Part shown: positions 1 through 64,000 of the stretch, one piece after another
How positions within the stretch are numbered: position 1 is the first letter of the stretch
Layout of the letters: each line of letters begins with the position of its first letter
Assembly: GCA_000310025.1 (NCBI GenBank)
Contig: FN649744.1
Location: 1,408,504-1,472,503, forward strand
DNA length: 64,000 nucleotides
From: Ectocarpus siliculosus
Taxonomy: Eukaryota > Sar > Phaeophyceae > Ectocarpales > Ectocarpaceae
Direction: 5' to 3'
The notes under the pieces: model-generated
What the model was told of the DNA's origin: nothing
The model's input: the letters and a program-made list of their open reading frames with translations, nothing else
Database searches by the model: none
Position numbers and translations under genes: made by a program

Positions 1-203
1 AAAGGGGGGGTGGTCCCGGGTTTTAAAATATATTCAAAAGACTGGGCCGGGGTTGGAAGGTTTTCCAAGGATACCCACCCAAACCCTCCGCCAGTGTTGT
101 GTGGTATTTTTTTTTCCCCCCCGGGGGGGAACCCCCCCTTTTCCCAAATAAAACCAAGTTTTGGCCCCCCCCCCCCCCCGTGCCCCCCCCCGTCCTGAAC
201 CAG
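1..203. other. Low-quality, homopolymer-rich contig edge
   Basis: This stretch is full of long G and C runs and doubled bases, typical of poor consensus at a contig end. Coding sequence of the lipin gene would be expected to continue upstream here, but no reliable reading frame can be followed. A CAG at 201-203 could be the acceptor of the exon that starts at 204, or a chance match. Confidence 0.6.
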
Positions 204-1127
204 ATGGCGGTACCCGAAGGGCGCATCTTCCTGATCAACTCCATGGGCGAGCTGCACAACATAAACCACACGTACCGGCAGACGTACCTGTCCCTCAGCA
301 GGCACGTCGACCTCACCTTTCCCCCCCTCCCCGACGACGGGGCGGACGATTCCTTCGACGGCCACGAGGTCGAGGACTACTATGCCGACAACGACGACGG
401 TGATGACTACGTCGATGATGACGGTGATGTTGACGCCGAGATCGATGACGCGGTCGGCAGCGGCAGCGGCAGCGGCAGCGGCGGCGGCGGCGGCCAGGAT
501 GTTGGTGGGAGCTCGACAGGGGTTCCGAAGTCGGTGTCGTCATCGTCGTCTTCTTCCGTTGCAGGCGGCGGCGGCGGACCCGGTGGGGCTGGTGACGGTG
601 CTGACGGTCCAGATGGCGGCGGCGGCTGTGGTGGCGGCGGAGGCGTGTCCCCCGCTACCGGTGCATCCGTTGCCGATACCGACGGCCGAGATATCAACGG
701 ATTTGTCCCAGCGCTTGGAGGCGAACGCGGCGACGGGAGCAAGAGCAAAGGTCAGGCTAGCCGCCGCCCTTCCCTGGCCGACAGCGGTAGCAGCGGCGGC
801 GGCGTCGGCGGAATCGGAGGGAAGGAGGCGGCGAGTTCCAAGGCGAAGGGGGCCCCGACGATTCCGCGGAGGTGGGAGGAGGTGGCGCCGCGGCGGGAGA
901 AGAGCTTCTACCCCAACCGCGCCGCCGTCGAGGACAGGTTCACCGACCTCAATTTTTGGAGGGACCCGCCACCGCTTATCGGCGATGATGATGACGACGA
1001 TGACGAGGAGGAAGATGACGACGAGAGTCAGCGTGAAGAGGACGAAGCCGAGAAGGCCGTGGCGGCCGGAGAGGGGGAGGAGAATGGGGTGGCGGGCGGG
1101 AAGGACGATTCGGAACGGGAAGACTGA
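204..1127 (+). CDS. PAH1: Lipin-type phosphatidate phosphatase, C-terminal exon (partial)
   Basis: 3' end of a lipin/Pah1-type phosphatidate phosphatase, which converts phosphatidic acid to diacylglycerol at ER and nuclear membranes. The call rests on two blocks typical of the end of the LNS2 domain: VPEGRIFLINSMGEL followed by a Tyr/Ser-rich stretch and FPPLPDD near the start, and FTDLNFWRDPPP near the end, matching the family's RIF-INP-GEL, VFPP and F-YWRDP-P pattern. The catalytic DxDxT motif lies upstream, outside the window. Between the two blocks is an insertion of about 190 residues, Gly/Ser/Asp-rich and partly built on GGC-type triplet runs (roughly 450-640), longer than in animal or yeast lipins. 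The protein ends in an Asp/Glu-rich tail and a TGA. The exon start at 204 is a guess because the preceding sequence is poor. Confidence 0.75.
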   Translation: MAVPEGRIFLINSMGELHNINHTYRQTYLSLSRHVDLTFPPLPDDGADDSFDGHEVEDYYADNDDGDDYVDDDGDVDAEIDDAVGSGSGSGSGGGGGQDVGGSSTGVPKSVSSSSSSSVAGGGGGPGGAGDGADGPDGGGGCGGGGGVSPATGASVADTDGRDINGFVPALGGERGDGSKSKGQASRRPSLADSGSSGGGVGGIGGKEAASSKAKGAPTIPRRWEEVAPRREKSFYPNRAAVEDRFTDLNFWRDPPPLIGDDDDDDDEEEDDDESQREEDEAEKAVAAGEGEENGVAGGKDDSERED

Positions 1128-3415
1128 TTTGGAACGCCCGGTGCGACAGGATTAGTTCGTGTAGGAGTACGGGGACAGTGTGTGCGCTTTGCTGTCCAGC
1201 AGCCCGCGGGGTGTATCAGCGTCGCGCGATGTTAGAGAACCATACTCTTAGTGCAACAATAGTAATGTAGTCGGTAGAATAACTGGGAACACGGGAACGA
1301 TGCACCCGTTTGCTGTGCAGCAGCCTGAAAAGGGTTTTGTGTTCGTTCGTGTTTGAGTGTCCGATGATATGTCCGGGCCGTGATGGCCCTCTTGTTCGTT
1401 TGGTTTGTTTTTTGTTTGTCTGGTTTGCTCAGTACGTGGTTCAAGTGCTAGAACAGTATTAAACATGTTTCGTATTCTACTAGGGTTCGGCGTGCGGCGA
1501 CGAGGGCCTCGTTGTGGGGCACCGCAGAGGGCGGATGGGTAGGGTGTCGGCCACGGTTAAATAATGGAACGGGCACCGTATCTCTCACCCCGTTTTGTCG
1601 TACACAAAAAAAGTGTAACTGTTAAATTGTCTGGTCAAATCTGTGAGTGTATGTGGTGTGTTCTGCCGCAGGGTGAGCGCTCGGTACAGGGGTGTGCTAT
1701 TGTTTATCCCTGGTGTCGACTGTAGTGTTCCGTTCCCCGTAGCGAGGAGGAATGGGTCTCGGGGCTTTGGATGTGCGGTGATAGTCATAGGGGTATTGGT
1801 GGTAGGGGGGCGTACTCGTGTTTTGCTTGCCTTCGACCATTGGTCGCGCGTGCTCGAGAGGACGTAGCGGGAGGTGGAGGGCGTTGGCGAGCTGGGATGG
1901 ACAAGAGCCGGGAGGGATCATGCGCTACATTTTTCCGTGTCATTTTACCCGAGGCTTGTTGTCTCTTTTTTCCTCTGTAGACTAGAAACTAACACAGCGG
2001 CTAGAGTGTCAGGTTTTATTGCTGTGGGATTTTTCTCGGGTGGAAACCTGGTCGTTGGTCAAGTTCTTGACTATTTTCTGTCTTTGTTACGTGTGGCTCT
2101 GCATGTGCCGTGCGGTGGCGGTGGGATGTGTGTGCATGTGAGTGGGGATGCAGCGGGGTGTTCACAGATGTGTAGGATGCAGCCACAGTTCGCAGGTGTG
2201 TTTTGCCTTCGGCCGCCTGCTGGTGCTTTAGGCGAAATAGACTTTTCACATGCGTGTAATCCCGCCTTCGAGAGAGGAGGGCATCGCAACATGACGATAG
2301 GTCAAGAGCTTTCTTTGTCTTGGCTCTTTTTACTATTTTTTGCTCAGCTGGTTGTTCACTTGTCTCTCCGAAGCCGTGTGTGAAGTCGCTAATTCAAGTA
2401 TTATTGAGCGATCTGGCGGGTTGTTTTTGGGAGCTTTCCATCATTGGTCGGCTGCTTGGTGTGTTGCTGTACAATCAGTCGTCCGTTTGCTTTTTTTTTT
2501 GTTCACCTAGGGGATTCGGCTCAATCCTGTTCTCTTTGAGAGGGTGCCTGTTGTTGGAACTTGGTCATCATCATGTCGATGGTATGCCGGGAGCCCCGTT
2601 GGTTGGAGGTTGTTCATCATGTCGATGATCTGGCAGCGGCATCTAAGCCAACTTGTTTCTCGCGTATCAGGTGTTCTCTTGGTTGTCGTACATGAGGCCC
2701 GCTTAGATGTTCCGGTAGCGCATGCCGTGGTTCACGCCGTCGTGCCCCCCGGTCTCCGCTCTGCGGCCCAGGTTGTTTTGGGGGTATTTGAGGTTACACA
2801 TCTCTTTTTTTCCACCCCATCCATGCGCGAGTAACGGGCAAAGACGAGGCTCGAGAGCTGGGCCTGGTGCGGAGAGAGGGGGGTGGTCTCCAACCTGCGT
2901 CGCCCCTGCTCCTCTGTTGCGTTTTGCCACGGGCTTTTGTCGGGGTATTTGTCGGTGTATCGTTTCCGTTGCTATGACGGAGACGCCACAGGCACTCCGC
3001 GCCGCATTCGAACATTTCGTAGGTGAAAGCTACTCATTATTATTATTATTATATGGTATAGTATTTGGTCCCCCCTGACTTGCGTTTGTATGAGGATGGT
3101 CTCCCCAACTGTCAATAATAGTAGTCGTGTCCCTCGTGGTGTATGTCCGCCAAAGCTGCATACATCTTGCGGGAGCAGAGCTGGTTTTACTCTCGAGGAC
3201 ACATCCCCTCCACAGAACGAACGCTGTCCGGAGCCAGATTCGACCATATTGGCAAAGGACACATTGACTGGTGAGTAGTTGGCGGAAAGGGGGTACAGAG
3301 GCGACTGTGAGCGAGGTGGATACTCCCATCAAGATTTGTACCCTGGAATTGTTTGGCTGGCACAAAGTGTTTCAGTCTCCTCATTGATATCGGTCTCTCA
3401 TTCGGGGGGGGGGGG
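1128..3415. other. Lipin 3' flank and intergenic sequence
   Basis: Holds the lipin 3' UTR and intergenic DNA. Open frames here are short and compositionally unlike the exons nearby. A (TTA)n microsatellite lies near 3040-3056. The only coding-like island is the minus-strand candidate at 2703-2801. Confidence 0.5.
2703..2801 (-). CDS. Candidate terminal exon, unknown protein
   Basis: A short GC-rich minus-strand island reads through LGRRAETGGHDGVNHGMRYR and ends in a stop codon. Its composition resembles the real exons in the window more than the AT-richer sequence around it, and an AAAGAG that could serve as an acceptor lies just upstream. I recognise no family and found no convincing partner exon further upstream. 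It would converge on the lipin gene. It may be the last exon of an unseen gene or chance. Confidence 0.25.
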   Translation of the reverse strand: MCNLKYPQNNLGRRAETGGHDGVNHGMRYRNI

Positions 3416-3940
3416 TGTACTCATAGTCGTGCATGCCGTAATCGTTTGACCATTGACCTCGCATCCCTACAAAGCCGGGACGGAGCACGCCGGGTTCTCA
3501 CCGGACCAGGCTCTCACATCACCAAGCGCGAAGCGCCGTGAGGTATTTGGCGAGTCGCATGAGGGGTGAGCTGCATCCTGCTAAGGGTGTTCGGCATCTT
3601 GTGCTTACTTCCTTGCGTACGGATGAAAGCTACGTATGAATTAATTTATTTTCTGGGGCTTTCACTTCCAGAGACAGTTGTAAGCACTGTGTAACTGCCT
3701 CGAGGAAGCTTGACCATTTTAACACAACGAGGTGCGATCATCCCCCGTTGCGCGGAGTGAGGTTTCTCGACCCCGCACAACATGATCTACTCGACCACCA
3801 TTATGGTTACCGCCAAAAAAAAAAAAACGAGGTAAAAAAAAAAACCGGTAACCTGGTTGCCGAGTTCACGAAGTGAATTGGCTTGTTTTACAACGTCGTT
3901 GCCAAGCGACGAAAACCCAAACCCCGATGGCAAACACCGC
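3416..3940 (-). repeat. Poly(C)-tailed dispersed repeat, long form (repeat A)
   Basis: One of three long copies, about 520 bp each; the others are at 22183-22718 and 35487-35987. Read on the minus strand it ends in GGCATGCACGACTATGAGTAC followed by A/G-C and a C-run, so the G-run before 3416 is its 3' tail. The far end holds the palindromic GTTCACGAAGTGAA and A/T-runs next to GGTAACC motifs. No coding frame is shared between copies. Most likely a non-autonomous retroposon. Confidence 0.65.
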
Positions 3941-5210
3941 GGGGGGCGGTCTCATTCGGGGGGGAGGATCGAACCCCCCGCACCCCACAACCACAACAAA
4001 ACCACGACGACGACACACCAAACACCGCAAAAGCAGGACACGTGTGCACCTACTGCTGCACGTGGTTGGCCATTTCGCTAGCGGGTGTGCATTGAAGACG
4101 TGGCGGCGCTGCTGTAACGCCCTCAAGCAATATGCCGAGGGCAAGACGAGCAGCGTGGGCACAAGTCACGATTCGACGGTAACATCATCATGTGTATTTA
4201 TTCATGCGCAATCCGAGCGATCTTTCACTCCACAAACAACCATGGTATCCCTCCCACCGCAGGCCCCGACTGTTTCGTCAAAGATACACTTACTCCGACA
4301 TATGACATGCATGCGTAGATTGGCGCTAGAACGGGACGAACGCACACTATGACCAACGTTATTTTCATCGGTCAACCGGTTAGCGCGGTCGATGCTAATC
4401 CTAAAGACACACATATACATATTCGTCGCGTCGCGCGCTGTCGATACTGTTAGAAGCGCTCGCGTGCAACTTTTTTCTTGTGCTGGCCTCAAGTTCTTGG
4501 GAGCTACCACAAGACGGGGTGCGTGAGGGTCGTCACAAAATATCAGGTTGCTGGGCGAGCTGTCGTCAGGCACAGGGGCAACGGTTCTGCTCAGCATTGA
4601 AGCCCAGCTCAAGCCACGGTGATCATACCCGTATCACTCGCACTATCATAAAAACCCAGATTCAAGTTTCACACTACTATAGGCGGGCGCACTGTAAAAA
4701 AGTGAAAATGAAAGGGGCTGAGGCTTGTTTGTCGGAGAATGGATCGTTTGTTTGTGTTGCCCAAGAGAGAATCGAATCCGAATACAACGACGACTGGCCA
4801 GGAAAGGCAAAGCCAAACGAAGCCAGATTGTTGTGTTATTTCCAGTTAAAAAACGTGATTTTCCTGTCAGAGCATTTTGGTTTGACAACTGAGGTCCACG
4901 CCACCGCGATTTCGAATACCCCTCAATGCCCAACTATTGGGCAAAGGGAAAAAACGCGGCTACTCAAGAGGGACGGCACCAAACGGAAGGAGGGGAAAAC
5001 ATGTCGAAGGGAATGCACCGTTCCAAATCAAACACAGCAGTGGCCTGCCTAGACCAAGAACAAAGACAGTTCATACCCCTCAAGAAGGCAACACGCGCGA
5101 AGACGTGCCCTTCCCACGACAAAACGAAAAGGAACGGAGAATGAAATCGAAAGAACCGGAGACGCACGGTCCTTCCCTACAAAAAAACAAGAATACATTG
5201 CCCATCATCT
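3941..5210. other. Intergenic sequence, TIM23 3' flank
   Basis: No gene recognised. The segment starts with C/A-rich low-complexity DNA (3960-4030) and continues to the stop codon of the minus-strand TIM23 gene, so its right part should include that gene's 3' UTR. Confidence 0.4.
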
Positions 5211-5642
5211 CTAGAAAATGATGCCCTGTCCTAGCACCGACGCCGACGTTTTGTCCACCGCGTAGGCAACCCCAACAGCCCCCAGCCCCGCCACGGAAGC
5301 CATCAACGCCAATCTTGGCCCCGCTGCACAAGCCATCAAAGAAAGACACGCGAGAGGCAGGCGAAAGGTCGGGTATTTCTGCGAAACGCGACTCGAGAAC
5401 AGGACGGTGCTGCAAATACCAACGGGCAATGGGAACAATAGCCCGCGGTATGCCAGTTGCGAGGATGGGCCTACAGCCGGCGAATTTTCTCTGTGCGGAA
5501 CCCCCCCCCCGCAACCATCCTCACTTTGGAAGGCGAAAATGCAATACCTTTCCAACATGTGTTATTTTCGCCAATTTCATCAAAAGCACGTCACAAACTC
5601 CAAGCCCATATGCCTGCCACCGCAGCAGAGACTTCTGTCAGC

Positions 5643-5673
<31 letters not shown>

Positions 5674-8600
5674 CGGTAACGCTACTAATATCGACCCTTA
5701 CTACTGCTGTAACGCCAGCAACGGGAAGACGCATGTTATCTTACCGGAGCTCTTGTACAGGAGGCCGGTCGACGCGCCCGCCAGCAACGGGTTGATGATC
5801 TCTCCCAGCCCCGCTTGCTGGACCGGTCCCATCTGATCCACCTCAAAGTGGTCCAACAGGGTCTCCGCGCAAGTGTAGTACGTTGCTGGAAGGGTGGCGT
5901 TGTTTCGAGAGGCGGACGGGGGGCGGTTGTGAGAGAGAGATCCGAGGATGAAACCATTTCGACGAAAAACAAAACAAAAAAACGTACCGCTACAGAATGA
6001 CGAAAGAGGGCTGTATAAATACGGTCCAATTCCTTACGAAGTCTTGGACGAAAGGACTAGCCAGCCGGATGTGTTTCCGTCCCTTCGCACCGAAAAAATC
6101 TCAACAACAACAAAAACTACCGTACAACGGCCTCTTCGTGCTGGGTGACATCCGTTCAACCATTCTTAGTTATTCTCCAAGCGGGGAAAATATGCATTAA
6201 TGTGCTGTAGGTGACAAGAATCTTGGAAGCATTCGTAGGTTCCATGCGCATACCACATGCGTTGTTGTAGGAAAATCCGGCACAAAAAAAAGGCGTTCCG
6301 GGAGACCACTGGTGGATACACATACATGGTACGGGTTTTGCAGTTGCTGGCATGAGCGGGCGGACCACCTGTGGCACCGCCCGCCCTGCTCACACTCTCT
6401 TTTTTGGATCTCTCAACGGAGAAGACCTACCTGCCTGCTGCCTATCGGTACAGCGTGCAAACAAATCCACCGCAACCTTGGCAGTGCTTTCTCACTGCCG
6501 CTCTCTTTGTTCTGTTGCTATTCCACCTTTTTCTCTATCCCTTGCCCTGCTCAATGCAGGTCACCTGCATACGGAATGAAGCTTAACACGTGCCCCCCTC
6601 GCACGCCGTTACAAGGTGCTGCTCTACACCGTATCGTTGGCGGCACGGGGAAGACAACAATTCGATCTAATCGGAGGAGGCGTGGGGCACTCGCCCTTGC
6701 ACCATCGGCCAAGCACAAGCAGAGGTGCGCGTCACGGCGGTAGCCGATCACCAAACACTGCAGACGCGCCCAAAACGTGTGTCCCCGCACGACGGAGGGC
6801 AGAAAATGTACATAGCCCTTACCGGTAACCTGCCTGTCGACTCACTCACCGAGGACCGCAAAGGTGTTGCCGTAGAAGGAGCCCTTCTTGCCAGCGTGGT
6901 TCATGATGCTGTTCAGAAGGACCCGAGATCTCCGGTTGGGCGCCTTCGCGAATCCCTCCCGTACGCCCGCCGCTCCACCTCCCAAGATCCCTGAAAGCCA
7001 GGCACACAACCGGGTAGATTGGACCGAGCACGCACAATAGGGGGCGGTCGGGGGGTACTTGCTAAGCAAGGACAGGATGGCAGCTTACGGGGAGGAGATG
7101 ATGAAATTCAGACGTCATCACCAACCTCACACAAGCACACTAGCACCCGGGGAAGCAACGACAAGGCACCGACCGAGACCATTCCTCCTCATTTAAGGTT
7201 TGCACCGTTTGAATCCTCGAACGTGTGGGATTTGGACGGGCCACAAAAAGAATGTGCAGAAAAGGACATATTGCGTCCCCAAACACCGAAAACTAAAACG
7301 ACCAAAACCAAAAAAAAATACAGACACACCTACCACACAGTATTGAGTCGAAGAGAGCTCAAGATTTTCCAAATGGTAAAATATACAAATCGAGAGACAG
7401 AAAACAAGCAGTAGGAAGTTACTTGCTCCTTCTGTGGTGTTGTCTGGTTTGATCACGCGACCTCTCACTTCGTGTATACTACACGGATGTCTTGCTCTTC
7501 TGTACTGTTACCTCCAACTTCTACTAAACCCGCTGGTCCGTCTACAGGGCCACAAAGCTTTGACCTCCTTCAACTTGTGCCACCCTGCGACTACTCTCGC
7601 TCTGCCGACTGGTCATGTTGGACACTTCGGTCTCCACGCCCTTCGTCCGCGTTGTGCACGGTCATCCTCCCCTCCTCTTCCTCTATCTAATTCACCGCTT
7701 ATGCAAAGCTGCGCGCGCGCCCTTTGTCTGCATCGTACACGATCACTCTCGCGTCCTGTTCCTCGCCGGATACGTAAAAGCTACAAAGTGTACGCACCCT
7801 TTGTCTGCATCGTGCACAGGTCTTCCCCCCCTCCTCCTCTACCTCACTCACCGGTCATTTAAAGCACCCCTGCGTTCATGCTACAAAGTGTACGCGCCCT
7901 TTGTCTGCATCGCGCACAGGTCTTCCTCCCCTCCTCCTCTACCTCACTCACCGGTTATATAAAGCGCCCCGGCGTTGTATGGCATCCGTTCCCAGAAACC
8001 CCTCCCCTTGATGTTGTAGTCCAGGTACTCTGGCTCCTTCCCCTTGGGAGTGGTAGTTCCGACCACGTTTTGTGGTTGGTGATGTCGGAGGTGGTCCAGT
8101 TTTGCGGTGGGGTGGGGAGCAGCCAGGAGGCCAAGACGAACGAAATTAATGTTCAGGCTTACGTGGACGCCACATCGTGGAGCTGGCGTGACCGGGCTAC
8201 ATATGCAACATCGTCCCCGTGCGGGTGTGCTCATCGCCTGGCAAGAGAGGGCTTTCGAGCAGGGGGTGAGCCGCGTTGTCTCTTTTGACTTTTTGTTGCC
8301 CAACGATAGCATTGGTACTGCTGTGCGGGTGTTGTTTGTTCTTGAGGGATATCTGCAAAGCAGTGCATCGAGCTGTTACGTGTTGGCAGATGCCGCGTAT
8401 CAAGAGCAAAGCGAGGACGTCACACCACTGACACCAACACCGTGCCGGCCGAGGCACCCGGCCCGTGCCTACCCAAGTGCGGGGGGCGCGTGGGTAGACA
8501 AAGCAGAGTTGTCCTGCTACGCGGCCCCAATCCTTCGGCACAATAAAGCCCCAGACGTTCTCTCCGATCGATAGTGTGTTGACTTTCACTCTGTTCGACC

Positions 8601-8937
8601 TCTGTGCACGATGTAGAAACAATACGCTATGAATCCATTCATTGCTCGTCTATCCTTTAAGTCTTGTACCTGTGGGGAAATTAATGTTGTTGGTTGTCGA
8701 ACCAAAGAAGCTAATGAAAAAAAACGCGAGGAAGTCTTTCAGTGCTCATCTCTTCCAAGACTCTTCGACGAGAATATTTTCTTGTGTCGTGGAAAAAAAA
8801 AAAAAAACTCACTTGAGCTGCCCCGCCGTACATCTTGCTGAGGTCCACGTTCTGCAGCTCAGGCAGCTTGAGCGGTCCGTACTTGGCGCTGGCATCGCTG
8901 TAGGGGTCTTGCACCCCCCCGCTCTCCTCCGTCGGTT
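5211..8937 (-). CDS. TIM23: TIM23-type mitochondrial inner membrane translocase (5' exon missing)
   Basis: Channel subunit of the presequence translocase of the mitochondrial inner membrane. Five exons join with matching phases and GT-AG borders: 8813-8937, 7952-8042, 6850-6990, 5745-5885 and 5211-5323. The product reads, in order, an N-terminal hydrophilic part (LPELQNVDLSKMYGG), then YLDYNIKGRGFWERMPYNAG, the glycine-rich first membrane segment GILGGGAAGVREGF, a loop with NRRSRVLLNSIMNHAGKKG, further hydrophobic segments, and the family hallmark LLYKSSAGPRLA spanning the last splice junction. About 200 residues are covered, close to the usual TIM23 size. The first exon and start codon lie beyond 8937 and I could not place them. 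TIM17 or TIM22 is possible, but the N-terminal extension favours TIM23. The acceptor at 8042 could lie further upstream. Confidence 0.85.
7640..7951 (-). repeat. Degenerate tandem copies of the TIM23 exon edge inside its intron
   Basis: Immediately downstream (minus strand) of the exon ending at 7952, the intron holds about three decaying copies of the exon's last bases plus the splice donor and the first part of the intron. The best copy is offset by exactly 100 bp and repeats the CCG|GTGAGTGAGG donor context (plus-strand CCTCACTCACCGG at 7843 and 7943). Older copies are near 7691 and 7600-7650. Confidence 0.7.
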
Positions 8938-10955
8938 CTGCAGGGGATTCGTAAATCGCGCAAACGAGTGTGGTTGTTAGCTTGTTGTAGAGACATGCAC
9001 TTCAACACCCCCCCTTCGATGCTAGGAAGGAGCTATTGGCCATCGGTGATCGGTCCTGTGGGAACAATGCTCCGTCCTCTCGAGGACGCGTGGTCAATGG
9101 TCTAACCGCTAAGGCATGCAAAACATGAGAGTACACCCCCCCCCCCCGCTTCGATGCTCCGTCCTCTCGAGGACGTTTGGTCAATGGTGTAACCGCTAAA
9201 GGCATGCAAAACGTAAGAATACGCCCCCCCCCCCCCCCCCCCTTCGACTGCTCTCTGGCGGGCAAGTCTCTTGATGTGTTTGTATGGATGATTTCTAAGA
9301 CAAAGGGAAAGAAAGGAAGTTATGTTGCTTTGCTGCGGAGGGAGGCAGAGAGACTTGTGCTGTGCCGGAAGACTTCGGAGATGTCTGGTACATGGGTTCT
9401 ACAAGAACGGTCAAGTTGATCCCCGGCTGTGAAGAAGCGGGAACCTACCCCGGTCTGGTCTGCGGTTGAGCGGGGAGGTATTGGCATACCACGGTAACCT
9501 GTTCCGGAGGGGGTGCCTTGACCCTTACGACGACTCACGGAACAGGGAGAGACGGCGCACTCGAGAATTCCTTGCTCGGCATTGCATGTTTTGTGCAAAG
9601 CTAGATACCCCAAACGAGAAACATCATTCTGATACATGTGTGCAGGGCGTTGCAGCGTGCATCCAACAGATGGACTGCGAGTAAACGTGACGTGCAACGA
9701 GCCGTCTATGGAGGGCAATCGACGATTGCTGTTGGCGAGGGCACACAAACATAGGTACTGTACGAATCAACAAATCAGTGAGTGAAGGCGGTGCTCGCCG
9801 TGCAACGCGTAATTTATCAATCAAAGCACCCCCGAGACTGCTATTCTGAGCGGGCGGAAGTCAGATTGTGGATTGTTATGCTATGCATATGGTGTGCTTA
9901 AAAAAAAAACTCCTTAACTCGGATCTTTAACAAGCGTTTCGTGGTGTCTATGATGAGCACTACACATATACCCTTGTCTGCTGGTTCCAGTTTGTTTCTA
10001 CTGGCCGAGCTTCGAAATCGGCCTTGGGTGTCGTACAAGTATCCATCTTTGCGCGTGCTATTTGTAAGGTAACGCGGCAGCATCCTGAAACGCAGCATCT
10101 TCATCACATACTTTCTGGCTTACACGATAAACACGGTATGCCCAATCGAGATCAACATCAGCTGCCCGAGAGCACTGCAAAAGAGATACCGGTGTTGTAT
10201 TATTACTGAAGAGTTTATGCTCCACTTCACAACAAAAGCAGTGGTACAGAACACTGCCTAAATATAAAATATAACTACCCGCTACAGTAGCGGCACGCAC
10301 GCCCGGGTTGGCTGTGTAGCGGCACGTACGCCCGGGTTGGCTGTGTCGTGCCCTTTCGAGTGAGTCCGGCAGCTCCATGTATCTACACATAGCAACCAAA
10401 AATCGGCTCAGCATTGCCCAGTGCCCTGCTCAGATTGTGGTGTACGGAGTGTACGCCTTCAACACACGACCAACGCAGCAGTCGTGGCGTTGTGGCAAGG
10501 AACAGCCGCATACTTCTGTAGGGCCCAGGCCAACAGCTCCCAGTCAAGGCGAGGAGGCACGACAAAATACAGCAGACAAGCCGAACCGGAAGGGCAAGGT
10601 GGAACAGACAAGATGCATAACGAAAAGAACAGCAGACCTGATGCCATGGTGGTTCCTTGCAGGGCCCGCGTGATGCTGTGAGACACTGCCTGCTGCGTGC
10701 GTCCGGTGGGACGCCAGGAAGGGGGGACTGCAGACAGCAGCGCAGTTTAGGCGAGGTATACGCTGGGGGTGGAGAACTCGCAATCACGTGGACCCCGCTC
10801 GAGGCCTGTGCGACCGGAACAGGGACCATGGGTAGGGATGATTTCTTAAAAACGACGCAATTCCATTGGTCCAAAGCAGGTCCTTCCGGACTGATTCTTA
10901 AAAACGACTTAAAAACGACAGCTCGTGATTGGCGGGTTAGGGTAGCACGAGGTGG
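8938..10955. other. Gene-poor interval upstream of TIM23
   Basis: Should contain the missing TIM23 first exon and promoter, but I cannot identify them. Two short repeat-A-type retroposons occupy 9040-9240. A 29-bp direct duplication (GTAGCGGCACGCACGCCCGGG start) lies at 10287-10344. The long minus-strand open frame at 10383-11141 has no recognisable domain and looks like GC-driven chance. Confidence 0.4.
9040..9240 (+). repeat. Two short poly(C)-tailed retroposon copies in tandem
   Basis: Two head-to-tail copies (about 9062-9142 and 9160-9240), each with a GTCCTCTCGAGGAC hairpin, then GGTCAATGGT, CCGCTAA, GGCATGCAAAACATGAG (or AACGTAAG), GTAC/ATAC and a run of 12-20 C. The segment around GGTCAATGGTCTAACCGC resembles a tRNA D-arm, but no B box follows, so a tRNA origin is only suggested. 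Confidence 0.6.
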
Positions 10956-11078
10956 TTGACCCGCGCTTTTTGTGCCGACTGCACTGCTGTACTGCAGCAA
11001 TGCTACCGCAAGCTCACCTACGCGCCACGCGAACCCACGCGCATACCACCCACCCCCGTGGGAGCAGCACCCACCGCC

Positions 11079-12517
11079 ATGGGCCGCAACGAAGGGTCGA
11101 GGCCCGGACCCGGGTCCAAAAGACCCGGCGCGAGGACACAATCAGAAAAGACAGCAGCTCCAAGAGACATCGCACAGCAGGCGCGAGGCATGCAGTCGTG
11201 GCTGTCAGGAGGGTCGACCTCGAAGCGCCCACGAGTAGGTGGTGCTCAGGGTGGGGAGGGAAACAATGTGAGTTCAAATGAAGGTCAGGGCGTCGGGGAG
11301 AGCAGCACAGATGCCAGAAACGCTGCTGGTGGATCGCCCAACTGCAGCAGCAGCGGACCGGGTCATGAAGGAGCGCCACGACCCGCAGCACCACCTCAAC
11401 AACAACCGCGAGGGTCGAGTAAAGGGAAGGGAAAGCTCGCCATGCTTCTTCGCAAGGGGGAGCAGCAGCCCCACCACCACCGCCGCCGCAACAAGGAGCT
11501 GGAGGGGTAGCAACAGCAGCAGAGCTGGCAGCAGCAGCAGACGCAGTCGTGGCGGCGACAGCAGTGGGCGCGAGTGCGTCAACACCAGCAGCACAAGTTA
11601 CCGGCGTACGTCAAGGCCGTGGAAGCCGCCAACCTGTGCGAGCGGGTGGGCGCGGGGAGGGGACTGGAGGAGCTGGAGTGCGCGGAGAACAGCAACCGAG
11701 AGGAGGAGCGGTTGGAGGTCACGGCGCCGGAGGAGGTGGCGGGGCAGGACCCCCCGAGGTGGAGGGGGGGGCAAGTGGTGCCGATGACAGCGACCGGGTG
11801 TCGCCTGCGCAGCTCGCTTTCATCGACCAACTGAAGAAGACGATCGACAAGAACATCGTCCACCATGCCGGCGGTGTGAAAGCACCAAAGGGAGGTCCAG
11901 GCGTGTTCCCGTTCGACAGTCTCTTCATCACTCCCAAGTGTGCTGCGATAGCAGAAAATCACAGGTATGTACAGACAGTAGGCGTCGTAACAGGGATGGA
12001 TTATGTTTTTGGTACTGCCATACTGCCACGTACCGGCAGAGCCCACAACATGCCGTCCTCAACAAATTTGTGTTCTGCCACACCCTTGTAAAAAAATTAT
12101 TGAAATTAATCTTGCAGCGTTGTTCCTCAGTGCTAATTCTTACGCTGTTTCAAACGCCGTTTGGTCTGGCTCTCCCCATTTTGATAGGTGCAGGACAACC
12201 GAAGGTTGATCCGTACTATCTCAAGACCGTGATCGATTGCATGCAAAGAAACCAACAATCATCAACAAATATCAAAACAGCCAGCTTGGGGTTCAGTTTC
12301 TCCTCGTTTTTCTTTTCTTCTTGTGTTTGTGGATCACCGTCACCCGCACCAACCCCCCGCCGCGTGCCCATCCGCTGGGCAATAACGTCCTACACGGCAA
12401 GGTATCAGCTTGTTGAATAGTTCTCTGCGGCCCCCCCCGCGCGCCTGATGGCTTGAACCCCAAGGGACCGCGCCGGGTGTTCATGGAGCATGACGTGGCG
12501 TACATGATCGGCTTCCG
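11079..12517 (+). CDS. Unrecognised multi-exon gene, fragments
   Basis: Several coding-like islands share the plus strand. 11079-11510 encodes a Gln/Ser/Gly-rich stretch with RDIAQQARGMQSWLSGG. 11462-11964, in another frame, runs through Ala/Gln-rich sequence to SPAQLAFIDQLKKTIDKN and FDSLFITPKCAAIAENH, ending at a good donor (ACAG|GTATGT). 12205-12255 gives VDPYYLKTVIDCMQRN, and the last islands give LGNNVLHGK (to 12401, donor GTATCAG) and GPRRVFMEHDVAYMIGFR (12465-12517, donor GTGAGC). I could not join all phases. The last two islands faintly recall a domain of unknown function (DUF6729-like) found in eukaryotic transposons, from memory and unverified. It may be a decayed element or a host gene. 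Confidence 0.35.
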
Positions 12518-13157
12518 GTGAGCAATGCACAGATAGATGCCCCCCCCGTGCGCATCACACGTGCTCCGTTTTCTTGGCATCCATACGTGTGTAGCTGCAT
12601 GTTTATGATAAACTTGGCAATCAAACTGCCCGAGTTGATCCATCAGTAATTGAATACGCAATGACTGCGTGTGAGACGAAAACATTTCTGGGTGGGGGGA
12701 TGAGGGCCGAACGAACATACCATTATTTGCAAGGTGCTAACTTTATGGAACCGAAGGACGTGACACGGGAAGGGGGTAAGAGGCAAGGGGGGGAGGGATG
12801 GCAGACAAACCACACGCAGGGAACAGACTGATGCCAAGTCAAGCACCGCAAAACAAGTCGTTGGTACGTCTGTGGGTGGTACACCAGTCCTTCAAAGATG
12901 GTGCAAAGGATAAGACTTCTTGTTATGTCACACTACGTGGTGCATGTGTAGAACGACGTCGTGTCTATTTATCTGCATAAGAGTTTTCTGCCCCAAGGCC
13001 TCGTAGCTCAGTTTTGCGTACACCCTCTAGTTGTGGCATGCCCTGCGGGACAAACCGCTATTAACAAGAAGCAGTTCAACAAGAAGTGCCGAGCGCATGT
13101 AGCTCAACTCTACGCCGGCCTCATCCTGTAAATATTTTGTTGTCGCATTCCCTACAG
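12518..13157. other. Intron or intergenic sequence before the helicase exons
   Basis: No exon recognised. Near 13031-13070 a decayed duplicate of the next exon's start is visible: GCATGCCCTGCGGGACAAACC mirrors GCATTCCCTACAGGACAAACC at 13146, but with a broken acceptor (GCGG instead of ACAG) and a drifted reading frame. Confidence 0.5.
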
Positions 13158-13887
13158 GACAAACCGCTACAAGCAGATTAAGAACTTCGAGAAGCGCATC
13201 CTGGTGGCCACCGATCTCTTCGGCCGCGGCATCGACATCGAGAGCGTGAACATCGTGGTGAACTACGACTTCCCCGACGGCGACGACGGCTCGGACCAGT
13301 ACCTCCACCGTGTGGGCCGCGCAGGACGGTGAGAATAGAACCGGCTTCTTTTTTGTTTTCAGCAGGGAGTCTGGATCGGACCTTGTCTGTGAGAGTAAGC
13401 CGCAATGGACGGCCGGGAGTGGCATATATTAAATAATGAAATCAGTAGCACAGGGCCAGCGTGGTCCTAGTTGTAGTACGCGTTTTTCGAACGGCACCAA
13501 TGGTGTGTGTAGGTGTGGCATCAGTTTTTCTTCAAGCCGATGTTGACTGCCGCAAGGCCGTGACACATGCGTCTTTTTTTTTTCTCCTCATTTATCGAAG
13601 TGTGTATACTGCCAACAGCTTGCAGTACCGATCAGGCCGATGTTTGTCGCTGTATCTTTTGCGCTCAACAATTCGTTGTTCTATCTGTATCACGCAAACA
13701 CTCGCTCTCTCTGTGTGTCTCCCTCTTTCCGTTCGACAGATTCGGCACCAAGGGCCTGTCTATTTCGTTCGTATCGACGGAGTCTGACGCCAAGAAGCTG
13801 GAGGAAGTGCAGTCCCGCTTCGAGGTGGACATCCCCGAGCTGCCGGACACGATCGAGACAAGCACGTACATGCAAGCAGCAACTTAA
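13158..13887 (+). CDS. SUB2: UAP56/SUB2-type DEAD-box RNA helicase, last two exons
   Basis: C-terminal part of the spliceosomal and mRNA-export helicase UAP56 (DDX39B, yeast Sub2). Exon 13158-13328 encodes [37 protein letters not shown] and [10 protein letters not shown], i.e. helicase motifs IV-VI. The intron starts GTGAGA and ends GACAG, and exon 13740-13887 completes the Arg-Phe junction and gives [37 protein letters not shown] and a TAA stop, matching the end of UAP56 closely. A small GDDGS insertion sits where animal proteins have ED. About 105 residues are present out of a usual 430. No exon for the Walker A or DECD motifs was found on the plus strand between 9 and 13.2 kb. So this is a gene with a very long intron, a 5'-truncated copy, or an assembly join. 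Confidence 0.8.
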
Positions 13888-16139
13888 AATTTTACAACAT
13901 GATCATAAAATGTTTTTAGAAAAACTGGGTTAAGAACCGCGTGCAGGGAAGGATGGGCCACAAAGAACGGCGACACAGAGAAACGGTGCCGGCTCGGTCG
14001 AAACGGCAGATGGTGGGGGTGGGTAGCGGCCTTGTAGTGGTTTTCGATTGCTCTGTTGTCGGAGGGAGTGCTTCTAGACGAATGATGCTGTACCGGTGTA
14101 GTGTCTGTGGCCGCAGCAGTATGTACCAGCAACCACCGAGCACGAGCAAAAGCCCATCGCTCAATGAAAAGTCTCTAGTTGAACATGGAGTAAGAACCAG
14201 GGAGACCGGGAGAGGGGGGAGAGGGGGGAGATGGGAATGCCTCTTGAACTCCTGAAACGATAGGCGTGGGCTTGTACTGCTGACGAGGACGGGGCGGCCT
14301 GGCATTCTTGTGTTGCAGAGGTTTTTCCGTTCTTCTTTGTAGTTGCCAGCTGTTTTTTGTCATGTTTTCCAGAAGGCGACACGGTTGGGTTAGTCTCTCC
14401 GAGCAGAAGGCAGACGGTGGTCTCGAAATCTCTGGCCGAGCGTGCAGAAATGACGGGAAGGTCGCTGCTTCTGTATCGTGTTCAAGTATCTCGTCTGGTA
14501 TCGTGTATTGTAGCAAGTAGTGGCGTGCTCCATCTTTGTTGAGTTGTGGCTGCTGACAACAGCAACGCCAGAGGGATAAAAAAGCAATATTATAGTGTAT
14601 GCGGAGATCGCCAATCGAAAAGGGCACACAAGGCGGAGGCTTTGCGTCTCTACACGGTTATTATTATGCGTTCTCAGCCGCAGAACTGCTTACGGTGGGG
14701 GGGGCGGTTTGTCCCTGTTTAGCGCCATGCCCTGTTTAGTGACCACAAAACCACGTCGCACCGCCGCACCCCCGGTAGTATAACCGCAATATAACTGGTA
14801 GTTCGGTTTAACGAACTGCCTTAAATAGCGGCAACATCTCGTCGTGACACTGCTGTAGGTGGGGGCCGCTACACTTGGCCCCCCACTACTTGCTTGCTGC
14901 TGCTGTATTTCGTATTTTCAACGTCTCCCAGCGAAATTTTGCTGCATGCTGCAACAACCTGTGGTGCACCCCGACACGATGAAAGCAAGACGGAGGGGGT
15001 GGAAAGTCAAAGTATAACATCTCTTTGCACGCAAAGTAGAGCGCACGAGCGCATGCACGCTGAGTACGGCTGTGGGACTTCGACTTCAAAAATATCTCCG
15101 GCGGGGGGTTACATACAAGGGGTCCATTTCCGAACACAACGTCTCACGTCTGTCTCTATTGTTGTGTGAAGTGTGAGCATATACGAGAAAAACGCCCCGA
15201 CCTCTGCTCAGCACCTTCTAAAATCCATGTACTGCTGACTGGTCCGGTGGTGAGAGGTACCTGTACCACTTGCGGTGGTAGGGTCCGAGTCCCCGCAGAT
15301 CGGACAATTGTAGAGGGAAGCACACGGGGTAGGGATACCACGCAATGATTCTGCGGCTTTCGCAAAAAAATATATAATAGCCCAGATTGTCCCTACCTAT
15401 GGTTTCTGAGCCTGTGCGGTGAACCGCCCTGTGTGGGCGTGTGTGAGTGAGACATGTAGACTGCAGACCGGCAGCGCTTGCTGAAGGAAGGTGAGTGCGA
15501 CGGATCGCCAGAGTGGATGAGCCTCTCTTTCTATCTATCTTTGTGGTGATGCATGCTTGCAGCCTCTGTGGGAGCCTTGTTGTCCATGTGATTGTGGAAA
15601 GAGATCCCGTCTCTGAAAAGTGGATCCTTTCTCCCTCAAGGATTACTGAGATCGCATGAAGGCACTTCACGGCGGGCTGTGCATGGCGAAACAGTTGCGG
15701 GGAGGTGACTGGCTGCCCCTCCCCAACACACATTGCCTGGGAGCGCGTGCTGTGCTTGTGGGAGCAGGCGGTGACCCAATTGATGCGGCACATAATACGT
15801 GGAAATCGTTCCGATCACTCGTCCCAGCACCTGCTTCTTCTGTCCGTACCAAGGATGTCAGTTATTTACCGGTACAGGTACCGGTAAAGGGTTGGCGGGG
15901 TCGGTCAAGTCAAAAGGTAATTCTCGACATTCTCGTCGCCCCCCCCACCCCCATTTGCGCCCCCTCCTCAGCCCCTGCCTTGCGGGGGAAGCAACTGCTG
16001 CAACTTTCCACACTCCACACTACAGTAAGTCTCTCTCGAGGTAAGAGCTTATCTGCAGCAGACCACCGACACAGGCACTGAAAAACCAACGGGTTCTTGG
16101 GGGCTCGCTTTCAAGCACTCCTGTGTTTGTTTGCAGTCA
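13888..16139. other. Intergenic sequence, no gene seen
   Basis: Contains the helicase 3' flank. Open frames are short and share no similarity with known families. Homopolymer and low-complexity patches occur (14700, 15940, 16170-16220). Confidence 0.4.
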
Positions 16140-17690
16140 ATTCTTCGGGGAAGACAAGGCCATCTGGCACAGAAAAAGAGAGAAAAAAGAGAGAAAAAAG
16201 AGAGAAAAAAAAAAAAAAATGGAAACCGTAAGGCCACTTGTTAAGCTGTCCTTTTTTGGGCTGTCCCTTTTCTCAAAAAGGGACAACTGACCAAGAACCA
16301 CTTGTTACGTGGTCTTTTTTTGCATTTTTGAACCTCCCGAAAAGGGACAGCGAAAAAAGATCGCCCCATCCTGTCCCTTTTTGGGCAACTTTGTGACAGG
16401 ATGGGACGGTCCTTTTTTGTTGTCCTTTTTCTGTCACAACATCTGGCACTTGCCCACAAACTTGAATATCTCGACGGATGATCCCCGCAAACTCTAACGG
16501 TATTCGCACGAGTCGTGTCATGTGACTGGTACGGAGCCAGTAGCCTCGGCAGTAGCCTCGGCGATAGACGTAATGTTGTCATTCGGCTGACCAGGTGGAC
16601 AACCCGATGTGTGCGGCAAACAAGCGGCAAACGAGCCGAAAGAGCCTGGACGCAGCAGCGGTGGGTCTTTTTGGTGCACAGTCAACTTTTGCGAACCCAG
16701 CTTCTGGGCGACCTATAGCGTCCTGGTCTGTATCAATCACCACACAAGACGAATCAGACGCACAGCTCATGGCGGATACCTTTGTCATCGCTGTTGCTTC
16801 GGTGTGTGACGAGGGAGCATCGATGAACCAAAGTTGCAACACGGGGAAAAAAAACAAAAAATATATATATATGCTTGGAGACGCGGCGGGTCATTTTTCC
16901 CGCTTGTCCACCACTCTCGCGCTCACAACCTCTGACCGCCCGTCAGCCTACTGGTCTGTATCAACCACCACACAAGACGGACCATACACATAGCTCGTGG
17001 CGGATACCTTTGTCATCGCTGTTGTTTCAGTGTGTGGCGAGGGAGCATCCATGAACCAAAGTTGCGGCATGGGCAAAAAAGAGCAAAAAAAGCTGGTTGT
17101 TGGCGCGGTGGGGTTTTTCAAGGTGCTGTTGACTCTCGCCACCTCAGTTGCCGTGCCTCCCACTGCCCTGTGGTCTCGATCAGCCGCCACACAAGGCGGA
17201 CCAAGCACCCAGCTCGCGGGGGATAGCTTTACAGTTGCTGATGCTTCGCTCTGTGCGGAGATATCACCGAAAAACCAACTCGGTGCCAAGGTACTCAATT
17301 GTGTGACGAACGGCCGTTGCACTTGTTGTTGCAGGGTCATTTTTTTTGGCGGATGAGCAAAAAGGATCGACCAGCACCGTAACAAGTGGGTCATCTTTTT
17401 GCTAGATTATTTTTTGGTTCGTCCCTTTTTGAGAAAAGGGACAGCCCAAAAAAGGACAGCTTAACAAGTGGCCTAAGGAGAAGAGACAATAAATGAAAAA
17501 GGGCGAGGACAAAGAGGGACCAGGCCGAAAATAACATGAAGTATGAGGCAGAACAAGGCACACGGTGGAGAGACCACTAACGAACAAACAAACACGCAAA
17601 CATGGCCACCAACCAGCGATACATTGTAATGGTACGAAATCACTACTACTGGGGGGTTGGTGCAATGGTGCAGCGTTGGGGGGGCGTACT
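16140..17690 (-). repeat. Repeat B copy split by a nested element
   Basis: Minus-strand copy of the family also seen at 22718-23310 and 42811-43440. The first part, 17474-17690, includes the landmarks AACGCTGCACCATTGCACC and CGCTGGTTGGTGGCCATGTTT. It continues on the other side of the nested TIR element at 16140-16231 with the T/C-rich tract and CAGATGGCCTTGTCT. The copy loses similarity beyond about 16145. Confidence 0.7.
16232..17473. mobile_element. Non-autonomous TIR transposon, PIF/Harbinger-like
   Basis: The ends are near-perfect 53-bp inverted repeats (16232-16284 and 17421-17473) starting GGCCACTTGTTAAGCTG. They are flanked on both sides by TAA (16229-16231 and 17474-17476), the 3-bp target duplication typical of PIF/Harbinger. 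Repeat B sequence resumes on each side, confirming insertion into it. The interior codes for no transposase but holds three diverged tandem units (about 16690-16850, 16930-17080, 17165-17290) sharing TGGTCTGTATCAACCACCAC, GGCGGATACCTTTGTCATCG and GCATCCATGAACCAAAGTTG. Confidence 0.75.
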
Positions 17691-17769
17691 CATTTGTTGC
17701 TTGCCGTAGTCGTCATTTGACCATTGACCACGCGTCCCTTTCGAGACGGAGCCGCGTTGGGGGGGGGAA
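17688..17769 (-). repeat. Short poly(C)-tailed retroposon
   Basis: Another short repeat-A-type copy with the GACCATTGACCACGCGTCC core, sitting inside the C/G-run that joins the LINE 3' end (17770) to repeat B. Confidence 0.5.
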
Positions 17770-18562
17770 TTGGCTAAAAGAAATTCAATCCGGCACGTGT
17801 CGTGCCAATCGGTCCGTCTCTTCTCGGTTGCTTTCTTCCCTCGCCGTCTCGTCCGTCTCCTGCCCCCCTCCCGCCCCATTGGTTGTTGGCTTGTGGTTTC
17901 GTTTGAGCGCTCGTTGTCGGCTGGCCTCTTCTTCCTTCTCGTGCCAGGAGGTCATGAACCTCTCAGCTCCCTGCAGCACCGCCGCATGCCAGGGTACTCT
18001 CCCCTCCACCTTCGCGGCTTCCGTCCACCTTAACTTCGGTGCCGTGTCTTTCGGTACGGGAATTCCGAGGCAACATGGGTCGGTTTTCGTAGATCCGTGG
18101 TCGGCCCCGAATGCCTTCAGGTTGTCGAGCACACACGTCGGCCAGTTCTGTTCCTGTCCCCCCCGACGGCGCTTCTCCCCCCCCGCCAGCTCGCCGAGCA
18201 TCAGTCGTTTCGGGAGTCGCCCGTCCGGCTGCCTTGCCAGTGCTCCCGCGAACATTAGCGTCGTTGTCGGATCGTGGCTTCAACGCTCTGGCATTCGACC
18301 CTCTTCAGCGTCTGGGCGTACGAGAGCTGCCGGTAGGTGTCTTTCTTGCGCTTGTACCCGATAACTCGAAGGAGCAGTCGGTGGTGTGTCGACCGCAGCG
18401 TCTGGTAGTGGCCGCTGAGTGGTGACAATGTCATGCAGCCGTACAGCAGTGCCTCCATCGCCTCCGCCTGGAGCAGGCGGATCTTGAGTCGGAATGGCGC
18501 TTTCGGTCTGTCGAAGAGCTCCTGGCCATATCGCCTGAGGCGCGCCCACGCTCCTCTGCTCC
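17770..18562 (-). mobile_element. 5'-truncated LINE copy (left arm of a long inverted repeat)
   Basis: Minus-strand copy of the last 795 bp of the same LINE family found at 18563-22166. It encodes the post-RT region (LLRVIGYKRKKDTYRQLSYA, then QSVEATIRQRR) and, in the next frame, FAGALARQPDGRLPKRLMLG. Several substitutions against the right copy (YGCMTLSPLSGH versus HGCMTWSPLNGH) show that the two arms are different, older insertions. It ends in TTAGCCAATT followed by C's on its own strand. Confidence 0.75.
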
Positions 18563-18721
18563 ATGCCGCCGGTCGACGTTTGTGGAATTTCGCGATTGTT
18601 TATTCCAGCAGAAACGTGAATTTCATTGAGCAAAAGGACGCGACCATGCCACCGGTCGACTTTTGCGGAACTTCGCGCAAAAATAGCACAAAAACAGAAA
18701 AAGAGGGGAAGATAGAGGAAA

Positions 18722-19679
18722 ATGAAGAGTCGGGCGACGCGTAGGCTAGCTAAGAGAGCAGCGCACGCCGCCCGAAAGAGACAGCAGGGTCAACTTCTTA
18801 GGGTAGCAACCTGGAATGTGCGGACTTTGGCTGTAAACGCGGCCAATGGATACGGGCGAGCCTACAGCGTTCTACACGAACCAGCGAGACAAGACGTATC
18901 GATCGGTTGTAGGAGTGCAGGAGACACGGAGGGCATGTCGAACGGAATTTGCAACAGCGGGTTTCCGGGTGTTCTGCTGTGGCAAGGAGACTGGTGGAGT
19001 CCATGGCGTGGGGATAACCGTCAAAGAGTCAACTGTGCAAGACATCCACGTTCACTACGGAGTATATCGACGAACGCCTTACGGCCATGAAGCTATGTTG
19101 GCAGGCCACCGTGGAGCGGTCAACTTCGTAGCCGCGTATGCTCCAACCGAACCTTCAACCACCGACAGCAAGCACGTGTTCTGGGGAAAACTTGACAGTC
19201 TCGTGCGGAGGATCCCTTCCAAAGAATGTGTGCATGTCCTGATGGACGCCAATGCGCGGACGGGAGATAGGTTGGACGGAGGGGACGGAAGGGTAACCAG
19301 AATTTACGGGCGTGATAAGGTCAACGACAATGGCATGCTACTGTTGAACTTCACAACGGAAAACAGGCTAGCTCTCACGAACACGTTCTCTGAGACACGC
19401 AAGGGCGGAATATGGCACACATACAACGGTGTGTCGGGAACCGATTGCAAGCGCCTTGACTACATCTTGACAAGGCAGGCACATCACAGCCGAGGGTCTA
19501 ACGTGGTTGTCATCCCCCAGCCGGTTCGCCCAGTCAAAGCAGACTCAGACCACAATACGGTGAAGCCACCGTCAACCTCGGTGGCAGGCGTGCCCACAAC
19601 CGTGCAGTCCGGACTCGACCGAAACAGAAGCAATTCAGCCTACGGGAATCGCAGTTCGAAGCAGCACAGTGTGCGGTGA
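18722..19679 (+). pseudogene. LINE apurinic-type endonuclease domain (frameshifted)
   Basis: Reads LLRVATWNVRTL in the first frame, then shifts frame near 18880-18910 to continue with VVGVQETRRACRTEF, FVAAYAPTEP, VLMDANARTGD, KRLDYILTRQ and SDHNTV. These are the conserved WNV, QET, YAP, DxNA, DY and SDH motifs of AP-type LINE endonucleases, which nick the genomic target. The frame break makes a single product impossible as it stands. Confidence 0.8.
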
Positions 19680-22151
19680 CTAATCGGTTCCTCCTCAACC
19701 TCGACACACGACTGGACGAGCAAACAACCACCGCCGCGGAATTGGCGACCGACTTTACCAATACTCTCCTCGAAGCAGCGCGGACGACATTAGGGGAAGA
19801 ACCGCGGAGACGCCGCACGCAGGAGTGGTGTGAGACCCCAGAGACGAGAACAGCGCTGGAGGATGCCCTTACCAAACGGCGGGAAGCGCGCCGAGCGATG
19901 AGGGGCAGTTGGAACTCAGCAACGTGGAGGGTTCCGAAAGCAGCGTGTAAGGGAGTGGCTACAGCAGTCGAAACGGGCATTTATGTCCACCTGGACGGAC
20001 ATGTGACTAAACTCGAAGCAATCTACAAATAATGCGACGGGACAGGACTAAACCGACGCCTCAAGAGATCAGTGGGCCTCAGCGGGAGACAAGCGGGGGA
20101 ACAGCAGTTCGTCGCGGATGAGAACGGCGTGTTGCTCAGGAACAGGGACGACATCCTCCAGCGGTGGGCGAGATTCTTCAGCACCCTACTCAACACCAAA
20201 TCCCCTACCCTGAACCCACACATCATCGAACGAGTGACGCAGCGGCCAGCGACACGTGGCACTCAACGGTTGGGAGAGGCTCCAGAACTCGAGGAGGTGG
20301 AGCGGGCAGCGGAAGGCCAGAAGAACTGGAAGGCACCCGGCCATGATTTCCTCCCTGCCGAGTTGCTCAAGATCGATGACGACGAACCCTTCGTCCTGGG
20401 GCACCTCCATACCATCCTCGTAAAGGTGTGGAACGGAGGAGATATTCCGCAAGAGTGGAAGGATGCACCCGTCAAGGCGCTGTACAAGAAGGGTGACCGG
20501 TCCAACTGTAACAACTACAGGGGGATTTCGCTACTATCTCACGTAGGCAAGGTCCCCACATCAAGATCATCACCAACCGTCTAAGCGCCTTCTGCGAAAC
20601 CAACAACATCCTTCCGGAGGAACAGTGCGGATTTCCACCCGGGCGATCCACCGTCGACATGCTGTTCGTCGTGCGCCGCCTCCAGAAGCTGGGGCGGAGA
20701 AAGAAAATACCGCTCTACATGTGCTTCGTCGACCTGAAGAAGGCGTATGATTCGGTAGACCGAGAGATGCTATGGGCCAGGGCCGGGATTCCCGTGAAGC
20801 TGATCAAAGTCATCCGCCAATTCCACCATGGAATGCGGGCCCGGGTGCGCATGGACGACGGAGACCTATCGGACTAGTTCTTCGTCACACAGGGCGTGCG
20901 ACAAGGATGTGTGCTGTCCCCACTACTGTTCAACATCTTCTTCGCCGAGGTCCTCGAGGTCGTCGTCATCCGATTCGGCGAGGATGATATTGTTCTGCGG
21001 AACCTGGTGTGCTTGGAGGATGGGAAGACGGAAGCGGGGGAGGAGACACCCCCTGACCGAGTACGGAGGGCAGTATGGGGGATGCTGTATGCCGATGATG
21101 CCGGCGTCGTATCGAGGTCTGCAGAAGGCCTGGCGAGAATGATGACCATCATCGTTGAGGTGTTCGGGGAGTTCGAGCTGACGGTATCGGAGAAGAAGAC
21201 GGAGACGCTCCTGATGCGCGCGAAGGACAAGCCGACTACAACACCACTGCCCCCCCCGCCTCCACCACTGACCATCGAAGCCACGGGACAGAAATACGCC
21301 CAGACGACCGAGTTCCGGTACCTCGGTGGCCTCGTCAACGAACATGGCGACCTCATCCGGGAGATCAACTACAGGAGCAGAGGAGCGTGGGCGCGCCTCA
21401 GGCGATATGGCCGGGAGCTCTTCGGCAGACCGAAAGCGCCATTCCGACTCAAGATCCGCCTGCTCCAGGCGGAGGCGATGGAGGCACTGCTGCACGGCTG
21501 CATGACATGGTCACCACTCAACGGCCACTACCAGACGCTGCGGGCGATACACCACCGACTGCTCCTTCGAGTTATCGGGTACAAGCGCAAGAAAGACATC
21601 TACCGGCAGCTTTCCTACGCCCAGACGCTGAAGAGGGTCGGATGCCAGAGCGTTGAAGCCACGATCCGACAACGACGCTAATGTTCGCGGGAGCACTGGC
21701 AAGGCAGCCGGACGGGCGACTCCCGAAACGACTGATGCTCGGCGAACTGGCGGGGGGGGAGAAGCGCCGTCGGGGGGGACAGGAACAGAACTGGCCGAAG
21801 TGTGCGCTCGACGACCTGAAGGCATTCGGGGCCGACCACGGATCTACGAAAACCGATCCATGTTTTCTCGGAATCCCGGTACCGAAAGACACGGCACCGA
21901 AGTTAGAGTGGACGGAAGCCGCGAAGGTGGAGGGGAGAGTACCCTGGCATGCGGCGGTGCTGCAGGGAGCTGAGAGGTTCATGACCTCCTGGCACGAGAA
22001 GGCAGAAGAGGCCGGCAGACAACGAGCGCTCAAACGAGACCACAAGCCAACAACCAATGGGGCGGGAGGGGGGCAGCAGACGGACGAGACGGCGAGGGAA
22101 GAAAACAAACGAGAAGGGACGGACCGATTGGCGCGATACGTGCCGGATTGA
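19676..22151 (+). pseudogene. LINE reverse transcriptase and C-terminal region (frameshifts, stop)
   Basis: RT blocks appear in order across three frames: [27 protein letters not shown], a frameshift near 20580, ILPEEQCGF, FVDLKKAYDSVDRE, a TAG at 20875-20877, FFVTQGVRQGCVLSPLLFN, and the catalytic YADD (MLYADDAGVV). The frame ends at TAA within TAATG at 21679-21683 and the next frame opens on that ATG with FAGALARQPDGRLPKRLMLG, running to 22151. Family members usually read this part in one frame, so a one-base loss is the simplest cause; the left-arm copy has the same TAATG. Not functional as written. Confidence 0.8.
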
Positions 22152-22182
22152 ATTTCTTTTAGCCAACCCCCCTCGCCCCCCC

Positions 22183-22718
22183 CGGTGTTTGCCATCGGGG
22201 TTTGGGTTTTCGTCGCTTGGCAACGACGTTGTAAAAGAAGCCAATTCACTTCGTGAATTCGGCAACCAGGTTACCGTTTTTTTTTTTACCTCGTTTTTTT
22301 TTTTTTTGGCGGTAACCACAATGGTGGTCGAGTAGATCACGTTGTGCGGGGTCGAGAAACCTCACTCCGCGCAACGGGGGATGATCGCACCACGTTGTGT
22401 TAAAATGGTCAAGCTTCCTCGAGGCAGTTACACAGTGCTTACAACTGTCTCTGGAAGTGAAAGCACCAGAAAATAAATTAAGTCATACGTAGCTGTCATC
22501 CGTACGCAAGGAAGTAAGCACAAGATGCCGAACACCCTTAGCAGGATGCAGCTCACCCTTCATGCGACTCGCCAAATACCTCACGGCGCTTCGCGCTTGG
22601 TGATGTGAGAGCCTGGTCCGGTGAGAACCCGGCGTGCTCCGTCCCGGCTTTGTAGGGATGCGAGGTCAATGGTCAAACGACTACGGCATGCACGACTATG
22701 AGTACACCCCCCCCCCCC
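22183..22718 (+). repeat. Poly(C)-tailed dispersed repeat, long form (repeat A)
   Basis: Mirror copy of 3416-3940. It runs from GGTGTTTGCCATCGGGG through GAAGCCAATTCACTTCGTGAA and CCTCACGGCGCTTCGCGCTT to ATGAGTACAC and a C11 run. It sits in the C-rich junction between the LINE 3' end and repeat B. Confidence 0.65.
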
Positions 22719-23310
22719 AACGCTGCACCATTGCACCAACCCCCCACGAGAGATGACGTACCATTATAATGTGTCGCTGGTTGGTGGCCATGTTTGCGTG
22801 TTTGCTTGTTCGTAAGTGGCCTCTCCACCGTGTGCCTTTTTCTGTATCTCGTTTCTTGTTCCTTTCGTCCTGGTCCCTTTTTGTCCTCGCTCTTTTCCTT
22901 TTTCTTTCTCTCTTTCCTTCCTGTTTTCCTTTTTATTGTTCTCTTTTTCTCATTTTCTTCGTTTTTCTGTGTCAGATGGCCTTGTCTCTTCTTGCGTTGT
23001 GAAGTACCAAGATTGAACCATGGGGGTGTACCTCTTTCTCTCTGGCCCGTGATGATGACTCCTAGCCTCTGTTGTTACCTCGCTTAGCGCGCAGAGGGAG
23101 CGGAGGACTCCACAATATCTGTCGTTGATTTCTATTGACTTGCGGACCCCTGGGGCCAGTTTTTTTGAGTGTATATTTTTAGGGTAAGTTAGCCTGTGAC
23201 CACGGAAATCGACCGCGTCAAGTGTTGGATCAGTACGGACATATGAAGGTGCTGGGTAGAGAGAGATCAGAACGGTTTTTAATGTGAAGACAACAACAAC
23301 AACAACCAAC
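22718..23310 (+). repeat. Repeat B, full copy ending in (CAA)n
   Basis: About 590 bp, matching 42811-43440 along its length: AACGCTGCACCATTGCACC start, T/C-rich middle, CCTCTTTCTCTCTGGCCCGT, CGCAGAGGGAGCGGAGGACT, GACCACGG-AATCGACCGCG and a 3' end GGTTTTTAATGTGAAGA followed by CAACAACAACAAC. Because it directly follows the LINE C-run here and at 42.8 kb, it may be a separate retroposon or a LINE 3' extension. Confidence 0.6.
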
Positions 23311-23354
23311 GGCGAGCCCCTGGTTGGAAGATCTACGCCCACGAATGAGCGATA

Positions 23355-24105
23355 TTCACTTCCATGGAACTAAAGATATGAAATGTGGATGTGACATTTC
23401 CATGGAAGTGAACTTCCTCGGAAACGAACTTCCACGTCCCATGGAAATCCTATACAAGTTGCATAGCTTCAATGGAAGTCGAACCTTCGGCTTGCATGGA
23501 AGCTATTCAAAACAGTTTAGGGCAGCTTCCATGGAAGTACTCAGCCTCGGGTTAGCTTCCACGCTTTTATCGGGGTTACGGTTAGGGTCAGGGTTAGGGT
23601 AGGGCAGCTGAAATGGCCACATGTATGTCCAGACGCTTCCGTGGTGTTGGTTCGGGTTCGGGTTCGGGTTCGGGTTCGGGTTCGGGTTGGGGCAGAGAAA
23701 CTGGAATGACCACATGCGTGTCCAGACGCTTCCGTGGAACTTACTTTCATGGAAGTTTCGGTGCTAGCACGGAAGTCGGTTTCGACCTCTGTCACCCGCT
23801 TCCATGGAAGAAGTTTTCGTGCTTCCACGGAAGTAGCAGAGACTCTGTCGAGCGACGAGCTTCCATGGAAGTACTACTACTTCCATGGAAGCTCGTCGCG
23901 CTGCCGTGCAAGTCCGAAATGCGACTTCCATGGAAGCAACGAGCAGTTGATGTTGGGTGCCTCCATGAAAGCGGATCAACTTCCATGGAAGCGGATTAAA
24001 TTTCATGGAAGTTGTTACCGCTTCAGATTCCATGGAAGTTAAATTGACCTCCATGGAAGTCATCAAAATTCCATGAAGCCATCTACATTCCATGGAAGTC
24101 GATAC
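23355..24105. repeat. Cluster of the palindrome CTTCCATGGAAG
   Basis: Over 750 bp, at least 20 full or near copies of the 12-bp palindrome CTTCCATGGAAG occur at irregular spacing of roughly 18-60 bp, for example at about 23396, 23527, 23799, 23859, 23878, 23925, 23980 and 24045. The intervening sequence is unique, so this is not an ordinary tandem satellite. Confidence 0.8.
23572..23736 (+). repeat. Telomere-like TTAGGG and (GGTTCG)n interstitial repeats
   Basis: 23572-23605 is a degenerate run of GGTTAGGG units. 23648-23690 is about seven units of GGTTCG. Each is followed by a near-identical 45-bp block ending CCAGACGCTTCCGTGG, so the whole looks like two tandem units of (telomere-like array plus spacer), embedded in the palindrome cluster. 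Confidence 0.6.
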
Positions 24106-25989
24106 ACATTGCTTTTCCGCACCGGTATCTGTGTTAACGCACGCACCCGGTGCGATATCAACGATATAAAGCCCGCTTGTAGGACGTAAAATTTGCGTGC
24201 TTCCGCAAGGTGCCGGAACCCTCCGAATCACGTGTCAAACTGTATGCAACGAACCGCCGGGGCGCTATTCCCTTCAGGTGTGTATATCGTGCCATCGAGG
24301 TGCACGGTAGAAATGATAACTGTTTTTTCTACGGTAATCCGTACATCGGACGCACTCACTCACTCAACTAAGCACACAGAACACATCCCGCACCGCCAAC
24401 CAACCGAACAAGGAGTTCGTAAACGGTACCATGCCCCTTGAGGCAGACAAAGACAGATGGAAGATGGAAGCTCTAGCCAACAAATAAATGAGGGGCTTGC
24501 GAAAGGAAGAAAAACAATACGGTACCGTATACCTTTCCCGGCAGGGAACCACAATGTCTGTTATCTTTGCCGTATGCTACCCCAAACTCGCATCAGCCGC
24601 GCTTCATTTAACCTGTAGCAACACCCACAATTGCGGTACTCGTACCAGGGCAACGCCTGTGTTCGTTTTTTGACAATCGCACCTATCGCTGTCATCGCAC
24701 AGCGGTGCGTTCACTCAGCACCGTAAATGGCCAGTGTGGTTTCTTCCGTATCGCACCCATCGGTGTCATCGCACCGGGTGTGCGTTGGAAATGCGGAACG
24801 ACATTATTTAATTGCATTTCCGCACCGGTATCGGTGTTATGGCACCCATCGGTGTTCGACAAAAAACCAAGATAGGAATGATTTAAAAAACGATCGCACC
24901 CCGGTGTCATAACAAGCACAATTGCGGTATGCGAACCAACCATTTCGACGAACACCTACTGTACATTTTTTTTTCCCGAGGTTTGGTAGGTTGTGCCCAA
25001 CCTTCATGCTGCGGTAAAACATCTCATCAATTTTCATACCCACGCTGCCGTCAACGGTGCCATAGACTATACTGCAGCGCTCGACTACAAATACCACCAA
25101 CGCTCGCCACCACCCCACATCCACCTCGACCACCGTAACTTGATACAATTTGAAGCAACTACTCATAGGTCGATTCCTCCGGGTGGCCGTCCCACCATTG
25201 CGCGCAGCCAGTTCACCCTAGTATACATACGTGTAGGCGCGCGTGCAGAGTGATGAATGTGCACAAACGGGCTGTCACAATCGCCTGACAAACTATGAGA
25301 GACACTTCACTCTGATCGTGCTGTGAGGAACCACGAAAGGCACCTCCAGAATCAAGCCTATTAATGATGGCCGAAAAAACCCACCGCATTGGATTTGCGG
25401 ATTGTCAACCTTCGCCAGCAACCCTCGACCGTCTTGTTTTCCCCCAGGTTGCATAGAACACAAGTTCTATACAGCTATCAGGACGTCGATGCGTACGCAT
25501 GGCAATGTTGCCGTAGATGAGCGGCTACATAGCCTAGACAAGTATCGCTAGCAGATGCACACTCCAACGGACAGAAGTTGTTGAGGATCAAAACACCGTT
25601 TATTGAAACGACATTCATTCGCCAACAACAACAGTCTTCCGTATCTATGCCCGACGCCAGTCCCGTCATGTAGTTACCAATACAGCTTTACCATCCTCGA
25701 ACAATGTTTGCGATTCGTTGTCCCTTGCCGCCATCCCAACTAAATAAGTCGACAAGTGGCAGCAACAGGTACCAATGATACCAACAACTTTCCGAAAGGT
25801 GCTTAATTTATTTCACCGAGCAAAGCCAAGAGCTCCGGTTACTGCTGAAGTCGTGGTGGCTACAGAATATCGCAGAGGGCATGGCCACCACAATTTTCGG
25901 CGATCATTTGCTATCCCGACTTGGATGCAACCGATCGATCTCTTCCACTTGTCCGTCTGAGAGAGCGGGTACCCAGACGTCACACCGTT
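24106..25989. other. Gene-free interval with a degenerate GCACCGGTGTCAT repeat
   Basis: No gene seen. 24666-24915 and a spot at 24115 hold scattered, often mirror-image variants of CGCACC-GGTGTCATCGCACC (for example 24753-24780 and 24823-24853). The right end should contain the 3' UTR of the minus-strand gene that stops at 25990. Confidence 0.45.
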
Positions 25990-28900
25990 TTAAACCATCG
26001 CGACAAGAACGGCAACAAACCCGAGTGCAACTGTCGAGACAGCTCTCAAATAGCTGATGGCGAGTGGGACGGCGGGACCAGCACCGCTACCGGCGGCCCC
26101 AGCACCGATGACGCCCGAGCAGGTGATCTCGTCAAATGAGCAATCCGCTAGCACACACTGGATAAGCTCAACGTACTCATCCATGGCCATGCAGTCGTTC
26201 TCGGAGGCAGAGGAGAGGCAACAGTACACCGCAAGCATATACTCGCACTGGTCGAAGTCTGTGATGTCGACGGTTGTGGTGAACGTTTCCTGTATGCACT
26301 CGCTGTACTCGACTGCGTTCTCATCGTTAAAACCGTCGGCGCTGAGACACTCTGAGCACTCTTCGTCGTAAATGCAAGAAGTGCAGTCACCAGTTGATGA
26401 ATACAAGGCGTCAATGCCGCTCGTTACTGTAGTGGTATCTTCCGAGCTGGGGCCGCTCCCTACCGTCGCGAGCTCGGTGGCGGGAGACGGGGTGATGTCC
26501 ACATCCCGGGCGCTCGAGGTAGGAGCCGGCGTAGGGTCGGAGGTCGACGCCGGCGGGGTGACAGCAGAAGTGGAGGGTGCAGGCGTGTCGACGGCGACAA
26601 CCAAAGGGGTAGGCGCAGGCGCAGGAACGGGACTCTCGGTGGGGGCAATTATGGGGCCAGGCGTTGGTAAGGCCATAGGCGCGGGCGTTTCCGAGGCCAC
26701 AGAGGCAGGCGTTGGCAAGGCCACAGGGGCAGGCGTTTCCGAGGCCGCTGCAGAAGAGGCCACCGTGGAATCACCCACTGCAATTTCCACCTGCACAGAG
26801 ACAGAGGGCGGGACAAAAAATGGGGCGGTGAGTTTCCGACCGCGTTTTATTCGCAACACAGCGATACGTGTGTGGGAGGTTGGGCTGGTCGAATAGAGCA
26901 GTATCGGAATGGAAACACCGCGGTGATTTCTTCGCTGCATGGACCTGATTCGCCCGGCAATTTCCACCTAGAAATCAGATGGACCTGCGAGGATGACATT
27001 GAAAGGTGCAGCCGTTCGGGCTGCAGTGGTTCTGATGTCGAAGATCTTTGCAGCGTTGCACGGATCAGTTGATAGCGCTCTCTGCATGCAAGCAAGCAAT
27101 ACCTCGATGATACTGAGGAACTCGTCGGCGGTGAGCCCGGAGGACTCCATCCCCAGCGACAGCACTCCGGGCGCTCCCGCCCCGCCGTCGAGTTCAAAGG
27201 TCTCGAGCCCGGACGTGGTACCACCCGACGTCACCACTTCGAAGAGCTCGCCGTTCACGTTGATGTTGAGCGTACGGGTCCTGGTGTCCCCCTTCAAGAA
27301 CGCCACCGACACGCTCGTAACGAGCTGGGCCTCACCTAGCTCGAACATGACCTGGCACTCCTCGCCAGCGGCACCACCAGCGGCCTCTACGAGGCCCGCG
27401 GAGCAGGACCAACGGGAGTTGTCCGTCAGGTCGCCGTCGCGTGTGTTCTCCCCCGTGCACCCGTCCGGGGCGCACCCGTCGTCGTCGGTCCTGGCGTCGA
27501 ACGCGTTGGTGGTGACGGTGACGGTCGTCACCTCGCCAGCTTCAACGGCCGTGGGGGCAGTCGGAGCCGCGGCTTCGGGAGTGGCCGTAGGCGCGGGAAC
27601 AGGCGCTGCGACCTTAACAGACAAGAGGCAACGGTAACGGCGCACTGCTGTTCAATATGGTGACGAACCTTTTTTCCCGAGGTGCCCCCCCCTCCGGTCC
27701 CGAATCTGAGACTACCTGCCGCTGTCGTCACCCCCCACCTTCCTGAGTTCTGTCGCCGTGTTTTCGGGGCTCCTTTCTTATTTGTATGCGCATTGGTACA
27801 CCACAAAGGCGGTTCTTGTAAGTAATACCACGTCGGAACCGAGCACCTGTTCTTATGGCCAAGCTCTTAGATTGTTTTTTTGAGGCTCAAGTTCTAAACT
27901 GCTAAGTTCCTTATTGCCAGCGCGTTTCTGAAGCATCGAAATTACCTACGTCGACGTCAAATAATCAAGCTAGGTACAGGAACGCTGCCTGTGTTCGAAA
28001 GGCTTTTACTCACGGGCCCAGGTGTTCCCGCCGCGATGGGATCAGGCACTGCTGCGTCGGCTGCCGTAGGGGGTTCGGTAGCCGGGACGGTGCTGTCTGA
28101 TGTCATGGAAGAAGTGACCACAAATACCGTAGGGGGTTCGGTAGCCGGGACCGTGCTGTCCGTTGTCTTGGAAGAAGTGGTCAGGGTATCTGGAAAAAAA
28201 TACACGGGTTCCGCACGAAACAGGCGGACGTTGTTGGGTGGGTTGCTGCATTGAAAGTGCGCAGCTCGTCTTCCGGTTCATCAATCCCGTCGGCTTCGGT
28301 ACGTTGTGAACAATAACATGACTTCATGACTTCTCAGCATGTACAAGGTGTCCCTTCGGGACTGGGTGTCAACCTCCCGTGGGTGACGCAAGACCACATG
28401 CATGCGCATTGCCCGACGAAGGGGCTGTGTCTTCTTTTCGATGGGCAGTTTCTAACGTTCGTATTCCGTACAAAATATCGCGCACGTATTCTACGCTGGA
28501 ACCAGCTCGAGGGAACAACAACTTGCCAGCGAAAAACCAGACTTCTTCTATGATATCATATATTCAACAGGACGGGCGAATGCGCTAAGATTATCTACAG
28601 CAGCAGCGTTTCACTTGGCCTGCTGCGAAGTGCCAAAGAGCAAACGTTGGTACTTCTGGACATTTCTATGACACGAAGAGTGACAGAGATGTGGAGATGA
28701 ACAAGCAAGGGGGAAAATGTTTCAAACTGCCGATTTTCATGGGTTTCAGAATTGGTTCGCCACGCATTATTGTCTGCGCGGAACGCGCGGCCCCGGGTTT
28801 TAGAGCCAGTTGTCGCAACTTTGACCGGCAACCACACGCGGCACGGAAGCCTGCCGAGCCACGGGCAAATCTTACATGTACATGTGCTCAAGGTATGTTT

Positions 28901-29412
28901 CAATGGTCGCAAGTACATGCGTCATCAACAACACCTCCAAATTGGCGCTAAATGTTCATCCATGTGGAGTTGAAAAGGGACCTACCGGCCGCGACGGTTG
29001 GGGCCGGTGTACCCCCAGTGTAAGTGACGTCGCCGGAAGTAACGGGAACCCCGAGGAGCTCTGAGCAATCTTCTGCATTCGGATACGAGATGTCGCAGGA
29101 GAACATCCAACACGACCACCAGTACGCCACGAACGCCTCGTTTGCGAGGCAGTCAGTCTCCAACGCCTGGTTCTGGCAGCAAGAATACTGCAGATTTGCG
29201 GCGCAATAGGAGTTTCCGTCGGCATTGCAGTCCTCAAACTCGGGGTTGAACGTGTCGCCCACGAGCATGCACTCGTTGCACACGGCGTCTGCCTCGCACG
29301 TCGCTGTCTCCTCCGAGCAGGCCGCTACGTGCAGCTCCAGTGGCATGAACACTGTAAGGATGGTGAACGTGGCGAGGAGCCACACGACAACAGAGCCGCC
29401 CCTGGACGCCAT
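25990..29412 (-). CDS. Secreted, probably GPI-anchored protein: Cys domain, discoidin/CBM-like domain, Cys domain
   Basis: Four exons join in phase (28986-29412, 28014-28189, 27103-27612, 25990-26790) into 637 residues. Residues 1-31 are a signal peptide (VVVWLLATFTILTVF core). 32-116 is a cysteine-rich domain; about 117-230 a Thr/Pro linker with a doubled DSTVPATEPPT unit. 231-375 is a beta-sandwich domain like the F5/8C or CBM32-type modules of algal-polysaccharide enzymes (DGDLTDNSRWSC, VSVAFLKGDTRTRTLNI, FLSIIEVEI). 376-505 is a Pro/Ala/Thr-rich linker, 507-595 a second cysteine-rich domain, and 598-637 small residues plus a hydrophobic tail as in GPI signals. It probably sits at the cell surface or wall and binds glycans. 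A second in-frame Met lies 24 codons upstream (29484); I prefer 29412 because the signal peptide follows directly. The exact function is unknown. Confidence 0.8.
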
Positions 29413-29644
29413 CTTTCGTCCTCCTCGCTGCTGGTGAAAGCCGGTGCTGTCCTTCTTTCCTCCCTTCAAGTTTGCTGTAGTCATTCGGAATTTCGTGCGC
29501 AGAGGGATGCCAATTCAGGTGCGTGCATTGCATCATCATCTCATCTCCACTTGACATCGGACTGCTACGCTGAATGCATGGTGCATGTATTTCCCCAGAG
29601 ATCAATAATTCCATTTTCCAGGTTCACACACCCGTCAACGAACT

Positions 29645-29724
29645 CGCTCGATCGCGGTATATAGCGCTCGATCGCGGTATATAGCGCTCGATCGCGGTAT
29701 ATAGCGCTCGATCGCGGTATATAG
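29645..29724. promoter_or_regulatory. Four 20-bp tandem repeats with TATATA, upstream of the secreted-protein gene
   Basis: Exactly repeated GCTCGATCGCGGTATATAGC (four units) located 233-312 bp upstream of the minus-strand start codon at 29412. Each unit carries GCGATCGAGC and a TATATA. The position suggests a promoter role, but this is inference. Confidence 0.4.
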
Positions 29725-30207
29725 GCCTCTTCAATAATAAATATGGCTTGATCAGCCCCCGCCCACTCTTCATGGAAAGAGTACGCTACGCATGAAAGAG
29801 CTTCGATTTCCCGTACAGCACGTGGCCCAACTCTCTCGAGCAATATCTTTGACATCTTCACCCAAGAGTAACTGGAGCCAGTTGGAGCAGTCGCGCAGAT
29901 CTTGCTTGTGATGGTGGGATCCGCAAGTTGTACAGAGTTTCGGCTTATTCTGTCGAATACACATTCTTTGAACAAGGGTTTTTGCGCGTCCTACGTGAAG
30001 GTTCATTTCGATGCCAGGTGGGCATGGCACGGATTTGGGTTTGGGCTACGAGAGAAGGCTTTCAAACAATTTCGGCAAAGTGCGAAATCTGGCTTGTTAG
30101 CTAAGGTGAAGGGCTAGGCTGCACAGAGGTCCAGCCTGCTCATAAGGAACATAGTCTATTCACAAGACATCGGGATTCGTTTTTGGCGAAAAAAGCAGTC
30201 ATGCAAT
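29725..30207. other. Intergenic sequence
   Basis: No feature beyond a weak minus-strand frame (29770-30030) containing CTTCGSHHHKQDLRDC, which I do not recognise. The segment ends with GCAAT, the target duplication of the adjacent LTR element. Confidence 0.35.
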
Positions 30208-30444
30208 TGTTAGTATACCCTTGTAAGTGTGTTGAAGATGATGGTATCACTTGTATTTAGGACAGCAGACACGATCAGGACGCGGCGGGAGAGAGAGAGT
30301 GCCACGACACAGCAAGCACTCCCGCAGGGTCGAGCCCCGTGGATCAATCATGAAACCAACCCAGGGGACTATCAATTCCTATCTGCGTAGCCAACTCCTA
30401 CAGTCCCGTTGGAATATTCTCATCCGCTCATGCACACACGAACA
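30208..30444 (-). repeat. 3' LTR of the gag-only element
   Basis: 237 bp, TG...CA ends, identical by eye to the partner at 33666-33902. Preceded (minus sense) by a purine-rich AGGGAGGG primer for plus-strand synthesis. Confidence 0.9.
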
Positions 30445-31533
30445 CCCTCCCTGGTTCTTTACGCTAGTAACTAACCACTAGTGGGCATGCACACGCCGGA
30501 TGTGACGAAAACCCAAACGGACAAAAAAACCAACGCGAAAAAATAACAGGGGGAAACCCGGCCTCCGGGTCAAAACCCCCACCAATATTCACCGTTCCAC
30601 CAGATACTGTCACTGTTGCGCTACCAGAGCAAGATCAATACATGCATAATACCAGTCGCGCCAGAATCCACGCTCGGAATCTTTATCTACAAACGTGGGC
30701 GGCGTGCTATCATATTCTTCCTGCATGAAGTACCAAGATCATAACCCTGTTACCAACAACGGCCTATCCCAATTCTTGGTAAGCAATAGCGTAAGACTAT
30801 CCTGAGGAGTTGGTTCAAGCAACTACCATGCGGGTGCACTACTATCTGTTCTTCAAACAAACATCAGACAAACATTGAAAACGCCCCCCCTCGCTGACGT
30901 AACACAGCGCACCGGGGCAAAAGGCAATCATCCAACATTTTCTGAGCGACACACAACCGGCATGCATTTTTCGACAATCCTCTGTTCTCGTCGACGTACA
31001 ACACTGGTGTCCCAATTTTTCCTCATACGTTCCTTCAGCGGTTCCAACAGTATCCCATATTCCTGCACATTTCGCGACCTGGAGAACGGCCCGACGTGGC
31101 CGCAATCAAGAATTTTCAACCAAATGACTACCAGGAAAATGCTGAACATGTGGACGCGAACGCCTCCGAGAAACACGGAACACCCTCCCTGGCTCTCAAC
31201 CAAAGTGCACTCATGACAACTAACAAGGATTACCAACTTCGCTACGAATACCATCAAACACCAAGTACCGTCAAGAAAGAAGTGCCAATCCAGCACTGTG
31301 ATGCGTGTTGCTCCCCTCCCAGCGCTCGTCCCGGCCTGTAGCCTCGCCAGAAAAAGGAGTTCCCGTTTTAGCACCACGATGCAAGTACCCTCCCCTCCAC
31401 GCCCCTTCCGACGTGCCGCGGGGTTCCCCCTCACGCCCTTTCCGGCGCGCCACGGGGCTGCTTCGGTTTTCTCCCCCCCTCACGCCCCGTCCGACGCGCC
31501 ATGGGGCCTTAGATATATATTTTTTTTTTTGGT

Positions 31534-32125
31534 TGTTGCCCCCCCACGCCCCTCCCGTCGCGGCTGCGAGCACACGGCCCTCCCGCCGTGTTATTTGGTT
31601 GTTGCCCTCCCGCGCCCCTTCCGTCGCGGCTGCGGGCACACGGCCCTCCCGCCGTGTTCTTTGGTTGTTGCCCTCCCGCGCCCCTCCCGTCGCGGCTGCG
31701 GGCACACGGCCCTCCCGCCGTGTTATTTGGTTGTTGCCCTCCCGCGCCCCTTCCGTCGCGGCTGCGGGCACACGGCCCTCCCGCCGTGTTATTTGGTTGT
31801 TGCCCTCCCGCGCCCCTCCCGTCGCGGCTGCGGGCACACGGCCCTCCCGCCGTGTTATTTGATTGTTGCCCTCCCGCGCCCCTTCCGTCGCGGCTGCGGG
31901 CACACGGCCCTCCCGCCGTGTTATTTGGTTGTTGCCCTCCCGCGCCCCTCCCGTCGCGGCTGCGGGCACACGGCCCTCCCGCCGTGTTATTTGGTTGTTG
32001 CCCTCCCACGCCCCTTCCGTCGCGGCTGCGGGCACACGGCCCTCCCGCCGTGTTATTTGGTTGTTGCCCTCCCGCGCCCCTTCCGTCGCGGCTGCGGGCA
32101 CACGGCCCTCCCGCCGTGTTATTTT
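31534..32125 (-). repeat. 66-bp minisatellite with alternating units
   Basis: Nine units of 66 bp (22 codons), each holding TTGTTGCCCTCCCGCGCCCC, GTCGCGGCTGCGGGCACACG and CCGCCGTGTTATTTGG. Units alternate between CCCTTCCGTC and CCCTCCCGTC for most of the array (units 2-7), so a 132-bp dimer was probably the unit that spread. Because 66 is a multiple of three, several frames stay open on both strands. On the minus strand one frame (31509-32348) overlaps the end of gag in the +1 frame. Confidence 0.85.
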
Positions 32126-32220
32126 TTTTCTGTGTCTCCACCTTTCCACGCTGCTGCGATGGTGTAGATGGAGCGTGCGCGGTGACCCGCGCGGCTTTGG
32201 CGTCTTTCCCCCGCCTGTCC

Positions 32221-33627
32221 TTACAACGCCTCACGTGCCACATCCAGCTCCTCGTCATCGCTCGCCACCACAACCGCCATGACTGCGGTCTCGCCCTTCG
32301 CCTCCTCCTCACCCTTCGCTGACGGGCACTTGCTCTTATCGTGTCCATACCCGTCGCAGACTTCGCACTGGGTCAAGAAGTTGGTGATGGGGGTAGTGCA
32401 CGAGGCCGACTGGTGCCCTCGCCTGTTGCACCGGTAGGACCGGCCCCTGCGGCGGCCGCCGTCACTGCGACCGTCTCCACCGCCGTTGCCGTTGCCGTTG
32501 CGTCCCCCACGGCCGCGGTTGCGACCCGCTTTTCCACCGCAGCCATTGTTGGTGCTCACGAGTAATCCCTGCTCAGACGCCTTGTGATTGTTACGGTTGC
32601 CGTACCGATGGTTCTTCCCCTGCCTGATGCTGGAGTGCTGGGAGCCCACCACTCTGATGACCTCTCCCCGGTCCAGGGTCGGGGCGGACTGCAGAGTCAG
32701 TTTAGCATGGTCGTACTCGGCTGGTAAGGCCGAAAGGAAGAGCGACAGCACGTACGGGGCCTCGACTTTGACCCCCCTCTCGTTCAGACGACTTGCGAGT
32801 TGCTCCATGGCGATAAGCGATTCAGTAGGGTTTTTGTCGGACGGCATTGCGAAGTTCTGAAACTTGCTGAGCAACTCCTGCGTGGCGACCTGCGATTCCG
32901 GGTTGTGCACCTTGTCTAGTTCGTCCAACGCCTGCTTCGGCGTCACACATCTCCCGAAGACGGCCTTGTCTGGCTCCCTCACCAGGGCCGAGGACAGAAA
33001 ATGAAAAGCTTGGAGGCTGCGGTGTATTTGTGCCTCGGAGTACCCCTCTGCCAGCAGCGTAGCTTTGGGTTTATTCATGTCCCCGACGTCCGGCTGGCGT
33101 TCCGTGCCCCCTACGAACTGACCGTCCATGTCTACCGTTTTTGCAGCCTGGATAAAGGCCCTCCTCCACGAGTAGTATCCCTGGCCGCCTTCGAGGCGCG
33201 GCGCGTGCACTGACACACGCATTTTGCTATACGGGTTCTGGTGAAAACCGTCTCCTTCTCCGACGAGTCCGCCAAAACCGCCAATACCACCGCCATATGT
33301 CTCGGTTGTCTCACCTTGGGGGAGCGGTCCCCTGTCACGCCCGCCACCCGGCCCAACCGCCGGGTCTGAGGGCGGCGTGATTCCCTCGTTCTGCGGTGCC
33401 CCCTCCTGGGCACCGCCGGTGGACGTAGTGCCCGTGACGACAGCGCCCACCCCAGCGCCGCCGGACTCCCCCTCCTTGTCTAACTTTCCGAGGGCGGCTC
33501 GGAGCAGCCCTGCCAGCTGCTGTACCTCGTCCGTCAGGCCTGAAACTTTGCTCTCCAGGTTGTCAACCCTGCCCTGCGTACTAGTGGTGACGTCGGCAGC
33601 CTCTGCTGCAACATCGGCGCCACTCAT
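32221..33627 (-). CDS. Ty1/copia-like Gag
   Basis: A 468-residue capsid-type protein from the ATG at 33627; the same frame stays open into the 5' LTR (ATG at 33708), as in yeast Ty1. The N-terminus has a coiled-coil-like stretch (RVDNLESKVSGLTDEVQQLA), followed by a Gly/Thr linker. The central domain is of the copia Gag (UBN2-like) kind: YYSWRRAFIQAAKT, FLSSALVREPDKAVFGRC, ALDELDKVHNPESQ, LSLFLSALPAEYDH. Near the C-terminus are Arg/Gly-rich RNA-binding runs and two zinc knuckles. The first (YRCNRRGHQSASC) lacks its first Cys, the second (CEVCDGYGHDKSKC) is complete CCHC. The frame is uninterrupted, as expected of a recent insertion. Confidence 0.85.
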   Translation of the reverse strand: MSGADVAAEAADVTTSTQGRVDNLESKVSGLTDEVQQLAGLLRAALGKLDKEGESGGAGVGAVVTGTTSTGGAQEGAPQNEGITPPSDPAVGPGGGRDRGPLPQGETTETYGGGIGGFGGLVGEGDGFHQNPYSKMRVSVHAPRLEGGQGYYSWRRAFIQAAKTVDMDGQFVGGTERQPDVGDMNKPKATLLAEGYSEAQIHRSLQAFHFLSSALVREPDKAVFGRCVTPKQALDELDKVHNPESQVATQELLSKFQNFAMPSDKNPTESLIAMEQLASRLNERGVKVEAPYVLSLFLSALPAEYDHAKLTLQSAPTLDRGEVIRVVGSQHSSIRQGKNHRYGNRNNHKASEQGLLVSTNNGCGGKAGRNRGRGGRNGNGNGGGDGRSDGGRRRGRSYRCNRRGHQSASCTTPITNFLTQCEVCDGYGHDKSKCPSAKGEEEAKGETAVMAVVVASDDEELDVAREAL

Positions 33628-33665
33628 CTCCAGCACGGGTTCCCTCGAGGGATACACCTCTAGAG

Positions 33666-33902
33666 TGTTAGTATACCCTTGTAAGTGTGTTGAAGATGAT
33701 GGTATCACTTGTATTTAGGACAGCAGACACGATCAGGACGCGGCGGGAGAGAGAGAGTGCCACGACACAGCAAGCACTCCCGCAGGGTCGAGCCCCGTGG
33801 ATCAATCATGAAACCAACCCAGGGGACTATCAATTCCTATCTGCGTAGCCAACTCCTACAGTCCCGTTGGAATATTCTCATCCGCTCATGCACACACGAA
33901 CA
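33666..33902 (-). repeat. 5' LTR of the gag-only element
   Basis: 237 bp, identical by eye to 30208-30444. On the minus strand it should hold the promoter. No TGG-type primer-binding site follows directly (the next bases are CTCTAGAGGTG), so priming may use an internal tRNA segment or be unusual. Confidence 0.9.
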
Positions 33903-34659
33903 GCAATACGGCAGGGAACTATCCTCAACGTACGCATATGTTACGGGGAGAAAAGTCCCTTTGGGTTTCAACGTTTCCTCCACGTTATTTTCTGATTCAG
34001 TGTATGCTTGGTACTAATGTAGGCAGGCAAGAAGGCTTGTAGACACAGCACGTGTAGTTTTTCACGTTATTTTCTGATTCAGTGTATGCTTTGTACTAAT
34101 GTAGGCAGGCAAGGAGGCTTCTAGACACAGCACATGTAGTTTTTCCCCCGTTGGTTTTTGGAAACTCGGCGGGTGGTGGGATTTAAACCCGCGGGTTCTG
34201 CTCGACCACAATCAGACACATGCTAGTCTACAGTCTACATCTCTTCGCCGATGCCAACAGTATGAAAAGAGGGAATCGTCCTCTACAGACGGTGGGGAGA
34301 TTGTACGCTTCCTTTGTGGGATATCTCTACAGTCTACATCTCTTCGTCGATGCCAACAGTATGAAAAGAGAGAATCGTCCTCTGCAGACGGTGGCGAGAT
34401 TGTACGCTTCCTTTGTGGGATCTCCATGTCCATCTCTGTAGCAAGCACGCAGAGTCGGCTAGATAATAAGATGGTCACCAAGCAGCATATCGTTGAGCAT
34501 GTTACCTACAAGGGGAGATATCCCTGTAGTCTATGCTGCTGGATCGTGGAAACGCGAGATGGTAACGCAACACTGCAAATACATGCACATGTACATGCAG
34601 CTTTATCCAATCCTCTTAGAAGTACGTAATTGTTTAGAGTCTAGCATTCTACAGCAAGA
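33903..34659. repeat. Two short tandem duplications
   Basis: 33982-34143 is an 81-bp unit in two copies (CGTTATTTTCTGATTCAGTG start). 34229-34424 is a 98-bp unit in two copies (CTACAGTCTACATCTCTTCG start). Copies differ at only a few positions. No gene seen. Confidence 0.65.
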
Positions 34660-35089
34660 TACAGTTTTTTCGGGTTGGCAAAGTGGTTTTTTACTTGTTT
34701 TCTTGTTTTTCGAAAACCCCACGTACGAATAATTCACTCCGTTTTTTGCAGTAGATGCGCCGCGTGTAAACCAATGTTCCCTTCGTTTTCGTTTTTGATT
34801 AAATGCCGCAGAACGCGTCACACTTCAGAACTTCCAAGAACTTAGCTTCAATTAGTCTCAATTTCGGAACTTGGGCCATAAGAACAAGTGCTCAATTCCG
34901 ATGTGGTAGTAAGAACAAGAACCCGCCTTTGTGGTTTGCGCCGAAGAACGGAGCAACAAACCACGGCGGCCGCAACAAGGCACTCAGGATGGTGGAGGGT
35001 GACCCCAACATCAGCAGCTGCTGTCAGATTCGGGGCGGGAGGGGGGGTGGGGCGCGCGAAATAATGCTTGTACGCGGCGGCGGTGGGGG

Positions 35090-35165
35090 GGGTGTACTCA
35101 TGTTTTGCGTGCCTTAGCGGTTAAACCATTGACCATGCGTCCTCGAGACGACGGAGCAGCACTGT
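35090..35165 (-). repeat. Short poly(C)-tailed retroposon
   Basis: Minus-sense copy with CATGAGTACAC and a C-rich tail (the G-run at 35076-35092 on the plus strand) and the GTCAATGGT core. Confidence 0.55.
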
Positions 35166-35486
35166 TCCCACAAGGCCCATCAAACATGGCCAATCATTCC
35201 TTCCTATCTGCCAAAGGTGGCTCCAAAACGTTTTCCCAAGCCCACCTATCCCACCGAGATCACTTCCCGCCTCTCAACCCGCTTCCTTGCTCCAAGACAG
35301 CTACAATAGCTACCTACAACTTCTTGGCTATTCCGTGCCTCGGAACATCTCCCTGCACCTCCTTTCTACTTTTGACAGCTCAGACATGTGCGTTTCTCTG
35401 TCCTTGCGCAACAGCTACATGAACGAACCCGGTCTTCGCACTCGGAGCCACAATTCATTTACATACGTTTGAACTGGAGGGGTGGG

Positions 35487-35987
35487 TGTACTCATAGCCT
35501 TGTATGCCGTACTCGTTAGATCATTGACCTCGCATCCATACAAGCCGCGACGGAGCACGCCGGGTTCTCACCGGACCAGGTTCTCACATCACCAAGCGCG
35601 AAGCACCGTGAGGTATTCGGCGAGTCGCATGAAGGGTGAGCTGCATCCTGCTAAGGGTGTTCGGCATCTTGTGCTTACTTCCTTGCGTACGGATGACAGC
35701 TGCGTATGACTTGATATCTTGTCTGTGCTTTCACGTCCAGAGACGGTTGTAAGCACTGCGTAACTGCCTCAAGGGTGCTTGACCAATTTAACACAACGTG
35801 GTGCGAGCACCCCCTTTGCGCGGAGTGAGGGTTCTCGACCCCGCACAACATAATCTACTCGACCACCATTCAGGTTACCGCTAAATAAAAAATAAAACGA
35901 AAGCAAAATAAAAAAGCGGTAAGCTGGTTGCCGAGCTCACGAAGTGAACGGCTTGTTTTACGACATCGCTGCCAAGCGACGAAAACT
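35487..35987 (-). repeat. Poly(C)-tailed dispersed repeat, long form (repeat A)
   Basis: Third long copy; shares GAGCACGCCGGGTTCTCACC, CATCCTGCTAAGGGTGTTCG, GCGCGGAGTGAGG and CACGAAGTGAACGGCTTGTT with the copies at 3416 and 22183. Its tail is an interrupted C-run. Confidence 0.65.
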
Positions 35988-36019
35988 CCGATCGAACACA
36001 GGGGGTGGGGGGTGGGGGG

Positions 36020-36110
36020 TGGGCGTACTCTTGTGTTTTGCATGCCTTAGCGGTTAGACCATTGACCACGCGTCCTCGAGAGGACGGAGCATTGTTCATA
36101 CAGGACCGAT
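36020..36110 (-). repeat. Short poly(C)-tailed retroposon
   Basis: Minus-sense copy with GCATGCAAAACACAAGAGTAC followed by C's interrupted by single A's (plus-strand GGGGTGGGGGGTGGGGGGTG). Confidence 0.55.
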
Positions 36111-36859
36111 CACGGGGGGGGGCGAATTTAATTGTTGTATTCTGACTCCAAACCGAGCACATCTATTGCATTGAATGAGGCTTCCACCGCCGGACTGCTG
36201 TGGTCCCACCCATCCTTCGTTGCAATCGTTGACTTCTCTCACTTGGCCCCGCGAGACATGATTTCACCCAAACTTCCTCTAGCTGTCACGGTACCGACAC
36301 ATACGGCATGTTGTGGGAACGCGGAGTACAGGGATATATCACTAGCGTCGGCATAACCCTGCTCGCCAACACGACAGCTCACTCATGTTCGGAGCGAAAG
36401 AAGGTAGAAGGGAGTGACCTCTTTGCGCTTACAAATCCCAAGGTATCCTATGAGATCCGTGGATCAAATGTTGATTCTAATTTTTTTATCCAGGAGATAA
36501 GTTGTATTGACGTGCCGTTCCCCGGCGGAAACTGCAGAAGGGCCCATCTATCGCTTTGGCTCGAAGAGCCCGATATTTAGAGCCACTTTTGTTCCTCCTG
36601 GGGATGAAGGGAAAAAGGGTAGCGCTTCGCGCTCCGCGGCTCATTTTAAACACGATTCTTTCGTACTCTTTGTGTCATGTTGCACTCCACCCAGAAAGAC
36701 CTGTGTGCTGCGCATGGGGGCAGTCGGCGTAGAAATAAGAGCAAGAACTCTGTCCTCTGTAGCTAGATAGACGCAACATGAGAACATGGGCTCGGTTTGA
36801 GGCAACCACCAAGTGTCAAGCCTCACGCAAAATATACGAATCTTAAACGGTGGCACGTT

Positions 36860-37290
36860 CTGTATACATGTTGCGGTAGTCGGATGAATTCCCAAAATAT
36901 CGGAAAAGTGCCGAATCACCGCTAGGAATAGGAATTCTTTTATTGAAACCCGCGGATACTAACTTGTCCGGCCATTACATATGAGCCCCGATCACCAGAA
37001 TACTTTCCGTTTGAATTTCATCAATTAATTCCTTCAGGAAGCTTCTATTGTGAAATGATACTACATTGGGTTAGTACGTGAGCATGTTTTCCCACAAAAA
37101 AGCCTCCATGAATGAAGGAATTGATGAAATTTTAAACCGAAAGTTTTGTGGTGATCGGGGCGCATGTGTAGGCCAGAAAAATAAGTATCGGTGGGTTTCC
37201 AGAAAAAACTCCTAGCGGTGGTACGGCACTTTCCCGATTTGATGGGAATGACTCCGGGTGTATTGACACTACCTCAATTTGCATATATAT
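36860..37290. repeat. Imperfect foldback (long palindrome)
   Basis: Left arm about 36865-37045 and right arm about 37105-37290 are imperfect reverse complements. For example CAGGAAGCTT apart, AATTTCATCAATTAATTCCT pairs with GGAATTGATGAAATT, and GAGCCCCGATCACCAGAA pairs with TTTGTGGTGATCGGGGC. A 60-bp spacer separates them. Single-stranded RNA or DNA from here could form a long hairpin. Confidence 0.6.
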
Positions 37291-37425
37291 ATTTTCATCA
37301 AGAACGGAAACGACACAAATTTTCGTTTACACGTGGTGCATCTACTGCCAAAATTCGGAGTGAAATTCGGACGGACGTACGCAAGTAATGTGGTTCTCGA
37401 AAAAAAAAGGGCTTGCCGGAGAAGA

Positions 37426-38225
37426 ACCCCCCCCAGGAACTAAGCCGTCAGCCACACGCCCGTTATCGCTACCTGGGTAGAGACAGTGGTCCCTGCTCTC
37501 CACACTTTGGGGTTGGTTGTCGTCCTCTTGAGCTTCCTGGCTCCCGTGATTTGTGGCAGTATAGCAGTATTTAGTAGCAGTGGGTAGCACAGCCCGCGGC
37601 GGCGCGGGGGCGCGCGGGGCGCCGCGAAAACAACCACTCTCCCCCACTACCAAAATATTACATGATGAGCTAGCTTAGATAGGTGGTGGTGGGAGCATGG
37701 CAGCAGCGGTGGGATGTTTCTTATTGGACACGCTTCTTCCCCAGCTATCCGTTATTTCTTTCGTCTCGGGGTATCGCACGATCATGTTTCTCATTGGGAC
37801 GTTTCGTATGCCGAGATTGAGATGAGTTTCTCAGCCCTTTTTTCTTACTTAGTAGTAAACATTTGAGTTTTTTTCTCCACAGAATTTTTCAAAGTTGCGG
37901 GCCCGTTCAGTATGTACAACCTGTTGTTTCGTCGGAACGGTTTAGACCAGGTTGACCCAAGCTGGTCGCCCAAGCTTGGAAATATAAACAAATCACCCAT
38001 GCAAAGCCTGCGGGAAGTACCCCCATGGCACGTGTGGTGTGGTGGACCCGCTTGGTGAAAGCGAGATGCACCGCGTCTGCCACACGTGTGAGAGCTCCCG
38101 CGGCCGCAAGACTTCAGGCGCACGGAGTGCTGGTGGGCAGCCAGAGAAGCGCGACTCTTCGAGGGGCAAAGGCAAGGGGCCTGCGGGTACAAGCACTGGC
38201 GTGAAACTTGGCCAGTCTAACGTGA
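37426..38225. other. Sequence upstream of the transposase exons
   Basis: Mostly non-coding. A basic frame at 38039-38290 (HTCESSRGRKTSGARSAGG) leads into the helix-turn-helix exon and may be the transposase N-terminus in a shifted frame. No terminal inverted repeat could be identified for the element. Confidence 0.35.
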
Positions 38226-41200
38226 AAAAAACCCGGCGACGCAGCGAAACGCAAGCGGGTGTTGGTCGAGGAGAAGGTGGCGGCCCTTGACCTTCTGGCA
38301 ACGACGACCTACTCGGCAGTCGCGGCCAAGATAGGGACAGGCGAGAGCACCCTCTACAGTTGGAAGAAGGATGAGCAGATGCTTCGGGGCGTAGCAGCAG
38401 CGGGCGCCAAGGCGGGCGCGAAGTCTACCAAGGGAGGAGATTTTCCGAAGGTGCGACGTGTGCGTACCGAAATTTTCCGTGTGGTGTGTACTGCTGTACA
38501 CATGCATGTTTTTTTTTCGGAGAGACAGGGTCTAAAATGATCAGGCTGAGTCTTACGGCGTGACTATTTCTGTTTTTTTTTTTCTCTCGGTCGGGGGGGG
38601 TGGCCTGCACGGAAAAAATTTATCAAGATCCAAACGACCGTCTTACGGTTCCTCGAGGTATATTTTTTCTGAAGGGAAAAAAGAGGCTGATTCATATTCT
38701 TGTGGGTCACAACATGCTTCAGAACACGGTTTTGGCTCGTGTGCGACCAACAAGACACCGAGCGCCCTGTTTATGGGTCGCCTGCAGAGGGCATGTGTAT
38801 CATCGCACGCTATCGGCTGCAGTTTGTGGATGTCGTCGGCCAAAGGCCTCTCTCTGATGGCATGCGTTGTACACTGAGCACACTCGACTCGGAGCAAGCA
38901 ACGTCCATAAAAGGCAACGTCCAAAAAAGGCAACACCGAACCACACCTCGATTCACGTTTGCAGGTCGTGTGCAATCAAAACTGGACAATACGCTCTGTT
39001 TCTGGGACGCGAGCAGAGGGTATGAGTATGACCACACGCCATTGGCTGCAGTTTGTGGATGTCGACGGCTTTAGGCCTCTCTCTGGCATGCGTTTTGAAC
39101 TGGTCACACATGCAGCAGGCGAAAAAACGTCTCTTTTCGGCCGAAAGGCAAGACCGTCAGCAGAGCAATGTGGCAGGGTTGGCGTTTTCGGCTCGTGTGC
39201 GGCCAACACGACGCAGAACGCCCTGAATTTTAGATACCTGCGGAGGGTTTGTGCATGACCTCATGATACTGGCCTCTGTTTGGCCAGCAGACGGTGTAGT
39301 TCCTCGTTCTGGCACGATCGGGGTGTGACCAGGGGGTACCCCCCCCCATTTCTAACAGCGATATTCCAACAGGATCGCTGTTGGAAAATGGGCCAATTTT
39401 CTAACAGGCAGGCCGGAATCGCTGTTGGAATTTGCGCTGTTGGGTTTTGGGCTGTTGGAATTTGCCATTTTCCTACCCGTCAGACGCCCAAATTATTTTT
39501 TGGCTCAGAACAGGACCCCTCCCCAAATCCAATCCGGAAATAAATCACCCCGTAAGGCTCAGCCTGAAGAAATTTTGTCGTTCAAAAATGTTGACGCTAT
39601 GGATTCATCACTAATTTATCTTAAGACTATTTTCTTAGATATACATGGATTCGTTGTGTCATGTTAAGGAAATTAAAAAATGTAAATCCCCGCGCGTGTA
39701 CAACATCCTCTTTGACTGCTGCTAGTATGTGTTTGTATTTGTTTTACCTAAAACGGCTGTCATTCAGTCCTTCGGGCGCAGCGAAAACACCCTCGTGGCC
39801 CAGGCGTCAACACCTGCAGAACGCGAACGGCTCGGTGTCTCTACGGCCTCGGAGGGGCGGGCGAAGAAGTTCGTCAGCCGCAACGCCCTCAAGTCCAAGA
39901 AGCTGCACGGCCAGGCGGGGAGCGTCGACGATGCAGCTATCGCCGACGGACTCCACAAGGTCCGCGAGACGATTGCGAAGTACGGACCGGAGTGCGTCAT
40001 CAATTGCGACGAGACTGCCCTTCAGTTCAAGATGCTGCCCCGCAGCACGTACATCTCACCTGGCGAGGAGAGGAGCTCGGTGCGGGGAGTGAAAGGTATG
40101 GTACAGAAGGATCGCGTGACCCTGTACGTGGCAATCGAAGCCAGCGGCCGGAAGTTGCCGCTGTCAATGATCGGCCACTCCAAGAACCCGTGGTGCTTCA
40201 GGCTCAGAAAGCCGCCCATCAAGTACTTCAGCCAGACCAACGCGTGGTCGGACTTGCGCGTCTTTGGCTTGTGGTGGAAGGAGGTACTTCTTCCGTGGGT
40301 ACGTTCCGCCACCAGCAAACCCGTCCTTCTCATCATGGACAACCACAGCAGCCACGCCAACCTGGTTGACCCCCGCGGGCAGTTGACAATTATGGAGTTC
40401 CCGTCGAACTGCACCGCCAAACACCAGCCTGCGGATGCCGGCATCATCGCGGCCCTGAAGAAGATCTTCAGGACCTTGCTGCTCCGCATCCGCGTCGACA
40501 CGATGAACTCCGCAGCCCAGCTTCGAGTGAAAGCGACAAGACGAAAGGTGGTTCAGGGCTGCCATGGGCTGGCGGAGGGATCTTCACCTCACCTGCTGGA
40601 CGCCGCTGAGCTCTGCCACGAAGCATGGGAGGTGCGCACATACCTTAGCTTTGACCTGGTGCACGGTAAGATTGTTTTATACTGTCGGTTTCCATTTGCT
40701 GGTGATAGCGATTTCCTTGGTATTATCGTCAGTGTCAATGGGGGGTGTCTCTCCACATGACACGAGCACCAAGAATCAGTTTGGTCGCCGCTTTCTCTGT
40801 ACATGACTCGTGGTTTGTTTGCCGCGCGGGTCGCAGGTGCTGGAAGAAGGCAGACATCCTCTCTGCAACCATGCACGCGGACATAGACGGGGAGGTTGGC
40901 TGCACCAAGGCCACCGGCAACTCGAGGGAAGTCGACGAGCTGGAAAGCTTGATTTCGCGTATGAATAAGTGTCTGTGCAAAGGGTGGAGATATCGATGAC
41001 GACATCAGCGGGGCACTCGCTGGCTTGGGGCTGGCACCGGGAGCGAAACCAAATGCGGGTTCCATGGACGCGTTGGAAAAATGGCTGATAGTAGAGGAGA
41101 ACGAGGTAGCCAATGCGATCGTAGCAGACATGGTAGACGATCTCTGTGAAGAAAATCTGGCGCAGGTGGATCTCGTCTCGGATGACGATGTCGAGCAGGC

Positions 41201-41414
41201 AGAGCAAGGCGAAGCGGGTCAGTCTTCGGGGACAGCCGCACGGTGTCCGCCGCCGTACTCGGGGGTAGCGGAACACTGTTGTGAAGTCGAGGATACTGCC
41301 GAGACGTGCGGCATGTTCGAAGTGTCCTACCACCTCCGCAAGGCTAAGCTAGCTTGGATGAGTGCCTACGGGTCGAGGGAAACCAGGCAGACGGTCATGG
41401 GAGAGTACATGTAA
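38226..41414 (+). pseudogene. Pogo/Tigger-type (CENP-B-like) DDE transposase in three blocks
   Basis: Block 1 (38226-38455) encodes a CENP-B/Psq-like helix-turn-helix: VEEKVAALDLLATTTYSAVA, GTGESTLYSWKKDE, ending at a possible donor after GGDFPK. Block 2 (about 39759-40640) continues with ASEGRAKKFVSRN and LKSKKLHGQAGSVDD and carries the DDE_1 core: catalytic Asp in INCDETAL (40008), in LLIMDNHSSH and in HQPADAGIIAALK, the second and third separated by 31 residues. Block 3 (40838-41414) starts CWKKADILSATMHADIDGE after an acceptor, has one apparent one-base shift near 40990, and ends in an acidic tail with TAA at 41412-41414. The middle of the DNA-binding region is missing and frames shift, so it is probably dead, although the catalytic triad is intact. 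Confidence 0.8.
38700..39260. repeat. Degenerate 220-bp tandem units inside the transposase locus
   Basis: Three diverged units (about 38728-38880, 38960-39095 and 39177-39255) share GGCTCGTGTGCGACCAAC-like, GGCTGCAGTTTGTGGATGTC and GGCCTCTCTCTG-TGGCATGCG blocks. A further small cluster at 39355-39475 repeats AATCGCTGTTGGAATTTGC and variants four times. Confidence 0.55.
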
Positions 41415-42720
41415 CGGAACACAGCAGAGATGGGTGTTGAGGCCGACAGGTTGAGTTACTTGGTTTGGCGCTTGCGTTGACTCTTGCGCGTGCGAAATTT
41501 TCTATGTTTGAAGTGTTTTTTTTCTTTGCTTGCTTTTTGTGGGTTGAAAAGGACGGGTGTTGAGTGTAGGGGGTGGCCGGGGTAGGAGTGGTTAGAGGAG
41601 TGTACCCTGTCCTTGCGGTGGGTACAATTCTCGCCAAGAAACAAATTAAGCAGCGTGTGGACCTAGCACAGGTGCTAACGAGTACTGACGCGGTGAAATT
41701 TGAATGATATGCCCTCCACCAACCTCGTACGGCAGCTGGTGGAGACGACAGCGTTCGTTTCGCGACGTTTGGAAAATGTCACGGTTTAAGAGAAAATTCT
41801 CTTCAACCGTGTTCACGATGTAAGAGAACTAGGGTTAAGGATTGCCCCCCCGCCCCCCAATGAGCTGGGGGCCAACATCCAGGACGGATGGTGGTGAGTG
41901 TCCGGGAGGAAGGAAAGAAGAAGAAGGGGAGAGGATTTGTAGCTGCGGGAAGAAGGGACGGTGTTGGGAGAGGCAAGGAAATGGTGAAGAATTTCGGCAC
42001 TCGACGAGAGCGCGGTCCTGTCGGGGGTGAAAGGGACATGTCAGTACGTAGTCTTCTATCGGTAATCGAACTGCCGAAAAATCGAGGTATACATGATGTA
42101 CATAACGATGGAGAAGGCCGACGAGGAAGGTACGAAGAGAGGAAATTGCAAGTCGGTGTGAAAACCGCCGCAAGGAAGGAGTGTGAAGGGAACAAAAATA
42201 AAACGGAGACGTCGACGTTTGCGTCGTGGAACGATCCTTCCATATATCGCAAGTACTCACCAATGCAAGACGGGGAGGTAAAATACCCATCGTGAAAGTC
42301 AAAGCGCAGGTCATAACGCGAACGGATGTATGTTTGCATCGCATAGAAATAATAGTAGTATGGCTCGCCGTCGTAGGAGGTATCCCATCCAGCCATGGTC
42401 GTTGCCTGCCGTAATAGGCGAACGTCGTCCGGCGTCTGGTCCACACTGCTGTGAAGCATAAACAAAAAGTGATCGTGTTATCTACATATATGCATGCATG
42501 CAATTTTTTGCTCTCGCTGTTGCAGGCAAACTTGCTTCTATAAAAACCCGAGAATTTCACTGCTTGCTATATCCCGACGTACAAGACTCCCATCTACACA
42601 CCAGCACGGACGGGTAGGAGGAGTGGGTGCGTGGAAGATGCCGTCACAGCACAGCTAATTCCACACTCCTACGACTATGTACAGTCGGCGTCTGGTCGAT
42701 AAGAAAGTCGAAGGTAGGCA
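41415..42720. other. Sequence between the transposase and the LINE fragment
   Basis: Apart from the isolated exon at 42261-42448, nothing recognisable. A T/C-rich minus-strand tract covers 41880-42200. Confidence 0.35.
42261..42448 (-). CDS. Isolated exon, unknown protein
   Basis: A minus-strand exon-like block with a CACAG acceptor and a TTG|GTGAGTAC donor. It reads VDQTPDDVRLLRQATTMAGW, then Tyr-rich EPYYYYFYAMQTYIRSRYDL and RFDFHDGYFTSPSC. Both splice borders are good and the frame is fully open (62 codons). I recognise no family and see no partner exons; downstream sequence to 41830 is T/C-rich and non-coding in style. It could be a captured exon or part of a gene with long introns. Confidence 0.4.
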
Positions 42721-42810
42721 TGATGAGACGGCGAGGGAAGAAAGTAATAAACGAGAAGAGACGGACCGAGTGCCGTGATACGTGCCGGATTGAATTTCTT
42801 TTAGCCAATT
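42721..42810 (+). mobile_element. Short 3' fragment of the LINE
   Basis: Contains GACGGCGAGGGAAGAAA, ACGTGCCGGATTGAATTTC and TTTTAGCCAATT, the last 90 bp of the LINE at 18563-22166, followed by a C9 run and then repeat B. Confidence 0.7.
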
Positions 42811-43440
42811 CCCCCCCCCAACGCTGCACCATTGCACCAACCCCCTACTAGTGATGACGTACCATTACCATGTATCGCTGGTTGGTGGCCATGTTTGCGT
42901 GTTTTGCTTGTTCGTTCGTTAGTGGTCTCTCCACCGTGTGCCTTATTCTGTCTCTTATTTCTTGTTATTTTCGGCCCGGTCTCTTTTTGTCCTCGCTCTT
43001 TTTCGTTTTCGTTGTCTCTTCTCTTTTCTTCCTGATTCCTTTTATTTTCTCTCTTTTTCTCTTTTTCTCTTTGTCGCTCTTTTTTCTCTCTTTTTCTGTG
43101 TCAGATGCCATTGTCTCTGCGTGCGTGTGAAGCACCAAGATTGAACCAAGGGTGTGTACCTCTTTCTCTCTGGCCCGTGATGCTGACTCCTAGTCTCAGT
43201 TGTTACCTCGCATAGCGCGCAGAGGGAGCGGAGGACTCCAGAATAATATCTGTCCTTGATTTTCTTCTGACTTGCGGACCCCTCGGGGCCAGTTTGTTTG
43301 AGCGTACCTTTTTAGGGTAAGTTAGCCTGTGACCACGGGAATCGACCGCGTCAAGTGATGGATCAGTACGGACATATGAAGGTACTGGGTAGAGAGAGAT
43401 CAGAACGGTTTTTAATGTGAAGAAAAAAACAACAACAATG
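42811..43440 (+). repeat. Repeat B, full copy ending in (CAA)n
   Basis: Matches 22718-23310 along its length, including the T/C-rich middle and the 3' end GGTTTTTAATGTGAAGA with CAACAACAA. Confidence 0.65.
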
Positions 43441-44774
43441 ATGAAGGTCGACCCGTCCTGCGTCGTTCGGTGTAAAATGATAAATAAATGCGAAAGATGG
43501 ACTGCGTAAAGATCCAGCGGTCTTTTTCGGCAGTGGCAAAGAAACATTAAGGGATAATAAAAACACACACAGAAAGACTACCCATTCGAGATACACCCAC
43601 AGTCGAACGGGATGTGGAAGAAACATGCAACCACATGTCGCAAAAAAACAAAAAGTTTAGCGGGATACTGCTGTAGTCTCCAGTCGATCGCAAGATAGCG
43701 CGACAAAATGAGTTGTCAAATACGCGCCCAACCGTCGCCACCTGACTATGTAGAGAATCCCTGCTCTCTGCACTTGCACAATTTTGCAATGAATGGAACC
43801 TACAGTAGTTATAGCAGGCGTTGTCGAGGTCTATCCTACAGGTTCGTCTATGGTTCCAGCAAGGTACCAGCAGGGCGACGAGTTGAATGGCTACGGTTGA
43901 GAATCTCCCATGGCCCACATATATGCTGCTGCTGCAAGCGATGAATATATGTCAACACAATGTCAAAGCGGATCTTTCTACCACTTGTGCACCGTGGTAA
44001 TAGCATAGCTACCATGCCACCCGCACGAGGGAGAGCATCCGCGCACCCGGCAAAATAGATAGGCTCCTCGCGAGGCACCTAGCGTTTGCCATCCATGAAG
44101 TCCTGCGGAGGATGATGACAAATGCATGTTCTCGTTCTGGCGTTCTGGACAACACACCAGTTTGCCCCGAAATCCATGCATGCACCTTTGCTCGAGTGAG
44201 TGAATGCACACGCTTCTTCTTCTCTGCATCTCACCTCTGTCTTGGTTGAATCAACCAACCCGCTCGTGTCGTCGAACGTGGTTGTGTACGTAGTAGAAAG
44301 AGGTCGGGGCCCAGAAGAGTGCCTGCCTTGTCCACCACATGTGTTCGAGAGAGGCCCGAGAGACCCACCGCACAAAGCAAGAAGTTGACAATTTTCCTGC
44401 GTACCACCGGCATACCTGACATCTCGAGGGTCGTTGGGCGGAGTATGGTTAGGCGTTGGCCGTGCAACTGTTGCGCAAACGTGGCAACGGTCAAATGTTT
44501 TCGGTACGATTCCACACATGACGTCCAGACGGACAAACAATAGGATAGACCTGGAGTTCACAGCCAGTATATCCAAAACCAAGAGCCACAATCGGCACCC
44601 GACCACCCGACCCTTACAGGTGTAAAGCTGGTGCCCGTTTGGGGAATTCTCATCTATTTCCTCATGGTGCTGTATGTAGTCTATCTATGTCTTCTCTTGG
44701 GTACAACGGATATATGGAAAAGATATTTCTTCTGTGGTGAGCTGTCCGTCCACAAATATTATTGTTCAGGGATT
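43441..44774. other. No gene seen
   Basis: Scattered short frames only; no repeat shared with the rest of the window was noticed. Confidence 0.35.
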
Positions 44775-45012
44775 TTCACGGTGCGGTTTTTCTCGGCGGT
44801 CCGCACTGTGACATTTCGAGATGAAAAAAACCGCACCGCACCGCACCGTAAGGATTCACAAACAACCGTAGTTGCGGTTTTAATACGGTGCCGTTTGCCC
44901 CACCCCGTAGCCAAAACCGCAGTACACCGCGATAAAAACCGCAGTAAACCGCGGTAAAAACCGCAGGTAAGGCACGGTTTTGTCGTGCAGACACACACAC
45001 ACCAAGAACTGC
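44775..45012. repeat. GCGGT-rich repeat (repeat C), copy 1
   Basis: Built of GCACCGCACCGCACCGT with a spacer near GACATTTCGAGATGAAAAAA, then CCCCACCCCGTAGCCAAAAC, CCGCGATAAAAACCGCAGTA and a (CA)n end. Related copies are at 53046-53395 and 61695-61995. This copy abuts the LTR at 45013. Confidence 0.65.
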
Positions 45013-45296
45013 TGTTATGGAGGGACAGAGGAATAAAAGAGTGAAGAGAGCAAATTCGTTGCTCCTGGCTTTTCGGGTACTCACAGTTGTTGTTTGATCT
45101 CTTGTTATAGCCCTCTTAGACCAGGTCCGCTTAGCGCCCACTCGGAGAGTGAGGGATCGGGGCTGGGAATTTGATCTTCCTTCAAGCCACTTCGCCAAAT
45201 ATCCATATCCAAAGAAAATTCAAAACATCCAGTAAGCGCTCATACAACGTTCATGAAACGCTCGTACAATGCTCATACACTAGTTGCTCCATTACA
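45013..45296 (-). repeat. 3' LTR of G1
   Basis: Pairs with 52746-53045; shares TCACAGTTGTTGTTTGATCT, TTAGACCAGGTCCGCT and GCTCGTACAATGCTCATACA. Minus-sense upstream bases CTCAGGGTGGGCTAA are the probable polypurine tract. Confidence 0.85.
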
Positions 45297-45679
45297 TTAG
45301 CCCACCCTGAGAAGTCGTAGATCAGATGCAGATACTTTATCTTCAATCCAATACTCAACCTCAAAGAAAGATCCAAGATGCGACTTTCAAAATCAGACAA
45401 AAATAAGATAAAACAAAAGCAACTAGGGTCGGAGAAAATAGTTTATCCCCGACAAATACTCCAAACCATCCCCACACCACACAGTAATGACTACTGAGAA
45501 TCACATTGCCAACGGCGGAACCAGTCTGAATGAAAACGGGGTTCGGTCGCGTTGGGCACGCAAAGGTTGGGGTGACTATTATAACAATAGAAGAAGCTCA
45601 CACCACCCAAACACGCGCTAGCTTACCACTGCGTACGATGTAGGACAAAACAGAAAAAAACATGTAGCGGCCCGTAGGC

Positions 45680-47362
45680 GGCATGATATCAAAGCACAGA
45701 TCCAGATGGGGCAACAGCCAGCTGTGCCACAACTCCTGGTGTTCGCGACGTAACGCCATCATCCGTGGAAGGGTTGGTCAAACCACGAGTACGGTGTTTT
45801 TGCAAGCACCAAGAACCGCAAGGAGCATCCAAAACCGTGGAGTAACTGTACTCCGGGAGAGAAAGCTGTCGAGGGCCAGGGGTGTCCAAAATCGAACAAT
45901 GTACTGGCCTGTTACGAAACTACAAATAATCTGCCCAAGCCACCAAAGTCCATCCAAAGCTTTGTACCAAATGTGGGCTCCGACAGGCAAAACAGAAACA
46001 AAGAAGCGAGCCAACCAAGTGTCACGCGAGACCAATTCGTACTCGGGAGCAATGAAACGTTAGGCCTGATTCCGAGCAAGTTCTCGGTCGGCCGAAGCTA
46101 TCCGAGCTTTACGGTAAGCTCGGTTTCCTTGTGCGCGCTGACTAGCGTTACCAGACCAGTAAAGCAAAATGTGTTTTCTGTATTCCTGCAAATCGGACCC
46201 CCTTTCCCACGACGGTGTCAACAAACCCATCCAATGAGTCAACTACAAGACGGCTACCACACCACCGCGTCCACGTACAATTTGGTGTACCGAAATATTC
46301 TCAACATCCAGACGACTAGACTCCGCTAAAATATCATCAGAAGTCAAATTATGCGGGGGAGGCTTGTTGCTATACGAGTGCAAAACATATTTCGACAGAT
46401 TGGCCGGCATATACTTAGGCAGATCATCCGTGTCGTGTAGGTTGGTATACGGTTTGCACCGCAAGACTGAGACACGGTTGCGAGATTCTGTTCCCAGCAT
46501 GTCTGACGGCAGGTCCAAGTGGAGAAGTTTGTGCTCTACAGGTTTCCCATCCGATGAATCCTCGGCTTTGGCTGGGCCAACAGCAAGGATCTTATACGGT
46601 CCGGCGTAGTTGAGCGAAAGCTTCGCTTTGAGCACCAAATCATCGGTGTGTTTCCGCACACCCTGCCGAATAGTAGCGGCGGAGTTGTAGACCCAAGCCC
46701 AACCACCAACTTCGTACTTCGGGATCTGACGCAGACCGTCCAACAGCGCAGAGTTCCGACGTTCGACACGCGACAACGTAATCGCATGTTGTTCCCGCAC
46801 CTGGCGTTCCACCGCAAGATTGCAGAAAGCGAGCTGGTCTCGATCCAAACTTTGATGGCCACCCACGCTGGGGTGGTCCAAATAGAAAGCGGGAGACGGG
46901 GCAACCGTCCAATATTCACTTCATTTGGCGCCAAACCTGTGGCGGTGTTTACCGAGTTGTTGTACGCAAACTCGACATGGGAAAGATGGACGTCCCAATC
47001 GTCCTGACGCTCATTGACCACAACAGCAAGCATTTGAGCCATAGTGTGGTTAACACGCTCGGCCCCACCGTTAGTTTGGGGGTGGTACGAACTGGGGTGA
47101 CTTTCTTGATCTTCATCAGCTCGTAAACAGCCATGGACACCTTGGAACTAAATTGCATACCGTTGTCCGAAAGAAGAGTCGCAGGACAACCCCACAGCGC
47201 CATGTATCGGTTGACGAACATGTTAGCCGTTCCCTTAGCGGTAAATTCCGCCTTGGTAGTGGCATACATATCCGCCCGTCGACTGAAACGATCCGTAAAC
47301 AAAAGTATACATGCATTCCCACTGGACGTAACCGGCAATAGCCCCAAAAAATCGACGCTCAC
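45680..47362 (-). pseudogene. G1 integrase core, C-terminal and Tudor-like regions
   Basis: Integrase core DDE: ILLFTDRFSRRADMYA, ATLLSDNGMQFSSK, then after a frame change GGAERVNHTMAQML. Downstream come GLAPNEVNIGRLPRLPLSIW, the tether with AGPYKILAVGPAK and VSVLRCKPYTNLHDTDD, and the start of a chromodomain (VENISVHQIVRGRGGVVAVL). Further on (45778-46035) is LPVGAHIWYKALDGLWWLGQ, the same Tudor-like module as in element G2. At least three frameshifts break the chain, so no full product is made from this copy. Confidence 0.75.
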
Positions 47363-48227
47363 TCCAATACCCGGCCCATTCGGGAGGGGCAGAGTGAGCG
47401 TAGGCCAGCGATCGATACGTTTCCCGGGAAGTCTTGCGCGCTTGACAAGTTAATGAATGCTGAAGCCACCAACGAACGGACAAGTCCATCCCAATCCACC
47501 AGAAAAATCCCTCCAATATACGTAAAGTCCGAGCGGTGCCCAGGTGAAAAGACGCGGTGGCGTGACATGCTTGTAGTACCCAAGGTCGCAACAGCATAGG
47601 CACGTATATGCGCGGAGACTTCGAAGGCGGGAGGCGAGTGATACGCCCGCCAGAACTACCAAGAGGCAGTGGGGCAAAAATTCGCACCAACAATCGCGTA
47701 CCATCGTCTGTGTGCAGGCATGTTTTAGATGCGAGGGCGACAACATCAGACAATGCCGGCCGTCGTGCACAGGGCAAGCATTCCCAAAATGTATCCGGCA
47801 AAACCGCCGGGGATCCCAAAGACAAAAAATGTATAGCCGCCACACACTCGCTTTCCGACAGTTGTTCTCGGGCCCAATCGGCATGCGAGAATGCATGCAC
47901 ACAGTCGCGGAGGTGAGCTTCCTCAGCGGCCATGGGCGGCACCACGGGAGCCGCAGGGCTAGAACCCGCGGGCGACAACACTGGCGGCGTGGGCGCCGCG
48001 GGCGGCGGTGGCGCCGGGGTGGCGGCAGCAGGCGCGGGCGGCGGCGGCAGCGGCGGCAACTCAGCCGGCGCCGAAGAAGGCAGCGGGCCAGAAGTAAGGC
48101 TACCCACGGCTCTCGTAGACCGCGCGGCACCGCTCGACCGGGCCGGCGTTCGAGGAGGCCGCGGCGTTCTGGGCACCACAACGGCCCGTGGTTGTTTCGG
48201 AAAATAATTGGGACGGCTGTGAGCCAT
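47235..48227 (-). pseudogene. G1 Pro/Ala-rich linker and integrase zinc-binding domain
   Basis: Starts right after the poly(A) of the inserted SINE. A Pro/Ala-rich linker is followed by HADWAREQLSESECVAAIHF and the integrase N-terminal zinc region around MLLRPWVLQACHATASFHLG, TARTLRILEGFFWWIGMDLS and HSLTCQARK. A frame change near 47360 leads into the integrase core. Confidence 0.7.
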
Positions 48228-48537
48228 TTTTTTTTTTTTTTATCTTCACTTCAAATCAGCGCTCACAGCACTAGTGCCGTTTTTTCCAATCCGTGGTCAC
48301 ACAGAAGAGCCTCTCTCTACCCTCCCCTCCTGCGGTACTTCGCCTTCAATTTTTAATGCGAGAAGAGTTCAGCACTCTCTTCCCTCTGTGTACACACGAA
48401 CTAGCGCTATCCACTTGGCCAGGAGCGGAAGCGAGAGAAAAACTCACTTTGCAAGAAATGCTCGCCTACGCCGGGATTCGAACCCCTGACTTGACCTCTA
48501 GAAGGTTACGAGGCTACCAACTAGACCACACCGGGGC
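48227..48537 (-). mobile_element. tRNA-derived SINE inserted in G1 pol
   Basis: About 310 bp on the minus strand: a tRNA-like head beginning GCCCCGGTGTGG, with a perfect box A (TGGTCTAGTTGG, 48517-48528) and box B (GGTTCGAATCC, 48474-48484) 32 bases apart, a unique body, and a 15-base A tail (48227-48241). The acceptor ends do not pair, so it is not a functional tRNA gene. It separates RNase H from the integrase linker. I see no clear target duplication. Confidence 0.8.
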
Positions 48538-50518
48538 AACCGGCATTGGGTATGCCCGAGGCCGAATTCGTTCTCGCCCCGAGTACGAGAAAAAATCAGA
48601 GGGCCACGCGAAAGCGACCGGGCAGCTGAGGAGGTTCCGACGGTGGACGAGGGAGCGACGTCTGGCTCCGCAGAAACGGAAGCCCGAGGAGGTCCATCGG
48701 GCACAGAACTCTCGGGGGGCTGCATCGCATACGACAGCGAAAACACCAGGAGGCGAAAATTTCGACGAGTCAACTATGGAGGAGGGCGACGGAGCCGGCA
48801 GGACCATGTGCGGCCCAAAACGGCGGAAGTCCCAAAAGTCATCCTCCGTCAAAGGCGCGTGTGCCAACGCGTCTCGTTGATCGTCAATGTCAAGCCCACC
48901 CAAGCCGATGTTCGGCGTCGAACTAGAGTGATGACTCCGTCCGCACGCACGAATGAGATAAACGCCCGCGGCGTCATCGACTGCGATACTGGTGTCACCG
49001 TGTCTATCCGCGTCGGTCGCCGGCAAGGGCAACCGCGAAAGAAAATCCGTTTTTGCTTTGGCAGTGCCTTTGCGGTAGACAAGGATGTAATTGAACGAGG
49101 AAAGGAACTCGAGCCAACGTTGGACGCGGGCGTTGTGTTCACCCACCTTGACGATGCTCTCCAAACCCTTGTGATCCGAATAAATCAGAAAGTGCGTAGA
49201 CCATTAATAACCGCGTAGGCGTTTGATTGCCCACACGATACTTCCAGCCTCCAAGTCGAGCACTGTCCAACTGCGCTCGGATTCGAGCGTAGCGCGGCTA
49301 ACGAACAGAATGGAACCATCGGCCTGTTCCTGTTCAAGGGCCGCACCAAAACCATCCACACAGGCGTCACAGCAAAGCCGGAGAGGGCGGCTGCCATCGG
49401 CGACATTGTCCCAATGCGGGAAAGCCAAAACCGGTGGTTCGGACAGTTTCGCCAAGAGTTCTTTGACAGTATCCGCCATAGCCGGCGTAAAACAAAACTT
49501 CGCGTCCTTACGCAAAAGGTCTGTGAGTGGTTTCACGCGCATGGCCAAACCCTTGATGAATTTGCGGTAATACGAAAGCCCACCCAGCAAGGAACGCAGC
49601 TTCTTGACGTTGTTGGGCAGCGGCATTTTGTGAGGGCTTCGACCTTATCGGCACGAGGACTAACGCCCGCAGGGGAGATGGTGTGACCTAAATTTACAGC
49701 CTCCTTAGCGCCGACGCGACTCTTGAAAGGAGAAAGCTTGGGGTTGTACTTGCGCAAACGCTCCAAAAATAACCGTATGTTGGCGACATGGTGGATGGGG
49801 TCGGCGTCAAACACAATCACATCGTCCAGGTATGCAAGCACATGGTCCAGACCTTTAACCACTTCGTTGACGACCATGGTGAACCACGACGGTGCCACGG
49901 AGCTTCCCTGAGGCATACGGAGCCACTCGAAAAGTTGCGTGGGCGTACAAAACGCCGTAAGCTGAGCCGTGTCCTCTTCGACGGTGATCTGGTGGAAAGC
50001 GGAGTTAAGATCGAAAACGGAAAACACCTTGCCCTTGTGCAGGGAATCGATGATGTAGTCAACTCGCGGCTGCGGTTGTTGGCCAAGGCTGCACAACTTG
50101 TAAAGCTTTTCGTAGTTCACGGTCAAACGCAGGTTGCCGTCCTTTTTAGGCATGACCACCAGAGGGCTCGCCCACGGCGATTGCGATTGCTGAATAACAC
50201 CGACAGCAAGGTATTGATCGAGAATTGAATCGACCGTTCTCTACCAGAGGGTTGAGCCTATAGGGACGCGAGGCCAACGGTTTCGTGCCCGGGGGCACTT
50301 CCAAACGAAACGGTTTCACGGAACAGCAACCGAAATCGGACGGTGACCGCGAAAACACATCCATCCGAAAAGTCACACAGCACATCCGCCAGGCTGTTGA
50401 TGGCTTCCGGGGTCCAACCCGAGTCATGTATATCAAAAGTGGCATCGTGCAAATGGGCAGGCAAACGTTGCCACAACTCGCGAAAGCTCACTCGCTGCGC
50501 TTCTGAGAGGCGTTCCAA
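48514..50518 (-). pseudogene. G1 reverse transcriptase and RNase H
   Basis: RT segments in order: a lead-in helix region (ERLSEAQRVSFRELWQRLPA), MPKKDGNLRLTVNYEKL, FSVFDLNSAFHQITVEEDTA, LFEWLRMPQGSSVAPSWF and the catalytic AYLDDVIVFDA, followed by connection and RNase H with LLGGLSYYRKFIKGLA, LCCDACVDGFGAALEQEQ and SRATLESERSWTVLDLEA. The chain crosses several frames (breaks near 50450, 50155, 49620 and 49200). Motifs match Ty3/gypsy RTs, with about half the residues shared with G2. Confidence 0.8.
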
Positions 50519-50657
50519 CAGGTCCGGTGCGGTTTCGGCGGCAGTGAGGCCGCGGGATAGCCCGACATCTCCGGATCCGCAACCGGGATGTTCGAATGCA
50601 AAGAATTCACACGAGACGGCGGCCCATCCTCGGAACGGGCTGGCGGCGGAGGGTCAC

Positions 50658-51852
50658 TCAACCCAACGCCCTCGGTCGTCTGCAGTGTAGGATCAATCGA
50701 CGCAAGCGGAATCTGCACAAGTGGGCAGTCGCCACTCCAAGCACCTCACCTGGCTCCAACTCGGCGCAACCTGTCAGTGGGATGTGTTGAGGCCCGTCCG
50801 AAACAAACGCGTCCGACGCCGAGAGGGCGCCGTGTTTCGGTAAAAACGTGACAAGAGAGTTACCGGTGACAGCGGGAGTGCCAGAGTTGCGAACGAGGTT
50901 CACCCTCGTCAAAATGGGTTTATCGGAAAGGGAGACACCCTTCCTGCCGACGTACCGCAGGAAGTAAGATGACCCTGGGGCGGAGGGTCCAGCGACATAC
51001 GCGGAAGCTCCCGCCGCAAAATCCGATGACAGAGAAATTTTCTCCATAATGCGTCCACTCGCCGACCGCGTGGGCAAAGTAGTGGGTGGACAAACGAGAG
51101 TTAAAACGCATCCAACTATCACGTCCAAAAAGGAGGGCGTGACCCATGGCGGCAGCTGGGACAACATAAACCCACACCGCTAATGACGCGGTGGCACTAT
51201 CACCATAAAAAAAATGAACGGACAGCCGCACGGATGAGGTGGTTTCAAGAGCATTGCCAGAGCCAAAACCACCCCACTGCCGAACGGGCACCGAACGACG
51301 ACTGTGGACAGATGCAGCTCCTGACGCCTCCATGGCTTCAAGAAAAGCATCACTAATGAAAGATGGAGGTGAGCCCGAGTCCAAAAGGGCTACACCAGGC
51401 GCTGTACACACGGCTCCGGTACCACTATGCACACGGACTCGCGTCGTAGAGGTATCGCAATCTACTAAAACATCACCGCTCACCAAATCTGGGCCGTGTT
51501 CCGCCAACAGCGGCGGTGGGGAAGCGGCGGCTTCGCGAAAAGCAGCAGAGGCAATGTGCAGCACCTGTTTCGAGTGGTCCGCGGGCGTGTTGGCTGGCAC
51601 TTCCAGCGGGCCACGCGCGTCCTCGGGCGAGGAATCATTGGCCGAAGAGTCCTCACCCGGGGGCGCAATTTCGTGTATAGTGGGACACACGGGGGCAGGT
51701 TGCCCCGAGTGTTCAGGGCGTAAAAGGCTTATCGGGTTTGACTGGGCGTACACGCAGAAGCGTGCGCGTCGCAACAAGCGCTTTGCCCAAGAGGTTTTTA
51801 CCAGTCCACTTGGAGGGCGACGCCGCACGCGGATCGAAGGCATCAACACCAA
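50658..51852 (-). pseudogene. G1 aspartic protease and following unknown domain
   Basis: 50920-51852 encodes a retropepsin-like protease: the catalytic turn in GVALLDSGSPPSFIS, then ALLFGRDSWMRFN (the hydrophobic-GRD block). After a frame change, 50658-51167 encodes a domain of about 90 residues with FLRYVGRKGVSLSDKP, TRVNLVRNSGTPAVTG, AFVSDGPQHIPLTG and AELEPGEVLG. Element G2 has the same domain in the same place. The first 30 codons overlap the NADAR frame. Confidence 0.75.
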
Positions 51853-52546
51853 TGCCCCACAATCCGTCAGAAGGACTGGCCTCCGCTATCTGTCTATCAC
51901 CCGTAGCCAACAACCGTTGACGCCCGTCAGCATTTTGGGCGAATTTTGCATACAAAAGCGAAAAGACAACATCCTCGCGTCGGAGCTCCCATAGAGCATC
52001 GTCAAAACCGCGTACCTTGCGACCAAGGGACTTGTGTTCTCTCGGGTCGGAGGTAGCCATGATTTTGGCATAAGCGGCATCATCGCCGAAAATGCGGGCT
52101 TTCTCCGCCATCATGAACTGTTCGCCGCACTCGTAGCGAATGCCATGAACCGAGAACTCACAGGGCGTCCAGTTAGACAGAAAGGACGGCGGTTTCCAAA
52201 AGAGGAAAACCTCATCGTTATAGTATTCCTGACAACCGTCAAAAACAAGGGCCTGCTGCGCGGGTGCGCTTACCTTCCCCGAAGAAATATCGTCAAGAGA
52301 AATGGCACCGGCAACCGGCAGGACAATCTGGGTGCCACCCGAAGGCGGGCCGGATTGTGGGTTACGAGGAGAGGCAGGCAAGAGCGGTGAACCAGCCGCA
52401 GAAGCGTGTGAAACCAAGCGGTCTACGCGGGCGTTTTCGCGCAAAACGTCGGCGTAGGCCCGTTCATTGAAAGCGGCCTTCATCGCGGGCGCTCGACCAA
52501 CATGGCCAGCGGCCGCGGGAGGCTCGGGACCGCTATTTCGTGACAA
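51713..52546 (-). CDS. NADAR-domain protein in the gag position of element G1
   Basis: A 277-residue intact frame, the first gene after the PBS. Residues 1-110 are Ala/Pro/Ser-rich and resemble nothing I know. Residues 112-265 form a complete NADAR (YbiA-like) domain: FLSNWTPCEF, YECGEQFMMAEKARIFGDD, SLGRKVRGFD, YAKFAQN, LLATGDRQIAEASP, LWGIG and KNLLGKAL, all in the usual order and spacing. The Glu of the EQFMMAEKA motif and the WGIG and NLLG blocks, thought to bind the ADP-ribose or substrate, are present. Family members act on N-glycosidic or ADP-ribosyl guanosine bonds. No capsid domain or zinc knuckle is seen. The protease frame overlaps its end by 140 bp in the +1 frame. Confidence 0.9.
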   Translation of the reverse strand: MSRNSGPEPPAAAGHVGRAPAMKAAFNERAYADVLRENARVDRLVSHASAAGSPLLPASPRNPQSGPPSGGTQIVLPVAGAISLDDISSGKVSAPAQQALVFDGCQEYYNDEVFLFWKPPSFLSNWTPCEFSVHGIRYECGEQFMMAEKARIFGDDAAYAKIMATSDPREHKSLGRKVRGFDDALWELRREDVVFSLLYAKFAQNADGRQRLLATGDRQIAEASPSDGLWGIGVDAFDPRAASPSKWTGKNLLGKALVATRTLLRVRPVKPDKPFTP

Positions 52547-52732
52547 AGAACATGAACCTTCCGGTCTGGGGAAAACACTTCAAAACAAAAAGTGCCCTAC
52601 CGAGTGAGTCAGAGAGAGAGCAAAACCGTGCCCTCTCTAAAACCAGGTAACTAAAAAAATCGAGAGGACTAAAATGCGAGACGTTCACGCGAACGATGAG
52701 CACCGAAGCGAAGGACCGGTGTCCAAATGCCA

Positions 52733-52742
52733 GACGACGCCA
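52733..52742 (-). promoter_or_regulatory. Primer-binding site of G1
   Basis: Minus-sense TGGCGTCGTC-TGGCATTTGG starts three bases inside the 5' LTR. Element G2 has nearly the same sequence at the same place. TGG matches the CCA end of a tRNA; the tRNA species is not identified. Confidence 0.65.
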
Positions 52743-52745
52743 CAA

Positions 52746-53045
52746 TGTTATGGATGAACAGAGAAATAAAAGAGGGAAGGGAGCAAGTTCGTTGCTCCTG
52801 GCTTCGGGTACTCACAGTTGTTGTTTGATCTCTTGTTTTAGCCTTGTTAGACCAGGTCCGCTCAGCGCCCACTCGGAGAGTGAGGGAGCGGGGCTGGGAG
52901 ATTGATCTTCCTTCAAGCTACTTCAATACCCCTCAACGACGCCAAATATCCATATCCAAAGGAAATTCAAAATATCCAAGGTAAGCGTTCATACAACGTT
53001 CATGGAACGCTCGTACAATGCTCATACACTAGTTTCTCCATTACA
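52746..53045 (-). repeat. 5' LTR of G1
   Basis: 300 bp, TG...CA ends in minus sense, with a short insertion (TACTTCAATACCCCTCAACG region) relative to the 3' LTR. Confidence 0.85.
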
Positions 53046-53395
53046 GCGCGGTGCGGTGCGGTNNNNNNNNNNNNNNNNNNNNNNNNNGCGGTGCGGTTTA
53101 ACCGCACCGCACCGCACCGCACCGCACCGTGACATTTCGAGATGGAAAAACCCGCACCGCACCGCACCGTCAAATGTCGAGATGCACCGCACCGCACCGC
53201 ACCACGGTGCGACGAAACCGCACCGCAACGCACCGTAAGGATTAACAAATAGCCGTAGTTGCGTTTTTTTTACGGTGCGGTTTGCCCCACCCCGCAGCCA
53301 AAACCGCAGTACACCGCGATAAAAACCGCAGTAAACCGCGGTAAAAAACGCAGGTAAGGTACGGTTTTGTCGTGCAGACACACACACCAGGAACT
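53046..53395. repeat. GCGGT-rich repeat (repeat C), copy 2, with an assembly gap
   Basis: Starts at the LTR end with GCGCGGTGCGGTGCGGT, then 25 N (53063-53087), then (GCACC)n with TTTCGAGATGGAAAAA spacers and the same end block as copy 1 (CCGCGATAAAAACCGCAGTA, then CA repeats). The true length is unknown because of the gap. Confidence 0.7.
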
Positions 53396-53755
53396 TTGAA
53401 CATTGATGGTTTTTTTTTTAACCAGTACACACGCAACACCGTGTCCCCACATCACACACACACCGCCACTGCGATACGATCCGTGCACAACTCCGCCCAT
53501 CTCTGATGGAGTCACCCCCCGACGATGGCCACCAGCCTCTTGCAGAGAGAGGTGGTCAACACACGTCCATCTCCTTCTCCCGGCGGTTCTACCACTGCTC
53601 TGCTGGTGCTGCTAATGCCGCGCAAACTGGGGGAGACAGCAGTTCGCAGCGTGCAACGCACCGCCGTCAACCCATTCGCGGGCATGAGCCGCCTGCCTGG
53701 TGGTGTTGCCAAATTTTTTCTTCATTTTTTCTAGCATATTCGCATATTCGCATTA
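53396..53755. other. Spacer between the two gypsy-like elements
   Basis: 360 bp with no recognised gene. Ends in CATTA; ATTA is repeated after 61434 as the G2 target duplication. Confidence 0.4.
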
Positions 53756-54060
53756 TGTAATGGTATTTGACCCCTTCAGAATCAATCACCTTTGAGCTGT
53801 GTAGAACTCTCTTGTCAGACCACAGTAGCAGGTTGTTGTTGCTTTCCGTTGTTCTCTTTCTCTTGATTAACGCTTTCCAAGCCAACTCACAATATCCCAC
53901 GCACACACGATCAGGGATCGTCTGTACGCACACACTGAACAGAAGGGCACATGTCTCGGCATAAAGCCCTGATCTAGCATGACGTCACGTCTTACCATCC
54001 GACGGCGCCAAATAATCATGATCAACCACGATCACATGTCTACCTCCAAATACCATAACA
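53756..54060 (-). repeat. 3' LTR of G2
   Basis: 305 bp; contains GACGTCACGTC (CRE-like) and shares nearly all sequence with 61136-61434. Confidence 0.88.
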
Positions 54061-55032
54061 AAAGCCCTCCCTGAGTGGTCGTAGATGCAGATACAGAAGC
54101 AAACCTCGAAGGGACTCTAGTCAATCAAGAGGATTGCGGGATGGATCGAAGATGCGACAACTCACAACCCTCACCCGCACCTCTCCGTTAACCAAACCAA
54201 AGAAGCGGAACCAAGAAAGAAGAAAACAAAGAAGCCGGGGCGGCAAACTCGGCAGATAAAATCGGGAAAAGGCACATGGGTGCGAAAAATAACCAAAACA
54301 TCCGAACCGAAAAGACCATAACATAACACGAAGTAACGAAATCGTGAAGAGAAAATCACACACGATCTCGCACGAATGAACCGATCGAATACGCAATCAA
54401 GTAAGCCAGAACCTTACGGGAAGTGGGGCTACGATGCTTGCGATCGGGGTGGGGCGAGGAAAACAATCTTACTTGGACGTCAAGGCCAATCGCATGAAGA
54501 AAAATGCTAAAGAAAGTAGCAAGATGGAACACGTTGGCCGTGGCATGCAATAGAAGCACTGGCGGAACGTTGGACAATAAAATATGCAAACCACGCCATA
54601 GGGGGGGGGGGGGAGTTAAACGATGCACCAAATTTGGGTGTCACCGCAACTAATGACGAACCTAGGCCGCATTGAAAAAGAGGGAAAGGGGAGCGAAAAA
54701 CTTTCGACAACCGACCGAGAAGTGGCAAACGGGGGCGAGAAAGTACGCAACACAAAAGCAAGAGCCAGTCTCAAAGAGATTCAGAGGGTGAGCGGAAAGC
54801 ATAAAGGAGCAATAGCCAGTCTCAAAATATACGAGAGGGCGAGCTAGACACATAGAGAAGCAACAGCCAGTCTCAAAAATAGATCGAGAGGGCGAGCTAG
54901 AAACATACAGAAGCAATAGCCAGTCTCGAAAATAGATCGAGAGGGCGAGCTAGAAACATACAGACAAACATACATCAACACAAACATATACACATACATA
55001 CACATACACATAAAACAAGGGCAACAGTCCTA
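54061..55032 (-). other. 3' non-coding part of G2 with 54-bp tandem units
   Basis: No coding sequence. 54755-54963 holds four units of about 54 bp, each with AGCCAGTCTCAAA, GAGAGGGCGAGC and TAGAAACATA. The left end shares CTGAG-GTCGTAGAT-CAGATAC with the corresponding end of G1. Confidence 0.6.
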
Positions 55033-55865
55033 TCAGGCATCTATAGCCGTACCACGCGACTCGTCTACAATGCGCAAGATACCTCGCATGAAGGGACTAC
55101 TTCGGTGCAGCTGAAGGCACCAAGAACCACAAACAGCTCCCAAAGCTGTCGTGTAGCGCGAAGGGGAGAGGGTGATCTTGACAGGTCCAGGGTCATCCAG
55201 GAAGCGAACGAAGAAGACGTTTGTAGTTGGAGTATGTCCGGAGATTTTCCCTAGCCACCATAGAGCGTCTTGAGCCTTGTACCAGAAGTGTGCGCCAACA
55301 GGCAGCAAGGTGTTGCGAAAACGGCGGGCCGAAACATCGCGGGGAACATATTCGTACCCAGGCGACGAGGACCGCTCGCCTTTGGTGCGAGACAGTTCAC
55401 GTTCCGCTGCGCCAATGCGCATGCGACGATACAGACGGTTAGTCTGCCGGTGTTGGTCGGGTGTACCAGCCCAATACAGAAGAATCTGTTTTCGGGAGTG
55501 TCGGAGGTCCATTTCTCGTTCCCACGAGGGGCGCATAAGACCTTTCCAGTGGGTCTCGTACATGACTGCGATGACGCCGCCACGTCCTCGAACCGACTGG
55601 TGTCCCGTGGTTCTCTCAACCTCGAGCCTGCGGACAGGCGCCGAACCATCGTCCGCGGTAGCATGGTTCGGCGGAGACTTCGTCGTGTAGTTATTGAGAA
55701 CATACGGCGTGAGGCCTGCAGGCAAGAATCGAGGCATGTCGTCACTATCGTGTGCGTTCGCACACGGTTTGCAACGAGCGACAGAAACTCGGTGCTTGGC
55801 ATCCACTCCGGGCATATCGGAGGGAAGATCCAAGTACAGGAGCTTGTCAGCCACCGGGCTGCCAT
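55033..55865 (-). CDS. G2 integrase tail: chromodomain and Tudor-like module
   Basis: 273 residues from the Met at 55854. Residues 20-50 hold the integrase tether (HRVSVARCKPCANAHDSDDM). Residues 77-128 are a chromodomain: LEVERTTGHQSVRGRGG, VMYETHWKGLMRPSWERE, ILLYWAG. Such domains can steer integration to marked chromatin. After a basic helical stretch (RLYRRMRIGAAERELS), residues 183-250 form a compact aromatic-rich module: LLPVGAHFWYKAQDALWWLG, VFFVRFLDDPGPVKITLSP, GSWCLQLH. Its strand-turn pattern recalls Tudor/Agenet folds. The same module ends element G1. The upstream part is joined to the integrase by a frame change near 55900. Confidence 0.75.
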
Positions 55866-55914
55866 CGGGAGCCTTGTTGCAAGGACCGACTGCGAGGGTT
55901 TTAAAAGGACCTGT

Positions 55915-56840
55915 TCAATTCAAGGACAGATTCTTCTTGAGTACCTGGGAGTCAGCGTCTGCGCGGGCCTTGGAAGTGAGTTTGGCACCTTGGCGGATGG
56001 TAGCCAAACGGTTGTAGACCCGCACCCAACCACCGGTAGCGTAAACGGGTAGTTTGTGTAAGGCATCAGACAGTTTCGAGTTCCGCCTTTCCATACGGGA
56101 AACTGTGAGTGCGTGTTGTTCACGCACTAGCACGTAGGAGCGCCGTTGCCGATCGGCGGCAAGTTTGCAATACTCGAGCTGATCGCGGGCAAGCGACTGG
56201 TGACCACGAGCGTAAATGTTGTCAAAAACGGTCAGTGGAAACCTGGGAAGGCGCGCCATATGCACCTCATTGGGCGCCAATCCTGTGGCAGCGCTAACGG
56301 AGTTGTTGTACGCGAATTCAACATGAGGGAGATGAATGTCCCAATCATCTTGTCGTTCGTTGACAACCATAGCCAGCATCTGGGCCATGGTGTGGTTCAC
56401 GCGCTCAACTCCTCCGTTGCCGCTAGGGTGGTACGCGCTCGTTGTAATTTTTCGGACGCGTAGCAATTTTAGGATGGCAACCGAAAGTTTGGAGCAAAAC
56501 TGCAATCCGTTGTCAGAAAGAATGCTGAGGGGCATCCCCAAACAGGCATGTATTTATTGACAAGGACGTCAGCTGTACCTTCAGCTGTGAACTCGGCGTC
56601 AGTCACGGCGTACATATTGGCTCTCCGACTGAAACGGTCAGTGAATAGCAAAATATACGAGAAACCTCGCGGAGTTGTGGGAAGCGGACCAAAGTAGTCG
56701 ACGCTAATCGCGATCCCTGGTGCCGAAGGCAGAGGGATCGCGAGGATCGGCCAGCGAGTAGCTGGCGCGCAGTTTTGCGGGCCTGACATTTCAAACATCA
56801 CCGAATCCACCAACGAGTACTGATACTCATCCCAATCCAC
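55915..56840 (-). pseudogene. G2 integrase catalytic core
   Basis: Core motifs in order: AISVDYFGPLPTTPRG, LLFTDRFSRRANMYAV (first Asp), then after a one-base shift near 56540 LSILSDNGLQFCSK (second Asp) and YHPSGNGGVERVNHTMAQML (Glu). Downstream: QDDWDIHLPHVEFAYNN and GLAPNEVHMARLPRFPL. A single break separates the two halves. Confidence 0.75.
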
Positions 56841-58156
56841 CAGTAAAACCTCTCAAGCAAGCTAAGCGTGCGAGCGGTACCAAGGTGGCAGAGGGCGTTG
56901 GCATCACAAGCTTGCATGACCCAAGGTCGCATTAACATGGGCACGTAAATACGAGTGGGTTCGTCATTCAACAGACGTGCAGCTCGTCCTCCGGGACGGT
57001 CAGAAGAGATCGGGGGCTTGGTATTTTTTCGTACCAAGAGGCAAAGGCCATCGTCAGTGACGAGGCGTCCTTTATCTGCAAGCTCTCGAATATCCTCCAA
57101 CGATGGTCTATGCCTGGAGTGATATGACACTCCGGCAAAGAAATCGACAGGTAGACTCTGAGGGCGTTTGAGGATAATGTAGCGGATGGTGGCTTCACAC
57201 ACCGGCTCTTTCTGCTGTTCCCGCGCCCAATCGGCACGCGTGTAGCGTTCGACGGACTCACGGAATTCTAACTCTGCAGGATTGAGGACCATGGAATCCA
57301 CTGCGGGCGCTGTCTTACGAGATGCAGCAGCCGGTTGTGAGGACCCGCAGGTGCGTCGGTAACCGTCTCCGGCGGCGCTATGGGCACCGTTGGGACAGGT
57401 TCGACAGCCTACAGGCGTGGTGCCAGCTGGCGTCACTCGTGTTTGACGACGAGAAGCGCCTGCAGCGGCAGCTGCACGCGGAGCGTGTGGGGGGATCGAC
57501 AAATCAGGACCGAAACCGTAGTTTACATCGGGTAGAGGCTGACCCGCAGCAGCCGCGGTTCTGCGACGCGTACGAGTAGAGATTAGTTCCGACAGATCAA
57601 TGCGATGCGGTTGCAACCGAGAGGTCGAAGGCGGCGGCAATGAGTCGGCGGCATCCAAACGATCAGAGTGGGAGCCGGCGTCGACAGTTGCTGTCGCAGG
57701 AGACAAGACAGGGGGCAACCGAGAGTTATCGTCGGCGGTCTGTGTGTCTTGGATAGGGAGCGCAAATTCAGCTGTATCCGTGTGGGGTCGCGCGTATGGT
57801 CCGTAAACCGTGGCGGTGTCCCTATACAATGGTCTCATCGGAGACACAACAGGAGAAGCTGAAGATCGGAGTGCCGGCACAGCGCCCTGTTTTTTGTGGG
57901 TTGCAGCGGAAATAACCTCAGGCACAGCAAATACGGAGTGTTCGGTGCAAGACAATGCACGATCGTCCGCAAGGTGTCGCAAAGGTCCTCGCGCATTGAC
58001 GTACGGAAAAGCACGAGCGACGAATTCTCCTGCAGGAGCATCAAGGTCGTCAATCCTCATTCGAGGCCCGTGTTTGCGAAAATCCGCAAAATCATCGGAA
58101 GCGAGCGGTAGCCCACCCAAAGGGACGTTCTCGCTCGGGGGCGCCAGCCCACCCAA
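56798..58156 (-). CDS. G2 linker and integrase zinc-binding domain
   Basis: An intact 452-residue frame. The first 300 residues are an Ala/Pro/Arg/Thr-rich linker rich in RP and TP pairs, unlike other gypsy elements. It is followed by YTRADWAREQQKEPVCEATI, a helical region, and YVPMLMRPWVMQACDANALC, HLGTARTLSLLERFYWWIG, the first half of the HHCC zinc finger. Confidence 0.7.
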   Translation of the reverse strand: MGGLAPPSENVPLGGLPLASDDFADFRKHGPRMRIDDLDAPAGEFVARAFPYVNARGPLRHLADDRALSCTEHSVFAVPEVISAATHKKQGAVPALRSSASPVVSPMRPLYRDTATVYGPYARPHTDTAEFALPIQDTQTADDNSRLPPVLSPATATVDAGSHSDRLDAADSLPPPSTSRLQPHRIDLSELISTRTRRRTAAAAGQPLPDVNYGFGPDLSIPPHAPRAAAAAGASRRQTRVTPAGTTPVGCRTCPNGAHSAAGDGYRRTCGSSQPAAASRKTAPAVDSMVLNPAELEFRESVERYTRADWAREQQKEPVCEATIRYIILKRPQSLPVDFFAGVSYHSRHRPSLEDIRELADKGRLVTDDGLCLLVRKNTKPPISSDRPGGRAARLLNDEPTRIYVPMLMRPWVMQACDANALCHLGTARTLSLLERFYWWIGMSISTRWWIR

Positions 58157-58177
58157 ACCAACGCCAAGCGTGGTTTG

Positions 58178-59951
58178 TCAGGGTGATGCGTGACCTGTCG
58201 CTCGGATCAGATACACACCAACGTCTTCTGGGGACGTCAAACTACTGTTACCGTTGATGTCGGCGGCAGTAGGCTCAATCGGCAGACGAGACAGCATGTC
58301 AGCATTTCCGTTGGAGGCACCTCGTCGGTACTCCAACGTGTAGCTGTATGCTTCAAGGAACTCAATCCAGTGTTGGACGCGTGGGTTGTGCTCGCTAATT
58401 TTAGACAAACTTTCCAGCGCCTTTTTTGTCGGAATAGATGCGGAAGTGTATGCCACGAAGGTATTCGCGGAGACGCTTGATCGCCCATACAACGGCTCCT
58501 GCTTCGAGATCGAGAGCGGCCCAGTTGCGTTCAGCGTCGAGCGTGGCTCTGCTGATGATAACGATCGGCCGTACCGAGCCGTCTTTCTGCTCTTGCTCCA
58601 GCGCGGCGCCGAGACCGTCCGAGCTGGCGTCACAGTAAAGACGTAAAGGGCGTGTACCGTCCGCGATAGCGTCCCAATCAGGAAACACTAAAATGGGCGG
58701 TTTCGCGAGCTCAGTCAGTAGGCTGCGAACAGTTGTTTCCATGTCGCTCGTGAAAGCGAAGGGAACACCTTTTTTTAGCAAGTGCGTAATGGACTTCACA
58801 CGCTTGGCCATGTCTCTGAGGAAACGTCGGTAGTAGCTCAGACCACCCATGAGTGACCTGAGTTGCTTGACGGTCGTAGGCATGGGCATACCTGCCAGGG
58901 CGGCTACTTTACGGGCGTTGGGGAGGACACCTTTCGAAGATATGGTGTGCCCCAAGAAGTCGGCCTTGGTGGTACCGATGGTGGCTTTCGAGGGAGAAAG
59001 TTTGAGATCGTAGTTTCTCAACCGTTCGAAGAGCGTGCGCATATTACGGACATGCTGCGGCGGGCCTTCGTCAAAAACAACGACGTCATCGAGGTATGCC
59101 TCGACTCCATCGAGTCCTTTGATTACTTCGTTAACCACTTTTACAAAGTGGCCTGCGGATTGGCTAGCACCCATCGGCATGCGTAGCCATTCGAACAAAC
59201 GAGTGGGGGTCGCAAAGGCCGTAAAGGGGATAGTGTCCTTGTGGGCAGTGATCTGGTGGAAGGAACCCATAAAATCGAATAGCGAGAAAACCGAACCTCT
59301 GTTGAGCTTCGTTAGAATCTCGTCGACTCGGGGAATGGGAAGTTGACCAAAGCTGCTGATATGGTTCAACTTTCTGTACTTAACCGTGATGCGTATTCCA
59401 CCAGACTTCTTTGGTAAAACCACGATGGGGCTGGAATAAGGAGAGGTCGAGTGCTGAATTAGGTCCAAAATGACATCGACTTGCTTTGCAACCAAAGGAT
59501 TCATACGGTACGGTTTGGACGTCACAGGGGGGCAATCCGGAGGTACTTTAATCTCAAACGGCATCAGGGAACAGAACCCTAAATCCGTCGAGGATGTGGA
59601 AAACACGTCTTGGAAATCATGCAAAAGATCACCAAGTTCTGTGATGCCCTCTGGTGGCCAACCAGAACCGTGTAAATCAAACTTAACCAACTTCAGGTGA
59701 GGCGGCAAGCGATTCCACAATGACTCAAAGCTAGCTCTCCGATCAGCGCTCAACCGCTCCATCACATGCTGTGGTGGCGGCGAGGGCGAAGTGTGAGCGG
59801 GGGCAAGGGCCGCAGGGGATGATTTCCCTGGGTCCGGCACAGGAGGATCGGTGGATCGTAGGTTGTGCACGAAGGGATCGTGGCAACGCACCTGCGGATC
59901 GACGTTCCTGTCCGCGTTATCCTCGGTAGAACCCAAAATAGGTCCAGGCAC
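58178..59951 (-). CDS. G2 reverse transcriptase and RNase H
   Basis: 58401-59951 is an intact 516-residue frame. RT motifs: VLPKKSGGIRITVKYRKLN, FSLFDFMGSFHQITAHKD, LFEWLRMPMGASQSAGHF and catalytic AYLDDVVVFDE, then LGHTISSKGVLPNARKVAAL. RNase H: LRLYCDASSDGLGAALEQE, SRATLDAERNWAALDLEAG. The frame then shifts near 58410 and continues to 58178 with ISEHNPRVQHWIEFLEAYSY and ADMLSRLPI, the end of RNase H. Confidence 0.85.
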
Positions 59952-60283
59952 CGAACATGAAGTATCAGCTTCGTCACAACACTGTTGTTCAAAATGCTCG
60001 GGACGCGCATCAGCGGGGCGGCAGCAGTACCGAGCAAGTCTCGTGGCTCAAGTTCTGCAGCACCCGCGAGCGGCACAAACCGACGTCCGTCGGAGACAAA
60101 GATTTCTTCGTTCGACGAAACATCATGCAACATGTCGACAAGGTATTGAGCGGTCAGAGCCGGTGTACCGTTGGAACGTACGAAGTTGACCTCAATCATT
60201 TGGTAGTCGTCTGACAATGAGGTACCCGTTGGCCCTGCATAACGTAGCTGGAATCGGTCCGCCGGGGCTGTGAAATCGGGCAC
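59762..60283 (-). CDS. G2 unknown domain between protease and RT
   Basis: Encodes FQLRYAGPTGTSLSDD, VNFVRSNGTPALTA, IFVSDGRRFVPLAG and AELEPRDLLG, the same 90-residue domain as in G1. No known family comes to mind. The end of this frame overlaps the RT frame. Confidence 0.6.
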   Translation of the reverse strand: MPDFTAPADRFQLRYAGPTGTSLSDDYQMIEVNFVRSNGTPALTAQYLVDMLHDVSSNEEIFVSDGRRFVPLAGAAELEPRDLLGTAAAPLMRVPSILNNSVVTKLILHVRCLDLFWVLPRITRTGTSIRRCVATIPSCTTYDPPILLCRTQGNHPLRPLPPLTLRPRRHHSM

Positions 60284-60322
60284 ATACGCGACCGCACCAG
60301 AATCATCCTGGTGGGCAAGCGT

Positions 60323-61134
60323 TTATTCACCAAAAACGCGATTGTCCAGTGGCCTCGGAGGCAACATACGGTATGTGCGAGTGTTAAATCGCATGAAACT
60401 ATCGCGTCCCAATAGGATGGGAAACTGCATGGTGTTTGCAGGGACGATGTGCGCCCAAACGGCAAGAGAAGCCGAAGGCGTATCACCGTGGAAAAATTGC
60501 ACACTCAGACGGACTGTATCAGACGTCTGAAGAGACTCGGATTTACCAAAACCTCCCCAAGAACGTGCGTTACCGTGCGAGATGCCTCTGAGATGGCTCT
60601 CATGGCTTTGAGGGTACCGACCGCGTTGCTGTTGATGAACGTGGCCGGTGATCCTGAATCGAGCAGAGCGGCGCAACCATATTGTGATTTGGCTGGCCCA
60701 GCGTGGATTTTGACTCGAGTCGTAAATGAAGCGTCGTCAACTGTAACAACACCACCTACGAGGCAAGGACCATGCTCAGCGAGCAACGGTACACGATCTT
60801 CCTCATTATACTCAGCGGACGTAACCGCGAGAACTTCAGCACTGTGATCCCTTGGAACATGCGCTGATTTTATGCGGTAACCTGACGACGGGGCGGCCTC
60901 CGCGGCGGCAGCCGTCGAAATACGCTCTTGCGTTTCAGGGCTAACCTCATGTATTGTATTCCGGAGCTGAGCGTCGGACGAAACTTGTGGTGGAAGTGTC
61001 GGCGTCGGCGCGTGGTCTCGGAGTAGGTCTCGAACAAACTGCAGGCTTTTGCCCAGCAGATTGGAGCCCCGCCATAAAGAGGGTTGGATTGCAGCAGGAT
61101 CATCCGCGCGATGTCCAATGCCCCGACGACGCCA
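60323..61134 (-). pseudogene. G2 NADAR remnant fused in frame to protease
   Basis: Directly after the PBS, residues GIGHRADDPAAIQPSLW, RGSNLLGKSLQFVRDLLRD (61015-61122) match the last 35 residues of the G1 NADAR domain. The same frame runs on through NTIHEVSPETQERIS to the protease turn CAALLDSGSPATFIN. A frame change near 60600 leads to FGKSESLQTSDTVRLSVQFF and FPILLGRDSFMRFN. So NADAR and protease belong to one polyprotein here, and about 120 residues of NADAR plus any leader have been deleted up to the PBS. Confidence 0.75.
61115..61134 (-). promoter_or_regulatory. Primer-binding site of G2
   Basis: Minus-sense TGGCGTCGTCGGGGCATTGG begins one base inside the LTR and matches the G1 site at most positions, supporting use of the same tRNA. 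Confidence 0.65.
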
Positions 61135-61135
61135 G

Positions 61136-61434
61136 TGTAATGGTGTTTGACCCCTTCCTTCAGAATCAATCACCTTTGAGCTGTGTGAAACTCCACAGTA
61201 GCAGGTTGTTGTTGCTTTCCGTTGTTTTCTTTCTCTTGATTAACGCTTTCCAAGCCAACTCACAATATCCCACGCACACACGAATCAGGGATCGTCTGTA
61301 CGCACACACTGAATAGAAGGGCACATATCTCGGCATAAAGCCCTGATCTAGCATGACGTCACGTCTTACCATCCGACGGCGCCAAATAATCATGATCAAC
61401 CACGATCACATGTCTACCTCCAAATACCATAACA
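61136..61434 (-). repeat. 5' LTR of G2
   Basis: 299 bp, partner of 53756-54060, followed by the ATTA duplication. Confidence 0.88.
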
Positions 61435-61694
61435 ATTATATATATCCCAACAACAGCAGTAGTAGTAGTAGAAGCAAGTGAGGAATGTAGCTCGTGTTGT
61501 AGGAACGTATGGTGACTGGGAAAACGAAGGAAATGATCAGTAGCTTCTCCTTTGTCTGAGGTTTTCGGGTTTTCTGACCGCAAGCCGCGGGATTGGTCGT
61601 GTCGGCCTCACTCATTTCAATGGAACCTAACGTATTCCACGACAAAAAAAAATCATGGAGACCCCGTCATTTTGTGACGGACAACCGTAGTATT

Positions 61695-61995
61695 CTCCGC
61701 GGTGTTCTTCGACGGTGCACCACCGCCAAGGCCGCGGTTCGAGCGATTTTTGTCACGAGGTAGAATAAACCGCACCGTCAAAAAAACGTGCGACGGTGAA
61801 CCGCATCGCACCGTACCGTCAAACTTCGAGATGAAAAAAAACGCACCTTGCCGCACCGTCGAATTTGGAGATGATAAAAACCGCACCGCACCGCACCGTC
61901 AAATATCGAGATGAAAAAAACTGCACCGCACCGCACCGTGACCTTGTCAAGATACAAAAAAGCCGCACCGCGGTGCGGTTCCACACCGTCAACAT
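61695..61995. repeat. GCGGT-rich repeat (repeat C), copy 3
   Basis: About five units of roughly 42 bp, each with CCGCACCGCACCGTCAAA, TTCGAGATGAAAAAA or a close variant; a partial palindrome CCGCACCGCGGTGCGG closes it. Confidence 0.65.
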
Positions 61996-62295
61996 CCCTG
62001 ATACTTTTTTCCTGACCTCTTGGCGCACTTGTCGGCCCGCCTCTCTCTCGAGCCCTCTCTGAGAGATCGATCGATGTGATCAAGTGATCCCGCAGCAAAC
62101 CACGTCCATTCCGCTTCGGATTACGTAGTATGTGCATACATCCATACATTCCTATCAAACGAAAACGACTTTAAAAGTCTCGCACTCTCGATCAATCCAT
62201 CGACTGGAACCTAACACTCCCTTCCGCGACTCTCTCGATGTGCCACATGAGTGTTTGTATCCTTTGTTGCGCACCCCTCTTTGCAAGTACCGAAA

Positions 62296-62428
62296 GTAAG
62301 GATGCGAGAGAACGCACGGGGGAGCGATTCGATTCTTAAATGATTTGTTGGCTTGTTTTTGTCCCACCCCCGTGCGATATCAGCGGTACGTGCGATATCA
62401 CCGAACCGTGCGTCTCTCGCATCCTTAC
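62296..62428. repeat. 133-bp element with 23-bp inverted ends
   Basis: GTAAGGATGCGAGAGAACGC at the left pairs with GCGTCTCTCGCATCCTTAC at the right with one unpaired base. Short MITE-like structure; no target duplication recognised. Confidence 0.5.
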
Positions 62429-63231
62429 GGTAAAAGTTCACTATCCGAACTCGGTTGGACAGATCAGGGTAGTAGGTGTACTCAGGGCCGTTTTTGCCTG
62501 CGGTGGGCTGCAGAACTCTCGACACAAGAGAGAGAGAGCGAGAGAGAGCGAGAGAGAGCGAGCCTGCAAAACAGAATCAACCAGTCATCATTGATATACC
62601 TCGGAAATGAACGCCAGAACGCTGAAAATCTGCAGTTTATGTACAGATTGATGCTTGACGTGGAATCGGCCGGCGGTGGCCTATCGCGCGTAGATAATTG
62701 TGTAGATATGCCAGCGGGGTCGTGTATGTGTGCGTCTCGAAGTTGCTTGCGATCAAAGTGTGTTTCTTAGGCCTTCGTGGGCTGGGAACAGCAGGGCATC
62801 CGAACACTGAAACAGGCGGGCGGGCGCATCATCGCAGGATCACAATCCCCTTCCATCTTATCTCTCTCTCTCTCAATTGACTGCAATTCCCTCATAAGCA
62901 CAATATTCCAACCATAAACCAACACTCTCTCACTTCCATTCTCCATATTATACACAGTTCATGGTTCATTACCTCATTTGACGATATCTCAACCAGAACT
63001 AACACATTCTCAAGTCCATTCCATGACGCCTCAACATACATACTGTGATTAAACTACCCCAAGTCTTCTTACACTCACTAAAACTAGGGTTGACTTATTG
63101 CACGACAATACAGCATCGGTTTCGTTGTACTTGTATTGCATGTCTCCTTGTCCGCGCGGTGCAGTGTGTCCGATGGATGGACTCGATAAATCGACAGTTG
63201 AGGCGACCAAGAAGGTGGCGATGAAAAATAA

Positions 63232-63527
63232 TCAATAGTTGCGGTCCATGAAGAAAATGATGGCTGGGCGTGGGGCGCACCTCTTTTCGAAAGCGTCGAA
63301 ACGTGTTTCTGCTCTATCTTGCTCAGTTCCGAGTTCCACATGACGTGGTAGCCAAAAGGTGTACACCGCGCGTTTCTGGTCGACAGAAGTGCCGCCAAGA
63401 CCTTTCTTTGGAGTGATGTCGTCATCACCTATCCACCCATGGAATTCCACCGACGACGCGATTTTGACGGCAACGAAACTGACGTGTGAGTATGTGTACC
63501 CACTGCACACTGCTGCGGGCTTGCGGT
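63232..63527 (-). CDS. Candidate terminal exon, unknown protein
   Basis: After a plausible acceptor (CGACTACAG) the minus strand reads VDRKPAAVCSGYTYSHVSFV, VEFHGWIGDDDITPKKGLGG, YTFWLPRHVELGTEQDRAET and RPAIIFFMDRNY, then a stop at 63232. Composition and absence of repeats suggest real coding sequence of about 98 codons, but I recognise no domain and no upstream exon. Confidence 0.35.
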
Positions 63528-64000
63528 CCACCTGTAGTCGAACTAAGGCGCCATGAGCATGCAGTAACAAAAATTGAATAGCCTCGATCGACGTTCAAAT
63601 AATCGGGATGATGTGAACAGCTCGGAGGAATTCTGCACGTGACACTCATGCAGGGAACTGCTACATGAATGCGTACAATCCCACCAGGTGCCGCGGACTA
63701 CTGTACTCCTTTTCCTGTGCTGCCCGTGTGCACTGAAATAAAACTGAGTGTTACCGAAGTATTTAACGAGACAACGCTGTCTTTCCAATTCCGCCCAGGG
63801 TTCCCACACAAACAAAAAACGCGCACGTTTAGCCAACAAAAAATATTCACCACGAAAAAATGCCTCAAATTCGATGACACAAAACCCGACCACCACACCC
63901 AGACCTCACCCGTACCTCGACCAACAGTACTAAAAAGTATGCATGCACACAGCAGTAGTTTATTGCTTACTGCTATATCCAAACAGCGTAAGCACGGACA

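Follow-up and report, generated by a model that had tools for sequence, protein, structure and literature searches.

The window analysed here is a stretch of 64,000 nucleotides of the brown alga Ectocarpus siliculosus (contig FN649744.1). Its minus strand carries an element, G1 (45013–53045), that is bounded by long terminal repeats (LTRs) with 87% identity over 302 columns and contains protease, reverse transcriptase (RT) and integrase regions (Table 1). A preliminary description of this DNA had reported an open frame of 277 residues between the LTR and the protease and RT; both the frame and its location hold. The protease region lies in two other frames and is marked by an LLDSGSP motif, read by eye, and by a Pfam match to RVP_2 that is below the cut-off (E = 0.011). 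The integrase region was recognised from direct repeats shared with a second element in the window, in which the integrase core match is weak (Pfam, E = 0.015). A short stretch after the LTR, the presumed PBS, is common to G1 and another copy of the lineage, L024. G1 also contains a high-copy interspersed repeat that looks by eye like a SINE, with an oligo-A tract and motifs resembling the A and B boxes of tRNA genes; ARAGORN called no tRNA within it, and all 40 places scored in a genome search (1365 first-look candidates) are 96–100% identical to it. Arrays rich in GGTGC repeats lie beside the elements at 53060–53250 (partly masked as N) and 61800–61980.

Table 1. Features of element G1 and of the second element in the window
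Feature	Positions	Strand	Basis or remark
5′ LTR of G1	52746..53045	-	87% identical to the 3′ LTR; 90.6–94.3% identical to the LTRs of L009, L024 and L025
5′ leader of G1, presumed PBS retained	52575..52745	-	Its end is the deletion junction; 22 other places match this side only
Truncated N-terminal Pol piece holding NADAR	51713..52546	-	277-residue open frame from the TTG start of the preliminary description; 90% identical to the Pol piece of L024
NADAR domain (residues 116–265)	51752..52201	-	PF08719, AlphaFold2, Foldseek
Aspartic protease region of G1	50907..51804	-	Two other frames (frameshifted); weak RVP_2 match; LLDSGSP motif
Reverse transcriptase of G1	49533..50159	-	PF00078, E = 4e-26
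Interspersed repeat inserted in G1	48300..48560	-	tRNA-like SINE by eye
Integrase region of G1	46888..47612	-	Similarity: 75% and 73% in direct repeats shared with that region of the second element
3′ LTR of G1	45013..45296	-	LTR pair comparison
Second element, same lineage (family D)	53756..61435	-	LTRs 53756–54061 and 61136–61435
NADAR C-terminus remnant of the second element	61018..61122	-	PF08719 positions 130–163, E = 5.7e-4, below cut-off

The 277-residue product carries a NADAR domain, as the preliminary description had recognised. PF08719 matches residues 116–265 with E = 4.1e-47 and 161 bits (cut-off 35) and is covered from position 2 to 163 of 163, that is, as a whole domain. Sequence searches of the PDB returned the NADAR protein of Phytophthora nicotianae (8BAU, E = 1.2e-20) and Escherichia coli YbiA (2B3W, E = 3.6e-6), and no others. 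In the AlphaFold2 model, residues 111–270 have block means of pLDDT between 90 and 98, and Foldseek matched the domain to 8BAU (E = 2.8e-12); by sequence and by fold, these two proteins, which have the same fold, are the closest solved structures. The N-terminal part is different in kind: block means for residues 1–100 are 43–65, with one long helix (residues 28–50) at a pLDDT of about 65. This low-confidence model suggests that residues 1–110 are mostly disordered and form no capsid. Pfam found no Gag family in the product, in agreement with the earlier statement that no capsid motif is visible; the accompanying proposal that residues 1–110 serve as a minimal capsid finds no backing in the model.

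Comparison with other copies indicates how this arrangement arose. When the junction between the 5′ leader and the Pol piece of G1 was used as a genome probe, 40 of 62 first-look candidates were scored, and the full span was found in one place, G1 itself; among the other 39 places, 22 match the leader side only and 17 the pol side only. In sister copies the two sides are separated by about 5.5, 5.7 and 5.7 kb (on C3, C5 and C8; for example, C8:1346251–1346421 and C8:1340426–1340520), with outliers from 2.4 kb (C36) to about 13 kb (C16), whereas in G1 they adjoin. Judged by these copies, a stretch of about 5.7 kb that contained gag has been deleted from G1 between the leader and the N-terminus of pol. 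The start of Pol, MSTPPGG... in L024 and similar in the Ectocarpus protein P0001, is missing from G1. NADAR and protease share one frame in L024 and occupy different frames in G1, in which a frameshift before the protease ends the 277-residue frame. The apparent order of LTR, NADAR gene and protease is therefore a product of decay, and the frame that had been described as intact is a by-product of the lost pol start and the frameshift. For the same reasons, the TTG start used in that description is probably not a real start.

Two further copies have lost their 5′ regions. L024, with LTRs that are 97.3% identical, has a different gag-less junction, at which the presumed PBS runs directly into sequence immediately ahead of the pol start. 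Of 136 first-look candidates for this junction, 40 were scored and one spans it. We considered whether the junction could have come from a spliced pol RNA that was retrotransposed; inspection by eye showed no clear splice sites. The second element in the window (LTRs 92.9% identical; RT–RNase H at 58401–59951) lacks gag and most of NADAR, and its 5′ LTR lies about 10 bases from a NADAR remnant that has 97% DNA identity to the family D copies L018–L020, which hold the whole domain. The three 5′ deletions end at different points. Because the junctions of G1 and L024 differ and each is spanned in only one scored place, they are apparently separate deletions, and the idea that the two copies represent an amplified gag-less subfamily is not supported.

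We searched the genome (189.5 Mb, 492 contigs) with the NADAR domain and found at least 150 matches, all above the Pfam cut-off; the count is a lower bound, because 150 of 230 first-look candidates were scored. From these, 20 places were hand-picked, not drawn at random, for inspection as 10-kb loci, and in 19 of them NADAR is followed by RT on the same strand. The exception, L015 (C3:3905000–3914900), has NADAR and protease only. In several copies, a single open frame longer than 2000 residues spans NADAR, protease, RT, RNase H and integrase. Pfam scans of pieces found all of these domains except the protease, which was assigned by similarity and a DSGSP motif; the order in Pol is protease, RT, RNase H and integrase. 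In L011 the pieces carry RT, RNase H, H2C2 and the integrase core in order (core 30.1 bits, cut-off 32.6), and H2C2 and the core also occur in the C-terminal pieces of L012 and L019. Chromo matches are weak and below the Pfam cut-off (E = 0.031 in L012 and 0.014 in L019), with none listed in L011. Many NADAR copies are broken: several on the genome list have internal stops, and L016 and L025 are frameshifted.

Behind the protease of L015, where the RT would be expected, about 7.7 kb is open in all six frames, and the NADAR frame of this locus is given as 10887 codons in the genome list; the stretch is probably a tandem repeat.

The arrangement extends beyond this assembly. Database proteins that combine NADAR and RT domains and have a species name belong to Ectocarpus sp. 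CCAP 1310/34, which also supplies most of the nearest named proteins, none of them identical. More distant copies of the NADAR–Pol arrangement occur in ENA contigs at about 38–46% identity, and in some of them the same protein also carries RT; one scan of viral contigs found no relatives. Among the ENA assemblies, P0128, P0131 and related proteins form clusters of up to 126 members at 42–46% identity, probably from another eukaryote; the contigs of these assemblies reach more than 1 Mb.

The preliminary description had placed NADAR in the position of gag. In its fullest form this reading holds that the element is a gag-less retrotransposon in which residues 1–110 act as a minimal capsid; G1 and L024 indeed have no gag between LTR and NADAR. 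We paired the NADAR places with gag-like matches from four genome searches with gag pieces (165 gag places: all 149 of one search and 16 others). A gag-like ORF lies upstream on the same strand within 3.5 kb in 125 of 150 NADAR places, at a median gap of 1.4 kb, and none of the 150 has such a match downstream or on the opposite strand. One further place has a gag match (C18:2857825), leaving 24 of 150 without one within 3.5 kb upstream, among them G1, L024 and C472:700940, the last at a contig end. Set against these 24 are the 125 places with the ORF, the differing and singly spanned junctions of G1 and L024 and the low pLDDT of residues 1–110, and we regard a gag-less element as extremely improbable. 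On the pairing and the junction probes, we reject NADAR in place of gag; G1 lost its gag by its own deletion. It had also been considered that other copies might have a gag and that NADAR might be a one-off insertion here. The first part is what we found, and the second does not agree with at least 150 matches.

The upstream ORF1 is gag-like by its position, a CCHC motif and conservation between families. The motif, CLNCxxxxHSxKxC, occurs upstream on the NADAR strand in 4 of the 20 10-kb loci (L009, L014, L023 and L025), most of which end before the point at which it would appear, and in 2 of 5 additional upstream stretches, L029–L033 (L030 and L032, which extend L011 and L019 in the upstream direction). 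The ORF around it is conserved: L030 has 32% identity both to L029 and to L031. Matches to zinc-knuckle families of Pfam are weak and occur in the L009 piece alone (E = 0.03–0.08); no capsid match was found in Pfam families or the PDB, and the fold model is poor (mean pLDDT 36), for which reason the label rests on the features above. A gag-like ORF with CCHC upstream of Pol characterises the lineage and is absent from G1. Gag and pol each have an ORF of their own wherever both are readable. L009 and L025 place them in different frames; L023 and L014 place them in the same frame, separated by one stop and by two, respectively. No single rule for gag–pol expression was found that fits all four. 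In L030 (2–4000, minus strand), ORF1 is open for more than 1300 codons, which is unusually large for a gag, and has a long coiled-coil-like and RS-rich part, identified by eye, ahead of the conserved gag region.

Together, these comparisons indicate that G1 is a decayed, gag-deleted and frameshifted copy of a brown-algal Ty3/Gypsy (Metaviridae-type) lineage, in which the order is LTR, gag-like ORF1 (CCHC), ORF2 (NADAR, protease, RT, RNase H and integrase) and LTR. In the living lineage, NADAR is the N-terminal domain of Pol; it looks like a lone first gene in G1 because about 5.7 kb was lost and because of the frameshifts.

We then asked what the domain may do in Pol. Thirteen positions that contact ADP-ribose or are catalytic in the P. 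nicotianae NADAR, as described in PMC11543638, were mapped onto 30 sequences (28 loci and the two window elements). Rows with stops (L001 and L027), with coverage below 80% (L026 and the second window element) or with frameshifts (L016 and L025) were dropped, which left 24 rows representing 22 distinct places with an unbroken domain (L002 and L009 are the same place, as are L007 and L020). Eleven of the 13 positions are identical in all 24 rows: E43, K50, K75, G78, R79, V81, W89, R93, E125, D130 and W133 (P. nicotianae numbering). The contact position Y84 is F throughout, and D86 varies. The glutamate at E125, which is of the YbiA type, is present in all 24 rows, G1 included, and in the two frameshifted rows that were left out; according to PMC11543638, the equivalent residue is Asp in the BC4488 type and His in the phage type.

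This pattern bears on whether NADAR has been kept as a binding or structural module for contact with RNA, NAD or protein. Such a use may have a parallel in the nematode trans-splicing factor SNA-3, which, as reported in PMC9303266, has NADARs in an RNA-processing complex, the first of which does not conserve the residues that are critical in YbiA. In the retrotransposons, however, E43, K50 and E125 are invariant in 22 places and across families whose NADARs are about 40–60% identical to that of G1, and we consider a purely non-catalytic role unlikely.

Selection was estimated from the same set without duplicates and frameshifted rows. Among pairs at dS 1–3, the median dN/dS is 0.15 in NADAR (15 pairs) and 0.11 in RT (22 pairs); at dS 0.02–0.3 the values are 0.21 (21 pairs) and 0.30 (22 pairs). 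The pairs are non-independent, and post-insertion neutral decay contributes to those within families. Saturated pairs (170 of 231 for NADAR and 102 of 153 for RT) have median pN/pS values of 0.31/0.82 and 0.28/0.82, respectively. By these estimates, NADAR is under purifying selection and is constrained about as much as RT. The chance that the domain is a functionless fragment of host origin, carried along by accident, is accordingly slight in the extreme: some copies are broken, by internal stops or, as in L016 and L025, by frameshifts, but NADAR persists in several families that diverged deeply, under a constraint (dN/dS) similar to that on RT, and in other assemblies too. The conserved active site and a dN/dS near that of RT favour an enzyme under selection over a passenger. 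Because a retrotransposon lineage keeps NADAR with an intact active site, the earlier suggestion of a function related to ADP-ribose is a reasonable one.

The substrate could instead be a small molecule, such as riboflavin intermediates or NAD-derived metabolites, processed for the metabolism of element or host. E. coli YbiA and plant NADARs are described in PMC11543638 as N-glycosidases of riboflavin-pathway intermediates, and the conserved residues do not discriminate between substrates. It is not evident to us why a retrotransposon should retain such an activity within the reading frame of its protease and RT, and we rate this possibility as quite improbable.

The origin of the domain was examined in a tree of 82 NADAR domains, 9 from window and locus rows and 73 from database proteins hand-picked among the 164 (of 182) with at least 80% coverage; labels such as retro and cellular were assigned from domain content, names and sequence. 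The 34 retro-NADARs and four proteins labelled cellular (two from Ectocarpus, one from Scytosiphon and one from EukProt) stand apart from 44 others, which are bacterial or without a species name and include the EukProt protein P0036, with support of 88/97 (not starred). A single retro clade was not rejected (p-AU 0.66). As for a direct bacterial origin, the test rejected (p-AU 0.002) a tree in which three Myxococcota NADARs join the retro-NADARs. The nearest sampled relatives of retro-NADAR seem to be cellular NADARs of brown algae, on a grouping whose support of 88/97 falls short of decisive. A probable cellular NADAR gene of the host, split over exons, lies at C24:2125206–2127003 (minus strand). 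It is related to the cellular Ectocarpus protein, and two of its stretches have 71% and 89% identity to a protein of Ectocarpus fasciculatus.

The association of NADAR with Gypsy elements is already known. According to the main text of PMC12477816 (Genome Biol 2025), Pol carries an N-terminal NADAR of the YbiA family in every family of one Ectocarpus Gypsy lineage, and RNA processing is the hypothesis offered there. That lineage, exemplified by Gypsy-12_Ec32, and G1, compared here by description, are both brown algal with NADAR at the Pol N-terminus. A chromodomain is reported at the integrase C-terminus of the former; the Chromo matches in our copies are weak. G1 differs in being a gag-deleted and frameshifted copy. 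The same text suggests a possible horizontal (bacterial) acquisition, whereas the nearest relatives in our sample seem to be cellular and brown algal. To this we add the conservation of the active site, the comparison of constraint on NADAR and RT, and the apparent affinity to cellular brown-algal NADARs. No active-site or selection analysis of retro-NADARs was found in the literature searched, including the main text of PMC12477816, and no other title on NADAR in retrotransposons was found among the matches listed.

Retro-NADAR shares its ADP-ribose-contact residues, including the YbiA-type E125, with hydrolases of the YbiA subfamily. The P. nicotianae NADAR, YbiA and the myxobacterial YbiA antitoxin of YarT (as described in PMC11125620) are cellular or belong to toxin–antitoxin systems, whereas the domain of G1 is part of a retrotransposon Pol. 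A Tx1 LINE of the Pacific oyster also places NADAR in a retrotransposon, but a non-LTR one, in ORF1, and the domain is said to be divergent (PMC12477816). RNA viruses such as Roniviridae, according to PMC11287256, carry NADAR on an RNA-based replicon, but are not retroelements.

The reading that we favour, with moderate confidence, is that G1 is a decayed Ty3/Gypsy copy and that the Pol-NADAR of its lineage is a working YbiA-type hydrolase that acts on the RNA or single-stranded cDNA of the element. In this scheme, it would remove ADP-ribose from guanine bases during replication and so keep the template copyable in the face of ADP-ribosylation by the host or of incidental damage. As reported in PMC11543638, NADARs strip ADP-ribose from guanine in single-stranded DNA, and PMC11833690 describes them as the sole hydrolase family found to reverse guanosine ADP-ribosylation of RNA. 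A genome search found four matches to PARP-like exons and no match to DarT. We infer catalysis, substrate, packaging and benefit, and the need for an eraser as well, since the host yielded no enzyme identifiable as a writer of guanine modifications.

A more specific proposal, which we put forward tentatively and think somewhat doubtful, is that Pol-NADAR is a counter-defence. Brown algae or their associated microbes would ADP-ribosylate guanine in foreign RNA or cDNA, and a Pol-NADAR captured from, or sharing its origin with, a cellular brown-algal NADAR gene would erase the mark inside the particle; host and element would then use related erasers.

Whether Pol-NADAR is a hydrolase can be addressed readily, as the domain is small and suited to an ordinary enzyme assay. 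The persistence of the active site in a selfish element whose families have diverged deeply suggests that ADP-ribosylation of nucleic acids, or another substrate of NADAR, matters for reverse transcription in a eukaryote.
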